Part shown: positions 1 through 51,889 of the stretch, one piece after another
How the letters are laid out: each line of letters opens with the position of its first letter
Numbering within the stretch: position 1 is the stretch's first letter
Source of the DNA: Gammaproteobacteria bacterium
GTDB lineage: Bacteria > Pseudomonadota > Gammaproteobacteria > JAABTG01
Direction: 5' to 3'
Length of the DNA stretch: 51,889 nt
NCBI GenBank assembly: GCA_017999615.1
Contig: JAGNLM010000013.1
Span: 1 to 51,889 of the forward strand
Made by a program: the position numbers and the translations under genes
Notes under the pieces: model-generated
What the model saw: the letters and a program-made list of their open reading frames with translations, nothing else
Database searches by the model: none
Told to the model about the DNA's origin: nothing

Positions 1-42
1 GGCCCCGACCCCGACCCGGCCCCGGCCCCGACCCTGCCCCGG
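1..42. repeat. C-rich simple repeat downstream of modA
   Basis: A low-complexity run built from CCCCG/CCCGA words fills the window edge just after the modA stop. No coding signal is visible. It may continue to the left of the window, where modB and modC would be expected. Confidence 0.5.
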
Positions 43-1694
<1,652 letters not shown>

Positions 1695-1709
1695 CCCGGT
1701 GCCGCCTTC

Positions 1710-1731
1710 GTTATATAGAGATGTATATAAC
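1710..1731. promoter_or_regulatory. ModE operator (mod box)
   Basis: GTTATATA and TATATAAC form a perfect 8-bp inverted repeat with a 6-bp spacer. This matches the known E. coli ModE site, an imperfect CGCTATATA-N6-TATATAACG palindrome. It sits directly upstream of modE and so controls modE-modA. The AT-rich island stands out sharply from the surrounding GC-rich DNA. Confidence 0.88.
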
Positions 1732-1912
1732 CAAAAAAACCTCCCGTGTCACCCCGGTTGCTCGGGGGAGCTGCGCGTCCTGGACCCTGGTGGCCTCTCG
1801 GCCCGGGGGGAAAACGGAGGACTGTCTTGTCTTCCAGGGATCGGCCATCACCCGTCCAACGAGTGGCCCGGAGAATGGTCTCCCGAGGTGGGTCACTCTT
1901 CGGGAGGTCGAG

Positions 1913-2194
1913 ATGGAAGCGGTCGCGGGGAAGGGCAAGCGTCGCAGTGTCGGGCAGCGCCGTGAGTTGCTCGCGCCTCAGCGCCAGAGCGGGTTGAGCG
2001 TGGCGGCGTTCTGCCGCGAGCGGTCGCTGAGCAGCGAGAGCTTCTACCGCTGGCGGCGCGAGGCCGAGGGGAGCGGTCCCGCGCCGGCGGAGCGCGCAGG
2101 GTTCATCGAGTGGGGGGCGCTCGGCCGGGAGGCCGAGTGGGACCTGGAGCTCGAGCTCGGGGGCGGGGTCGTTCTGCGCCTGAGACGCGCGTGA
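1913..2194 (+). CDS. tnpA: IS66 family accessory protein TnpA
   Basis: The 93-residue product contains the IS66 TnpA signature RRELLAPQRQSGLSVAAFCR followed by SLSSESFYRWRRE, a helix-turn-helix that binds the IS ends. I chose the ATG at 1913 because a GGGAGG ribosome site lies just upstream and the matching ORF in remnant B starts at the same base. The upstream open frame from 1721 is non-homologous leader. TGA of this gene is followed at once by the tnpB ATG, which is normal IS66 organisation. Confidence 0.85.
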   Translation: MEAVAGKGKRRSVGQRRELLAPQRQSGLSVAAFCRERSLSSESFYRWRREAEGSGPAPAERAGFIEWGALGREAEWDLELELGGGVVLRLRRA

Positions 2195-2356
2195 ATGTTC
2201 TTCCCCGAGGGACGGGTGCGGGTGTTCGTGTACGGACGCCCGGTGGACATGCGGCTCGGCTTCACCGGTCTCTACGCCTTGACCCGGCACGGGCTGCAGC
2301 AGGACCCGCTTGAGAGCGAGCATCCGACGTCGTTCTTCCGAGCGGCTCTACGTTGA
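2195..2356 (+). pseudogene. tnpB: IS66 TnpB fragment (C-terminally truncated)
   Basis: The 53-residue ORF begins MFFPEGRVRVFVYGRPVDMR and continues LGFTGLYALTRHGLQQDPL, the conserved TnpB N-terminus. Homology then breaks off at DPLESEHPTSFF and a stop follows. Full-length TnpB is about 115 residues. The break marks where the element was cut and joined to foreign sequence. Confidence 0.85.
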
Positions 2357-2604
2357 TGGACCCGCGCGAAATTTCGCATGTGACCGGACTCCCCTTGTAC
2401 CTCTTCACGCAAAAGCAGATGCGAGAGGCATTGGGCATCCCGCATCGTCGGGTCCATAAGCTCATGCGATTCGACCGCGACGAGGTCATGGCATGGGCCA
2501 AACGCTGGGTCCAGGATGCCCAAGACCAGGGCATTGATGTCAAGGCCGATCCTTCAAGCCAGAGCCGATCGTTGCTGCACGCCTTGGCATCGCTGCCCGC
2601 CTGA
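2356..2604 (+). CDS. Small hypothetical protein, possible excisionase-like DNA binder
   Basis: An 82-residue ORF starts at an ATG that overlaps the tnpB-fragment stop (ATGA). The sequence MDPREISHVTGLPLY, REALGIPHRRVHKLMRF and DEVMAWAKRW looks like a short winged or excisionase-type helix-turn-helix. The C-terminal 25 residues are low in character. Its start coincides with the IS66 breakpoint, so the 5' end may be artificial and the protein may be a fragment. I do not recognise a specific family. Confidence 0.45.
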   Translation: MDPREISHVTGLPLYLFTQKQMREALGIPHRRVHKLMRFDRDEVMAWAKRWVQDAQDQGIDVKADPSSQSRSLLHALASLPA

Positions 2605-2802
2605 CCGTAGCGTCCGCGCCGGCGCATCCAGTCCGGGCCGGATGCCTGGTCGCAGACGCACCATAACCGTGCCGTCCGGCACCGAGAAATGGGTGTAAAT
2701 GGGCGGGGGAATGGCTCAGGCCGCCGCCGCGCAGTGGGTCGCCCCGTTGCGTTTGATCGGCGAATTCCCACATTAGACGAAGAAACGGAACATGCTCCAC
2801 CC

Positions 2803-3270
2803 ATGCTCTCCAGTACCCACAATCAACGCGTCCTCCATCTGGCCAGCCAGAAGGGGCTACTGCGCGCCAGCGATCTGGACGCCATCAGTGCGCCTCGGGT
2901 CGTTCTGACGCGCCTGGCCGCTGCGGGTCTACTAGAGAAGGTGGGGCGTGGCCTGTACCGTCTGCCGGATGCACAGGTTTCGGAATTCGAGAGCCTTGCC
3001 ACCATCGCCACCAAGGTGCCCCAAGCGGTGTTCTGCCTGCTTACGGCGCTGCAGTTTCATGAGCTGACCACGCAGCTGCCGCGTCAGATCTGGATCGCCA
3101 TGCCTCGAGGCAGCCACCCGCCCCGTGTCGACTACCCGCCCGTCAAGATGGTGCAGTTCACGGGTGATGCCTACTCGGCAGGGATTGAGGAAGTCGAACG
3201 CGACGGTGTCAGGCTCCTGGTGTACGGCGTGGCCAATGTGATGCGCCCCTATCTGGAGAGTGTCGGATGA
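2803..3270 (+). pseudogene. abiEi: AbiEi-type antitoxin with internal in-frame deletion (type IV toxin-antitoxin)
   Basis: AbiEi is the antitoxin and autorepressor of the AbiE abortive-infection system. The N-terminal winged helix is present (about residues 1-60: LLRASDLDAI, LLEKVGRGLYRLPDA), as is the antitoxin core (VFCLLTALQFHELTTQLP, QIWIAMPRGSHPPRVDYPPV). The usual C-terminal stretch with AKTVADCFKYRNKIG and the following helices is missing. RLLVYGVA jumps straight to NVMRPYLESVG, the normal extreme C-terminus. About 45 residues are therefore deleted in frame, leaving 155 residues. The gene overlaps abiEii by 4 bp (ATGA), as in intact operons. Confidence 0.85.
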
Positions 3271-3973
3271 GTGCGGCCACCCCAAATGTCGCGGCATCCG
3301 TCCGTGCGCGTCTGCTCAATGCCGCCCGGGCGCTCTGTTGGGTTTCGGTGCCAGTGATCTGGAGTCAGTGGCCCAAGTATTCCGGGACATCGCAGCTGTA
3401 CCGGTCGAAGACGGCATCGTGTTCGACCCAGCCTCCGTTACGGTCGAGGAGATCCGCAAGGAAGCTGGCTACGGCGGCGTTCGCGTGATGATTGCAGGCG
3501 ATCTGGCCAGAGCACGCTGCAAGACCCAAATCGATGTCGGCTTCAGCGACGCCGTCACCCCTGCGCCTGTTGATTCGGTCTACCCAGTACTGCTGGAGGA
3601 AATGCCCGCGCCACGGCTGCGGGCCTACCCAACGTACACCGTCATCGCGGAAAAGCTCCACGCCATCGCATTGCTGGGTATGACCAACAGCCGCCTGAAG
3701 GACTACTTCGATCTGTCGGTGCTGTTGGAACGGGAAACTCTGGACACTGATCTGCTGGCCCAAGCGATCAAGGCCACGTTCGAAAGACGGGGCATGGCGG
3801 TTCCTGGCGCGCTGCCAGTCGGCCTGACGGACGAGTTTGCGCACGACGCTTCGCGCCAGGCGCTGTGGCTGGAATTTCTCAAGAAGAACGAACTTCCGCC
3901 AGAGCCCTTGCCCGCCATCGTTGGCCGCTTGCGCGTGGCATTGGCACCCGCGCTGAACGTCGTCGCTCGTTGA
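3267..3973 (+). pseudogene. abiEii: AbiEii-type nucleotidyltransferase toxin, deleted and frameshifted
   Basis: Intact AbiEii is a GTP-binding nucleotidyltransferase of about 290-300 residues that halts growth during phage infection. Here the start (MSAATPNVAASVRARLLNAAR) is normal. The frame then breaks near 3330, and homology resumes in another frame with LLGFGASDLESVAQVFRDIA, running cleanly to VALAPALNVVAR. About 55-60 residues are gone, including the usual KGALLF motif and the RPTRDxD metal-binding segment needed for catalysis. The remaining domain (IVFDPASVTVEEIRKEA, DVGFSDAVTP, YTVIAEKLHAI, SRLKDYFDL) is well preserved. The toxin should be inactive. Confidence 0.87.
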
Positions 3974-4043
3974 ATATCCCTTCATAGGGCAGCCGCTTCG
4001 CGCCCTTCGCCACGGTCAGTGGCGGTCTCCATACCGACTTTGC

Positions 4044-4229
4044 ATGGAGACCACGCTGACTACTCGACTCTGCGCGCACTGCGGCCAACCCTTCAAACCC
4101 CGCCCACAGGTTCCCGACCAAGCCTTCTGCTCCGCCCCTGAATGTCAGCGGGCTCGCAAGCGCGAATGGCAGAGGGTGAAACTCCAATCCGACCGGGCCT
4201 TGGTCCGGTGCAGCGAGTGCGCGCCATAG
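4044..4229 (+). pseudogene. Zinc-ribbon protein fragment, often found near transposons
   Basis: The 61-residue ORF has CAHCGQPFKPRP, then FCSAPECQRARKREWQRVK. This is a CxxC...CxxxxC zinc knuckle seen in short proteobacterial proteins that usually continue for about 100 more residues. Here the sequence loses that similarity after LQSDRAL and ends within 12 residues. I infer a 3' truncation. No function is known to me. Confidence 0.5.
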
Positions 4230-4574
4230 TCCCGCGGGTCGAGCCCAACCAGTGCCACCCAGCGCTTCACGATCCGGGCGTACTGCCGGCGCCGCGACGC
4301 CTGCGACGAGCAACCTCTCGCTCAGCCGCTCCGGCATGCCCCAGGATTCGTTCAAGCAGGAGGGCACCTCAGGGGTCCCCTCATTCGAGTTGATGGGTGT
4401 CGAGGGACAGTGACACGTGGAGGACTTCGCGCGCTGTAACCGACCTGACTCCAAGACGTCACGCAGGCGAAGCGCAACATCTGTATTGCATGGGAGCAAC
4501 ACAGGCGAGGAATTGCCGATGCTTCTCGACGAAAGCGACCTGCTGCAGCGTGACCGTTCGGGCAGGGTGCCCAG
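4230..4574. other. Non-coding debris between zinc-ribbon fragment and plcP
   Basis: I see no convincing gene here. Overlapping open frames on both strands are arginine- and serine-rich shadows. A short + strand stretch reading KQEGTSGVPSFELMGVEGQ just before a stop at about 4412 has ordinary composition. It could be the C-terminal tail of a lost gene, but I cannot name it. Confidence 0.4.
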
Positions 4575-5228
4575 GTCGACGGGTGGCGGCTGCGCAAGGG
4601 CTGGTACTGGCCCGATGCGCACAACGAGGTCGTCCGCCTCATCCTCAAGATGGCGCATCGCGGCATGCGGGTGGTGCTTGTCGCGGGCAACCACGATGAA
4701 ATGCTGCGCGACTATGCCGGGCTGACCTTCGGCGGCGTCGAGCTGGCGCTGGAGGCGGTGCACACCACCGCCGATGGCCGCCGCCTGTTGGTGACGCATG
4801 GCGACAGCTTCGACGGCGTAGTGCTCTACGCCCAGTGGCTCGCCTTCCTGGGCGACAAGGCCTATTCGCTGCTGCTACGCTCCAACATCGCGGTGAACGC
4901 GGTGCGGCGGCGCTTGAAGCTGCCCTACTGGTCGCTCTCCGCGCACCTGAAGCGCAAGGTGAAGAACGCCGTCCAGTACGTCTGCAGCTTTGAAGAGGCA
5001 GTGGCCCGCGAAGCGACCGAGCGCGGCTTTGACGGCATCGTCTGCGGCCACATCCACTGCGCCGAGATCAGGAATATCGGAGAGGTCGTCTATTATAACG
5101 ACGGCGACTGGGTCGAAAGCTGCACGGCGCTGACCGAGGCGGCCGACGGCACGATCAGCATTGTCGACTGGGCACGAGAATGCGCCATCGAGGCGTCGCA
5201 AGCCATGCAAATGGAGCTGGCCCCGTGA
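4575..5228 (+). pseudogene. plcP: PlcP-like metallophosphoesterase, N-terminally truncated
   Basis: This belongs to the calcineurin-like family usually labelled UDP-2,3-diacylglucosamine diphosphatase. Next to a glycosyltransferase it fits PlcP, the phosphate-starvation phospholipase C of lipid remodelling. Visible motifs are VDGWRLRKGWYWPDAHNEVV, GNHDE, THGDSFD, the GHIH metal site (CGHIHCAE) and GDWVESCTA. The first 40 or so residues, which carry the DxH metal ligands and the GD pair before VDGW, are absent. An in-frame TGA at 4551 precedes the homology. Translation could start at the internal ATG at 4650, but the product would lack half the bimetal site. Confidence 0.8.
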
Positions 5229-6298
5229 GGATCGCCATTGCTACGGACGCCTGGTACCCGCAGGTCAACGGGGTCGTCCGCACCCTGGCCGCGACCGTCG
5301 CGGAGCTGGGCCGCCGGGGCCATGAGGTGGAGCTGATCACGCCCGACCGCTTCCTGACCGTGCCGCTGCCGGGCTATTCCTCGATCCGGCTGGCCATGGC
5401 GCCGCGCTTCACCGTGCGCCGCACGCTGGATGCCTTCGCGCCGGATATCGTCCATATCTCCACCGAAGGGCCCATCGGCTGGAGCGCGCGCAGCTGGAGC
5501 CTTTCCCGCGAGGTGCCCTTCACCACGGCGTTCCACACGCGCTTCCCCGACTACGCCTCTGTCCGCACCGGGATCAGCGCCGAGCGCCTGTGGCCGATCA
5601 TTCAGCGCTTCCACGCCCCCAGCCGCGCCGTGCTGGTGGCGACGCGCAGCCTTGAGGATGAGCTGGAAGGCCGTGGCATCGGGCCCACGCGCCCGTGGAG
5701 CCGGGGGATCGACCACGGGATGTTCCGTCCGGAGGGAGAGCTTTACCCGGCGCTGAAGGACCTGCAGCGCCCGATTCTCCTCAACGTGGGCCGGGTCGCG
5801 CCGGAAAAGAACCTTGAGCAGTTCCTGGACGCACAGGTTCCCGGCACCAAGGTCGTGGTCGGTGAGGGGCCGTCGCTGCAAGACCTGCGCCGCCGCTATC
5901 CCGATGCAGTGTTCCTGGGTGCGCTGTTGGGCGAATACCTCGCCTCAGCCTATCGCGCCGCCGACTGCTTCGTTTTCCCGAGCCGGACCGATACCTTCGG
6001 GCTGGTGGTCATCGAGGCGCTGGCCTCCGGCGTGCCCGTGGCGGCGCTGCCGGTGGCTGGCCCGCGCGACATCCTGGGATTGCAGGGACGCGGGCCGCGC
6101 GGCGATTTTCCCGAGCGTGTGGGCGTTGTGGACGAAGATCTGTCGTGCGCCATCACCGGCGCCCTGCGGCTCGATCGCAAGGCCGCCGCTGCCTTCGGTG
6201 CGCTCCACTCCTGGGAGCGCGCCACCGACCAGTTCCTCGATGCGATCCACACCGCGGCCGGTTCCCGGACACGGAGCCGGGCGACGCAACCCGTCTGA
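5225..6298 (+). CDS. agt: Family-4 glycosyltransferase of the plcP-agt lipid-remodelling pair
   Basis: The 357-residue GT-B fold enzyme starts at GTG 5225, overlapping the plcP stop (GTGA). The N-terminal domain has VNGVVRTLA and FTTAFHTRFPDYA. The C-terminal GT4 domain has ILLNVGRVAPEKNLEQFL and TDTFGLVVIEALASGVPVAA, with the nucleotide-sugar-binding EALASG motif. In alphaproteobacteria the partner Agt adds sugars to the diacylglycerol released by PlcP, replacing phospholipids with glycolipids when phosphate is scarce. That role is inferred from the pairing; a related mannosyl- or sulfoquinovosyl-transferase activity is the alternative. The gene looks complete, ending RSRATQPV. Confidence 0.82.
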   Translation: MRIAIATDAWYPQVNGVVRTLAATVAELGRRGHEVELITPDRFLTVPLPGYSSIRLAMAPRFTVRRTLDAFAPDIVHISTEGPIGWSARSWSLSREVPFTTAFHTRFPDYASVRTGISAERLWPIIQRFHAPSRAVLVATRSLEDELEGRGIGPTRPWSRGIDHGMFRPEGELYPALKDLQRPILLNVGRVAPEKNLEQFLDAQVPGTKVVVGEGPSLQDLRRRYPDAVFLGALLGEYLASAYRAADCFVFPSRTDTFGLVVIEALASGVPVAALPVAGPRDILGLQGRGPRGDFPERVGVVDEDLSCAITGALRLDRKAAAAFGALHSWERATDQFLDAIHTAAGSRTRSRATQPV

Positions 6299-6299
6299 C

Positions 6300-6440
6300 C
6301 GCTCCCGGTCTCCGGCGCCAGCTCTCCAACGTCGCCACGGCAACGCCGGTCTCCCGAGAGACCGTCGTCACCGAAGAGCTCTCCGGAGGCAACAGCCGGG
6401 CTACTGCCCGGTCTTTGAATCCTTGTCCGTATCGGGCCAT
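6300..6440 (-). pseudogene. IS3-type transposase OrfA N-terminal fragment
   Basis: The first 45 or so codons read MARYGQGFKDRAVARLLPPE, then VSRETGVAVATLESWRRR, the helix-turn-helix start of an IS3-family-like OrfA. Similarity ends at the agt stop codon, where the remaining frame is only agt antisense. It is an insertion-sequence stub left beside agt. Confidence 0.7.
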
Positions 6441-6521
6441 GTGCTCACCTCTCTGCCCCCGAGGTTACAGAGCTAGAGAGGCGACCCCTATCCTGAGGCA
6501 GGGGGCGTTGAAAGTCAGGAC

Positions 6522-8843
6522 TCAAGACTTCCGCGCCTTGGCGAAGGCATCGGCCATAGTCCCGCCTGTCGCCGGGGGCTGATTCACAGGTTTCGTCACC
6601 GCTCGATCCCGATCCTTCGCGTTTGCTTTTACCGTCCGCTGGCGCTCGGCGCGTCCGCCCACGCCCGGATGCTCTGCGGCGCTGTCGCTCAGACGCATGG
6701 AGAGCGCGATCCGCTGGCGCGGCAGATTGACCTCCATCACCTTGACCTTGACCAGATCACCGGATTTGACGACCTCGTGCGGATCTTTCACGAACCGGTC
6801 CGCCAGCACTGAGATGTGCACCAGTCCGTCCTGATGGACGCCGATATCGACGAAGGCACCGAAGTTCGTGACATTGGTCACGGTGCCTTCGAGGATCATG
6901 TCCGGCTTGAGGTCGTTGAGTGTTTCCACTCCATCCTTGAACTGCGCGGTCTTGAACTCGGGTCTCGGATCGCGTCCAGGCTTCTCCAGTTCCGCCAGAA
7001 TGTCTTTCACGGTCGGCAGACCGAAGCGTTCGTCGGTGAATCGCTGCGGGTCGAGCCGGCGCGGGGTGGCGGCATCGCCGATCAGGCTGCGTATGTCCTT
7101 TCCAGTGAACTCGGCGATGCGCCGCACCAATGGATAGGCTTCGGGATGGACCGCCGAGGCGTCCAGTGGTTCGTCGCCGTCCGGCACCCGCAGAAAGCCG
7201 GCGCTCAACTGGAACGTCTTCTCGCCAAAGCGCGGCACGGACATCAGCTTTTTGCGATTGGCGAAGGCACCACGTGTCTCGCGGAACTGGATGATATTCT
7301 CGGCCAGGGTGCGATTCAGCCCCGACACCTGGGTCAGCAGCGGCACTGACGCCGTATTGAGATCCACCCCGACCGCGTTCACGCAGTCCTCAACCACGGC
7401 ATCCAGGGTCCGCGCCAGCCGGTTCTGGTTGACATCGTGCTGATACTGACCGACGCCGATGGCCTTGGGCTCGATCTTTACCAGCTCGGCCAGCGGATCC
7501 TGTAGACGGCGCGCAATCGAAACCGCCCCGCGCAGCGAGACATCCAGCTCCGGCAGTTCCTTCGACGCGAATTCAGAGGCTGAGTAGACCGAGGCGCCGG
7601 CCTCGCTCACCACCATCGAGCGCAGACCCAGTTCGGGATGACGGGCGATCAGGTCGCGCGCGAGCCGGTCGGTCTCGCGCGAGGCGGTGCCATTGCCGAT
7701 GCTGATGAGCTTGACGGCGTGGGTCTTCGCCAGCGTCGCCAGCCGGGCAATGGACGCATCCCACCGGTTTTTCGGGACATGCGGATAAATGGTGTCCGTC
7801 GCCGCCACCTTGCCGGTCGCATCCACCACCGCGACCTTGACCCCGGTGCGCAGACCCGGATCCAGCCCCAGGGCCGGCAGCCGACCCGCCGGCGCCGCCA
7901 GCAGCAGCGCCTTGAGATTCAGCCCGAAGACGCGGATCGCCTCTTCTTCGGCGGCTTCCAGCAGACGACCCTTGAGTTCCAGATCGAGCCGGGTCTGGAG
8001 CTTGATGCGCCAGGTCTTGCGCACCGTCTCGCCCAGCCAGTCGTCGGCGGCGCGGCCCTGATGACGGATACCGAAACGGCTGGCGATCAGCCCGCGACAG
8101 GTGGCGTCGGGATCCTCGCCCTCCCCCGCCAACAGGTCGAGCGAGAGCACGCCCTGATTGCGTCCACGAAGGAGCGCCAGCGCACGGTGCGAGGGCACCC
8201 TGGCGACGGCCTCGCGATAATCGAAATAATCCGCGAACTTGGCACCTTCCTGCTCCTTGCCGTCGATGACCCTGGAGATCAGGATGCCGTGCTCCCAGAG
8301 ATGGTCGCGCAGCCGCCCGGTCAGTTCGGGGTCCTCGGCGAAGCGCTCCATCAGGATCTGGCGCGCGCCTTCCAGCGCCTCCGCCGCATCCGCGACGCCT
8401 TTCGCCGCCGCGACATGGGCGCCGGCCAGTTCATGCGGGACCTGGCCGGGATCGGCCAGAATCGCATCGGCCAGCGGCTCCAGTCCGGCCTCGCGCGCAA
8501 TCTGGGCCTTGGTGCGCCGTTTGGGCTTGTAGGGCAGATAAAGGTCTTCCAGCCGCTGCTTGGTCACGGCCCCATTGATCTCGGTCTGGAGTTCGGGCGT
8601 CAGTTTGCCCTGTTCATCGATGCTCTTGAGCACGGCTGCCCGCCGCTCGGCCAGCTCGCGCAGATAGCCGAGCCGCTCTTCCAGCAGACGTAATTGAATG
8701 TCGTCGAGACCGCCGGTGACTTCCTTGCGATAACGGGCGATGAAGGGCACGGTCGCGCCCTCGTCGAGCAGCCGGATGGCCGCCTCCACCTGCGCCGGAC
8801 GCGCGGCGAGTTCGTTGCTCAGGGTTTCGGTGATGCTGGTCAT
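6522..8843 (-). CDS. tex: RNA-binding transcriptional accessory protein Tex
   Basis: Tex is a conserved cytoplasmic nucleic-acid-binding protein linked to transcription and stress tolerance. The 773-residue product starts at [16 protein letters not shown]; the in-frame ATG six codons earlier is less likely. It shows the Tex N-terminal helical domain ([17 protein letters not shown]). A YqgF/RNase H-like domain follows near residue 330 ([17 protein letters not shown]). The helix-hairpin-helix block is [14 protein letters not shown], and an S1 RNA-binding domain lies at about 645-715 ([20 protein letters not shown]). Length and order match the family. It appears intact while its neighbours are remnants, and its base composition is slightly less GC-rich than the right-hand half. 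Confidence 0.95.
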
Positions 8844-9441
8844 ACGGGATGGTTCTTCCAAATGGACAGGATTAACAGGATGGTTCTGTGTCGAGTGAAC
8901 TGAAGGCCGACCGCTCGATCGCAGCCGTCAGGGCAAAAACGGGCTTTTAGGGGTCGGGTTGACTGCGGGCGGCAGCGGGATCCTGACCTCATGCGCAATG
9001 CCGGAGCCGGGGCGGGCGGGCGGGCGGGCGGGCGTATAGTCCGAACAAACGCCCTTTTTCACAGGCCCGCCGAGTATCCCCAGCCCGCCGGGCCATCGTC
9101 AATCTGCTGTACAGCGACCGGAGTTGCAGCCTGCTGCTGGGCGAGGTGGGCGAGGACCTTCTTGACGCTGCGCCCAGCTCATCGCAGCGCGGCGCTCGGC
9201 AGGCGTTTGGGGGTCCGACCCCTCTGTTGATGCCTGCTTGCCGCCCTTACCCCGCCTGGCCGGGGTAACCCGCGCCCGGTAGCCGCTGTTGGGGGCGAAT
9301 ACGCCATGAAACCACGCGTGGGAGCTTTCACCCGGCGAAATCGTACCGACCCCATATCTGTCCAGCGCCTGCTGCGGGCGATGGTCATCGCCGCGGCGAC
9401 CGGCTACGGGGGACGGCAGGCCGACGTGATAGGGTGCACAG
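8844..9441. other. Gene-free stretch between tex and the IS4 relic
   Basis: The tex upstream region contains GGACAGGATTAACAGGATGG (8863-8882), a short degenerate word I have seen between genes in several proteobacteria. A GGGC microsatellite follows. At about 9070-9180 a + strand frame reads RRAIVNLLYSDRSCSLLLGE, which looks like real protein sequence but has no start and soon degenerates. I cannot assign it. Confidence 0.45.
9009..9034. repeat. GGGC microsatellite with G-quadruplex potential
   Basis: Six consecutive GGGC units (the first with an extra G) form a simple tandem repeat on the + strand. Closely spaced G3 runs could fold into a quadruplex. It is immediately followed by GTATAGT. 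Confidence 0.85.
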
Positions 9442-9929
9442 CGGGTCGCATGCCGCCTGGTCGGGGTGCCGAGACCGGGGGGCGAGTACGGCTTCTATCT
9501 GAGGAATCTGCCCGGGGCGGTGGGACCCCGACAGACCGCCGATCTCTACCGCGTGCGCTGGTACACGCCTCCCGGGTAAGCTCGATCCTGATCGGTCTGC
9601 TCGCGCATCATCATCGCCGACGCGAGGCCCCGCCTCCGCGCGCCGATACCGAGCGCACGCCGGCGCCGATCCATCCCCAGTCGCTGGCCCGTGCTATGGG
9701 CAGCGCGGCGCAAAGTCTTGCCGCTGCCCTCGACCTCAAAGGCGCAGAAGCCGAGCGGCGCTGGCGCGAGCTGGCCGGGCTGCTCACGCACTTGGGCAAG
9801 GACCCCAACTGGCACAACCGTCCATCGATTCTCGATCAGCTGCGCGGCTGGCGGATCACGCCGGGACGACCGCGCACAGCCCGAACCGCTTCGTTGGTTC
9901 GGCTGCAAGCCACCCAAGATGCTTCATAA
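9442..9929 (+). pseudogene. IS4-family transposase C-terminal remnant with internal deletion
   Basis: Two pieces in different frames belong to one DDE transposase. The first reads CRLVGVPRPGGEYGFYLRNL then GPRQTADLYRVRW. The second reads ALVHASRVSSILIGLLAHHH, IHPQSLARAMGSAAQSLAAA and PNWHNRPSILDQLRGWRITP. About 40 residues around the catalytic glutamate and a frame are lost at the junction near 9557. The N-terminal half is missing. Confidence 0.8.
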
Positions 9930-9953
9930 CCCATTGACTCATAAGCTAACTGA

Positions 9954-10022
9954 TCACGCATGGCGACACGCCACCTCCTCCCGGTGCACCGGCACGTCCC
10001 GCGGGGCCGTGACGCCGAGGCG
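9954..10022 (-). pseudogene. csrA C-terminal fragment
   Basis: Read on the minus strand this encodes [20 protein letters not shown] followed by a stop. It is the C-terminal third of a CsrA-type regulator and closely matches residues 33-50 of the intact csrA at 11025-11207. The N-terminal RNA-binding half is absent. It lies just downstream of a PEP-CTERM gene, the same relation the intact csrA has to the next PEP-CTERM gene. Confidence 0.75.
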
Positions 10023-10120
10023 CGCCTGGAGGAGCAGCGGGACAAGGCCCGAGGCGGACAGGTTCCGACCGGGGCCTGGGGAGTGGCGCGGCGGGGGTCG
10101 GACCCGGTACGCGCCAGGTG

Positions 10121-10840
10121 TCAGGATTGCCGACGGCGGCTGAAGCCGATTCCGGCGAGGCCGAGGCCGAGGAGCGCCAGCGTGGCAGGTTCCGGGACGG
10201 TGGGGGTACCGTTACCGGCCGTCGATATAGCGACGTTGTCGAAACGCTGACCGCGAGCGTCGGTACCGAAGCTACTCGAGAAGTCGTAGAGGCCGAAGTA
10301 GCCAGAGCTGAAGGTGCTGTCGACGAGGGTGGATTTGAGCACGCCATCCACGAAGGCCTGGTACGTGTTGCCCTGCACCTCCACCTTGAGCCGGTGGTTG
10401 CCGCCGCGTAACCCGAGGTCAGGGGTGTTCTCATACACCTGCCAGCCATTGAGCCCGACGTCATTCTGGACGACATGCCAGTACAGGCCATCGCCACTTC
10501 CGACGCCCCCTCCCGTGATGAGCATCACGCCGCTCGCCTGGCCACCGGCGTAGGAGCTGCGCAGGCACACGCCACCGTCATGCCAAACGAGGACATTGAC
10601 TTCGACCGTGAAGTCCGTCAGCAGCGCAGTGTTGGCCTGAGTGTACGTAGTAGGGTTATTGCTCGGCGATACCGCGTCATACGTGCCGTCGAGGATCCGC
10701 CAGCTGCCGCGCTCGTTGTTCCATTTCGACGGGTCCCCACTGAAGTCTTCAGAGAAAATCACGCCGGCGATAGCGCCCCCGCTGAGTCCTGCGCACAACA
10801 GTCCGACCACCAGGTGTAGCGTCAGCTTCGTTGCCTTCAC
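10121..10840 (-). CDS. PEP-CTERM protein 1 with LamG-like domain
   Basis: An exported 239-residue protein. It has a Sec signal (MKATKLTLHLVVGLLCAGLS... ending GGAIA). The body resembles the concanavalin/LamG-like beta-sandwich of sugar- or surface-binding proteins (FSEDFSGDPSKWNNERGSW, GGNHRLKVEVQGNTYQAFVD). The C-terminal sorting signal is VPEPATLALLGLGLAG followed by RRR. PEP-CTERM tails are cut and anchored by an exosortase in bacteria that make exopolysaccharide; no exosortase gene is in the window. The start at 10840 matches the signal peptide. Function beyond export is unknown. Confidence 0.88.
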   Translation of the reverse strand: MKATKLTLHLVVGLLCAGLSGGAIAGVIFSEDFSGDPSKWNNERGSWRILDGTYDAVSPSNNPTTYTQANTALLTDFTVEVNVLVWHDGGVCLRSSYAGGQASGVMLITGGGVGSGDGLYWHVVQNDVGLNGWQVYENTPDLGLRGGNHRLKVEVQGNTYQAFVDGVLKSTLVDSTFSSGYFGLYDFSSSFGTDARGQRFDNVAISTAGNGTPTVPEPATLALLGLGLAGIGFSRRRQS

Positions 10841-11024
10841 GGGTGTTCTCCCTGCAAGTCTGTTTTCGGCCCAACGCGGTCACGGCGTCACCGCACGTAC
10901 GAACTCTGCTCCGCAAAGGCCGTACCACCGACGACAGATCAATGAGGTGCTGAATCTCTCTGCTGCAAGTGTTAACCGCAGCGACGGGGAGCGCGACACA
11001 GCGCACAGTTCAGGAGCTGGGTCT

Positions 11025-11207
11025 TTACCGTAGGGCACCGGCCCGCTCCGCCCCTATTCTCCGGGCCACCTCCTCCCGGTGAACGGGCACCTCCCGCGGC
11101 GCCGTCACGCCGAGCCGGATCTGGTTGCCGCTGACGTCCAGGATGGTCACGCGGATGTTGTCGCGGATGATCAGGGTCTCGCCGATCCGCCGGGTGAGGA
11201 CGAGCAT
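11025..11207 (-). CDS. csrA: Carbon storage regulator CsrA
   Basis: The 60-residue RNA-binding post-transcriptional regulator has the conserved N-terminus [20 protein letters not shown] and the C-terminal RNA-contact strand [15 protein letters not shown]. It binds GGA motifs at ribosome sites of target mRNAs. I placed the start at 11207, where GGAGG precedes the ATG; the longer open frame upstream is proline-rich shadow. Finding csrA between two surface-protein genes is unusual. It may be a second, accessory copy, as many gammaproteobacteria keep their main csrA near alaS. Confidence 0.93.
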
Positions 11208-11346
11208 GGGTTGCAGCCTCCGTGCTGGGATGGGGGATGGAGGGGGGGATGGAAGGGGGGGGTGGACAGTCACCGCGGGGAAGCCCTGCCCCGACGCGGC
11301 GCCAGAGCCCGCGGGGGGCGTAAATCTCGCCATTCGCGCAATAACA

Positions 11347-11369
11347 AACGGCGGCACGAGGCCGCCGTT
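11347..11369 (-). terminator. Rho-independent terminator of PEP-CTERM gene 2
   Basis: AACGGCGGC and GCCGCCGTT form a perfect 9-bp stem with a 5-base loop. On the minus strand the stem is followed by TTTGTTATTG. It lies 24 bp past the stop of the gene ending at 11393 and separates it from csrA. Confidence 0.8.
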
Positions 11370-11392
11370 CTATCTCTGCAGGAAGAGTGGAC

Positions 11393-12061
11393 TCAAGCGT
11401 GACGCCGACGGCGCATGGCACCCAAGCTGGCAATGCCGACCCCTAAAAGCGCGAGAGAGGCCGGTTCAGGTACGCTGGCAACGTCGAACGCGCCGACGGT
11501 GATGCCGTGCCAATTCTCGTTGAGATCAGTGAAGGTAATGGACGTGTAGGTACCCGGCAACTTGATGATGCCATGCACCTCGCCACTACCGGAGAAGCCG
11601 GTACCCCCCGAATTGAGGACGGGCGTACCGCTCCCCCAATACCCGCCGCCGTAACTCAGGAACTCAATCGGAACTCCGAAATCAACGGTATTCCCGTTCC
11701 AACTGACGAGCGCGATCAGCGGATCGACCACGGCCTGGGAGAATGTGATGGTCTTCTGGCCGCCTGCATTCAGCGCAATGATATCGGATGTGGGGGGCGC
11801 ATTATCGACAGCAGCGCCGACATAGGGGCCGGATGGGTTCCAGTAGTTGATGCCACCACTTGTTTGTGCAAACGAGTATGCTCCGGCATAGGCGACGTTT
11901 ACAGTTTCTGCCCCGAAGGCAAGGGTACCCAGGACACCGGGTGCTGCAGCCGTGACGCTCGTCCAATCCGTCCAGGATACCGGCACGGCGGATGCGGGAG
12001 CGCTGAAGGCAGCGCTAAGCATTACCACGACAGCCAGGTTTTTCATGCTCTGAATCCTCAT
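11393..12061 (-). CDS. PEP-CTERM protein 2
   Basis: A 222-residue exported protein. The signal peptide begins MRIQSMKNLAVVVMLSAAFS and is cleaved after ASA. A beta-rich body includes QAVVDPLIALVSWNGNTVDF and GIIKLPGTYTSITFTDLNEN, with a carboxy sorting tag VPEPASLALLGVGIASLG and a basic tail RRRRH. The alternative start at the second methionine (12046) is equally possible. The FSQAVVDPLIAL...W motif resembles other PEP-CTERM proteins of unknown role. Expected location is the cell surface or biofilm matrix after exosortase processing. Confidence 0.85.
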   Translation of the reverse strand: MRIQSMKNLAVVVMLSAAFSAPASAVPVSWTDWTSVTAAAPGVLGTLAFGAETVNVAYAGAYSFAQTSGGINYWNPSGPYVGAAVDNAPPTSDIIALNAGGQKTITFSQAVVDPLIALVSWNGNTVDFGVPIEFLSYGGGYWGSGTPVLNSGGTGFSGSGEVHGIIKLPGTYTSITFTDLNENWHGITVGAFDVASVPEPASLALLGVGIASLGAMRRRRHA

Positions 12062-12803
12062 GGACCAAGGAAAACATCTGTTACCACGAAGCGCTCACGG
12101 TGGTAGGGCCCGCAGCGCAACCTCTTTGTCTCTGAGTCCCGTTAAGCATCGGCTATGCCAGTAGTGAGAGGACGCAGGTCCGCGGAAAGACTTTTCATTG
12201 CCTTGTGGACGGTGAGTGCGGCATGCATCACGATTCGCACGTCGTTGTCTCCCTTGGCTTTCGTAAAAGGATCCGACAGACCGGAGGCAGGCGTATCGGC
12301 CTTCATCACTTTTGCGGCGCCGCTCAACTCGGAGAGGGAGTAGACGAGGCAGGCTCGTTGCGCTGCTGGTCGGTCTCCCGACCGGCCATGAGTGCGCACC
12401 ACGCTCCCCGGAGCATGAGAGGTACCTCCGCGCTGCGGCGCGGTGACCGTCGTGATGGTTCGCTCGTCATCAGCACTGAGGTCCGCTTCGGGACGGAACC
12501 ACCCGGCAGCCGCCGGGCATTGAAGGTCGGGAGTCAGGCGGGCGGCTGCCGATCAGAGCCAGCGGCCGGGCGCCGACCCGGACCCGGCGCCACCAGGCAG
12601 GTGTCAGTCAGGGTTCCCGACAGAGCGCAGTCAGGACCCGGAGGTGAGGGGCGCCGGCTGCTACCGGAATCTGTCGGCCATAACCGGCCCTTCCTGATTC
12701 TCCAAAGCTGCCCTTCACGCATAGAGCCCGGACGTGAGAACCCCGCCACTCGGGCGGGGTCTCCGAGGCGCTGGCCGGGGTCGGACCGGCGGCGCGTCAG
12801 GTG
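12062..12803. other. Long intergenic region between PEP-CTERM genes 2 and 3
   Basis: No supported gene. Frames at 12142-12402 (-) and 12155-12343 (+) are mutual antisense with no recognisable domain. The last part (about 12765-12803) resembles 10083-10120, the sequence after PEP-CTERM gene 1, including GGGTCGGACC and CAGGTGTCA. A further CAGGTGTCA word occurs near 12598. The region may hold decayed copies of this gene family. Confidence 0.5.
12740..12760 (-). terminator. Candidate terminator hairpin after PEP-CTERM gene 3
   Basis: ACCCCGCC and GGCGGGGT pair perfectly (8 bp, 5-base loop) 44 bp beyond the stop of the gene at 12804. The minus-strand flank (TCTCACG) is only weakly T-rich, so termination is possible but not certain. 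Confidence 0.5.
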
Positions 12804-13610
12804 TCAGCGAGTCCGACGCCGGCTGAAGCCGAGACCAGCAAGGCCGAGCCCCAGGAGGGCGAGCGTAGCGGGCTCCGGCACCGAAGCAGGGGGGACCGGC
12901 GCCAACTTCAACGTCGAGGTGATATTGAAATTGGACTCCGACGTGTGCCGCTCTGCGAAAAAGATGTCAAGCGAATACTCCGTGTTCACTGCGAGGCCCT
13001 TTGCCAACAGCAACTCCTCCGAAAAGGAACTCGATGCGGCGCTGTGCACCCCGCCGAGGTCCATAACGAGTTTTCCGTCAACGAAGACCCACAGGTCGTC
13101 ATCACCGGTGAAGGCAAAGGAGTAGTCGTCGGCATCGACCTTTGGATTGTCGAAGGAGATGGTTCCCTCGAGATGCAGCGTAAAATGATAGTTGTGGACC
13201 CGGCCCTGGTTGCCGAAAAACTGCCCGTCAATCGGGAAGAACGAGGCACTGCTGTACTGGAACACCTCACTGCCGGGCGCAGTCTCTGGTACATCCAAGG
13301 AGAACGCCTGGCTGCCATTGACGCCAGCACTGTCGGTGTACCACTTCGGGAAGTTTGCGGCTGTCGTAGCACCGTAACCGTCAGCCGCGACATAGGTCGG
13401 AAGGCCGCTGGCGTTGAGCGTTGTACTGACCATTCCGGGCGTCAGGCCAGAGATCGTCCCCTCAAAGTCGCTCAGCCGCGTGCAGCTTCCCGTGATGTCC
13501 GGGGCGCAGAAGTCCCGAATCGTCCCTGTCAGCAAGACAGCGTTTGCCGCCGCGCTCATACCCAGCCCCAGCAGCAGGGCCGTCGCCACACCAAGCTTCT
13601 TTGCGTTCAT
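12804..13610 (-). CDS. PEP-CTERM protein 3 with fibro-slime domain
   Basis: A 268-residue exported protein. The signal MNAKKLGVATALLLGLGMSA ends near ANA. The fibro-slime domain first described in Dictyostelium and Fibrobacter surface proteins follows: LLTGTIRDFCAPD, FPKWYTDSAGVNG, HNYHFTLHLEG, AFTGDDDLWVFVDGKLVMDL and SLDIFFAERHTSES. The C-terminus is VPEPATLALLGLGLAGLG plus RRR. I chose ATG 13610, at the signal peptide, over upstream in-frame starts. The domain suggests carbohydrate or matrix binding outside the cell. Its tail is almost identical to that of PEP-CTERM protein 1, and the 3' flanks match, pointing to duplication. Confidence 0.88.
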   Translation of the reverse strand: MNAKKLGVATALLLGLGMSAAANAVLLTGTIRDFCAPDITGSCTRLSDFEGTISGLTPGMVSTTLNASGLPTYVAADGYGATTAANFPKWYTDSAGVNGSQAFSLDVPETAPGSEVFQYSSASFFPIDGQFFGNQGRVHNYHFTLHLEGTISFDNPKVDADDYSFAFTGDDDLWVFVDGKLVMDLGGVHSAASSSFSEELLLAKGLAVNTEYSLDIFFAERHTSESNFNITSTLKLAPVPPASVPEPATLALLGLGLAGLGFSRRRTR

Positions 13611-13754
13611 CGTCGTAACCCTTCCCGATGCCACCCGAGCGGCAGCTTTCGCGAGATGCGTAGCAGAGTTCATGCCACGTGACGCAACCTGATGATGCAA
13701 AGAGCTTTCCATCTGGCGCCTAACAGGCGTCTGTAAGAGGCCTCAGATATCCTT

Positions 13755-13789
13755 GTGACGAGCGTCACACAGCGCCACGGAATGGCGCT
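13755..13789. other. Two adjacent inverted repeats upstream of the IS21 remnant
   Basis: GTGACG-AG-CGTCAC (13755-13768) is directly followed by AGCGCCA-cggaa-TGGCGCT (13771-13789). They lie between PEP-CTERM gene 3 and the IS21 fragment. They could be an operator plus terminator, or IS end structure; TGTCAGGCGACACGACACAC starts at the second repeat's edge and looks like an IS21-type end. Confidence 0.4.
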
Positions 13790-13859
13790 GTCAGGCGACA
13801 CGACACACTGACGCCCTGACGACACGAGGAATGGACCCCCTTCGCGGAAGGAGGTCCAA

Positions 13860-14219
13860 GTGAACGAAGAGGTCGGGCAAGCTCCCCGGTCCGAGTGGAA
13901 CGAGGGGAGGCAGGCGATGCAGACGCCTGAGGAGGTCCGGGCGATGCTCAAGCTGGCGTCGCTGGGTTGGGGTGCCAAGCGCATCGCCCGGGAGATGGGG
14001 TGCAGCCGCAACACCGTCAGGCGCTATCTGCGCCAGGGTGGCTGGCGGCCGTACCCTTCGCCGCAGCGTCCTGGGCCGCTGGCGGCCCTCACCGACTGGC
14101 TGGCGGCTACCTTCCGCCAGCATCGTGGCAGCTGCGACGTCGTGCGCCAGGAGTTGCAGCGCGAGCAGGGTGTCGTCGTCAGCCTGCGCACCATCGAGCG
14201 CGCCGTGGCGCATCTGTAA
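13860..14219 (+). pseudogene. istA: IS21-family IstA N-terminal fragment
   Basis: A GGAGG site precedes GTG 13860. The 119 residues include MQTPEEVRAMLKLASLGWGA, KRIAREMGCSRNTVRRYLRQ (the IstA helix-turn-helix) and VSLRTIERAVAHL. Full IstA is about 400-500 residues with a DDE core. Here the frame is cut at 14215 by the mini-IS66, whose terminal GTAA supplies the stop codon (CTG-TAA). IstB is absent. Confidence 0.85.
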
Positions 14220-14580
14220 CCGGTTCGTAGCCGGCGTCCTTCCGCCGACGGCGCCGGCCCGGAGAATGGCCTCCCGAGGTGGGTCACTCTTGGGGAGGTC
14301 GAGATGGCGGCGGTCGAGGGGAAAGGCAAGCATCGCAGCATCGTGCAGCGCCGTGAGTTGCTCGCGCGTCAGCGCCAGAGCGGGTTGAGCGTGGCGGCGT
14401 TCTGCCGCGAGCGGTCGCTGAGTAGCGAGAGCTTCTACCGCTGGCGGCGGGAGTTGGCGGGTACCGATGCCGCGCCGGCGGGGCTCGCGGAGCGCGCGGG
14501 TTTCATCGAGTTGGGGTCGCTTGGCAGTAACCGGTTCGTAGCCGGCGTCGGCGGAAGGACGCCGGCTACGAACCGGTTAC
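14216..14580 (+). mobile_element. Mini-IS66 (remnant B) with perfect 31-bp terminal inverted repeats
   Basis: The first 31 bases, starting GTAACCGGTTCGTAGCCGGC, recur exactly inverted at 14550-14580. IS66 elements typically begin GTAA. Between the ends lie the IS66 5' leader and a 3'-truncated tnpA. A second direct copy of the first 23 bases (14527-14549) abuts the right end, creating a 54-bp palindrome. The flanking 8-mers do not match, so no target duplication remains. The element interrupts istA. Confidence 0.85.
14304..14526 (+). pseudogene. tnpA: IS66 TnpA, C-terminally truncated
   Basis: The ORF shares RQRQSGLSVAAFCRERSLSS and FYRWRREL with remnant A and ends its homology at FIELGSLG, where it runs into the element's right-end palindrome. 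Translation continues through the palindrome as junk (SNRFVAGVGGRTPATNR) to 14675. Confidence 0.8.
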
Positions 14581-14651
14581 GGTCAAGCTACACGACGGCA
14601 CGGTCCCATCATCCGGCAACCGAGCCCCCGTGGTGCTGGTCTAATAATCGC

Positions 14652-15179
14652 TCACGGTATGAATCGAACCCATAACTCCTCCGCAGCGATCTGGATGTCA
14701 TGCCCCTTGGCCTTGTAGCCGAGGGCGGTCTCGATCTTCCTGCCGTGGCTGGTATGGACCCAGTCGCGGCTTGCCAACGTGCCAATGATGAGATAGCTCA
14801 GGTCGACGCTCACACGCTCGACCGGGATACCGCCGAGTTGCTCAATCGCGCTCTGGCACCGAGACCGTGGGCCATAGATGAATTTTCCGGTAAGACAGAA
14901 AGTGCGGCCCTCGAAGTTGACCGTCTCAAGCGGGTCGACCGGGAGGCGGGTCGCGAGACCTTCTGGCGACCCCGTTTCCTCCAAGGTTCCCCCCAGCATC
15001 TGCTTGAGGGTCTCCTGAAGGTCCTGGCGTTCCTCCTCAGTCACGAGTCCGTCAGCGAGCACGGATTCAACCCGTTGGGCAAGAATGTTGGCGGGCCAGT
15101 CCTTGGTCAGCTCTTCGTTCTGGCGAAGCCAGGTATGGAGAAACAGGATCTCCTGATCGCTCAGATGGGAGTCAGCCAT
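14652..15179 (-). CDS. BRCT-domain protein
   Basis: A 175-residue protein. An N-terminal helical, acidic segment (residues 1-75: DQEILFLHTWLRQNEEL, LADGLVTEEERQDLQETL) precedes a BRCT domain of the bacterial DNA-ligase type (about 88-170: FEGRTFCLTGKFIYGPRSRC, LSYLIIGTLASRDWVHTSHG, ALGYKAKGHDIQIAAEELW). BRCT domains bind DNA ends or phosphopeptides; there is no ligase or nuclease domain here. Similar stand-alone proteins occur in many proteobacteria without a proven role. It sits downstream of a 30-codon ORF and a palindromic operator, between IS relics and cas3. A defence or repair link is only guessed from position. Confidence 0.82.
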   Translation of the reverse strand: MADSHLSDQEILFLHTWLRQNEELTKDWPANILAQRVESVLADGLVTEEERQDLQETLKQMLGGTLEETGSPEGLATRLPVDPLETVNFEGRTFCLTGKFIYGPRSRCQSAIEQLGGIPVERVSVDLSYLIIGTLASRDWVHTSHGRKIETALGYKAKGHDIQIAAEELWVRFIP

Positions 15180-15197
15180 GAGGCCGCTGCGGATCCC

Positions 15198-15290
15198 CTA
15201 GAGCATGGACAGCGCTTTCCGGAGGTTCTGATGCCAATGCAGACCAATCGCCCGAGGCTGGCCATCCTCGTCCAAAGTCTTCGAGATCAT
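15198..15290 (-). CDS. Putative 30-residue small protein ahead of the BRCT gene
   Basis: The ORF MISKTLDEDGQPRAIG... ends ALSML-stop. It has a strong AAGGAGG ribosome site eight bases before its ATG (15290), better than that of the BRCT gene 18 bp downstream. It may be a leader peptide or small protein co-transcribed with the BRCT gene, or the head of a truncated gene. No homology is recognised. Confidence 0.45.
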   Translation of the reverse strand: MISKTLDEDGQPRAIGLHWHQNLRKALSML

Positions 15291-15635
15291 GTCCCTTCCT
15301 CCTTACAAGCTTGTCGACTGGCGGGGCGATACAGTATCGCGCCCTCGCGCTCCAGACGGCCAGACTCAGCTTGAACGGCCAAGGGTCCACCTCGGACGCC
15401 GCCTTAACGCCTACCGCGGAAGCCGCGCCGAGTCCCGCACCGCCGCTGTGCCCCCGCTTGCTCTTCGAGTTCCGCGTCACTGTATCGCTTTTGACCCTCG
15501 CCGCTCCGGGCGTGCTCGGACGGCTGCTGCCGGCGTGTGCCCACCGAGTTCGTGCGGAGTCACCGTGCGGCGGCAAACAGTGTTGATGCTGGCGAGGCCG
15601 GTCCAGGGCAGAGTGCGTGGAAGAAGGTCGTCCCT
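15291..15635. other. Intergenic region between cas3 and the BRCT unit
   Basis: It carries the probable promoter of the BRCT transcript (read leftward), with a GCGATAC palindrome at 15326-15340 and a related half-site GTATCGC near 15482-15488. Open frames here on both strands have no recognisable domain. Confidence 0.5.
15326..15340. promoter_or_regulatory. Palindromic operator candidate upstream of the BRCT unit
   Basis: GCGATAC-A-GTATCGC is a perfect 7+7 palindrome with a single central base, 36 bp upstream of the small ORF start. A second, imperfect copy (minus-strand GCGATACAGTGACG) lies about 145 bp further upstream. Two phased copies suggest a dimeric regulator. Confidence 0.5.
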
Positions 15636-18221
15636 TCACCAGTGAAGTCCGCGCTCTGAATCGTAGGAGATGACCAGTGGTCTTTGGCGTTTTCCTCCTC
15701 CCGTCAGGACGGTGCCCTGCCACTGGTCCGCTTGGCGCTGGAGCGGCAGCAGGGTCTGCCAAGCTGGCACCGGAACCCGCGCGGCCGCCGCGCGGAGGAG
15801 CAGATCCGCCAGTGGCACTTCGGCCACCACATGCGCGCGCACCGAGACCGCGGAGTTCGCCCATGGGTGTCGCGGATGATCGGTCATGGGGGCGAGTGTC
15901 GTGCCATCCCACCTTGCGAGAACCAGCACTCGCGTCGGTTCGCCGAGGCGCGTGGGCGTCATTTCGTCCCGCCAGTAGTCTGTCTCGCCGACTCGGTAAC
16001 TTCCGGAAAGCGGGAGTGCGTTCAATGCACCGAGAGCCGCAGAAGTCTTCGCCTCGCCCTCGACTCGCCGGGAGACCGCAGCGAGGGCCGGAGGCACTGC
16101 CTCGAGCACCTGAGCCCCATAGACGGACTCCATGAGTCGGCGCGCATCGGCCGGCATGCGGAGCTCACCTGAGGACAGCAGGCTCGACGTGAGCCAGAGT
16201 CGGCCCCAGTCGGGGTAGACCCGAGAGGTGCCGCTGTTCCCATCGAGCCAATGCGTGTCCGCGTCGCTGCGAGGCAATGGACCGTGGAGAACGAGGGTGG
16301 GGACCCCGCGGTCCCCGCGGCGGTGGCGATGGAGACGGCCCGCGCGCTGGACCACCAAGTCGATGGGCGCGAGGTCGGTGGCCATCAGGTCAAAGTCGAG
16401 ATCAAGGCTCTGCTCGACCACCTGGGTCGCGACGAGGACCTGTCCCCGGCGCAACCCCTGGGTGCTCTCCTTGCCGAAGCGCAAGAGCACATCCTGCTCC
16501 ACGGCGAGGCGGTCGCCGAGGGTGAAGCGCGCATGGAACAACTGAACCCGCGCACCGAGGACGGGTTTCAGCGCGTCATAGGCTTCGAGAGCATCCCGGA
16601 CGGTGTTTCGGACCCAGCAGGCGCATCCACCTTCCCGTGCGGTCGCCAGGAGGTGGCCCATGACCGCGTCCCGCTCCGGCTCGCAGACCACCTTTACCGT
16701 GCGAACCAACTCCGGGCGGGTCGCCAGTGGCATCTCCTCGACACCCGAGGTGCCCACCCGGGTGGCCAAGGGGTAGCTGTTGGCGGTGAGCGATAGAGGG
16801 GCGGCCCCACGACCCCGCCGCCAGGCACCGACAAGCTCCTTCCGCTGCGCGGTCGGCATCGTGGCGGACATCAACACGACGGAGCCACCGGCGCGGGCAT
16901 GCAGTTCCAGGAGGGTCGCGAGCACTCGGGTCATGTAGGCGTCGTAGGCGTGGACTTCGTCCACCACCAGCACCTTGCCCAGCAACCCCAGCAGCCGCAG
17001 CGCCCCGTGTCGAGCATGCAGGGCCGCAAGCAGCGCCTGGTCCACGGTTCCCACCCCAACCGGCGAAAGCAGGGCTCGACGGTTGGAGTCAGCCAGCCAG
17101 GCGCTCGCCCGCGCCGTCGCTGATTCGGGCTCCCCGCTGGCATCCTGCAACTCCACCAGCGCCCGGTTGCCGTGGGTCAGGATCAGCGAGGGGGTCTCCG
17201 CGAAGAGTTGCGTGTAGCAATGCCGGATGCGACCGTAGAGGGCGTTGGCGGTTGCCATGGTCGGGAGTGCCCAAAAGAGCCCGTGGGCAATGCCAGCGGC
17301 CATCCAGCGGTGTGCTGCGAGGAGCGCCGCCTCGGTCTTGCCAGCGCCCGTCAAGTCCTCGATGACGAGCAGTTGAGGCTCCAGCGCAACCCGAGTCCGC
17401 TCGACATAGGCCTGCAGGGGCGTCGGGGCCCAGCCCGGAAACAATCCGCTGAACGGGGTTTCCTGGGCGGGGGGTACCGGCAAGCCTCCGAATCGTGCAA
17501 CCGCGGTCTCGGCTGCCGCCTGCGCCCGTGCCCAGTAAGCATGCAAGGGCATCGACTCCGTGCAGTACGGGAACCACTCACTGTTGGAACCCAGCCAGTC
17601 GGCCAGGACGGCGAGGCCCGCGAGCCACCACGAGGCCCGCTCCGCGGCCGTGATAGCCTCCAATGGGTCCCCCGACGGAAACGCGCGGGGGGACACGAAG
17701 AGGCCGTCTATGGCCCGGATGAATGCCTGGCTGGCCTGCAGGTCCTCAGCGGTGTAGTGCTGGTCCACCCTCACCCGGCGCATGCCCTGTCCCTGGCTGG
17801 GGGGCTGGCCGTGATGCCCCGTGACGCAACGGGCCCATACGTCGAGCCACTCGGCCCTTTCCGGTTTGGCCGTTATCCGGGCACGAAGCTCATTCTGCCA
17901 GAGGACCCAGCCGAGGCTGTCGTGGCGAACACTGTAAGCGTGAGGCGTGCGCTCGCGTCCTAGGTGCCGGGAGAGTGCCGGAAGTTGATTCTGAAAAGCG
18001 GCACTGAACTTTCCGATGTCATGAAGCGCGAGAAACCACCGTGCCCATGACTGAAGGCTCTCCCCGGACAGGCCAAGAAGTGTGGCTAGCGTTTGGCCCA
18101 GGGGCTGGTGGCGCCGCAACAGTTCCTGCCCACACGCGGCGACGTCGAGGGCATGGTAAACGAGGAGGTGCGCGGGCGAACCCGCCTCACCCCCTCGAGC
18201 TTTCCCCCAGTAGCGGAACAT
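15636..18221 (-). CDS. cas3: CRISPR-associated helicase/nuclease Cas3 (type I-E)
   Basis: Cas3 is recruited by Cascade to the R-loop, then nicks and degrades target DNA. The 861-residue protein has an N-terminal HD nuclease domain (LALHDIGKFSAAFQNQ, TGHHGQPP), then a superfamily-2 helicase. Walker A is EDLTGAGKTEAALL, the DExH box VLVVDEVHAYD, motif III VVLMSATMP, and motif VI VQRAGRLHRHRRGD. A Cas3 C-terminal domain follows. AAGG precedes ATG 18221. It lies on the far side of the array from the other cas genes, only 41 bp past the last degenerate repeat. It is therefore transcribed either by read-through from the array or from a promoter inside the array end. Confidence 0.96.
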   Translation of the reverse strand: MFRYWGKARGGEAGSPAHLLVYHALDVAACGQELLRRHQPLGQTLATLLGLSGESLQSWARWFLALHDIGKFSAAFQNQLPALSRHLGRERTPHAYSVRHDSLGWVLWQNELRARITAKPERAEWLDVWARCVTGHHGQPPSQGQGMRRVRVDQHYTAEDLQASQAFIRAIDGLFVSPRAFPSGDPLEAITAAERASWWLAGLAVLADWLGSNSEWFPYCTESMPLHAYWARAQAAAETAVARFGGLPVPPAQETPFSGLFPGWAPTPLQAYVERTRVALEPQLLVIEDLTGAGKTEAALLAAHRWMAAGIAHGLFWALPTMATANALYGRIRHCYTQLFAETPSLILTHGNRALVELQDASGEPESATARASAWLADSNRRALLSPVGVGTVDQALLAALHARHGALRLLGLLGKVLVVDEVHAYDAYMTRVLATLLELHARAGGSVVLMSATMPTAQRKELVGAWRRGRGAAPLSLTANSYPLATRVGTSGVEEMPLATRPELVRTVKVVCEPERDAVMGHLLATAREGGCACWVRNTVRDALEAYDALKPVLGARVQLFHARFTLGDRLAVEQDVLLRFGKESTQGLRRGQVLVATQVVEQSLDLDFDLMATDLAPIDLVVQRAGRLHRHRRGDRGVPTLVLHGPLPRSDADTHWLDGNSGTSRVYPDWGRLWLTSSLLSSGELRMPADARRLMESVYGAQVLEAVPPALAAVSRRVEGEAKTSAALGALNALPLSGSYRVGETDYWRDEMTPTRLGEPTRVLVLARWDGTTLAPMTDHPRHPWANSAVSVRAHVVAEVPLADLLLRAAAARVPVPAWQTLLPLQRQADQWQGTVLTGGGKRQRPLVISYDSERGLHW

Positions 18222-18262
18222 CTTGGCCTTCGGTTGCGGTGACTGCTGTCTATCAGGGAATG

Positions 18263-21200
18263 ACTTCTATCCCCGCCTGCGCGGGGAACACTACAACGAT
18301 TCTGGTGCGGAAGCACAGAGTCCCGGTCGATCCCTGCGTGCTGGTTCATCCTCCGGTCCATCCCCGCGTGCGCGGGGAACACCCGGGCGGATTTGATAGT
18401 GCCCCTCGCGGCCCTCGGTCCATCCCCGCGTGCGCGGGGAACACGCAATGCAAGGCGCCGCACCCGCGGCGGGCGTTACGGTCCATCCCCGCGTGCGCGG
18501 GGAACACTCGAGGGCCGGGCCCGCGCAATCGCGGCGCTGCCGGTCCATCCCCGCGTGCGCGGGGAACACCGGCTGCGCCCCCGAGGGCTCGGTTTCGTTC
18601 TACGGTCCATCCCCGCGTGCGCGGGGAACACGATGCCGTAGCGGTCGCGCAGCTCGTCCGCCAGCGGTCCATCCCCGCGTGCGCGGGGAACACGAATTGG
18701 TATGGATCGACAGACAACGCAACCGCGGTCCATCCCCGCGTGCGCGGGGAACACCCTGGCGAGCGCTTCAACAGCAGACGCGCCGCCCGGTCCATCCCCG
18801 CGTGCGCGGGGAACACCCTAACATCTGCGAGCGCTATGCAAAAATTTTCGGTCCATCCCCGCGTGCGCGGGGAACACTTGTCTTACTTTGCAACACGGGG
18901 CGGAACTACACGGTCCATCCCCGCGTGCGCGGGGAACACGACCTCAGCCTGACGCCGGACGAGAGCGCCTTCGGTCCATCCCCGCGTGCGCGGGGAACAC
19001 GGCCCCGACGGCGGGTTCGCCGTGCCTCCGGACGGTCCATCCCCGCGTGCGCGGGGAACACGACGTCGAGCGCCTTGATCGTGTCCGGCAGGCCGGTCCA
19101 TCCCCGCGTGCGCGGGGAACACGTGAGGCAGTACCTCGCCAAGAGGGGTGCGAGCGGTCCATCCCCGCGTGCGCGGGGAACACGTATCCGCCGCGCCTCT
19201 CGCTCTCCGACGGAGCCCGGTCCATCCCCGCGTGCGCGGGGAACACCCCACGTCAACAGCCCATAGAAAAAGGCCCCCATGGTCCATCCCCGCGTGCGCG
19301 GGGAACACCTCGGCAACCTCACCTCGGTTCAAACCCGCGACGGTCCATCCCCGCGTGCGCGGGGAACACCCCCCCTGGAAGCGTCTTGACTGGGCTTGTC
19401 TCGGTCCATCCCCGCGTGCGCGGGGAACACTTTTGCGCCTTTGCCTCCTTCGTTAGCCTCGACCGGTCCATCCCCGCGTGCGCGGGGAACACTTCTGCGG
19501 CGGAGTCTGGTTGGAGTCGGACTGCGGTCCATCCCCGCGTGCGCGGGGAACACGATTCGACGGTTTGGCGCTATCCGGCTGAGCTGGGTCCATCCCCGCG
19601 TGCGCGGGGAACACCGAACGCCCCCCTGTAAACCGTCTTTAGTGGGCGGTCCATCCCCGCGTGCGCGGGGAACACCCTGAAGACCACCAAGGACGCCGGA
19701 ATGGACGCGGTCCATCCCCGCGTGCGCGGGGAACACGAGCTGCCGAGCCTCGAGGACTGGCGGAGTTATGGTCCATCCCCGCGTGCGCGGGGAACACCTG
19801 GGCGAGCTTCTCGACGCCGGCGGCGCCGTCCGGTCCATCCCCGCGTGCGCGGGGAACACTGCACTTGCTTGGGCACCGACTCCTCGGCTGCCGGTCCATC
19901 CCCGCGTGCGCGGGGAACACGCTGCCACCTAGCCATAGTTGCCCTCCGCGACCGGTCCATCCCCGCGTGCGCGGGGAACACCCGAGCCGATGCGCTTGGC
20001 GACATCCAGGAAGGCGGTCCATCCCCGCGTGCGCGGGGAACACCAGCAAGGGTAAGTACCTCACGCTGGATCCGACCGGTCCATCCCCGCGTGCGCGGGG
20101 AACACGTCGCAACTCGCCTTCCTCATGGCGCACCCGATCGGTCCATCCCCGCGTGCGCGGGGAACACTGCAACGTGCCTTCCGACATCAGCTGGGAGGAC
20201 GGTCCATCCCCGCGTGCGCGGGGAACACGTTGCGGACCATCCCCACCTTGGCCATGCGGAAGGTCCATCCCCGCGTGCGCGGGGAACACGCGCGTCCATG
20301 TCGCGAGGCGGATGCCGGAGTTCGGTCCATCCCCGCGTGCGCGGGGAACACGTCATGTCGCGCACTGAGATGCTGAGCATGTTCGGTCCATCCCCGCGTG
20401 CGCGGGGAACACGTTGCTGCGGGCGGCGCAGGCGACCGAAAAGGGCGGTCCATCCCCGCGTGCGCGGGGAACACGTAGGACTGGAAGGAGTATCCGGCCG
20501 GCAGCACGGTCCATCCCCGCGTGCGCGGGGAACACCATGCCGGACCTGCAAGCGCGGCTGACCTCGGCCGGTCCATCCCCGCGTGCGCGGGGAACACAAG
20601 ACTGGTACGCGCAGAGGTACGTCTGATGGCGGTCCATCCCCGCGTGCGCGGGGAACACGTGTCCAGATAGTCCAGGTCTGCGGCCGAGAGCGGTCCATCC
20701 CCGCGTGCGCGGGGAACACGCATCCGCCGCGCCACGCTGACCGGCACGGTGAGCGGTCCATCCCCGCGTGCGCGGGGAACACCCCGACATCTGCGATAGG
20801 TACGCGAAGTTGTTCGGTCCATCCCCGCGTGCGCGGGGAACACGCGCCGCTGTTGCCGGTCGCGTTGGCGCCGGACGGTCCATCCCCGCGTGCGCGGGGA
20901 ACACTGACCCACTAACCGTCTTTCCGTCCGGTATAGCCGGTCCATCCCCGCGTGCGCGGGGAACACTAACTGAGGGCTAGTGCGATGGCAAAGCAGTCGC
21001 GGTCCATCCCCGCGTGCGCGGGGAACACAGCGCGCCCTTCCGAGGCACAGCAGGATTTCACGGTCCATCCCCGCGTGCGCGGGGAACACGCGCACCTTGT
21101 AGGTCCGCCCGTCGCTGTCGAAGGTCCATCCCCGCGTGCGCGGGGAACACTTTGTTCTGTGGGGCGGGAGGGCTCACGCACAGCGGTCCATCCCCGCGTG

Positions 21201-21456
21201 CGCGGGGAACACACGCAATCGAGCGCCTCGTTGCGCGGTCGCTGCGGTCCATCCCCGCGTGCGCGGGGAACACGCGCGGAAGGGCGGCAGGAAGGACGCC
21301 CGCGACGGTCCATCCCCGCGTGCGCGGGGAACACGGCTATCTGGACCTCCTCGGCAAGCTGGTAACCGGTCCATCCCCGCGTGCGCGGGGAACACGCCGA
21401 CCGGGCGAAGGCGGTCGAGCCGGCGTCCGGTCCATCCCCGCGTGCGCGGGGAACAC
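18263..21456 (-). CRISPR. Type I-E CRISPR array: 51 conserved repeats plus a decayed trailer end
   Basis: The 29-bp repeats run from 18354 to 21456 at 61-63 bp spacing, giving 50 spacers (29 of 32 nt, 18 of 33 nt, 3 of 34 nt). The + strand repeat is CGGTCCATCCCCGCGTGCGC then GGGGAACAC. In crRNA sense (minus strand) it begins GTGTTCCCCGCG, folds a 6-bp stem and ends with the 8-nt handle ATGGACCG, matching the E. coli I-E design. The low-coordinate end is degenerate: a five-mismatch repeat at 18263-18291 and half a repeat at 18324-18341 abutting the repeat at 18354. That marks the leader-distal end, so transcription is leftward with new spacers added beside cas2. Repeats are otherwise nearly invariant, suggesting an active or recently active array. 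Confidence 0.98.
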
Positions 21457-21560
21457 ACTTCGTGCACACAATAGGTTACGCTGCTTCAGGGGTGTCAGGT
21501 ATCGGCTGGAGGCTCCCCCGCGAACTGGCTCGCATGGCGGGTCCACTCCGCCGTCCGGAC
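21457..21560 (-). promoter_or_regulatory. CRISPR leader (very short, overlapping the cas2 3' end)
   Basis: Only 38 bp separate the cas2 stop from the first leader-proximal repeat. I-E leaders are usually 60-100 bp or more and carry an IHF site; no match to WATCAA-N4-TTR is visible in this gap. Leader function may lie partly inside cas2 coding sequence, or array transcription may simply continue from the cas operon. Confidence 0.45.
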
Positions 21561-21824
21561 CGCTACCAGTGCCAGCCCATCCATATCGATGACCTGCCGG
21601 CGCTCATCACCGTGGATCCTCAGGGTGAACCCCTGCTCGTTCGCCGCCGGCCAGACCTGAGCAACACGGCCGCCTTCGCCCCGCCCCAGGGTCCGCTCCC
21701 AGAGCTGGTCGCGCACCATGGCGCTCACCCGCCCCACGAACACGCCCACCTGAACCTCCACCAGCCAACGGGTCAGTTCTCCCCGCAGGCCGGGCGATAC
21801 CCGCTCAAGCGTCATCACAAGCAT
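21495..21824 (-). CDS. cas2: CRISPR adaptation endoribonuclease-like protein Cas2 (type I-E)
   Basis: Cas2e is the dimeric core of the Cas1-Cas2 integrase. The 109-residue product MLVMTLERVSPGLRGELTRW, then VGVFVGRVSAMVRDQLWERT, is the I-E variant. The C-terminal tail (VAVRTAEWTRHASQFAGEP) packs on Cas1. Its ATG at 21824 lies inside the end of cas1 (20-bp overlap), so the two are translationally coupled. The stop is 38 bp from the array. E. coli Cas2 is 94 residues, so there is a short tail extension. Confidence 0.94.
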   Translation of the reverse strand: MLVMTLERVSPGLRGELTRWLVEVQVGVFVGRVSAMVRDQLWERTLGRGEGGRVAQVWPAANEQGFTLRIHGDERRQVIDMDGLALVAVRTAEWTRHASQFAGEPPADT

Positions 21825-22740
21825 AGTTTTTGCCGGCCTCCACGCTGCCAGCCGGGTCCCAGAGCCGCAGGAATTCCTCCGGCAACTCGTCGGCATCGAC
21901 CTGGGGGCCCAGCCCCAAGCCGTCGAACAGACGCGCCAAGTCTTCAACCGCCCGGGGCAACAACTTCACCTCACGAAGTCGCTCCCGCAGGCGCGCCCGA
22001 ACGGCGGATTCCACCTTTGCCGGGCGCTCCGCGGCAGTCTGGAACGCTGCCGGGACCAGGACCTCCACCTTGTAGACATCGGCAAGGTCGTAGACGAAGG
22101 AAAGTTGCTTGCCCTCGTGGATGAAGCCGATGGCCGGGCTGTATCCCGCCGCCACAATGGCGCTGTGGCACACCCCGTACAGACAGGCAGCCCCGGCACT
22201 GATGGCGCGGTTGACGGGGTCGGCAGCGTGCCATTGGCCACGCTGGTAGCTTCGCCCGGACCAGGGGACCCCATAGGTTCGACTCGCAGCCGCGTAGGCG
22301 TCCCGCACTCGCGCCCCCTCGCGCCCGCGGATCTGCTGCAAGGTGAGTCCGGCGGGGAGCTCCTCGACAAAGCGAAATCGATACAGCCGCTGGACGACTT
22401 CCAAGCGGCGTCGGGGGTCGGCCCAGGCCGCCGCCTGCCGCAGGACGTTTGCGCTTGATCGGGTCTTGCCGGTTCCCCAGGCATAGAACCTTTGATGCTC
22501 TTCGCCAGCCCAAACGACGCTCGTACCGCACTGGGCGAGCGCGACCATCGCGGCATGAGTGATGCGGGTCCCGGGGCCGAGGACGAGAACGGCCAGCCCC
22601 GCTGCAGGCACACTGACCGCGCCATCCTCGCGATAGAGCGCGATGGCATTCGCCTCGCGCTCGATCACGGCGTGCTCAACGTAGAGGTAGCTCAGCCCGT
22701 CCCGAAAGCGGGGTAAGGCATGCAGGTCGATGGTAGCCAT
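21805..22740 (-). CDS. cas1: CRISPR integrase Cas1 (type I-E)
   Basis: Cas1e inserts spacers into the array. The 311-residue protein keeps the catalytic residues at the same numbers as E. coli: E141 (RGREGARVR), H208 (IGFIHEGKQ) and D218/D221 (FVYDLADVYK). Other I-E hallmarks are LGPGTRITHAAM, RVRDAYAAASRTYGVPW and ACLYGVCHSAI. It follows cse1 by 35 bp and overlaps cas2. All residues needed for integration are intact. Confidence 0.96.
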   Translation of the reverse strand: MATIDLHALPRFRDGLSYLYVEHAVIEREANAIALYREDGAVSVPAAGLAVLVLGPGTRITHAAMVALAQCGTSVVWAGEEHQRFYAWGTGKTRSSANVLRQAAAWADPRRRLEVVQRLYRFRFVEELPAGLTLQQIRGREGARVRDAYAAASRTYGVPWSGRSYQRGQWHAADPVNRAISAGAACLYGVCHSAIVAAGYSPAIGFIHEGKQLSFVYDLADVYKVEVLVPAAFQTAAERPAKVESAVRARLRERLREVKLLPRAVEDLARLFDGLGLGPQVDADELPEEFLRLWDPAGSVEAGKNYACDDA

Positions 22741-22775
22741 ACCCCGTGGGGCGGCCAGAGAGCGGATGGCTTGAA

Positions 22776-24170
22776 TCAGGGGGAGAGGAGGACCGCCCTA
22801 CCCTGCGCCGCGCGGAGGGGATCGACACGGGCCCGTTCGACGGCCCGGTCGTACACGCGCCGGGCGGCACCCCACAGTTGGCCCTCCCAGCCCTCCGCCT
22901 CACGTTCCCGGAGCCTTCGGTAGAACTCCCCCTCGGTCTCCGCATACAGCCCATTGGCTTCCGCGCTGAGGCGCGCCGTCTTGAAGGCCTTGTGCAGACG
23001 CTTGCTGGCCTTGTCCGCGGCCTCCAGGAGATCCACGACCAAGTCCGCCAGGGCTTGGCGGTCGCCGCTCACCACGAACGGCACCGCCTGCTCGACCCAG
23101 GCCTGGGTACCCTCGCCGCCGCACATCCAGCCCGAGCAGTGCACCCGCAGCATCGCGTCTCCCACAGACCAGCGGCTCTCGCGGTACTCCTGCACGACCA
23201 GCGCGGGCGTCAGGTTCCGGTGCTCCATCAGGGCCAGCCCTACCCATGCGTCATAGCCCACATGGGGCCGGCCAATGGAAAGAGGCACACGGGTTCCATC
23301 GTTCTTCTGAACATAGGGCGACAGCGGGTGCACCCAGGCCTCGTAGTTGGCACCGTTCGGTGCGCGGGTGAACGACCGCACGACCGGCCCCCGCACACCG
23401 GTGACCCCGCACAACCCCATCTCGGGCTCCCCGAGCCGAATACGCCTCGGCATCGTCCAGTAGATCTGGCAGGGATGGGCGTCCTTCGGTGTGACACCCT
23501 GACCGTTCTCACTCGTCATCGTCGGTGCGAGCCAGGGGAATACGCGAGCATCCAGCCACGGCTCCTCGCCCCTCAGCGCCTCCCAGCGTCGGTGGGAGAG
23601 CACGTTCAGCCAGACCCGTTCCCAAACCGCGGCCTCACGGTCGGGCATCACGAGCGTCGTCCAACGGTTCTCTCCCCGCGCTCCCTGGCGGTGCCCGCGC
23701 CCCCACCGCACGCCGAAAATGGCATCCGCGTAGAGCGCCATGGCAGCCACCGGAAGGGAGACGCTGGGGGGCACCGCACGCACCCAGCGGGTCAGGTCCG
23801 CGGACTTCTTCTGGGCGTTCTCACCCGGGTTCTCGGGCAGGAGCAGCGAGAGGGCGACAGGGTCCCCCGCGAGCCCCTCGTACTCCTGCAAGAAGGCCGT
23901 CTTTCCGAACAGCTCGAACGCATGGTTGAAGGGAGCGAACCAGTCGGACAGGTCGGCTGGCGGCCCGGCACGCAGACGAGCCCAGGTGGATTCATCCGGG
24001 CAGCGTGCAGGGTCGCGCACGATGGCCGTCTGCAGGAGACCGATGAGGAGCTGGTAGCAGGCTGAGTCGAAGTCTGGCCGGGGCCAAGCCAGGCTCCGGG
24101 CCGTCAACGCCTGCGCGGGCGTCGCGGGGCCCCGGTCGGTCGGGATCCACGGTTCGCAGAGGAGATTCAC
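22776..24170 (-). CDS. cse1: Cascade large subunit Cse1/CasA (Cas8e)
   Basis: Cse1 recognises the PAM and recruits Cas3. The 464-residue product starts at GTG 24170 (VNLLCEPWIPTDRG), overlapping the cas5e stop (GTGA). Family features are FNHAFELFGKTAFLQEYEG, ALYADAIFGVRWGRGHRQGA, PCQIYWTMPRRIRLG and GYDAWVGLALMEHRN, plus a C-terminal four-helix bundle with the ADKASKRLHKAFK region. It is slightly shorter than E. coli CasA (502). In textbook I-E operons cse1 follows cas3 and leads; here it comes last of the Cascade genes, just before cas1. Confidence 0.94.
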   Translation of the reverse strand: MNLLCEPWIPTDRGPATPAQALTARSLAWPRPDFDSACYQLLIGLLQTAIVRDPARCPDESTWARLRAGPPADLSDWFAPFNHAFELFGKTAFLQEYEGLAGDPVALSLLLPENPGENAQKKSADLTRWVRAVPPSVSLPVAAMALYADAIFGVRWGRGHRQGARGENRWTTLVMPDREAAVWERVWLNVLSHRRWEALRGEEPWLDARVFPWLAPTMTSENGQGVTPKDAHPCQIYWTMPRRIRLGEPEMGLCGVTGVRGPVVRSFTRAPNGANYEAWVHPLSPYVQKNDGTRVPLSIGRPHVGYDAWVGLALMEHRNLTPALVVQEYRESRWSVGDAMLRVHCSGWMCGGEGTQAWVEQAVPFVVSGDRQALADLVVDLLEAADKASKRLHKAFKTARLSAEANGLYAETEGEFYRRLREREAEGWEGQLWGAARRVYDRAVERARVDPLRAAQGRAVLLSP

Positions 24171-24838
24171 AGGAAGGCTTCCTGGCGCACGCCAAACGTG
24201 CGGCGGGAGGGGCTGAGGAGCAGGTCCCGGCGCTCGCGCACCTGGGCTGCGGCCACCGGCCCCCCCGGGATACGGACGTCCCAACAGAGCCTGCCGGTGG
24301 GTTCGAGCACCTCCGCCAGGTGCTGTGCGTCCTTCACCTGCGGACGCAAGGGAGCGGCGAGCAGGCAGCCACGGCGTCCAGCGTAGAGGGGGTACACGGG
24401 CTCTTCCAGGGCCCGAGCGAGGTCCTCCGGGGAGGGGTCGGGATGGTCCGTCAGCGGCCACACGGCCACCGACCACGACCCATCGGCGATGTACTCGCGC
24501 CGGGTGATGTTGGTCCAGGGGACCCCATCGGGGTTCACGGCCTGCAGTTCCTCGGCGCGGGTGCCTGCGGCACGGCCCTTTAACGCCGGCTCATGCGGTG
24601 TTTGCACCGTGTGGTAATCCCACAAGCGCTCGCCCTCGCGCTCGACCCGCACGGCCAGGGTGTAGGTGGCCGCCAACCGCGAGAGGCGCTCATCCGTGCG
24701 CGCATACCCGAGGGCAGCGCCGAGGAGACCCACCACCGCCGACCAGGTCGGCACGTCCTCGCTCGGACGTCGTGCCGCCCCCCCGACTCCCCAGGAGGCG
24801 AGTGGGGCAGCCAGGGTAAACACCAGGACCTGCGGCAT
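24167..24838 (-). CDS. cas5e: Cascade subunit Cas5e (CasD)
   Basis: Cas5e caps the crRNA 5' handle. The 223-residue RAMP protein opens MPQVLVFTLAAPLASWG, then RRPSEDVPTWSAVVGLLGAA. It has LWDYHTVQTPHEPALKG and TNITRREYIADGSWSVAVWP, and ends RTFGVRQEAFL. The ATG at 24838 overlaps the cas7e stop by one base and its own stop overlaps cse1 by 4 bp, so the three are tightly coupled. Confidence 0.94.
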   Translation of the reverse strand: MPQVLVFTLAAPLASWGVGGAARRPSEDVPTWSAVVGLLGAALGYARTDERLSRLAATYTLAVRVEREGERLWDYHTVQTPHEPALKGRAAGTRAEELQAVNPDGVPWTNITRREYIADGSWSVAVWPLTDHPDPSPEDLARALEEPVYPLYAGRRGCLLAAPLRPQVKDAQHLAEVLEPTGRLCWDVRIPGGPVAAAQVRERRDLLLSPSRRTFGVRQEAFL

Positions 24839-25890
24839 CAGGCGCCCCGGCCCGCCACCACGGCGGCGCGCGCGGCCTCGCAGACGGCATTCAAAGAACC
24901 CTGGTGGGCCGGCCCGTTGAAAATGACTGTCTCGCGAGGCTGCACCCGGCGAGCGAGGCGGACTTCCTCGGCGTAGGCTTCCAGCCGCTCGATGGATTCC
25001 TGCGTCAGTCCCATCTCGCGCCCACTGACGGGCACCTCGAAGGCGGCCATCAAGGAACAGGGGGCCTGCTCACCCACGTCGAGGCGCAGATACCGGGCCA
25101 GGCTGTGATGTGCAAACGTGCTCCGGTGCCCGCCCGGAGTGACCGTGGCGATGGCCTCGACGAGCCCCTCGACGCCGCGCGCAGCCGCCTCCCGATGGCC
25201 GCCCAGGTTCTTAACGAGGGCGTCGACATCGACCACCGCATATACGTAGTAGACACCGGCCCCGAACTCGACCTCGCCCATGCCAGCGGCCCCGGTGTCG
25301 GCGACGTTCAGATCGTCCACCGCAGTCCAGAAGTCATCCTCGATGCGAACCGCATTGGTGGTAAGCGCGTGCGCAACGGAGGCCGTCGCCTCCACGCCGA
25401 CCGCCTTGTTGTCGGCCCGCATCCGCCCGAAGAGCGCCACGTCCAGCGCCTGCGTCGGCCTTTCGAGAGCCTCCAACTCCCCCTCTGTCGGAGCACGGTT
25501 CTTCGCTGCCAGTTGCGCGAGCAGTGCCTCCACGGCGGCCAACTCTTCCGGCCCGAGCACCACGACCTCGCTGGTGAGGAGCTTGTCCTTCTTGTCGGGG
25601 GACCCGAAGCCGGCGACGATTTTGGCGCTCGTCTCGGCCGCGAGCTTCTCCGCCATGCCGGCCGCCAGGAGCCTCTCCTGGACGATGTACCCCAGGCGTC
25701 GCGTACGGGTGGAGAACGAAGCGTCCACGGCCTGCATTGGCGCCGAGAGTCGCCAAGCCCGCTTCAAGGACTGCGAGGAAATCCGCTGGCGTTGGTGGCC
25801 GCCGAATACCGCGGTCTTCGGGCGGTTGGTCTCGTCGCGGTTGGGACAGGACGGCGGATAGGAAACCAACCCAGAGATCTCGATGCGCAT
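24838..25890 (-). CDS. cas7e: Cascade backbone subunit Cas7e (Cse4/CasC)
   Basis: Six copies of Cas7e form the crRNA-binding backbone of Cascade. The 350-residue protein carries the diagnostic N-terminus SCPNRDETNRPKTAVFGGHQ, then RQRISSQSLKRAWR. It also has ALFGRMRADNKAVGVEATAS and VAHALTTNAVRIEDDFWTAV, and a C-terminal half with GMGEVEFGAGVYYVYAVVDV. It follows cas6e after 51 bp and overlaps cas5e. Confidence 0.95.
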   Translation of the reverse strand: MRIEISGLVSYPPSCPNRDETNRPKTAVFGGHQRQRISSQSLKRAWRLSAPMQAVDASFSTRTRRLGYIVQERLLAAGMAEKLAAETSAKIVAGFGSPDKKDKLLTSEVVVLGPEELAAVEALLAQLAAKNRAPTEGELEALERPTQALDVALFGRMRADNKAVGVEATASVAHALTTNAVRIEDDFWTAVDDLNVADTGAAGMGEVEFGAGVYYVYAVVDVDALVKNLGGHREAAARGVEGLVEAIATVTPGGHRSTFAHHSLARYLRLDVGEQAPCSLMAAFEVPVSGREMGLTQESIERLEAYAEEVRLARRVQPRETVIFNGPAHQGSLNAVCEAARAAVVAGRGA

Positions 25891-25941
25891 CGACGCCTCC
25901 TTGGGGCGACCGTGTGGCGATTGTTGGGGGATAGCCGTGCC

Positions 25942-26550
25942 TCAGGCGCGACGCACGAGCAAGAGCCCACAGCCGAAGCGGCGGGCACGACCCACCCCCT
26001 GCACAAGGGCAAGGGCGAAGGACTCCTGATCCGTCACTCTGAGTTTGCCTTCGAAATCCATGACGCCCACGCTGATGCCGCGGGCGCGCAGTTGACCGTA
26101 ATAGGAGACATGGCCATCCTCCAGTGCGAAACCGTGCCGCTCGCCCTGGCGCGAGAGCCACGCGAGCCCAAGCTCGTTGGCAACCTCCAGACGAGCGCGC
26201 GCGTCACCATGGGCTCGGGCATCCATGACAACGTCGTGGCGATGCCCCTCACGATAGACCGTGGCGTTCGCCCGCAGAACAAAGGCGAGCCGATCACCTT
26301 CGCGCAACTGCGGCGCAAAGGGCTTGCTCTCCACTCTCCACGCCGGATGATCAGGGAGCGGAGCCACCCCAGAGATGAGGAACGCGGGGCTCTGCGGTTC
26401 GAACCAACGGTACAGGAACGGTGCTCGTCCCCCTTGCGGGAAGAGCTGCCAGAGGAGCTGGTGCTCTCCGTAGGCTCCGCTTGCGAGCCAATGGCGGTAT
26501 CGCGCTGCCCCTTCGGGGCGAAGCGCAACCCGCGAGATGAAAGCGCTCAC
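25942..26550 (-). CDS. cas6e: crRNA-processing endoribonuclease Cas6e (Cse3/CasE)
   Basis: Cas6e cuts the repeat hairpin to release crRNAs with the 8-nt handle. The 202-residue product starts at GTG 26550 (VSAFISRVALRPEGAARYRH), overlapping the cse2 stop (GTGA). It shows GEHQLLWQLFP with the family's catalytic-type histidine near residue 29. The C-terminal glycine-rich loop GVGRARRFGCGLLLVRRA is the RAMP signature. In this locus it sits second, between cse2 and cas7e, not last as in E. coli. Confidence 0.94.
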   Translation of the reverse strand: MSAFISRVALRPEGAARYRHWLASGAYGEHQLLWQLFPQGGRAPFLYRWFEPQSPAFLISGVAPLPDHPAWRVESKPFAPQLREGDRLAFVLRANATVYREGHRHDVVMDARAHGDARARLEVANELGLAWLSRQGERHGFALEDGHVSYYGQLRARGISVGVMDFEGKLRVTDQESFALALVQGVGRARRFGCGLLLVRRA

Positions 26551-26981
26551 CCCCTGCCCCCGGTGTAGTAGTCCATCGCCCACTGGCGACGGACATGGTC
26601 GCCCCAGTAGTAAACACCGGCTGCCAAGTCGGCGACGTTCGCCGACCCGCCGAGCAGTCGAAGAATCGAGCCAAGCTGCGCGGGCAGCTCATCGCGCACG
26701 GTCGTCTCCACGAGCCGGCGCATTCGGCCTTCCCGAACCACGCCACCACAGGCCGCAGCGACCGAGCGCCGGCCGTCATGGTCGCTCACTCGGGCAAGGA
26801 GGCTCGCGACCACGGCGAGGCGCCGCCAGTCCACGCCCGGCAGCGCGTTCAGCAACCGGGCGAACGCGGGCGAGAAAGCGACGTCCTCAGCCGGCGCCGC
26901 CCGCCGCAGCTCGGCCCGCTCGCCACGGCTCAGGTCTCGGTGCCAAGAAACGACTTTCGTCCAGTCAATCTCTTCTGCCAC
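26547..26981 (-). CDS. cse2: Cascade small subunit Cse2/CasB
   Basis: Cse2 dimers stabilise the non-target strand in the R-loop. The 144-residue helical protein contains WHRDLSRGERAELRRAAPAE and FARLLNALPGVDWRRLAVVA, the C-terminal LGSILRLLGGSANVADLAAG, and ends MDYYTGGRG. Two GTG starts are possible (27002 and 26981); I prefer 26981 because GGGGG lies seven bases before it. It is the first gene of the leftward cas operon. Confidence 0.9.
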   Translation of the reverse strand: MAEEIDWTKVVSWHRDLSRGERAELRRAAPAEDVAFSPAFARLLNALPGVDWRRLAVVASLLARVSDHDGRRSVAAACGGVVREGRMRRLVETTVRDELPAQLGSILRLLGGSANVADLAAGVYYWGDHVRRQWAMDYYTGGRG

Positions 26982-27280
26982 GTGTTTACCCCCACGGTCC
27001 ACGTCCCCGGCAGCGTCCCCGGCGGTCTGCGCTACAAGGCGCCCGCCCTTCGGGCGCCACGCGAAGAAGCGCGTGCTCTACCGCCCATGGCGCACCGCCC
27101 CCCCCTTCCAAAGTCCCCAGTGGAACCGAGTCCGCGCAAGCGATTGTTGACCGGGATCAACTACCGCCTCCGCTGCTTCCCTAATGACGGCAACCTCGTG
27201 GGGACATCGTCTGAGAAGCCGCCACCGTCTTCCCTCGACCTAGCAGGCTGTTGAATTCCGGCGGTCCTGAAGGAAAATTT
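26982..27280 (-). promoter_or_regulatory. cas operon upstream region
   Basis: This gap must hold the promoter of the leftward cas operon. It contains a perfect 8-bp hairpin, GGCGCCCG-ccctt-CGGGCGCC (27038-27058), 57 bp before cse2, which could be a 5'-UTR structure or attenuator. A short palindrome, GTTGA-N6-TCAAC, lies at 27146-27161. No strong -35/-10 pair is obvious. At 27242 the word AGCAGGCTGTTGAA resembles ends of some insertion sequences. Confidence 0.45.
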
Positions 27281-28955
27281 TCAAGACGCCCCCCCCGCCC
27301 TCTCCACCGCCGCCTTCGCGAGCGCGTTCCGCCGCCCGATCAGCTCGTCCAGCCGCGCCCGCTTCTCCGCAGGACTCAGCTCCGCCGCCCGCTGCACCCG
27401 GTCCATCTGGGCCCGGGTCTGGCTCATCCCCTCCGTCGCCCGCTTGAGCCCCGGCCGCGCCGCGAGCTTCTCGGAGTTCTCCTCCGCCAGCGCCCGCGCC
27501 TCCTCCCCCCGGCCCTCCTCCTGGAGCGTCCGCACCGTCCGGTAGAGCTCCTCGGCCTCGCGCGCCATCTCGTAGAGCTCGGTCCTATACCTCGTCGAGA
27601 AGGCCGGGGACTCGCGCACGAACGCCTTCACCACCGGCACCTCGTCCCAGCGGCGCTCCGCCCGGGGCGGTGCGCCCTCCGCCCAACGCACGGCGATGTC
27701 GGCCGCCTCCAGCGCGTAGGCCCCGAGCGCCCCGAGGTAGCCCCGCCACAGGTGCTCCAGCTGCTTCGGCGAGACCCCGGTCGCCTCCGAGGTGAAGGAC
27801 CCGAGCGCGCGCATGCTGGCGCTGGTCGACTCGTCGTAGCGGGCGAAGGGCCGCTTGCCGGCATCCGCCAGCCCCTCGATGGGCCGGCCGGTGAAGGCAT
27901 CCCGGTTGGCGTAGAGCTCGGCGAGCGGCTTCACGGCCTGGGGCACCGGGTCGAAGGCGAGCGTGTCGCGGATAGCCCAGAGGAGGCGCTCGAAGGAGGT
28001 CTTCGTGTCGTCGCGCCCGAGGAGGTTGCGGGCCACGCGCTCGGGCACGGTGCCGTAGAGGAGCCCGATCTCGAACGGCTTGGGCAGCCGCAGGTGCTGG
28101 GTCCCGCCCTGCCCGTCCGGGAGCCAGAAGTGCCAGTTCGCGTCCCGGTCCCACTCCTCGAGCGCCTCGTAGTCCTCCCGGTCGTGGTTCAACGCGAGGA
28201 GCGCGAGCGAGAAGAGCGCGATCAACGCCCCGCGGGCGAGGATCTGGGGCCGACTCAACGCCCCCCGCGCGCCCGAGCTTGTAGAGGCCCTGGAGCCGCG
28301 CGTTGAAGAACGGCAGCACGTCGCCCAAGAGGCGAAAGAGCGTCCAGTTGCCGCGCATCGAGTAGTCCATCAGGTCTTTGGCCTGGTAGGCAGCCTCGGT
28401 CGTGGAGCCGGTCGCGCGCAGGGTCGCCTCGAAGGTCGCCTCGCGGTTGGCGTTCTCGAGGGCATCCCCGAGGCTCCGGTACTTCTCCCAGAGCCGGGCG
28501 GGGGTGTCGAGGACGGTCGCGAGGTAGCGATCTGCGGCCGCCGCGTCGTAGCCCCGGGCCCGCAGCGCCCGGCGGATGGCGCGGGCGACCTCCCCCGGGT
28601 CCCCGGCGTTGACGTACCCGCCCATGAACGAGGCCCCGGCGAACATCATGTCCCTCAGCCCCCCGCTCTCGCGGAGCGTCTTCAGCGCCCCCCGCACGCT
28701 GTCCACCCCGGGGCGGAAGGCGTGCTCGGAGATGGTCCAGGCATGCAGCGCATCGCGCACGAAGTTCCGGAGCATGAAGGCCGGATCGGCGGTGACCGCC
28801 GCGGTCAGGAGCCGCTGGAAGGCCCGCAGCGGCTTCACCAGCCCCCCGAGGGCCTCCTGGCTCACCGCCGTGAGGCCGCGCAGGAGCGGCTCTTCACTTG
28901 CGTGCGCGGCACGAGTGCGCGGGCGAGCTCGGCGGCCGGGAGGGCCGCGTAAGCT
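27281..28955 (-). pseudogene. Phage large polyvalent protein fragment (LPD38-type), frameshifted
   Basis: Three collinear pieces in different frames form the C-terminal part of a giant phage/prophage polyvalent protein: AYAALPAAELARALVPRTQ; RNFVRDALHAWTISEHAFRP to LPFFNARLQGLYKLGRA; and ALSRPQILARGALIALFSLA, then KPFEIGLLYGTVPERVARNL to the end. The second break lies at a run of six C (28261-28266). Such proteins are injected or packaged by large phages and conjugative elements. The 5' part of the gene is missing; it ends about 25 bp from tRNA-Met, a common integration target. Confidence 0.75.
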
Positions 28956-28977
28956 GTTGAAGAGATTGCTGTTCTGG

Positions 28978-29054
28978 TGGTGGCTACGGGTGGGATCGAA
29001 CCACCGACCTCAGCATTATGAGTGCCGCGCTCTAACCGGCTGAGCTACGTAGCC
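28978..29054 (-). tRNA. tRNA-Met (CAT), elongator type
   Basis: The 77-nt cloverleaf reads GGCTACGTAGCTCAGCCGGT at the 5' end, with anticodon loop CTCATAA, T-loop GGTTCGATCCC and encoded CCA. The acceptor stem GGCTACG/CGTAGCC pairs fully. It closely resembles E. coli elongator tRNA-Met. It borders the phage fragment on one side and ychF on the other. Confidence 0.97.
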
Positions 29055-29144
29055 GCAGTGAAGGCTGCGAACGATATCGGAAAAGGCCTTCCGCGGGCAA
29101 GCGCCCGGCCAGGTCGAGGTCGGCGAAATCGAGTTCGACCCCAT

Positions 29145-30236
29145 TTAGACGTTGAACCGGAAGTGGACCACGTCGCCGTCGGCGACGACGTACTCCTTGC
29201 CTTCCAGCCGCAGGCGGCCGGCCTCCTTGGCGCCTTGCTCGCCGCCGTAGCGGATGTAGTCGTCGTAGGCGATGACCTCGGCGCGGATGAAGCCGCGCTC
29301 GAAGTCGGTGTGGATCTTCCCGGCGGCCTGGGGCGCGGTGGCGCCGACGGGGATGGTCCAGGCGCGGACCTCCTTCGGGCCGGCGGTGAAGAAGGTCTGC
29401 AGGTGCAGCAGGCGGTAGCCGGCGCGGATGACCCGGTTCAGGCCCGGCTCCTCGAGCCCGAGGTCCGCCAGGAACTCCTTCTGCTCCGCGGGGGCGAGCT
29501 GGGCCAGCTCGGCCTCGATCTTGGCGCAGACCGCGACCACTTCGGAGCCCTCCTCCGCGGCGCGACGGGTGACGGCGTCGAGGAAGGGGTTGTCGTGGAA
29601 GCCGTCCTCGGCCACGTTGGCGAGGTAGAGGACCGGCTTCTGGGTGAGGAGGAAGAGCGGGCGCAGGAGCTCGGCCTCCTCGCGCGCGAGGTCCATGGAG
29701 CGCACGGGCCTGCCGGCGCCCAGGTGCTCCAGCACCCGCTCGAGGAGGGCCTTCTGGGCAAGCGCCTCCTTGTCGCCGGCCTTGGACGCCTTCGCCGCCT
29801 TCTGCAGGGCGCGCTCCACGGCCTCCAGGTCCGCGAGCTCGAGCTCGGTGTCGATCACCTCGATGTCCCCGAGCGGGTCGATCTTGCCGGAGACGTGGAC
29901 CACGTCCGGGTCCACGAAGCAGCGCACCACGTGGGCGATGGCCTGGGTCTCGCGGATGTTGCCGAGGAACTTGTTGCCGAGGCCCTCGCCCCGGGAGGCC
30001 CCCGCCACCAAACCTGCGATGTCCACGAACTCCATCGTCGTGGCGATGACCTTTGCCGGCTTGACGATGGCCGCCAGCGCGTCCAGCCGCGCGTCGGGCA
30101 TGGGCACCACACCCACGTTCGGGTCGATGGTGCAGAAGGGGTAGTTCTCGGCCGGGATCTGGTTGGCCGTGAGCGCGTTGAAGAGCGTCGATTTGCCGAC
30201 GTTGGGAAGACCGACGATGCCGCAGCGAAAGCCCAT
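29145..30236 (-). CDS. ychF: Redox-regulated ribosome-binding ATPase YchF (Obg-like)
   Basis: The 363-residue translation-factor-class P-loop protein shows G1 [18 protein letters not shown], the G3-like [20 protein letters not shown], a coiled-coil insertion (about 130-200, [17 protein letters not shown]) and a C-terminal TGS domain ending [20 protein letters not shown] then DVVHFRFNV. YchF binds ribosomes and prefers ATP. It lies downstream of pth in the conserved prs-rplY-pth-ychF order. Confidence 0.97.
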
Positions 30237-30258
30237 GGTGACGACGCGTCCCCTTTCC

Positions 30259-30302
30259 TAGTCCAAGCCTGGTCCAAGCCTGGTCCAAGCCTGGTCCGAG
30301 CC
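30259..30302. repeat. 11-bp tandem repeat between pth and ychF
   Basis: Four consecutive 11-mers (TAGTCCAAGCC, TGGTCCAAGCC twice, TGGTCCGAGCC) fill the gap. A related 11-bp-period array lies between prs and rplY. It is non-coding in the proper frames. Confidence 0.9.
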
Positions 30303-30321
30303 TCTGGCCTCCGGCGAAGGC

Positions 30322-30963
30322 TTACCCCTCCCCGGTACCCTTGCCCTCCCCGGTACCCTTGCCCTCCCCCTCCGCGGCCGGCGGGCGGGGCCTGGCGTTC
30401 AACAGATTCATCACCCGTGCCGCGTCACCGGACGCGATGCGCGGAAGAAGCTCGAGCGCGCGGCCGATCGACTCGTGGATCAGGCGCGCCTCCTCGGCCA
30501 GGGGGCGGTTCAGCACGTAGCTCACCACGTCACCCCCGGGCCCCGGGTGGCCGACCCCCACCCGCAGGCGCAGGAAGTCGTCGCTGCCCAGGCAGGCCAG
30601 GATGTCGCGCAGCCCGTTGTGGCCGCCGTGGCCGCCGCCCCGCTTGAGGCGCACGGTGCCCGGCGGCAGGTCCAGGTCGTCGTGGACCACCAGGACCTGC
30701 TGGGGGTCCAGGCGGTAGAAGCCGGCGAGGGCCGCCACCGACTGGCCGCTGTGGTTCATGAAGGTCTCGGGCTTGAGCAGCCAGACCCGGCCGCCGATGT
30801 CCGCCTCGGCGACCTCGCCCAGGAACTTCGCCGCGCGGCGAAAGACGAGCCTCCGGTCCGCCGCCAGGCGGTCCAGGAACCAGAACCCCGCGTTGTGGCG
30901 CGTGTCCGCGTAGCGGGGCCCGGGATTCCCGAGCCCCGCCACGAGCGCGAGGGCCGCAGCCAC
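30322..30963 (-). CDS. pth: Peptidyl-tRNA hydrolase
   Basis: Pth recycles peptidyl-tRNAs released by abortive translation. The 213-residue enzyme has the catalytic histidine in DTRHNAGFWFLDRLA, LLKPETFMNHSGQSVAAL, HDDLDLPPGTVRLKRGGGHG and GLRDILACLGSDDFLRLRVG. After residue 195 there is an unusual repetitive tail, EGEGKGTGEGKGTGEG, made by an 18-nt tandem repeat (30322-30370), which is not part of the fold. rplY precedes it by 18 bp. Confidence 0.97.
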   Translation of the reverse strand: MAAALALVAGLGNPGPRYADTRHNAGFWFLDRLAADRRLVFRRAAKFLGEVAEADIGGRVWLLKPETFMNHSGQSVAALAGFYRLDPQQVLVVHDDLDLPPGTVRLKRGGGHGGHNGLRDILACLGSDDFLRLRVGVGHPGPGGDVVSYVLNRPLAEEARLIHESIGRALELLPRIASGDAARVMNLLNARPRPPAAEGEGKGTGEGKGTGEG

Positions 30964-30981
30964 GCCGGCCCGGCAGCCCCG

Positions 30982-31608
30982 TTACGGCGCAGGGGTGGGA
31001 GTGGCCGCCGCTTCCGCGGCAGGCGCTTCCTCGCCGCCGTGGGGACGGGCCACCATCACCACCGGCCGGTCGGTCTCCTCGCTGACGGGGTGGGAGAGCT
31101 CGACCCCGGCCGGTAGCACCAGCTCGGAGAGGCGCACGCCCTGGCCCAGCTCGACGCCCGCCAGGTCGACGGCGATGAACTCCGGCAGGTCCTTCGGCAG
31201 ACAGCCCACCTCCACCTCGGTGGCCAGGCGGTGGACGACGCCGCCGGCCTTGAGCCCCACGCAGGCCTCTTCGTTGATGAAGTGCAGCGGCACGCGCATG
31301 TGCAGACGGCGGCTGGCGCTGACCCGCTGCAGGTCCACGTGCAGGAGCTGGCGCTTGTAGGGGTGGCGGTGAATGTCCTTCAGCACCACGCTCTGGGTCT
31401 CCGACCCGAGGTTCAGGGTCAGCACGTGCGAATAGAAGGCCTGGTTCTCCAGCCGGCGGTTCAGCTCGTTCTGGATGAGCGTGACCGGCATCGGCTCATC
31501 GTCTCCGCCGTAGACAATCGCCGGGACCTTGCCGTCACGGCGCAGGCGGCGGCTCGCACCTTTCCCCACGTCGGCCCGGCGCTCGGCGCTCAGCTCGAAC
31601 TCGTTCAT
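30982..31608 (-). CDS. rplY: 50S ribosomal protein L25 (CTC family)
   Basis: The 208-residue long form of L25 binds 5S rRNA. It starts MNEFELSAERRADVGKGASR, then RLRRDGKVPAIVYGG; the 5S-binding domain runs to about residue 95 (HVDLQRV). The TL5/CTC beta domain follows (VPLHFINEEACVGLKAGGVV), ending in an Ala/Pro-rich tail. I placed the start at 31608, after GGGAGAAGGGG. It is cotranscribed with prs and pth. Confidence 0.96.
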   Translation of the reverse strand: MNEFELSAERRADVGKGASRRLRRDGKVPAIVYGGDDEPMPVTLIQNELNRRLENQAFYSHVLTLNLGSETQSVVLKDIHRHPYKRQLLHVDLQRVSASRRLHMRVPLHFINEEACVGLKAGGVVHRLATEVEVGCLPKDLPEFIAVDLAGVELGQGVRLSELVLPAGVELSHPVSEETDRPVVMVARPHGGEEAPAAEAAATPTPAP

Positions 31609-31679
31609 GCCCCTTCTCCCGTAGTACTCCACACGCCGTCTCGCGACGGCCAAACCGCCTCCCCGCGACCAGGGAGACG

Positions 31680-31745
31680 CCAATCGAAACCTGATCGGAC
31701 CCTGGTCCGACCCTGGTCGACGCCCGATCCAAACCTAATCGACGA
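31680..31745. repeat. 11-bp-period repeat between prs and rplY
   Basis: Six imperfect 11-mers of the type CTGGTCCGACC run through the gap, the last overlapping the prs stop codon (31735-31737). They share the TGGTCCRA core with the array at 30259-30302. Confidence 0.75.
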
Positions 31746-32694
31746 ACAGCGAGCTCACCGACTCTTCGGTGCTGATCCGGCGCATGCTCTCGGCGAGCAT
31801 CTCGGCGATGCTGAGCTGGCGCACGCGCTCGCAGCGCTCGGCCTCGGGCGCGAGGGGGATGGTGTCCGTCACCACCAGCTCGTCCAGCACCGAGGCCTCG
31901 AGGTTCTTCACCGCGGGGCCCGAGAGCACCGGGTGCGTGCAGTACGCGACCACCTTGCGGGCGCCCGCCTGCTTCAGCGCCCGGGCGCCCTCCGTGAGCG
32001 TGCCGGCGGTGTCCACCAGGTCGTCGACGATGATGCAGTCCCGGTCCTCCACGTCGCCGATCACGTGCATCACCCGGGCCTCGTTCGGGCGGGGGCGGCG
32101 CTTGTCGATGATGGCGAGCTCCGCGTCGTCCAGGCGCTTGGCGAGCGCCCGGGCCCGCACCACGCCGCCCACGTCCGGGGAGACGACCCGGATCCGGCTC
32201 GACATGTGCCGGCGCCAGATGTCGCCGAGGAGCACGGGCGAGGCGTACACGTTGTCCACCGGCACGTCGAAGAAGCCCTGGACCTGGTCGGCGTGGAGGT
32301 CGATGGTGAGGACGCGGTCCGCACCCACCACCCCGACCATCCGGGCCACGACCTTGGCCGTGATCGGCACCCGCGCCGAGCGCGGGCGGCGGTCCTGGCG
32401 CGCATAGCCGAAATAGGGGAAGACCGCCGTGATCCGCCGGGCCGAGGCCCGCCGGAGGGCGTCCACCATGACCAGCGCCTCCATCAGGTTGTGGGCGGTG
32501 GGGGCGCAGGTGGACTGGACCACGAAGACGTCCTTGCCCCGGACGTTCTCCATGATCTCCACCATCACCTCGCCGTCGCTGAAGGTGCCCACGACGGCCT
32601 TGCCGAGCGCCATGTTCAGGTGCCGAGCGAGCGCTTCCGCCAGGGGATGGTTGGAGTTCCCCGCGAAGACCATCATGGAGCTGCCGTCAGACAC
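31735..32694 (-). CDS. prs: Ribose-phosphate pyrophosphokinase
   Basis: Prs makes PRPP from ribose 5-phosphate and ATP for nucleotide, histidine and NAD synthesis. The 319-residue protein has [20 protein letters not shown], the FSDGE loop, [12 protein letters not shown], the metal-binding [15 protein letters not shown] and the PRPP loop [15 protein letters not shown] chose GTG 32694 because GGGGGG lies just upstream. tRNA-Gln is immediately upstream, as in other gammaproteobacteria. Confidence 0.97.
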
Positions 32695-32727
32695 TGTCCC
32701 CCCCCGAGAAGGCACGGTTGCGTAGAG

Positions 32728-32799
32728 CTGGGGCGCCAGGATTCGAACCTGGGAATGCCGGAACCAAAATCCGGTGCCTTACCACTTGGCCACGCCCCA
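32728..32799 (-). tRNA. tRNA-Gln (TTG)
   Basis: The 72-nt gene starts TGGGGCGTGGCCAAGTGGTA and has anticodon loop TTTTGGT (anticodon TTG), T-loop GGTTCGAATCC and acceptor CGCCCCA with G discriminator. CCA is not encoded. Its location between ispE and prs is the conserved gammaproteobacterial position. Confidence 0.97.
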
Positions 32800-33693
32800 T
32801 CAGTGGGCCGGCGCGGCGCCGGCCGTGAGCAGCAGGGACACGTTGCGCCCCCTCGCCACGAAGCCGCGCCAGGGTGGCGGCAGGTCCGCCGCGAGCGCCC
32901 GGGCCTGGGCCTCGCTCCCCAGCACGGCGAACACGCAGGCGCCGGTCCCCGTCATGCGGGCCGTCGCCCGGGCCTCCAGCCAGCGCAGCGCCTGGTCGAC
33001 GGGCGGATGGCACCGGCGCACCAGGGGCTCGCAGTCGTTGCCCGCCGCCGCGAGCAGCCCGGCGACGGTCGCAGCGGGCAGCCCGCCCTCGGCTGCGTGG
33101 AAAAGACCGCGTATTTTCAGGAGGGGGCTATCGCGTGTCAATTGCGGATCGGCGAAGACGGCCGCCGTGGACACCGCGCAGCCGGGGTCGACGACGAGGT
33201 ACCAGGGCTCGTCGAGGGCGACCGGCTCGAGCACCTCGCCCACCCCTTCGGCCCAGGCGGCGTGCCCGCGCACGAACACCGGCACGTCCGCCCCCAGGCG
33301 CAGGCCGACGGCCGCGAGCCGCTCCACGCCGAGGCCGAGCCCCCAGAGCCGGTCGAGGGCCACCAGCGTGGTCGCCGCGTCCGAGCTGCCGCCCCCGAGC
33401 CCGCCGCCCGCGGGGATGCGCTTGCCGACGGCGAGGTCCACGCCGAGCCCTGTGCCGGTCTCGGCCTGGAGGAGGCGGGCCGCACGGACCACCAGGTCCT
33501 GCTCGGGCGGCACCTCCGCGAGGCCGGAGACCCGGTGCACGGCCCCGTCCCCGCGCACGCGGAGCTCCACCTCGTCCGCGAGGTCCAGGAACTGGAACAC
33601 CGTCTGCAGGGAGTGGTAGCCGTCGGGCCGCCGGCCGGTGACGCGCAGGAAGAGGTTGAGCTTGGCCGGCGCCGGCCAACGGGAGGCCGTCAC
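32800..33693 (-). CDS. ispE: 4-diphosphocytidyl-2-C-methyl-D-erythritol kinase
   Basis: IspE phosphorylates CDP-ME in the MEP isoprenoid pathway. The 297-residue GHMP kinase starts at GTG 33693 (VTASRWPAPAKLNLFLRVTG), overlapping the lolB stop. It has motif 1 WPAPAKLNLFL, the glycine loop RIPAGGGLGGGSSDAATTLV, GADVPVFVRGHAAWAEGVGE and the C-terminal ARMTGTGACVFAV. The stop directly abuts the tRNA-Gln gene. Confidence 0.96.
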   Translation of the reverse strand: MTASRWPAPAKLNLFLRVTGRRPDGYHSLQTVFQFLDLADEVELRVRGDGAVHRVSGLAEVPPEQDLVVRAARLLQAETGTGLGVDLAVGKRIPAGGGLGGGSSDAATTLVALDRLWGLGLGVERLAAVGLRLGADVPVFVRGHAAWAEGVGEVLEPVALDEPWYLVVDPGCAVSTAAVFADPQLTRDSPLLKIRGLFHAAEGGLPAATVAGLLAAAGNDCEPLVRRCHPPVDQALRWLEARATARMTGTGACVFAVLGSEAQARALAADLPPPWRGFVARGRNVSLLLTAGAAPAH

Positions 33694-34310
33694 GAGCCGC
33701 CGAGGTCCCAGCGGTTCACGACGATCTTCGCCCGCACGTCCTCGCGCTCGAACTCCACCCGCGCCGGCAGGGGCACCGGCTGCTGGGGGAGCCAGGCGAG
33801 GTAGCGCACCTCCCACCCGTCCTGGGAGAGGCCGGCGGGCCGCCCCTCGCCGTCGACCAGGCCCCGGGCCCAACCGACATCGGGGTCCGCGAGGCCGAGC
33901 AGCCAGTAGCGCAGGCCGCGCACCGGCACCCACCAGCCGAGGCGCTCCTGCATCAGGGTCTCGGGGCTCACCGCCGAGTAGGACGCGCCCGTCCCGGTGC
34001 GCAGGGTGACCTCGGAGGGACCGCCGGCGATCTCCACGCCCCCCTGGCCGAGGGGGCCGAGGAGGCGGATCCGGTAGTCTTCGCCCTCCTGGCGCCAGAC
34101 GAGGCTCGCGTGCCAGGCCTGCTCGCCGGACTGCACCGAGAGCCGGCCGACCGCCTGCCACTCGGAGAGCGGCTCGAGGGCGGTGCGCCGGGAGTCGAGG
34201 ACCGCCCGGGCGGCCAGCTGGTCGGGCGTCAGCAGGAACGGCGCGCAGGCCTCGACTGCCAGCGCGGCGAGCCCCAGGGCCAGCAGGCGGAAGCCACGGA
34301 GGGGGCTCAC
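33690..34310 (-). CDS. lolB: Outer-membrane lipoprotein insertion protein LolB
   Basis: LolB receives lipoproteins from LolA and inserts them into the outer membrane. The 206-residue product starts at GTG 34310 (overlap with the upstream gene's TGA). It has a lipoprotein signal with cysteine in LALGLAALAVEACAPFL; the lipobox AVEAC is atypical at -2. The LolB domain follows: WQAVGRLSVQSGEQAWHASL, LRTGTGASYSAVSPETLMQE and LRYWLLGLADPD. It is flanked by ispE and the TPR lipoprotein, as usual. Confidence 0.93.
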   Translation of the reverse strand: MSPLRGFRLLALGLAALAVEACAPFLLTPDQLAARAVLDSRRTALEPLSEWQAVGRLSVQSGEQAWHASLVWRQEGEDYRIRLLGPLGQGGVEIAGGPSEVTLRTGTGASYSAVSPETLMQERLGWWVPVRGLRYWLLGLADPDVGWARGLVDGEGRPAGLSQDGWEVRYLAWLPQQPVPLPARVEFEREDVRAKIVVNRWDLGGS

Positions 34311-36091
34311 GGCGCGAGACGGCGCATCAGCTCGGTGATGCGCTTGTTGCCCGGCTCGCGCTTCAACACCGCGTCCCACACCTGCCGCGCGCCGGCCTCG
34401 TCACCGCTCGCCCACAGGACCTCGCCCAGGTGGGCCGCGACCTCCACGTCGTCGCTCTGGGCCGCGGCCCGGCGCAGGTACTCGAGCGCCTCGGGGAGGC
34501 GCCCCAGCCGGAAGAGCACCCAGCCCATGCTGTCCTGGATGTAGTAGTCGTCGGGGCGCTGGGCGAGTGCCCGGACGATGAGGTCGTGGGCCTCCTGGTA
34601 GCGGTCGGTGCGGTCGGCGAGGGTGAAGCCGAGGGCGTTCAGCGCCTGCACGTGGTTGGGGTCCCGGGACAGGATGGCGCGCAGGTCCGCCTCGAGGAGG
34701 TCCAGGCGGTCGAGCTTCTCGCCCACCATCGCGCGGGCGTAGAGCAGGTCGGCGTCGTCCGGGAACTCCTGGAGCGCTAGGTCGTGCACTGTGAGCGCGT
34801 CCTGCAGGCGCCCCGCGTCCACCAGCAACTCGGCCTCCACGAGGACGAGGCGCACGCGGTCCTTGCCGTTCGAGGTCTCCACGCTCTGCAGCCGCTGGCG
34901 GGCCTCGTCGAGGCGGCCCTGGCGCGCGAGCAGCACGCCGAGGCGCACCTGGGCGTCCACGAGGTTGTCGCCCTGCTCCACCTGGCCGTACCAGCTGATC
35001 GCCTCGTCCACCCGGCCCCGGGCCTCGGCGACGTGGCCGAGGTAGAACCGGGCGGTGTTCTGGCGGGCGCCGCGCACCGACAGGGACCGCAGGTGGCGCT
35101 CGGCCTCGTCGAGCTTCTCGGTCTGCAGGTACAACAGCGCGAGGGCGTGGCGGGCATCGCCGTTGTCGGGGTGGGCGTCGACCACGCGCTGGAACTCCGC
35201 GATCGCGTCCTCGTAGCGCTTGTCCGCGACCAGCAGGCGGCCGTGGGCGACCCGCAGGGCGGTCTCGCCCGGGCGCCGGGCGAGCGCCCCGGCGAGGAGG
35301 TCGATGCCCTCCCGGGCCTTGCCCTGGGTCTGCAGGACCTGGGCGTAGAGCAGGACGGTGCCCGGGTCGTCGGGGCGGCTCTGCAGGACCTGCTGCAGGA
35401 TGGAGGCCGCGCGCTCGAGCTTGCCCCCGCGGGCGGCGAGGCTCGCGAGGGCGGACTGGGCGAGCGGGTCGGACTCCTGCCCCGCGACGAAGCGCTCCAT
35501 CGCAGCGAGGGCCAGTTCCTGGTCGCGCTCGCGGGAGAGCATCTCCACCAGCAGCGAGTAGGTCTGGGCGGGCGTCGTCTTGAGGAGCCCGAAGAGCACC
35601 CGCATCTCGGTGACGGCGTCCTCCACCCGCCGGGCCCGCAGATAGATCCCGGCGAGCACGCGGCGGGCCTCGTGGCTCTCGGGGGCCACCTCGACCCAGA
35701 GCCGGGCGGCCTCGAGCGTCGCCGCGTCGTCCTCGGCCGCCGCAGCGATGCGCACCGCGCGTTCCACCACCTCGGGGTCTCGCGTCTCGCGGGCCACCGC
35801 CAGGTAGTGGGTGGCGGACACGTCGAGCTGCCCCCGCCGACCGGCCATCTCGGCGACGAGCAGGCGGTAGACGAGGCTCTTCTCGACCGGGGTACGGCTG
35901 CGCGGGGCCGGCGCGGGCGCCAGCGCGCTGTCCGGCGGGGTCACGGCTTGCGCGGGGGCGGCCTCCGGCGCGGGCACGGCCTCCGACCCGGGGGCCTGGG
36001 GCGAGCCGAGCGCGGCGCAGCCCGCGACCACGAAGAGCGCGAGGAGGGGTGGGGAGAAACGCGCGAGGGCTTGGTCCAGGGCTAGGGGCAT
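34307..36091 (-). CDS. TPR-repeat lipoprotein
   Basis: A 594-residue protein starting MPLALDQALARFSPPLLALF with lipobox VVAGC, so probably outer-membrane anchored. After an Ala/Pro linker it consists of tetratricopeptide repeats almost to the end, for example ARRVLAGIYLRARRVEDAVT, DARHALALLYLQTEKLDEAE, HVQALNALGFTLADRTDRYQ and SMGWVLFRLGRLPEALEYLR. Orthologues sit between hemA and lolB across gammaproteobacteria; the role is uncharacterised, likely as a scaffold in envelope assembly. The ATG at 36091 fits the signal peptide; the longer frame to 36433 is hemA antisense. Confidence 0.9.
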   Translation of the reverse strand: MPLALDQALARFSPPLLALFVVAGCAALGSPQAPGSEAVPAPEAAPAQAVTPPDSALAPAPAPRSRTPVEKSLVYRLLVAEMAGRRGQLDVSATHYLAVARETRDPEVVERAVRIAAAAEDDAATLEAARLWVEVAPESHEARRVLAGIYLRARRVEDAVTEMRVLFGLLKTTPAQTYSLLVEMLSRERDQELALAAMERFVAGQESDPLAQSALASLAARGGKLERAASILQQVLQSRPDDPGTVLLYAQVLQTQGKAREGIDLLAGALARRPGETALRVAHGRLLVADKRYEDAIAEFQRVVDAHPDNGDARHALALLYLQTEKLDEAERHLRSLSVRGARQNTARFYLGHVAEARGRVDEAISWYGQVEQGDNLVDAQVRLGVLLARQGRLDEARQRLQSVETSNGKDRVRLVLVEAELLVDAGRLQDALTVHDLALQEFPDDADLLYARAMVGEKLDRLDLLEADLRAILSRDPNHVQALNALGFTLADRTDRYQEAHDLIVRALAQRPDDYYIQDSMGWVLFRLGRLPEALEYLRRAAAQSDDVEVAAHLGEVLWASGDEAGARQVWDAVLKREPGNKRITELMRRLAP

Positions 36092-36226
36092 CGGGACGCG
36101 TCCGGCTGAGGCTCGGCGTGGGAGACGGCGCGGCGGGCCTGGTGGAGGTGAGTCCGGCGAGACACTAGCGCAGCGGGACGGGCCGGTGCAAGGCAAGGGG
36201 CGCCCCGTCTGGCGCACGCGCCCGGC

Positions 36227-36255
36227 TTGTGTTGCTCGGCTGCATCTCTCACAAT
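36227..36255 (+). promoter_or_regulatory. Sigma-70 promoter candidate for hemA
   Basis: TTGTGT, a 17-bp gap, then CACAAT lies 27 bp before the hemA ATG in the divergent intergenic region. Spacing is ideal and both hexamers match consensus at four positions. Confidence 0.5.
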
Positions 36256-36281
36256 GCGGTGCTCCACAGCCGGCCTCCAGT

Positions 36282-37550
36282 ATGTTGCTGTTTACACTCG
36301 GCATAAACCACAAGACGGCGCCGGTCGCGATCCGCGAGCGGGTGAGCTTCGCCCCCGATCGGGTGGGCGAGGCCCTGCGCGACCTCGTGAACAGCGCCGG
36401 CGTGGAGGAGGCGTTGATCCTCTCCACCTGCAATCGGACCGAGGTGTACTGTGAGGCCCCGAAGGCCGACGTGAACGACGCGGTGGACTGGTTCGGGCGC
36501 TATCACCGCCTGGGCCGCGACGAGGTGGGGCCCTACCTCTACACCCACAACGGGCGCTCCACCGTGCAGCACCTGCTGCGGGTGGCGAGCGGCCTCGACT
36601 CCATGGTGCTCGGCGAGCCCCAGATCCTCGGGCAGGTCAAGGACGCCTACCGCCGGGCGACGCAGGCGGGCACCATCGGGCGGGTGCTCGGGCGGCTCTT
36701 CCAGCACACCTTCGCGGTGGCCAAGCAGGTGCGCACGGACACCGCCATCGGCGCGAGCCCCGTGTCGGTCGCCTTCGCCGCGGTGCGCCTGGCGCAGCAG
36801 ATCTTCACCGACCTCGGCGCCCAGTCCGCGCTGCTTATCGGCGCAGGCGAGACCATCGAGCTCGCCGGGCGCCACCTGCGCCAGCAGGGGATCGGGCGGG
36901 TCATCGTCGCCAATCGCACGGTGGAGAACGCCCTGCGCCTCGCGGGCGAGCTCGGCGGCTACGCCATCGGACTGCCGGACCTCGGCCGGCACCTGCCCGA
37001 GGCCGACATCGTGGTCGCCTCCACCGCGAGCCCGACCGCGGTCCTGGACCGGGCGACCGTGGAACAGGCGGTGCGGGCACGGCGCCGGCGCCCGATGCTG
37101 ATGATCGACCTCGCGGTGCCGCGGGACATCGAGCCCGAGGTCGCGGAGCTGGAGGACGTCTACCTCTACACGGTGGACGACCTGGAGGCGGTGATCGAGG
37201 AGAACCGCCGCTCCCGCCAGGAGGCCGCCGCCGAGGCCGAGGACATCATCGACACGGAGGTCTCGCACTTCATGGGCTGGCTGCACGCCCAGTCGGCGGT
37301 GCCCTCCATCTGCGAGTACCGCACGGTGGCCGAGGGCATGCGCGACGAGGTCCTCGCCAAGGCCCAGCGGATGCTGGCCCGCGGGGCCGACCCCGCGCAG
37401 ACGGTGCTCTTCCTCGCCCGCACCCTCACCAACAAGCTCGCCCACGGGCCCTGCGTTCAGCTGCGGCGAGCGGGCTTCGAGGGGCGGCAGGACCTGCTGG
37501 ACGCCGGCCGGGAGATCCTCGGACTGGCGCCGACCGAGCCCCGGGACTGA
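36282..37550 (+). CDS. hemA: Glutamyl-tRNA reductase
   Basis: HemA performs the first step of C5 tetrapyrrole synthesis, glutamyl-tRNA to glutamate-1-semialdehyde. The 422-residue enzyme has [20 protein letters not shown] and the catalytic cysteine in [14 protein letters not shown]. Further motifs are [20 protein letters not shown], the NADPH fold [20 protein letters not shown], and a C-terminal dimerisation helix. I start at 36282, matching the family N-terminus. prfA follows after 4 bp, forming the usual hemA-prfA-prmC operon. Confidence 0.97.
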
Positions 37551-37554
37551 GGCG

Positions 37555-38637
37555 GTGAAGAGCTCCCTGCGCGAGCGGCTCGAGACCCTCGACGAGCGCC
37601 TCGAGGAGGTGAGCGCGCTGCTCGCCGACCCCGAGGTGATCGGGGCCCAGGAGCGCTTCCGGGCGCTGTCCCGCGAGTACGCCGAGCTCGAGCCGCTGGT
37701 GGCCACCTACCGCCGCTACCGCGGCGTCGGGGCCGAGCTCCTGGCCGCGCGGGAGATGCAGGCCGACGCCGACCCGGAGCTGCGGGAGCTCGCCGCGGAG
37801 GAGGTCGAGCAGGCGACCCGCCGGCACGAGGAGCTCGACCAGGAGCTGCAGCGCCTGCTGCTGCCCCGGGACCCCGCCGACGAGCGCAACCTCTTCGTCG
37901 AGATCCGCGCCGGGACGGGTGGCGACGAGGCGGCGCTGTTCGCGGGCGACCTCTTCCGGATGTACTCGCGCTACGCCGAGGCCCGGGGCTGGGAGGTGGA
38001 GGTGCTCAGTGCGAGCCCCGGGGAGCACGGGGGCTACAAGGAGCTCATCGCGCGGCTCATCGGCCGCGGGGCCTATTCCAGGATGAAGTTCGAGTCGGGC
38101 GGCCACCGGGTGCAGCGGGTGCCCGAGACCGAGGCCCAGGGCCGCATCCACACCTCCGCCTGCACGGTCGCGGTGCTGCCCGAGGCCGACGAGATGGAGG
38201 CGGTGAGCATCAACCCGGCCGACCTGCGGGTGGACACCTACCGGGCCTCCGGGGCCGGCGGCCAGCACGTCAACAAGACCGACTCGGCGATCCGGCTGAC
38301 GCACCTGCCCAGCGGGATCGTCGTCGAGTGCCAGGACGAGCGCTCCCAGCACAAGAACCGGGCGCGGGCCATGGCGCTCCTGCAGGCCAGGCTCTACGCC
38401 GCGGAGCGCGACCGGCGCGCGGCCGAGGAAGCGGCCACCCGCAAGAGCCTCATCGGCAGCGGGGACCGCTCCGAGCGCATCCGCACCTACAACTTCCCCC
38501 AGGGCCGGGTGACCGACCACCGGATCAACCTGACCCTGTACCGCCTGCAGGACGTGCTCGACGGGGGTCTCGACGCCCTGGTCGACCCCCTCGTCGCCGA
38601 GCACCAGGCCGAGCAGCTCGCCGCCATCGGCGGCTGA
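37555..38637 (+). CDS. prfA: Peptide chain release factor 1
   Basis: RF1 reads UAA and UAG stops. The 360-residue product starts at GTG 37555. The GGQ loop is [17 protein letters not shown], where PrmC methylates the glutamine. The stop-recognition segment reads [20 protein letters not shown], giving PET where E. coli has PAT. The switch-loop region and C-terminal domain are complete ([18 protein letters not shown]). The gene for its methylase follows 4 bp downstream. Confidence 0.97.
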
Positions 38638-38641
38638 GGCC

Positions 38642-39481
38642 GTGGAGACCCTCGGCGCCGCCCTCGCCCGCGCGGCCCGCCTCCTGGCCGGCCGGCACGA
38701 GAGCGCCCGCCTCGACGCCGAGGTGCTGCTGGCCCACGCGCTGGGGCGCGACCGCGCCTATCTCTACGGGCACTCGGACGAGCCCCTCGACGCGGAGACC
38801 CGGGCCCGCTTCGCCGCACTCGCGGCCCGGCGGGCGGGGGGGGAGCCGGTCGCCTACCTGGTGGGCCGGCGGGAGTTCTGGTCCCTCGACCTCGAGGTCG
38901 CGCCCGGCACCCTGATCCCGCGCCCGGAGACCGAGACCCTGGTGGCGGGCGCGCTGGAGCGCATCCCCGCCGACGCCCCGCTCCGGGTCGCCGACCTCGG
39001 CACCGGCAGCGGGGCGGTCGCCCTCGCCCTCGCGCGGGAACGCCCGCAGGCCTTCGTGGTCGGGGTCGAGCGGTCCGCGCGCGCCCTCGCGGTCGCCGCG
39101 GCCAACGTCCGCCGCCTCGCCCCCCGGGGGGTCCGCCTGGTGCGGGGGGACTGGTGCGAGCCCTTCGCGGAGCACTCGCTCGACGTCGTCGTCACGAACC
39201 CCCCCTACGTGGCGGAGGACGACCCGCACCTCGGCCGGGGCGACGCGGCTTTCGAGCCCCGGGAGGCGCTCGTCGGGGGTCCGGACGGGCTCCAGGCGGT
39301 CCGGCGCATCGCCCGCTCCGCCCCGGCGCACCTGCGCCCGGGGGGCTGGCTGCTCCTGGAGCACGGGGAGGACCAGGGCCCGCGGGTGCGCGAGACCCTC
39401 TGCCGCTTCGGCTACCGGGACGTGCGCACGCTCGCGGACCTCGCCGGCCGGGACCGCGTGACCGAGGGCCACCGCCCGTGA
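38642..39481 (+). CDS. prmC: Release factor glutamine methyltransferase
   Basis: PrmC (HemK) N5-methylates the GGQ glutamine of RF1 and RF2. The 279-residue product starts at GTG 38642. It has the N-terminal helical domain LDAEVLLAHALGRDRAYLYG, then VAYLVGRREFWSLDLEV and PGTLIPRPETETLV. The SAM motif is RVADLGTGSGAVALALA, and the catalytic VVVTNPPYVAEDD holds the glutamine side chain. moeB starts 13 bp after it. Confidence 0.96.
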   Translation: METLGAALARAARLLAGRHESARLDAEVLLAHALGRDRAYLYGHSDEPLDAETRARFAALAARRAGGEPVAYLVGRREFWSLDLEVAPGTLIPRPETETLVAGALERIPADAPLRVADLGTGSGAVALALARERPQAFVVGVERSARALAVAAANVRRLAPRGVRLVRGDWCEPFAEHSLDVVVTNPPYVAEDDPHLGRGDAAFEPREALVGGPDGLQAVRRIARSAPAHLRPGGWLLLEHGEDQGPRVRETLCRFGYRDVRTLADLAGRDRVTEGHRP

Positions 39482-39494
39482 ACCGGGAGAGCCG

Positions 39495-40310
39495 GTGAAC
39501 CGGGAAGAGCTCCAGCGCTACCGCCGGCACCTCCTGCTCCCCAGCATCGGTGAGCGGGGACAGGAGCGGCTGCTGGCCTCGCGGGTGCTGCAGGTGGGCG
39601 TGGGCGGCCTGGGCTCGCCCCTCGCGCTCTACCTGGCCGCGGCGGGGGTGGGCCAGCTGACGCTGGTGGACCCCGACCGGGTCGACCTCTCCAACCTGCA
39701 GCGCCAGGTCATCCATCGGACCCCCGACATCGGGCGCCCGAAGGTCGAGTCGGCGCGCGACCGGCTGGCCGCCCTGAACCCCGGGGTGCGGGTCGTGCCC
39801 GTCCCGCGGGCCCTGGAGGGGGAAGAGCTCCTCGCGGCCGCCCGGGCGGCGGACGTGGTGGTCGACGCGACCGACAACTTCGCCGCCCGCTTCGCCGTGA
39901 ACGCCGCCTGCGTCGAGGCCCGCCGCCCCCTCGTCTCCGGCGCCGTGACGCGCTGGGAGGGCCAGGTGACGGTGTTCCGCGCGGACCAGGGCGGCGGCCC
40001 CTGCTACCGGTGCCTGTACCCCGAGGGCGGCGAGGGCAGCGAGGGCGCCGAGGGCGCCGAGGGCGGCGCGGGCGGCGCGGGCGGCGCGGGCGGCGAGGGC
40101 GGCGCGCCCGACGGCGCGCCCGGTGTCGTCGGCCCGGTCGTGGGGATCGTGGGCTCGGTGCAGGCGACGGAGGTCCTCAAGGTCCTGCTCGGGGCCGGGG
40201 AGACCCTCGCCGGCCGGCTCCTGGTCCTCGACGCCCTCTCCATGGAGTGGCGCACCCTGCGCCTGCGCCGCGACCCGGCCTGCCCGGTCTGCGGCCCCCG
40301 CGCGCCCTAG
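39495..40310 (+). CDS. moeB: MoeB/ThiF-family sulfur-carrier adenylyltransferase
   Basis: This E1-like enzyme adenylates the C-terminus of MoaD (or ThiS). The 271-residue product starts at GTG 39495. It contains the ATP loop [20 protein letters not shown], the arginine finger region [39 protein letters not shown], and zinc cysteines CYRC and CPVC. The usual loop after CYRCLYPE is replaced by about 35 residues of Gly/Ala/Glu repeats ([18 protein letters not shown]...), encoded by a 9-nt repeat at 40024-40110. The repeats sit where the mobile crossover loop normally lies. The gene converges on gcvPB with a 4-bp overlap. Confidence 0.9.
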
Positions 40311-41782
40311 GACGGCGGGCGCCAGGCGAGGTCGAGGTCGCGGGCGGCGCGGACGTCGTCGAGGCGGCGCACCGGGGTCGTGTAGGGGGCGCCCTTCAGG
40401 AAGTCGGGACGGGTGCGCGCGGCCTCCAGGATCTCGACCATGGCCGCGACGAAGGCGTCGAGGGTCTCCCGGGCCTCGGTCTCGGTCGGCTCGATCAGCA
40501 GGCACTCCGGGACCAGCAACGGGAAGTAGGTGGTCGGGGCGTGCTGGCCGCAGTCGAGGAGCCGCTTGGCCACGTCCATGGTGTTCACGCCCGTCTCCCG
40601 CACCAGGCGCTTCAGCGTCACCGCGAACTCGTGGGTCGCCCGGCGCTCGGGGAAGGCCAGCTCGAAGCCGGCGTCGGCCAACCGGCGGGCCAGGTAGTTG
40701 GCGTTGAGGGTGGCGTACTCGGCGACCCGGGGCATGCCCTCGCGCCCGAGCAGGCGCGCGTACACGTAGGCCCGGAGCAGGATCCCCACGTTGCCGGCGA
40801 AGGCCGAGAAGCGGCCGATGCTCCGGGGGCAGTCCTTCTCGGCGAGCCAGCGGTAGCGCCCACCCTCGCCCTCGCCCTCGCCATCACCCTCGCGCGCGAC
40901 CCGCGGCACCGGCAGGAACGGGGCGAGCCGCTCGCTCACCCCGACCGGGCCCGCGCCCGGCCCGCCGCCACCGTGGGGCGTCGAGAAGGTCTTGTGCAGG
41001 TTCAGGTGCACCACGTCGAAGCCCATGTCGCCCGGGCGCACCTTCCCGAGGATGGCGTTGAAGTTGGCCCCGTCGTAGTAGAGCAGCCCGCCGGCCTCGT
41101 GGACCGTGCGGCCGATCGCCTCGATGCCCCGCTCGAAGACGCCGAGGGTCGAGGGGTTGGTGAGCATGATCCCCGCCGTCTGGGGACCCACCGCCTCGCG
41201 CAGGGCCGCCGCGTCCACGTCGCCGTGGCGGTCCGTCGGCACCTCCCGGACCCGGTACCCGCACATGGCGGCGCTCGCCGGGTTGGTCCCGTGGGCGGCG
41301 TCCGGCACCAGGATCTCCACCCGCTCCCGGTCTCCGCGGGCCTCGTGGTAGGCGCGGATCATGGCGACTCCCACCAGCTCGCCCTGGGCGCCCGCCATCG
41401 GCGCGAGCGACACCTCGGCCATGCCGGTGACCGCCTTCAGGATCTCCTGCAGGTCGTACAGGCACGCGAGCACGCCCTGGCTGTGGGAGGGCGGCGCCGC
41501 GGGGTGGCGGTCGAGGAACCCCGCCAGGCTGGCGAGCCGGTGACAGGCCCGCGGGTTGTACTTCATCGTGCACGACCCGAGCGGGTAGAAGTGGGTGTCG
41601 ATGGAGAAGTTCTTCTGGGACAGGCGCGTGTAGTGGCGCACCGCCTGAAGCTCCGAGACCTCGGGCAGCGCGGGCGGCGTCTCGCGCAGGAAGCGCTCCG
41701 GGATGTCGGGCGTGTCACCGGCGCCCGGGGCGATCTGCGTCCCCGTGTGCCGGCCGGGGCGCGACTGTTCGAAGATCAACAC
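40307..41782 (-). CDS. gcvPB: Glycine dehydrogenase (decarboxylating) subunit 2
   Basis: With GcvPA it forms the split P-protein that decarboxylates glycine and loads aminomethyl onto GcvH lipoate. The 491-residue product has [32 protein letters not shown], and the PLP lysine in [19 protein letters not shown]. It ends with C-terminal [21 protein letters not shown] short [11 protein letters not shown] insertion precedes [15 protein letters not shown] and is not typical of the family. It is last in the gcv operon, 73 bp after tpx. Confidence 0.95.
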
Positions 41783-41855
41783 CGTGGCGCACCTCGACGG
41801 CGGACGGGCCGGCAGCTGCGGACTCGGGCTCGGGCGAGGCCTGGCGTGAGGGGGC

Positions 41856-42353
41856 TCACAGCGCAGCGATGGCCTTCTCGTAGTCCGGCTCCTGGAGGAT
41901 CTCCGGCACGAGCTCGGTGTAGACGACGCGGTCGTGGGCGTCGAGGACCACCACGGAGCGCGCGGCGATGCCGGCGAGCGGGCCGTCGGTGATCAGCACG
42001 CCGTAGTCCTTGGCGAAGCTGCGCGAGCGCATCATCGACAGCGTTACCACGTTGTCGATGCCCTCGGTCGAGCAGAAGCGCCCGGCGGCGAACGGCAGGT
42101 CGGCGGAGACGATGAGCACCGCGACGTCGCCGCGGCCTCGGGCGTGCTCGCTGAACTTCCGGGTCGAGATCGCGCACACCGGCGTGTCGAGACTCGGCAC
42201 GATGTTCAGCAGCTTGCGCTTGCCGGCGAAGTCCGCGAGGCCCGTGTCCCGCAGGTCCTTGTCGACCAGCCGGAAATCCGGGGCCTGGCTGCCCACCGCG
42301 GGCAGGTCGCCGTTCGTGTGGATGGGGTTCCCTTTCAGGGTGACGGTCGCCAT
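41856..42353 (-). CDS. tpx: Thiol peroxidase Tpx
   Basis: The 165-residue periplasmic- or cytosolic-type atypical 2-Cys peroxiredoxin reduces peroxides with thioredoxin. The peroxidatic cysteine is in [20 protein letters not shown] and the resolving cysteine in [32 protein letters not shown] is typical. No signal peptide is seen. It is inserted between gcvPA (12 bp) and gcvPB (73 bp) in the same direction, so it is probably coexpressed with glycine cleavage. Confidence 0.96.
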
Positions 42354-42365
42354 GGGGGATGCTCC

Positions 42366-43775
42366 TCAGGTTGGGGTTGTCGCAGGCTCTCCGGTCCGGG
42401 GGGCGCCTCCGGCAGACCGCGCCAGGACCTCTTGCAGGAGGTGCAGGTAGGCCGCGCGGTCCTCGGCCGTGCGCTTCTCGGTGGCGCAGACCAGGATGCA
42501 GTCCTTCAGCTCCGGGTACTCGTCCTCCAGGGGATAGCCGGCCAGCACGTTCTCGGCCGCCATCGCCGCCAGCACCGCGTGGGCCGGGGCGGGCAGCCGC
42601 AGTACCGCCTCGTGGAAGAAGGGTCCCTGGAACACCCACTGCACGCCGGGGATGCCCGCGGCCCGGCGCGCCAGGTCGGCGGTGTTGCGGTGGCTCGCGC
42701 TCGCCGCGGCGCACAGCCCCTGGGGCCCGGCGACGGCCATGTGGATCGCGGCCGCGGTCGCCATCAGCCCCTGGTTGGTGCAGATGTTGGAGGTCGCCTT
42801 GGAGCGCCGGATGTGCTGCTCCCGGGCCTGCAGGGTGAGCGTGTAGCCCGGGCGCTCGTCGAGGTCCACGGTGCGCCCGACGATGCGCCCCGGCATCTGG
42901 CGCACGAGGGCACGCTTGCAGGAGAGGAAGCCGAAGTAGGGCCCGCCCGAGGAGAGCGGCGCCCCGAGAGGCTGCCCCTCGCCGCAGGCGATGTCCGCCC
43001 CGCCGCCGCCCCACTCGCCCGGGGGGCGCAGCAGGGCGAGCGCGAGCGGGTTCACCAGCCCCACCACCAGCAGGCCGTGGCGGTGCGCCCACTCGGTGAG
43101 CGCGTCCACCTCCTCCAGGACCCCGAAGAAATTGGGCTGGGGGACCACCAGCGCGAAGGCCCCTTCAGGGTCGAGGGCCTCGAGCGCGGCGGGGTCGACC
43201 CGCCCGTCGGCGGCCCCGTAGGGCAGCTCGGACACCTCGATGCCCTGGTGCCGGACGATGGTGTGAGCCACGCGCCGGTAGGCGGGGTGCACGGTGCTCG
43301 GCACCAGCACCCGCCGGGCCCCGCCCTTGCGCGAGACCCGTGCGGCCATCAGCACCGCCTCGGCGAGCGCGGTGGCCCCGTCGTAGAGCGAGGCGTTGGC
43401 GGTGTCGAGCCCCGTCAGCGCCGTCACCATCGACTGGAACTCGTAGAGGAGCTGCAGCGTCCCCTGGCTCGCCTCGGCCTGGTAGGGCGTGTAGGCGGAG
43501 TAGAACTCGCCGCGCGCCGCGATCTCCCAGACCGCGGCCGGCACGTAGTGGTCGTAGGCCCCGGCGCCGATGAAGCAGAGCGCGCCCGCGTCGTCGGCGG
43601 CCCGCGCCTGCATCAGCCGCGTCACCTCGAGCTCCGAGAGCGCGCCCGGCACACGCTCCAGCCCGGCGGACCGCAGCCCGGGCGGGATCTCGGCGAACAA
43701 CTCGTCGACGCTCTCGACCCCGACCGCGCGGAGCATCTCGCGCAGGTCTTCGGGGGTGTGCGGGATGTAGCTCAC
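42366..43775 (-). CDS. gcvPA: Glycine dehydrogenase (decarboxylating) subunit 1
   Basis: This is the second half of the split P-protein. The 469-residue product starts [20 protein letters not shown]. It has [55 protein letters not shown] and [20 protein letters not shown]. It forms the alpha2beta2 enzyme with GcvPB. It follows gcvH by 21 bp. A 23-residue Ala/Thr/Pro-rich C-terminal end is unremarkable. Confidence 0.95.
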
Positions 43776-43796
43776 CCGGTCACGCCCTCGAGCCGC

Positions 43797-44192
43797 CTAT
43801 TCGTTCTCGGAGTCCAGCACGGCCTGGTAGCCCTCGCTGTCGAGCAGCGCCCCGATCTCGCCCGGGTCCTCCGGGGCGAGCCGCACCAGCCAGCCGTCGC
43901 CGTAGGGGTCGGCGTTCACCTGCTCGGGCGCGTCGGCCAGCGCCGTGTTGACGGCGACCACCCGGCCGCCGATCGGGCTGAAGATGTCGGAAGCCGCCTT
44001 CACCGATTCCACCACCCCGAGCGATTCGTTCGCCTGCAGGGACGCCCCGGGCTCGGGGAGCTCCACGTACACGAGGTCGCCCAACTGGGCCTGGGCGTGG
44101 TCGGTGATCCCCACCGTCACCGTGCCGTCCTCCTCCTGGCGCACCCACTCGTGGGAGTCGTTGTAGCGCAGCTCTTCCGGTATGTGGCTCAT
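43797..44192 (-). CDS. gcvH: Glycine cleavage system H protein
   Basis: GcvH is the lipoyl shuttle between P, T and L proteins. The 131-residue product has [40 protein letters not shown] and the lipoylated lysine in [19 protein letters not shown], ending [16 protein letters not shown]. It lies 92 bp after gcvT in the operon. Confidence 0.96.
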
Positions 44193-44284
44193 TCGCGGTC
44201 ACCCCCAATGAAAGATGTCGAATTCGAGGCGCCCGCCGGGCGGCGCGTCCGCCCGGGGCGCCGGAGCCGGCGCATGCCCGCCTG

Positions 44285-45367
44285 CTACACCAGGGGCTTG
44301 CCGAAGCGCACGAAGGGCGGGACCACCCGCCTCGCCGGCACTCGCCGCCCCCGGATCTCCACCTCGACCGGCCCGCTCGCGGCCGAGCTCACCCGCGCGA
44401 GACCGATGGAGCGTCCGAGCGTGGGCCCGAACCCCCCGCTCGTGACGACGCCCTCCGGGGCCCCGCCGACGAGGACCACCTGGCCGGCGCGCATCACCCC
44501 GGGCCCCTCGAGCAGCAGGCCCGTCAGGCTCCGGGCAGGCCCCGCGGCACGCTGGGCCTCGAGGGCCTCGCGCCCCACGAACTGACGCTCGGCGGGCATC
44601 CAGGCGACGGTCCAGGCGAGTCCGCTCTCGAGGGGCGAGGTCTCCTCGTCCATGTCCGCGCCGTACAGGTTGAGGCCCGCCTCCAGGCGCAGGGTGTCCC
44701 GGGCGCCAAGGCCCGCGGGCCGCGCCCCGGCCCCGAGGAGACGGTCCCAGAGCCCCGGGGCCTCCCCCGCGGGCAGCATGACCTCGTAGCCGTCCTCACC
44801 CGTGTAACCGGTGCGGGCCACGAACCAGGTGCCGAGGGACCCGGCCTGGAAGCGGCCGAGGGACGCGGCCTCCCCGGCGAGCGGCGCGTCCAGCAGGCCG
44901 TGCACCGTGTCCCGGGCGAGCGGGCCCTGGACGGCAATCATCGCCAGGTCGCGGCGCTCGTCGAGCTGTACGGAGAAGCCCGCGCCCAGCCTCTCGAGCC
45001 AGGCGAGGTCGTGCGCCCGCGTGGCGGCGTTCACGACCAGGCGGTAGCCGGCCTCGAGTCGGTACACGATCAGGTCGTCCAGCACCCCCCCGGCGGGGTT
45101 CAGCATGCAGGTGTAGAGGGCCTGGCCCGCGCGCGCGAGGCGCCCCACGTCGTTGGCGAAAACGTGGCGCAGGAAGTCGACGGCGCCCCAGCCGGTCACG
45201 TCGACGACCCCCATGTGGGAGACGTCGAAGACGCCGCAGCCCGTGCGCACCGCCCGGTGCTCCTCGAGCTGCGAGCCGTAGTGCAGGGGCAGGTCCCAAC
45301 CGGCGAAATCCACCAGGCGGGCACCGGCAGCGACGTGCGCGGCGTAAAGAGGTGTGCGTTGACCCAC
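44285..45367 (-). CDS. gcvT: Glycine cleavage system T protein (aminomethyltransferase)
   Basis: GcvT transfers the methylene from the H-protein arm to tetrahydrofolate and releases ammonia. The 360-residue product starts at GTG 45367 (GQRTPLYAAHVAAGARLVDF), with AGWDLPLHYGSQLEEHRAVR, VFDVSHMGVVDVTG and YTGEDGYEVMLPAGEAPGLW. It ends VPPFVRFGKPLV. It opens the gcvT-gcvH-gcvPA-tpx-gcvPB operon. The ribosome site is weak, so the exact start is moderately sure. Confidence 0.95.
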   Translation of the reverse strand: MGQRTPLYAAHVAAGARLVDFAGWDLPLHYGSQLEEHRAVRTGCGVFDVSHMGVVDVTGWGAVDFLRHVFANDVGRLARAGQALYTCMLNPAGGVLDDLIVYRLEAGYRLVVNAATRAHDLAWLERLGAGFSVQLDERRDLAMIAVQGPLARDTVHGLLDAPLAGEAASLGRFQAGSLGTWFVARTGYTGEDGYEVMLPAGEAPGLWDRLLGAGARPAGLGARDTLRLEAGLNLYGADMDEETSPLESGLAWTVAWMPAERQFVGREALEAQRAAGPARSLTGLLLEGPGVMRAGQVVLVGGAPEGVVTSGGFGPTLGRSIGLARVSSAASGPVEVEIRGRRVPARRVVPPFVRFGKPLV

Positions 45368-45378
45368 GGTCGGGCAGG

Positions 45379-45448
45379 GCTCCGGCGAGTTGGGAGAGAC
45401 GCTCCGGCGAGTGGGGAAAGACTATACGCGGCGCGCCGGGGGGTGCAA
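45379..45448 (-). promoter_or_regulatory. gcv operon promoter with duplicated leader motif
   Basis: On the minus strand TTGCAC (45448-45443), 16 bp, and TATAGT (45426-45421) make a good sigma-70 promoter. The leader between it and gcvT contains ACTCGCCGGAGC twice with a 22-bp period (45401-45412 and 45379-45390). This could be a regulator site or an RNA element. It does not match the glycine riboswitch consensus. Confidence 0.6.
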
Positions 45449-45550
45449 ACCCCGCCCCGGGGGGCGCGCTTCAGCCGGGCGCTCCCAGGTCGCTATGGCG
45501 TTTCGGGCGCCCTGGTGGCGCGGCGGGTACACTCGGCGGAGGAATTCCAC

Positions 45551-46135
45551 GTGAGCTTCGACACCCACATGACGACCTACATCGTGATCGCCACCGTGGT
45601 GATCCTGGCCGCCTACGGCGTGCTCATCTACAACCAGCTGGTCGCGCTGAAGCACGGCGTCGCGCGCTCCTGGGCGAACATCGACGTGCTGCTCAAGCAG
45701 CGCCACGACGAGCTGCCGAAGCTGGTCGAGGCCTGCCGGCAGTACATGCGCTACGAGCAGGAGACCCTGGAGCGGGTGATGAAGGCCCGCTCCGCCGTCT
45801 CGGCCGCACAGTCCAAGGGCGACATCCCCGCCCTCGGTCAGGCCGAGGGCCAGCTGCGCTCGGGGCTGATGCAGCTCTTCGCCGTGGTCGAGGCCTACCC
45901 GGAGCTCAAGGCCAACGAGACCTTCCAGCACCTCCAGGCGCGGGTGACCGGGCTCGAGAACGACATCGCCGACCGGCGCGAGCTCTACAACGAGAGCGTC
46001 AACCTGAACAACGTGCGCATCGAGCAGTTCCCCGACCTGGTCGTGGCGCGCACGTTCGGCTTCGGCAGCATGCCGCTGCTCGAGTTCGCGACCGAAGAGA
46101 AGGCCGACCCGAGCCTGCGCACGCTCTTCGGCTGA
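45551..46135 (+). CDS. lemA: LemA family protein
   Basis: A 194-residue membrane-anchored helical protein. The start GTG 45551 follows a GGAGGAATTCCAC ribosome site. One transmembrane helix is near the N-terminus (TYIVIATVVILAAYGVLIY). The LemA coiled-coil domain follows: LVALKHGVARSWANIDVLLK, QRHDELPKLVEACRQYMRYE and NETFQHLQARVTGLENDIAD. It ends FGFGSMPLLEFATEEKADPS. The exact function is unknown; it pairs with the next gene in many proteobacteria. Confidence 0.95.
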   Translation: MSFDTHMTTYIVIATVVILAAYGVLIYNQLVALKHGVARSWANIDVLLKQRHDELPKLVEACRQYMRYEQETLERVMKARSAVSAAQSKGDIPALGQAEGQLRSGLMQLFAVVEAYPELKANETFQHLQARVTGLENDIADRRELYNESVNLNNVRIEQFPDLVVARTFGFGSMPLLEFATEEKADPSLRTLFG

Positions 46136-46158
46136 GCGCGGCCGGGCACGGCGCACCC

Positions 46159-47124
46159 GTGAGCGGGGCGGGGCTGGGCACAGCCGTAGGCGGGGCGGGT
46201 CCGCTCGGGGCGTCGACGGCGGACTCCCCGCTCGCCCCGCTGCTCTTCGCGCTCCTCGTCGCGGGGATCTCCCTGTGGGCGCTCTTCGCCGCGTTCCGCG
46301 CGCTGAAGCGCGCCCGGGTCGTCGAGGACGTCCCCACCTCCCGCCTGCGCTCCGCGGCCCAGGGCTACGTGGAGCTCTCCGGCACGGCCGAGCTCCTGCC
46401 GGGGACGCCCGTGCTCTCGCCCCTGTCGGGGCGCGCCTGCGCCTGGTACCGCTACCGGGTGGACGTGCGCGAGCGCGACAGCCGCAGCGGGAGCAGGGAG
46501 TGGCGCATGGTGGAGAACGGGGTGAGCGACGCCCTCTTCCGCCTGGTGGACGAGACGGGCGAGTGCGTCGTCGACCCGGACGGTGCGGACGTCACTCCCG
46601 CACTCAACCAGACCTGGTACGGCATCGAGCGCGTGCCCGGCGGCCCGCCCCCGCGCGAGTCCGCGCTGTCGCTCTTCAGCGGCCGTTACCGCTACCGCGA
46701 GGAGCTGATCCGCCCCGGTGACCCGCTCCACGCCGTCGGCAACCTGCGCACCGTCGGCGGGCCGGCCGACCAGACCCCGGTGCACGAGGACGTGCGCGCC
46801 CTGCTGGCGGAGTGGAAGCGCGACCGGGCCCGCATGCGCACCTTCGACGCCGACGGTGACGGGGCGGTCGGCCCCGCGGAGTGGGAGACCGTGCGCAAGG
46901 CGGCGGTGACCGAGGTGCTGCGCCGCAGAGCCGACCGGTCCGCCCACCTGGGGACCCACGTGCTCTCCGCGCCACCGACCCCGGGCCGCCCGTTCCTGCT
47001 CTCCGCCGTGCACCAGGACACGCTCGCCCGGCGCTACCGCTGGCGCGCCGCGGCCTTGCTCGTCCTGTCCCTCGGCGCCGCCGCGCTGGCCGTCTGGGTG
47101 AGCCAGCAGACCTGGGTGGGCTGA
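46159..47124 (+). CDS. GIDE-domain membrane protein with EF-hand-like insertion
   Basis: A 321-residue protein starting at GTG 46159. Transmembrane helices lie at about residues 27-45 (PLLFALLVAGISLWALFAAF) and near the C-terminus (AAALLVLSLGAAALAVWVS). Between them is the GIDE domain known from the mitochondrial E3 ligase MUL1/GIDE (SAAQGYVELSGTAELLPGTP, SGRACAWYRYRVD, IRPGDPLHAVGNL). There is no RING finger. A loop FDADGDGAVGPAEWE fits a calcium-binding EF-hand (DxDxDGxxxxxE). It is probably functionally tied to LemA. Confidence 0.85.
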   Translation: MSGAGLGTAVGGAGPLGASTADSPLAPLLFALLVAGISLWALFAAFRALKRARVVEDVPTSRLRSAAQGYVELSGTAELLPGTPVLSPLSGRACAWYRYRVDVRERDSRSGSREWRMVENGVSDALFRLVDETGECVVDPDGADVTPALNQTWYGIERVPGGPPPRESALSLFSGRYRYREELIRPGDPLHAVGNLRTVGGPADQTPVHEDVRALLAEWKRDRARMRTFDADGDGAVGPAEWETVRKAAVTEVLRRRADRSAHLGTHVLSAPPTPGRPFLLSAVHQDTLARRYRWRAAALLVLSLGAAALAVWVSQQTWVG

Positions 47125-47195
47125 GCCGGCCAGGCTGACGCGGGCGGACTGACCCCCTATCCTCTCGGCTCACCCCGAGGCCGAGGGAGCTGCCG

Positions 47196-49259
47196 GTGAC
47201 CGACGAAAACCCCCTGCTGACGATGGAGGGCCTGCCGCCCTTCTCCCGCATCCGGCCCGAGCATGTGGTGCCGGCCGTGGACACCCTGCTCGCGGAGGCC
47301 CGCGCCACCATCGCCGGGCTGACCGGCCCGGGCGCGGAGCCGACCTGGGACGCCCTGGTGGCGCCGCTCGAGGCCCTGCAGCACCGCGTCTCGCGGCTCT
47401 GGGCGCCGGTGGAGCACCTGAACGCGGTGGCCGACGAGAAGGCGCTGCGCCAGGCGCACGACGCGTGCCTGCCGAAACTCTCGGACTTCTGGACCGAGGT
47501 GGGCCAGAACACCGACCTCGAGCGGGGCTTCCGCGCCGTGCGGGAGGGCGCGGAGTACGGCCGGCTCGACGCCACCCGCCGGCGCGTCGTCGACGAGGCC
47601 CTGAAGGACTTCCACCTGGCCGGGGTGGACCTCCCCCCGGCGCCGCGCGAGCGTTTCCGCGCCCTCTCCGCCGAGCTCGCCACCCTGACCAACCGCTTCG
47701 CCCAGAACGTGCTGGACGCCACCCACGGGTGGGATCTGCACGTGACCGACGAGACCCGCCTCGAGGGCCTGCCCGAGACGGCCCTCACCCTCGCCCGCTC
47801 GGTCGCCGAGGGCCGTGGTCTCGAGGGCTGGGTGCTCACGCTCGACATGCCCTCCTACCTCCCGGTGCTCAGCCACGCCCGGGACCGCTCCCTGCGCGAG
47901 GAGATGTACGCCGCCTACACGACCCGCGCCTCCGAGACGGGGCCGCGCGCCGGGCGCTGGGACAACGGCCCGCTGATGGAGGACATCCTGCGCCTGCGCC
48001 ACGAGCTGGCGGGCCTCGTGGGATACCCGAGCTACGCCCACTACGCGCTCGCGAAGCGCATGGCACGCTCCCCGGAAGAGGTGCTCCGGTTCCTGCGGGA
48101 GCTCGCGGCCCACGCCCGCCCCGTGGCCTTGCGGGAGCTCGAGGAGCTCACCGCCTACGCCCGCCGGCGCGACGCCCTTGCGCGGCTCGAGGCCTGGGAC
48201 GTCCCCTTCTACGCCGAGCGCCTGCGCGAGGAGCGCTACGCCTTCTCCCAGGAGGAGCTGCGCCCGTACTTCGCGCTCCCCGACGTGCTGCAGGGGCTCT
48301 TCGGGGTGGCCGAGCGCCTCTTCGGCGTCACCATCCGCCGCCGCGACGGGGTGGACACCTGGCACCCCGAGGTCACCTTCTACGAGATCCGCGACGCCGG
48401 CGGCGAGCTGCGCGGGGAGTTCTACCTCGACCCCTGCGCGCGCCCCCACAAGCGCGGCGGCGCCTGGATGGGGTCCTGCATCGGCCGCTCCCGCGTGGGG
48501 GGGCGCTTCCATCACCCGGTCGCCTGGCTCGTCTGCAACTTCTCGCCGCCCGTCGGGGAGCGTCCTTCGCTGCTGACGCATCAGGAGGTGACGACCCTCT
48601 TCCACGAGTTCGGGCACGGGCTGCACCACCTGCTCACGCGGGTCGACGAGCCGAGCGCGGCGGGGATCAACGGGGTGGCGTGGGACGCGGTGGAGCTGCC
48701 CAGTCAGCTGATGGAGAACTGGTGCTGGGAGCCCGAGGCCATCGCGCTCTTCGCCCGCCACCACGCGACCGGCGACCCGCTGCCCGCCGAGTTGCTCGGG
48801 AAGATGCGCGCGGCGAAGAACTTCCACGCCGGCCTGCAGATGCTGCGCCAGATCGAGATGGGCCTCTTCGACTTCCGCCTGCACGCGGAGTACGACCCCG
48901 CGCAGGGCGCCCGGGTGCTGGAGCGGCTGGCGGAGGTGCGTGCGGAGGTGGCGGTCCTGCGCCCCCCCGAGTGGAACCGCTTCCCCCACGGGTTTACCCA
49001 CGTTTTCGCGGGCGGGTACGCCGCCGGGTACTATAGCTACAAGTGGGCGGAGGTCCTTTCGAGCGACGCGTTCTCCCGTTTCGAGGAAGAAGGCGTGCTC
49101 AACGCCGCCACCGGTCGTGATCTCCTCGCCGAGGTGCTGGAGCGGGGCGGCGGCCGCGAGCCGATGGAGTCGTTCATCGCCTTCCGCGGGCGCGAGCCGC
49201 GCATCGAAGCGCTGCTGCGCCACCACGGCATCCCCATCCATCAGGAGAATGCCCAGTGA
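47196..49259 (+). CDS. prlC: Oligopeptidase A (M3 family zinc metallopeptidase)
   Basis: OpdA degrades signal-peptide fragments and other oligopeptides in the cytosol. The 687-residue product starts at GTG 47196. The zinc motif is LFHEFGHGLHHLLT with the third ligand downstream in SQLMENWCWEPEAI. Substrate-loop residues GGAWMGSCIGRSRVGG and HVFAGGYAAGYYSYKWAEVL are typical. Length equals the family norm (about 680). It overlaps the next gene by 4 bp. Confidence 0.96.
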   Translation: MTDENPLLTMEGLPPFSRIRPEHVVPAVDTLLAEARATIAGLTGPGAEPTWDALVAPLEALQHRVSRLWAPVEHLNAVADEKALRQAHDACLPKLSDFWTEVGQNTDLERGFRAVREGAEYGRLDATRRRVVDEALKDFHLAGVDLPPAPRERFRALSAELATLTNRFAQNVLDATHGWDLHVTDETRLEGLPETALTLARSVAEGRGLEGWVLTLDMPSYLPVLSHARDRSLREEMYAAYTTRASETGPRAGRWDNGPLMEDILRLRHELAGLVGYPSYAHYALAKRMARSPEEVLRFLRELAAHARPVALRELEELTAYARRRDALARLEAWDVPFYAERLREERYAFSQEELRPYFALPDVLQGLFGVAERLFGVTIRRRDGVDTWHPEVTFYEIRDAGGELRGEFYLDPCARPHKRGGAWMGSCIGRSRVGGRFHHPVAWLVCNFSPPVGERPSLLTHQEVTTLFHEFGHGLHHLLTRVDEPSAAGINGVAWDAVELPSQLMENWCWEPEAIALFARHHATGDPLPAELLGKMRAAKNFHAGLQMLRQIEMGLFDFRLHAEYDPAQGARVLERLAEVRAEVAVLRPPEWNRFPHGFTHVFAGGYAAGYYSYKWAEVLSSDAFSRFEEEGVLNAATGRDLLAEVLERGGGREPMESFIAFRGREPRIEALLRHHGIPIHQENAQ

Positions 49260-49627
49260 AGATCGCAGTCACCGCAGAGAGCAACGACGGCCTGGACAGC
49301 CCCGTGTGCCAGCATTTCGGGCACGCCCCGTTCTTCATCCTGGTCGAGGTAACCGAGGGCAGCGTGGGCGACGTGCAGGGCATGCCGAACCCGTTCGCCG
49401 AGGCGCACCAGCCCGGACAGATCCCCGCATTCATCAAGCGGCAGCAGGCCGACGTGATGTTGAGCGGCGGGATGGGCGGGCGGGCGATCCAGTTCTTCGA
49501 AGAGCTCGGAATCGAGACGGCGACCGGCGCCAGCGGAACCGTACGCGAGGCGCTGGAGCACTTCCTCGGCGGCAAGCTGAAGAGCGCCGCACCGTGCGCG
49601 GAGAGTGTGGCCCACGGCCACGGGTGA
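49256..49627 (+). CDS. NifX/NifB-type dinitrogenase FeMo-cofactor-binding domain protein
   Basis: A 123-residue protein of the NifX-NafY-NifB C-terminal family. KIAVTAESNDGLDSPVCQHF and GHAPFFILVEV open it; the core QADVMLSGGMGGRAIQFFEE follows, then LGIETATGASGTVREALEHF and LGGKL. It starts at GTG 49256 and overlaps prlC (GTGA). Members bind Fe-S or FeMo cluster precursors, but many occur outside nitrogen fixation and their role is unclear. No nif genes are near. The His-rich end (AHGHG) might bind metal. Confidence 0.85.
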   Translation: MKIAVTAESNDGLDSPVCQHFGHAPFFILVEVTEGSVGDVQGMPNPFAEAHQPGQIPAFIKRQQADVMLSGGMGGRAIQFFEELGIETATGASGTVREALEHFLGGKLKSAAPCAESVAHGHG

Positions 49628-49637
49628 AACCCCGGCT

Positions 49638-49677
49638 CTCCGGGCAACGCCGGGCAGTTCGCCGGTGATGCCCGGAG
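49638..49677 (+). terminator. Stem-loop after the NifX-like gene
   Basis: CTCCGGGCA and TGCCCGGAG pair perfectly (9 bp) around a 22-base loop that can itself fold. It begins 11 bp after the stop. No T-run follows, so it may work as a 3' stabiliser or a Rho-type site. Confidence 0.5.
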
Positions 49678-49719
49678 GGCGCGTCCCCTCTCGAGGCCAC
49701 GCCCCCCGGACAGCGGGTC

Positions 49720-49741
49720 AGGGGGGCTTCGGCGCCCCCCT
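49720..49741. terminator. Convergent GC hairpin
   Basis: AGGGGGGC-ttcggc-GCCCCCCT is a perfect 8-bp stem. It lies between the + strand NifX-like gene and the minus-strand DUF4332 fragment and could stop transcription from both sides. Confidence 0.55.
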
Positions 49742-49770
49742 CGTACCGGGTCAGCGCCTCAATCAGCGCC

Positions 49771-50013
49771 TCAGTACTTGACGGCCCGCGGCAACTCCTT
49801 CGCGGCGGCCACCCACTTGGTCACCTCGCTCGCGGCAGGCACGCGGCGCACCACGTTCTTCTTCTCCTCGGCCACCTCGACGAGCTTCTTGTGCAGGTTG
49901 ACGGCGTTGCGCCGGGCGAGCTCGGGAACGGTGTCGACGCCGGCGAGCTCCAGCAGGTCCGCATACTCCTCGCCGATGCCCTTGACGCGGGCGAGGTCGG
50001 CGCGTAGGCTGCA
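49771..50013 (-). pseudogene. DUF4332 helix-hairpin-helix protein, N-terminally truncated
   Basis: The C-terminal 79 residues of a DUF4332 protein are visible: RADLARVKGIGEEYADLLEL, AGVDTVPELARRNAVNLHKK, SEVTKWVAAAKELPR. Intact members are about 130 residues with two such halves; the first half and any start codon are missing, replaced by the 5' region of the msr gene. The helix-hairpin-helix (RVKGIGEEYADLL) suggests DNA binding. Confidence 0.75.
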
Positions 50014-50053
50014 GGCGTTGACCCCACAAATTCCCGATGGCTGGAAGCACCGC

Positions 50054-51484
50054 GTGACCCGGATCCTGCTCCTGTGCCTCGCCCTGGGCGCGTCCCTCAC
50101 CGGCTGTAGCGAGGAAGCACCTGCCATGTCCGCAAACGATGAGCTCCGCGTGACCGACACACCCATCGAGACCATCGTCCTCGGCATGGGCTGTTTCTGG
50201 GGCGCCGAGAGGCGCATGGGCGAGCTTGCGGGCGTCCTCGACGTGGAGAGCGGTTACGCGAACGGCGAGGTTCCGGGCACCTACGAGGCGATCCTCGCCC
50301 ACGAGCGCGCCCTGCGCTCCGGGGTGGCGGCCCGGCGCGACCCCGGGACGCCCCCCAAGCGCAACCACGCCGAGGTGGTGAAGGTGACGTTCGAGCCCGC
50401 CAGGGTGACGCTCGAGGCGGTGCTCGCGAAGTTCTGGGAGAGCCACGACCCGACCCAGGGCGACCGCCAGGGCAACGACGTCGGCAGCAACTACCGCAGC
50501 GCCGTCTACACCCGCGGCGCGGCGCAGGAGGAGGTCGCCCAGAAGACGCGCGAGGCCTACCAGCGGGCGCTCACCGCGGCCGGCCGTGGCAGCATCACCA
50601 CCGAGATCGCCCCGCTCCAGGCGTACTTCCGCGCCGAGGACTACCACCAGGATTACCTGAAGAAGAACCCGAGGGGCTACTGCGGCCTCGGTGGCACCGG
50701 CGTGCGCTACCCGGCGGCGGAGCGGCCCGCCGCGGACGCTGGCGCGGCCGCCGCACCGAGCGCGACCGGACCCGCGGGAGCGGGCCAGGCGGGGCCCGCC
50801 ATGGCTGCCGCGCCGGCCGGAGCAGCCGAGCCCGCGGCACGCCTGGACGGTCAGGCCCTCGCCCGGGACCGCCAGCTGGTGGTCTTCGAGGCCGCGGACT
50901 GCGGGTTCTGCAGACAGTTCGAGGCCGACGTCCTCGCCCGCTGGCAGGCCGAGGTGCCGGTCGCGCGGACCCTGCGTGCCGAGGTCCCCGTCGGTTGGAC
51001 GCTGGAGAAGGCGCTCTTCGCGACACCCACGATCGTGCTCTTCGAGCAGGGGCGGGAAGTCTCGCGCTACACCGGCTACGACGGCGACGCCGGGCGGTTC
51101 TGGAATTGGCTCGGCCAGCGGCTCCTCACCCCCGAGCAGCGCCGGATCGCCTTCGAGCAGGGCACGGAGCGCCCCTTCACGGGATCGCACCTGGACGAGA
51201 AGCGCCCCGGCACCTTCGTCGACCCGGTGAGCGGCGCGCCGCTCTTCCGCAGCGACGCGAAGTTCGAGAGCGGCACCGGCTGGCCGAGCTTCTTCAACCC
51301 GGTGCCCGGCGCCCTCACCCTGCACGAGGACACGAGCCACGGCATGCGCCGCGTGGAGGTGCGCAGCGCCAGCTCCGGCATCCACCTGGGCCACGTCTTC
51401 GACGACGGCCCCCCGCCCACCCACGAGCGCTACTGCATCAACGGCAACGTGCTGAAGTTCGTGCCGGACGCCGGGGAGAGGTAG
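50054..51484 (+). CDS. msrAB: Exported MsrA-thioredoxin-MsrB fusion lipoprotein
   Basis: This repairs oxidised methionine in envelope proteins. The 476-residue product starts at GTG 50054 with a lipoprotein signal MTRILLLCLALGASLTGC. MsrA follows (about 35-215; catalytic GMGCFWGAERR, NHAEVVKVTFEP, YHQDYLKK), then an Ala/Pro linker. A thioredoxin-like domain (about 268-355; FEAADCGFCRQFE, CxxC = CGFC) could feed electrons. MsrB forms the C-terminus (about 360-470; FESGTGWPSFFNPVPG, catalytic ERYCINGNVLKFVP). The domain order resembles a PilB-like repair protein with the thioredoxin in the middle. Confidence 0.92.
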   Translation: MTRILLLCLALGASLTGCSEEAPAMSANDELRVTDTPIETIVLGMGCFWGAERRMGELAGVLDVESGYANGEVPGTYEAILAHERALRSGVAARRDPGTPPKRNHAEVVKVTFEPARVTLEAVLAKFWESHDPTQGDRQGNDVGSNYRSAVYTRGAAQEEVAQKTREAYQRALTAAGRGSITTEIAPLQAYFRAEDYHQDYLKKNPRGYCGLGGTGVRYPAAERPAADAGAAAAPSATGPAGAGQAGPAMAAAPAGAAEPAARLDGQALARDRQLVVFEAADCGFCRQFEADVLARWQAEVPVARTLRAEVPVGWTLEKALFATPTIVLFEQGREVSRYTGYDGDAGRFWNWLGQRLLTPEQRRIAFEQGTERPFTGSHLDEKRPGTFVDPVSGAPLFRSDAKFESGTGWPSFFNPVPGALTLHEDTSHGMRRVEVRSASSGIHLGHVFDDGPPPTHERYCINGNVLKFVPDAGER

Positions 51485-51779
51485 CCGTTCCGGACCGAGG
51501 CACGCCTGCGGACGGGGCAATGCCTGCGGGCAGGACCTCGAGTGCGGTCCCAGCGTCCGGGCACCCCACGCTCCCTGAAAACTGGCCGAGATGAGGCTGG
51601 TCTCTGGTCAGGAGGCGACCCACCATATTAGGGGCGGCCATCAACGCAGCAGAGGACAAGTTGGTGTTGTATGCCCGGTCCCGGTCCCGGTACCTGGGAT
51701 GGGACTATCAGACCTTCGGGATCTGGATGACGGACGATGGCATGGGGAGTGGGATCGCGGGGCTCAGCCATCCCCTCAT
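51485..51779. other. Region after msrAB with a possible protein remnant
   Basis: A + strand frame at about 51630-51783 reads LYARSRSRYLGWDYQTFGIW then MTDDGMGSGIAGLSHPLI and a stop. It has the look of the C-terminal part of an exported beta-rich protein (weakly like transferrin-binding-protein-like barrels). It has no start and is probably a fragment. The rest shows no gene. Confidence 0.35.
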
Positions 51780-51889
51780 TTAGGCGAGTCCAAACACCGC
51801 TGTGAACGTCCGTTGCCCGAGCAACATCTCGCCGAAGCGCTGTACCAGCGGACGCAGACGCTGCGCGGGCATCATCGGGATCAGCTCGT
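51780..51889 (-). CDS. Partial gene at the window edge, C-terminal end only
   Basis: The last 36 codons read ELIPMMPAQRLRPLVQRFGE then MLLGQRTFTAVFGLA and a TAA stop. The gene begins beyond the right edge. I do not recognise the family. Confidence 0.4.
   Translation of the reverse strand, partial: ELIPMMPAQRLRPLVQRFGEMLLGQRTFTAVFGLA

Follow-up and report, generated by a model that had tools for sequence, protein, structure and literature searches.

The 365-bp unit at 14216–14580 is a dead, internally deleted remnant of an IS66-family element. In the reading that we favor, to which we give a probability of roughly 0.7, its left end lies in an older remnant of an IS21 istA gene and its right end has been rebuilt as a palindrome. 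The window, that is the whole 51 889-nucleotide stretch analysed, is the entire contig C13 of a genome assembled in 21 contigs (2.47 Mb, completeness 98.98%). The unit is real, and its coordinates and length had been given correctly in the original prediction. The features on which the description rests are as follows.

13789–14215, plus strand: IS21-family remnant consisting of the left end and an N-terminal istA stub (NF033546; open reading frame 13860–14219, likely start 13917).
14216–14250, plus strand: IS66 left inverted end, 35 bp, starting with GTAA; a perfect inverted repeat of 14546–14580.
14304–14526, plus strand: IS66 tnpA stub of 74 codons with the C-terminus cut off (NF047593 profile match).
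14527–14580, no strand: 54-bp palindrome; each arm has 23 bp, and the 8-nt loop, GGCGGAAG, is at 14550–14557 (from folding and a palindrome scan).
14527–14549, plus strand: additional copy, in inverted orientation, of the outermost 23 bp of the IS end, extending to the exact terminal base.
14546–14580, minus strand: IS66 right inverted end, 35 bp, of which the outer 31 bp (14550–14580) lie outside the extra copy.
1865–2355, plus strand: a second IS66 remnant, relic B, with a whole tnpA (1910–2194) and a tnpB stub (2195–2355); its left end is missing the first 40 bp.

The tnpA stub scores 49.0 bits against the NCBIfam model NF047593 (IS66_ISAeme5_TnpA), above the cut-off of 28, and so represents the IS66-type accessory TnpA protein; a tnpA stub had been predicted originally. 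GTAA at the outer ends is a defining mark of the IS66 family. The unit carries inverted ends that start with GTAA and are perfect over 35 bp (37 of 38 positions if extended); that they were perfect had been recognized, with the length underestimated at 31 bp. Neither tnpB nor tnpC, which encodes the DDE transposase, is present within the unit, as had also been noted, and because both are absent the unit is a remnant and not a working member of the family.

A class-wide TnpA search gave matches in 33 of 369 genomes, and nine regions were retrieved. Three of these (L081, L083 and L088) have GTAAGCG inverted ends, a fourth (L080) has the GTAAGCG left end only and the remaining five show no GTAA inverted ends. 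L083 is flanked by an 8-bp duplication, GACAAACA. The left ends of the relatives are located an estimated 55–91 bp upstream of tnpA, and in the 365-bp unit GTAA is 88 bp upstream of the tnpA ATG. When the outer 27 bp are compared with the left ends of the four relatives, 42 of 92 positions beyond GTAA agree, a level reached by 0.9% of shuffles (joint P of 0.009); L088 taken alone agrees at seven of 23 positions (P = 0.58) and lends no support. The agreement of the ends is modest. L088 also carries two right-end-like sequences, at 4199 and 4317, which are 118 bp apart and perhaps represent a nested copy.

Relic B is 87% identical in DNA to the unit over 14256–14525. Beyond the shared part it runs on into the complete C-terminus of tnpA and then into the tnpB stub, and this continuation therefore shows where the element at 14216 was cut. 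Its homology starts 40 bp into the left end, 2 bp past the 38-bp inverted repeat, so that relic B provides no independent confirmation of the 38 bp as a native end. It shows that IS66 decay has also occurred elsewhere on the same contig. Further observations were made in the window by eye from the list of open reading frames. A long CRISPR-like repeat array (translated as SIPACAGNT/HPRVRGEH) extends over 18291–20561 and beyond and adjoins a cas3-like frame on the minus strand (15636–18221), and three closely spaced minus-strand frames (10121–10840, 11393–12061 and 12804–13712) end in VPEPA(T/S)LALLG...RRR tails resembling PEP-CTERM signals.

On the left, the unit abuts the istA stub, for which NF033546 (IS21) is the best of five families, at 43.9 bits, but below the cut-off of 160. 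The first 224 bp of the IS21 remnant have a 92% identical copy on contig C9, and a distant relative is located close to one end of C1. The element that the left end of the IS66 entered, or to which it was joined, is thus itself broken in both of the close copies. The open istA frame (13860–14219) is closed by the TAA within the GTAA of the left end, in agreement with the proposal that the element supplies the istA stop. An insertion in istA had been proposed as well. This holds for the left flank only; no continuation of istA follows on the right, where the similarity of 14581–14651 to the IS21 stub and to tnpA does not exceed that of shuffles. An inverted tnpA copy in the right flank was considered and rejected on the same result. 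The next gene rightward (14652–15179, minus strand) has its own stop intact, as judged by eye, and encodes a small lone protein with a BRCT-like domain related, with weak scores, to the C-terminus of NAD-dependent ligases. No Rfam families were detected in 13700–14800.

A target duplication of 8 bp is given for two IS66 elements in PMC3281130. No 8-bp duplication surrounds the unit, whose flanks (GCGCATCT and GGTCAAGC) share three of eight bases, so that nothing in this copy indicates transposition of the unit as it now stands.

According to the original prediction, the unit is a mini-IS66 that a full IS66 could move in trans, like a MITE. Its small size and the intactness of both ends over 35 bp are what such an element would have. 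The search of the genome for copies of the ends and for a full IS66 partner, set beforehand as the test, returned neither: with up to three mismatches allowed, the 23-bp end occurs in the 2.47-Mb assembly only within the unit, and a DNA search gave no further copy of the unit in its own genome. No match to DDE_Tnp_IS66 (PF03050, TnpC) was obtained in the 21 contigs, in which loss to a gap is possible, and the only TnpB in the genome is the stub of relic B, which is below the cut-off. Repeated IS copies can drop out in assembly gaps.

The wider searches gave the same picture. Exact matches to the end were absent from genome_contigs and from viral contigs. With two mismatches, the end pattern occurs in nine of 398 genomes of the phylum besides its own; a reversed-pattern control gave about 14, as counted by eye, so there is no excess. 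A parent element was found neither in the same genome nor in 95 near genomes, nor in 369 genomes of the class searched with relic B DNA, nor in the 398 phylum genomes (by pattern), genome_contigs, viral contigs and plasmids (by DNA and protein). A TnpA scan of genome_contigs yielded 14 distant relatives, mostly Acidobacteriota by title; among these and six class loci (20 loci in all, several of them short or truncated at the edge of a contig) no GTAA-ended pair reached 16 of 24 matches. Among the titles listed by a literature search, none concerned an IS66 MITE; absence from print is not claimed. MITEs are recognized by several copies with common ends and by a partner transposase in the same cell. 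Here there is one copy, and the assembly holds no IS66 TnpC, although it may have fallen into a gap. Together with the missing target duplication, the lack of exact end matches in the contig collections and a phylum count no higher than its control, this makes an element movable in trans very unlikely, and that part of the original prediction is not supported.

The right end is the most unusual part of the unit. The palindrome that had been ascribed to an extra inverted end was confirmed at 14527–14580 with a 23 + 8 + 23 architecture. Its folding energy as a single strand is −31.2 kcal/mol, compared with −10.9 kcal/mol for shuffles (z of −11). The 23-mer of its arm is matched three times within the window and never in 100 shuffles. 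Along the minus strand, the sequence of the right end is GTAACC...GGCGTC-CTTCCGCC-GACG, after which it turns back as the complement of the 19 bases with which it began. The extra arm joins the full right end across the CGTC/GACG tetranucleotide, with GACG pairing with CGTC around the loop, and the returning strand halts exactly at the terminal base, adjoining the broken tnpA. A rearrangement scar is the most likely reading of the palindrome.

Some library methods are known to generate fold-back chimeras as artefacts, and an origin of the structure in assembly or amplification has to be weighed. The window contains no second palindrome with perfect arms of at least 14 bp and a spacer of at most 20 nt, and across ten 20-kb samples from the genome there are two such palindromes, with 15-bp arms, and none longer; with nothing comparable in the rest of the window or in these samples, we regard an artefact as highly improbable.

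We infer the following order of events. A full IS66 element would have entered istA, after which a deletion would have removed late tnpA through tnpB and tnpC and, with them, the original right flank. Because that flank went with the deletion, no target duplication would be expected, nor any further part of istA. The right end would then have been remade as the palindrome, most likely when a broken or nicked strand bearing it folded back via its own GACG/CGTC tetranucleotides and was copied until GTAA, its 5′ terminus, was reached; the product would have become joined to the broken tnpA. This account is supported by the TnpA model score, the relatives with GTAAGCG ends and the likeness of their left ends to the outer 27 bp, the absence of a target duplication and of istA rightward, the single copy without TnpC, the IS66 decay evident in relic B, and the extra arm, which stops at the very terminus of the IS and adjoins the right end across CGTC/GACG. 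Against it stand the silence of relic B on the native end and the modest agreement of the ends, with none beyond GTAA in L088; the fold-back step is conjectural. The account also leaves unexplained that the flanks of the palindrome are alike in the inverted sense at six of eight positions (a post hoc comparison, with a chance of about 0.01).

The palindrome follows directly from fold-back synthesis at a broken end, and an identical sequence would result from a nested element followed by a CGTC micro-homology deletion, so that the sequence fits both equally. In the latter case, one IS66 would have inserted into the tnpA of another at 14527 and, through a micro-homology deletion at 4 bp (CGTC), been reduced to its two ends; an adjacent deletion would have taken the right side of the inner copy and the outer element. 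The exact GTAA terminus on both sides of the palindrome and the CGTC common to the inner junction accord with such a pair; it requires more steps, and no direct duplication surrounds the 54-bp unit (two of eight positions alike), which leaves it unlikely.

Returning to fold-back, the fact that the extra arm stops exactly on the terminal base suggests, in this one case, that a cut at the IS end took part. A more specific version, in which the transposase cut at the terminal GTAA and the palindrome is the trapped product of that cleavage, folded back and copied to the 5′ tip, is a doubtful proposition at present; if true, the palindrome would be a sequence record of the hairpin healing of an excised IS66 end. 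Recurrence of exact-terminus palindromes at other IS66 ends would hint at healing of cut ends, of which there is one example here. Overall, the locus is a case of commonplace IS decay, with a tidy scar that looks like fold-back. It documents IS66 and IS21 decay in one place, and its value is mostly housekeeping.

The unit looks like ordinary genome debris and not a new mobile element, and illustrates that perfect inverted ends by themselves do not make a mobile mini-element. Like IS-derived MITEs it is short and non-autonomous and retains both inverted ends; unlike them it is single, has no partner transposase in the assembly and gives no sign of mobilization. From IS66 elements of the ISAeme5 type (NF047593) it differs in the loss of tnpB and tnpC, the missing 8-bp target duplication and the palindromic right end, and it shares with them a tnpA stub above the curated cut-off, ends that start with GTAA and the usual distance from the left end to tnpA.
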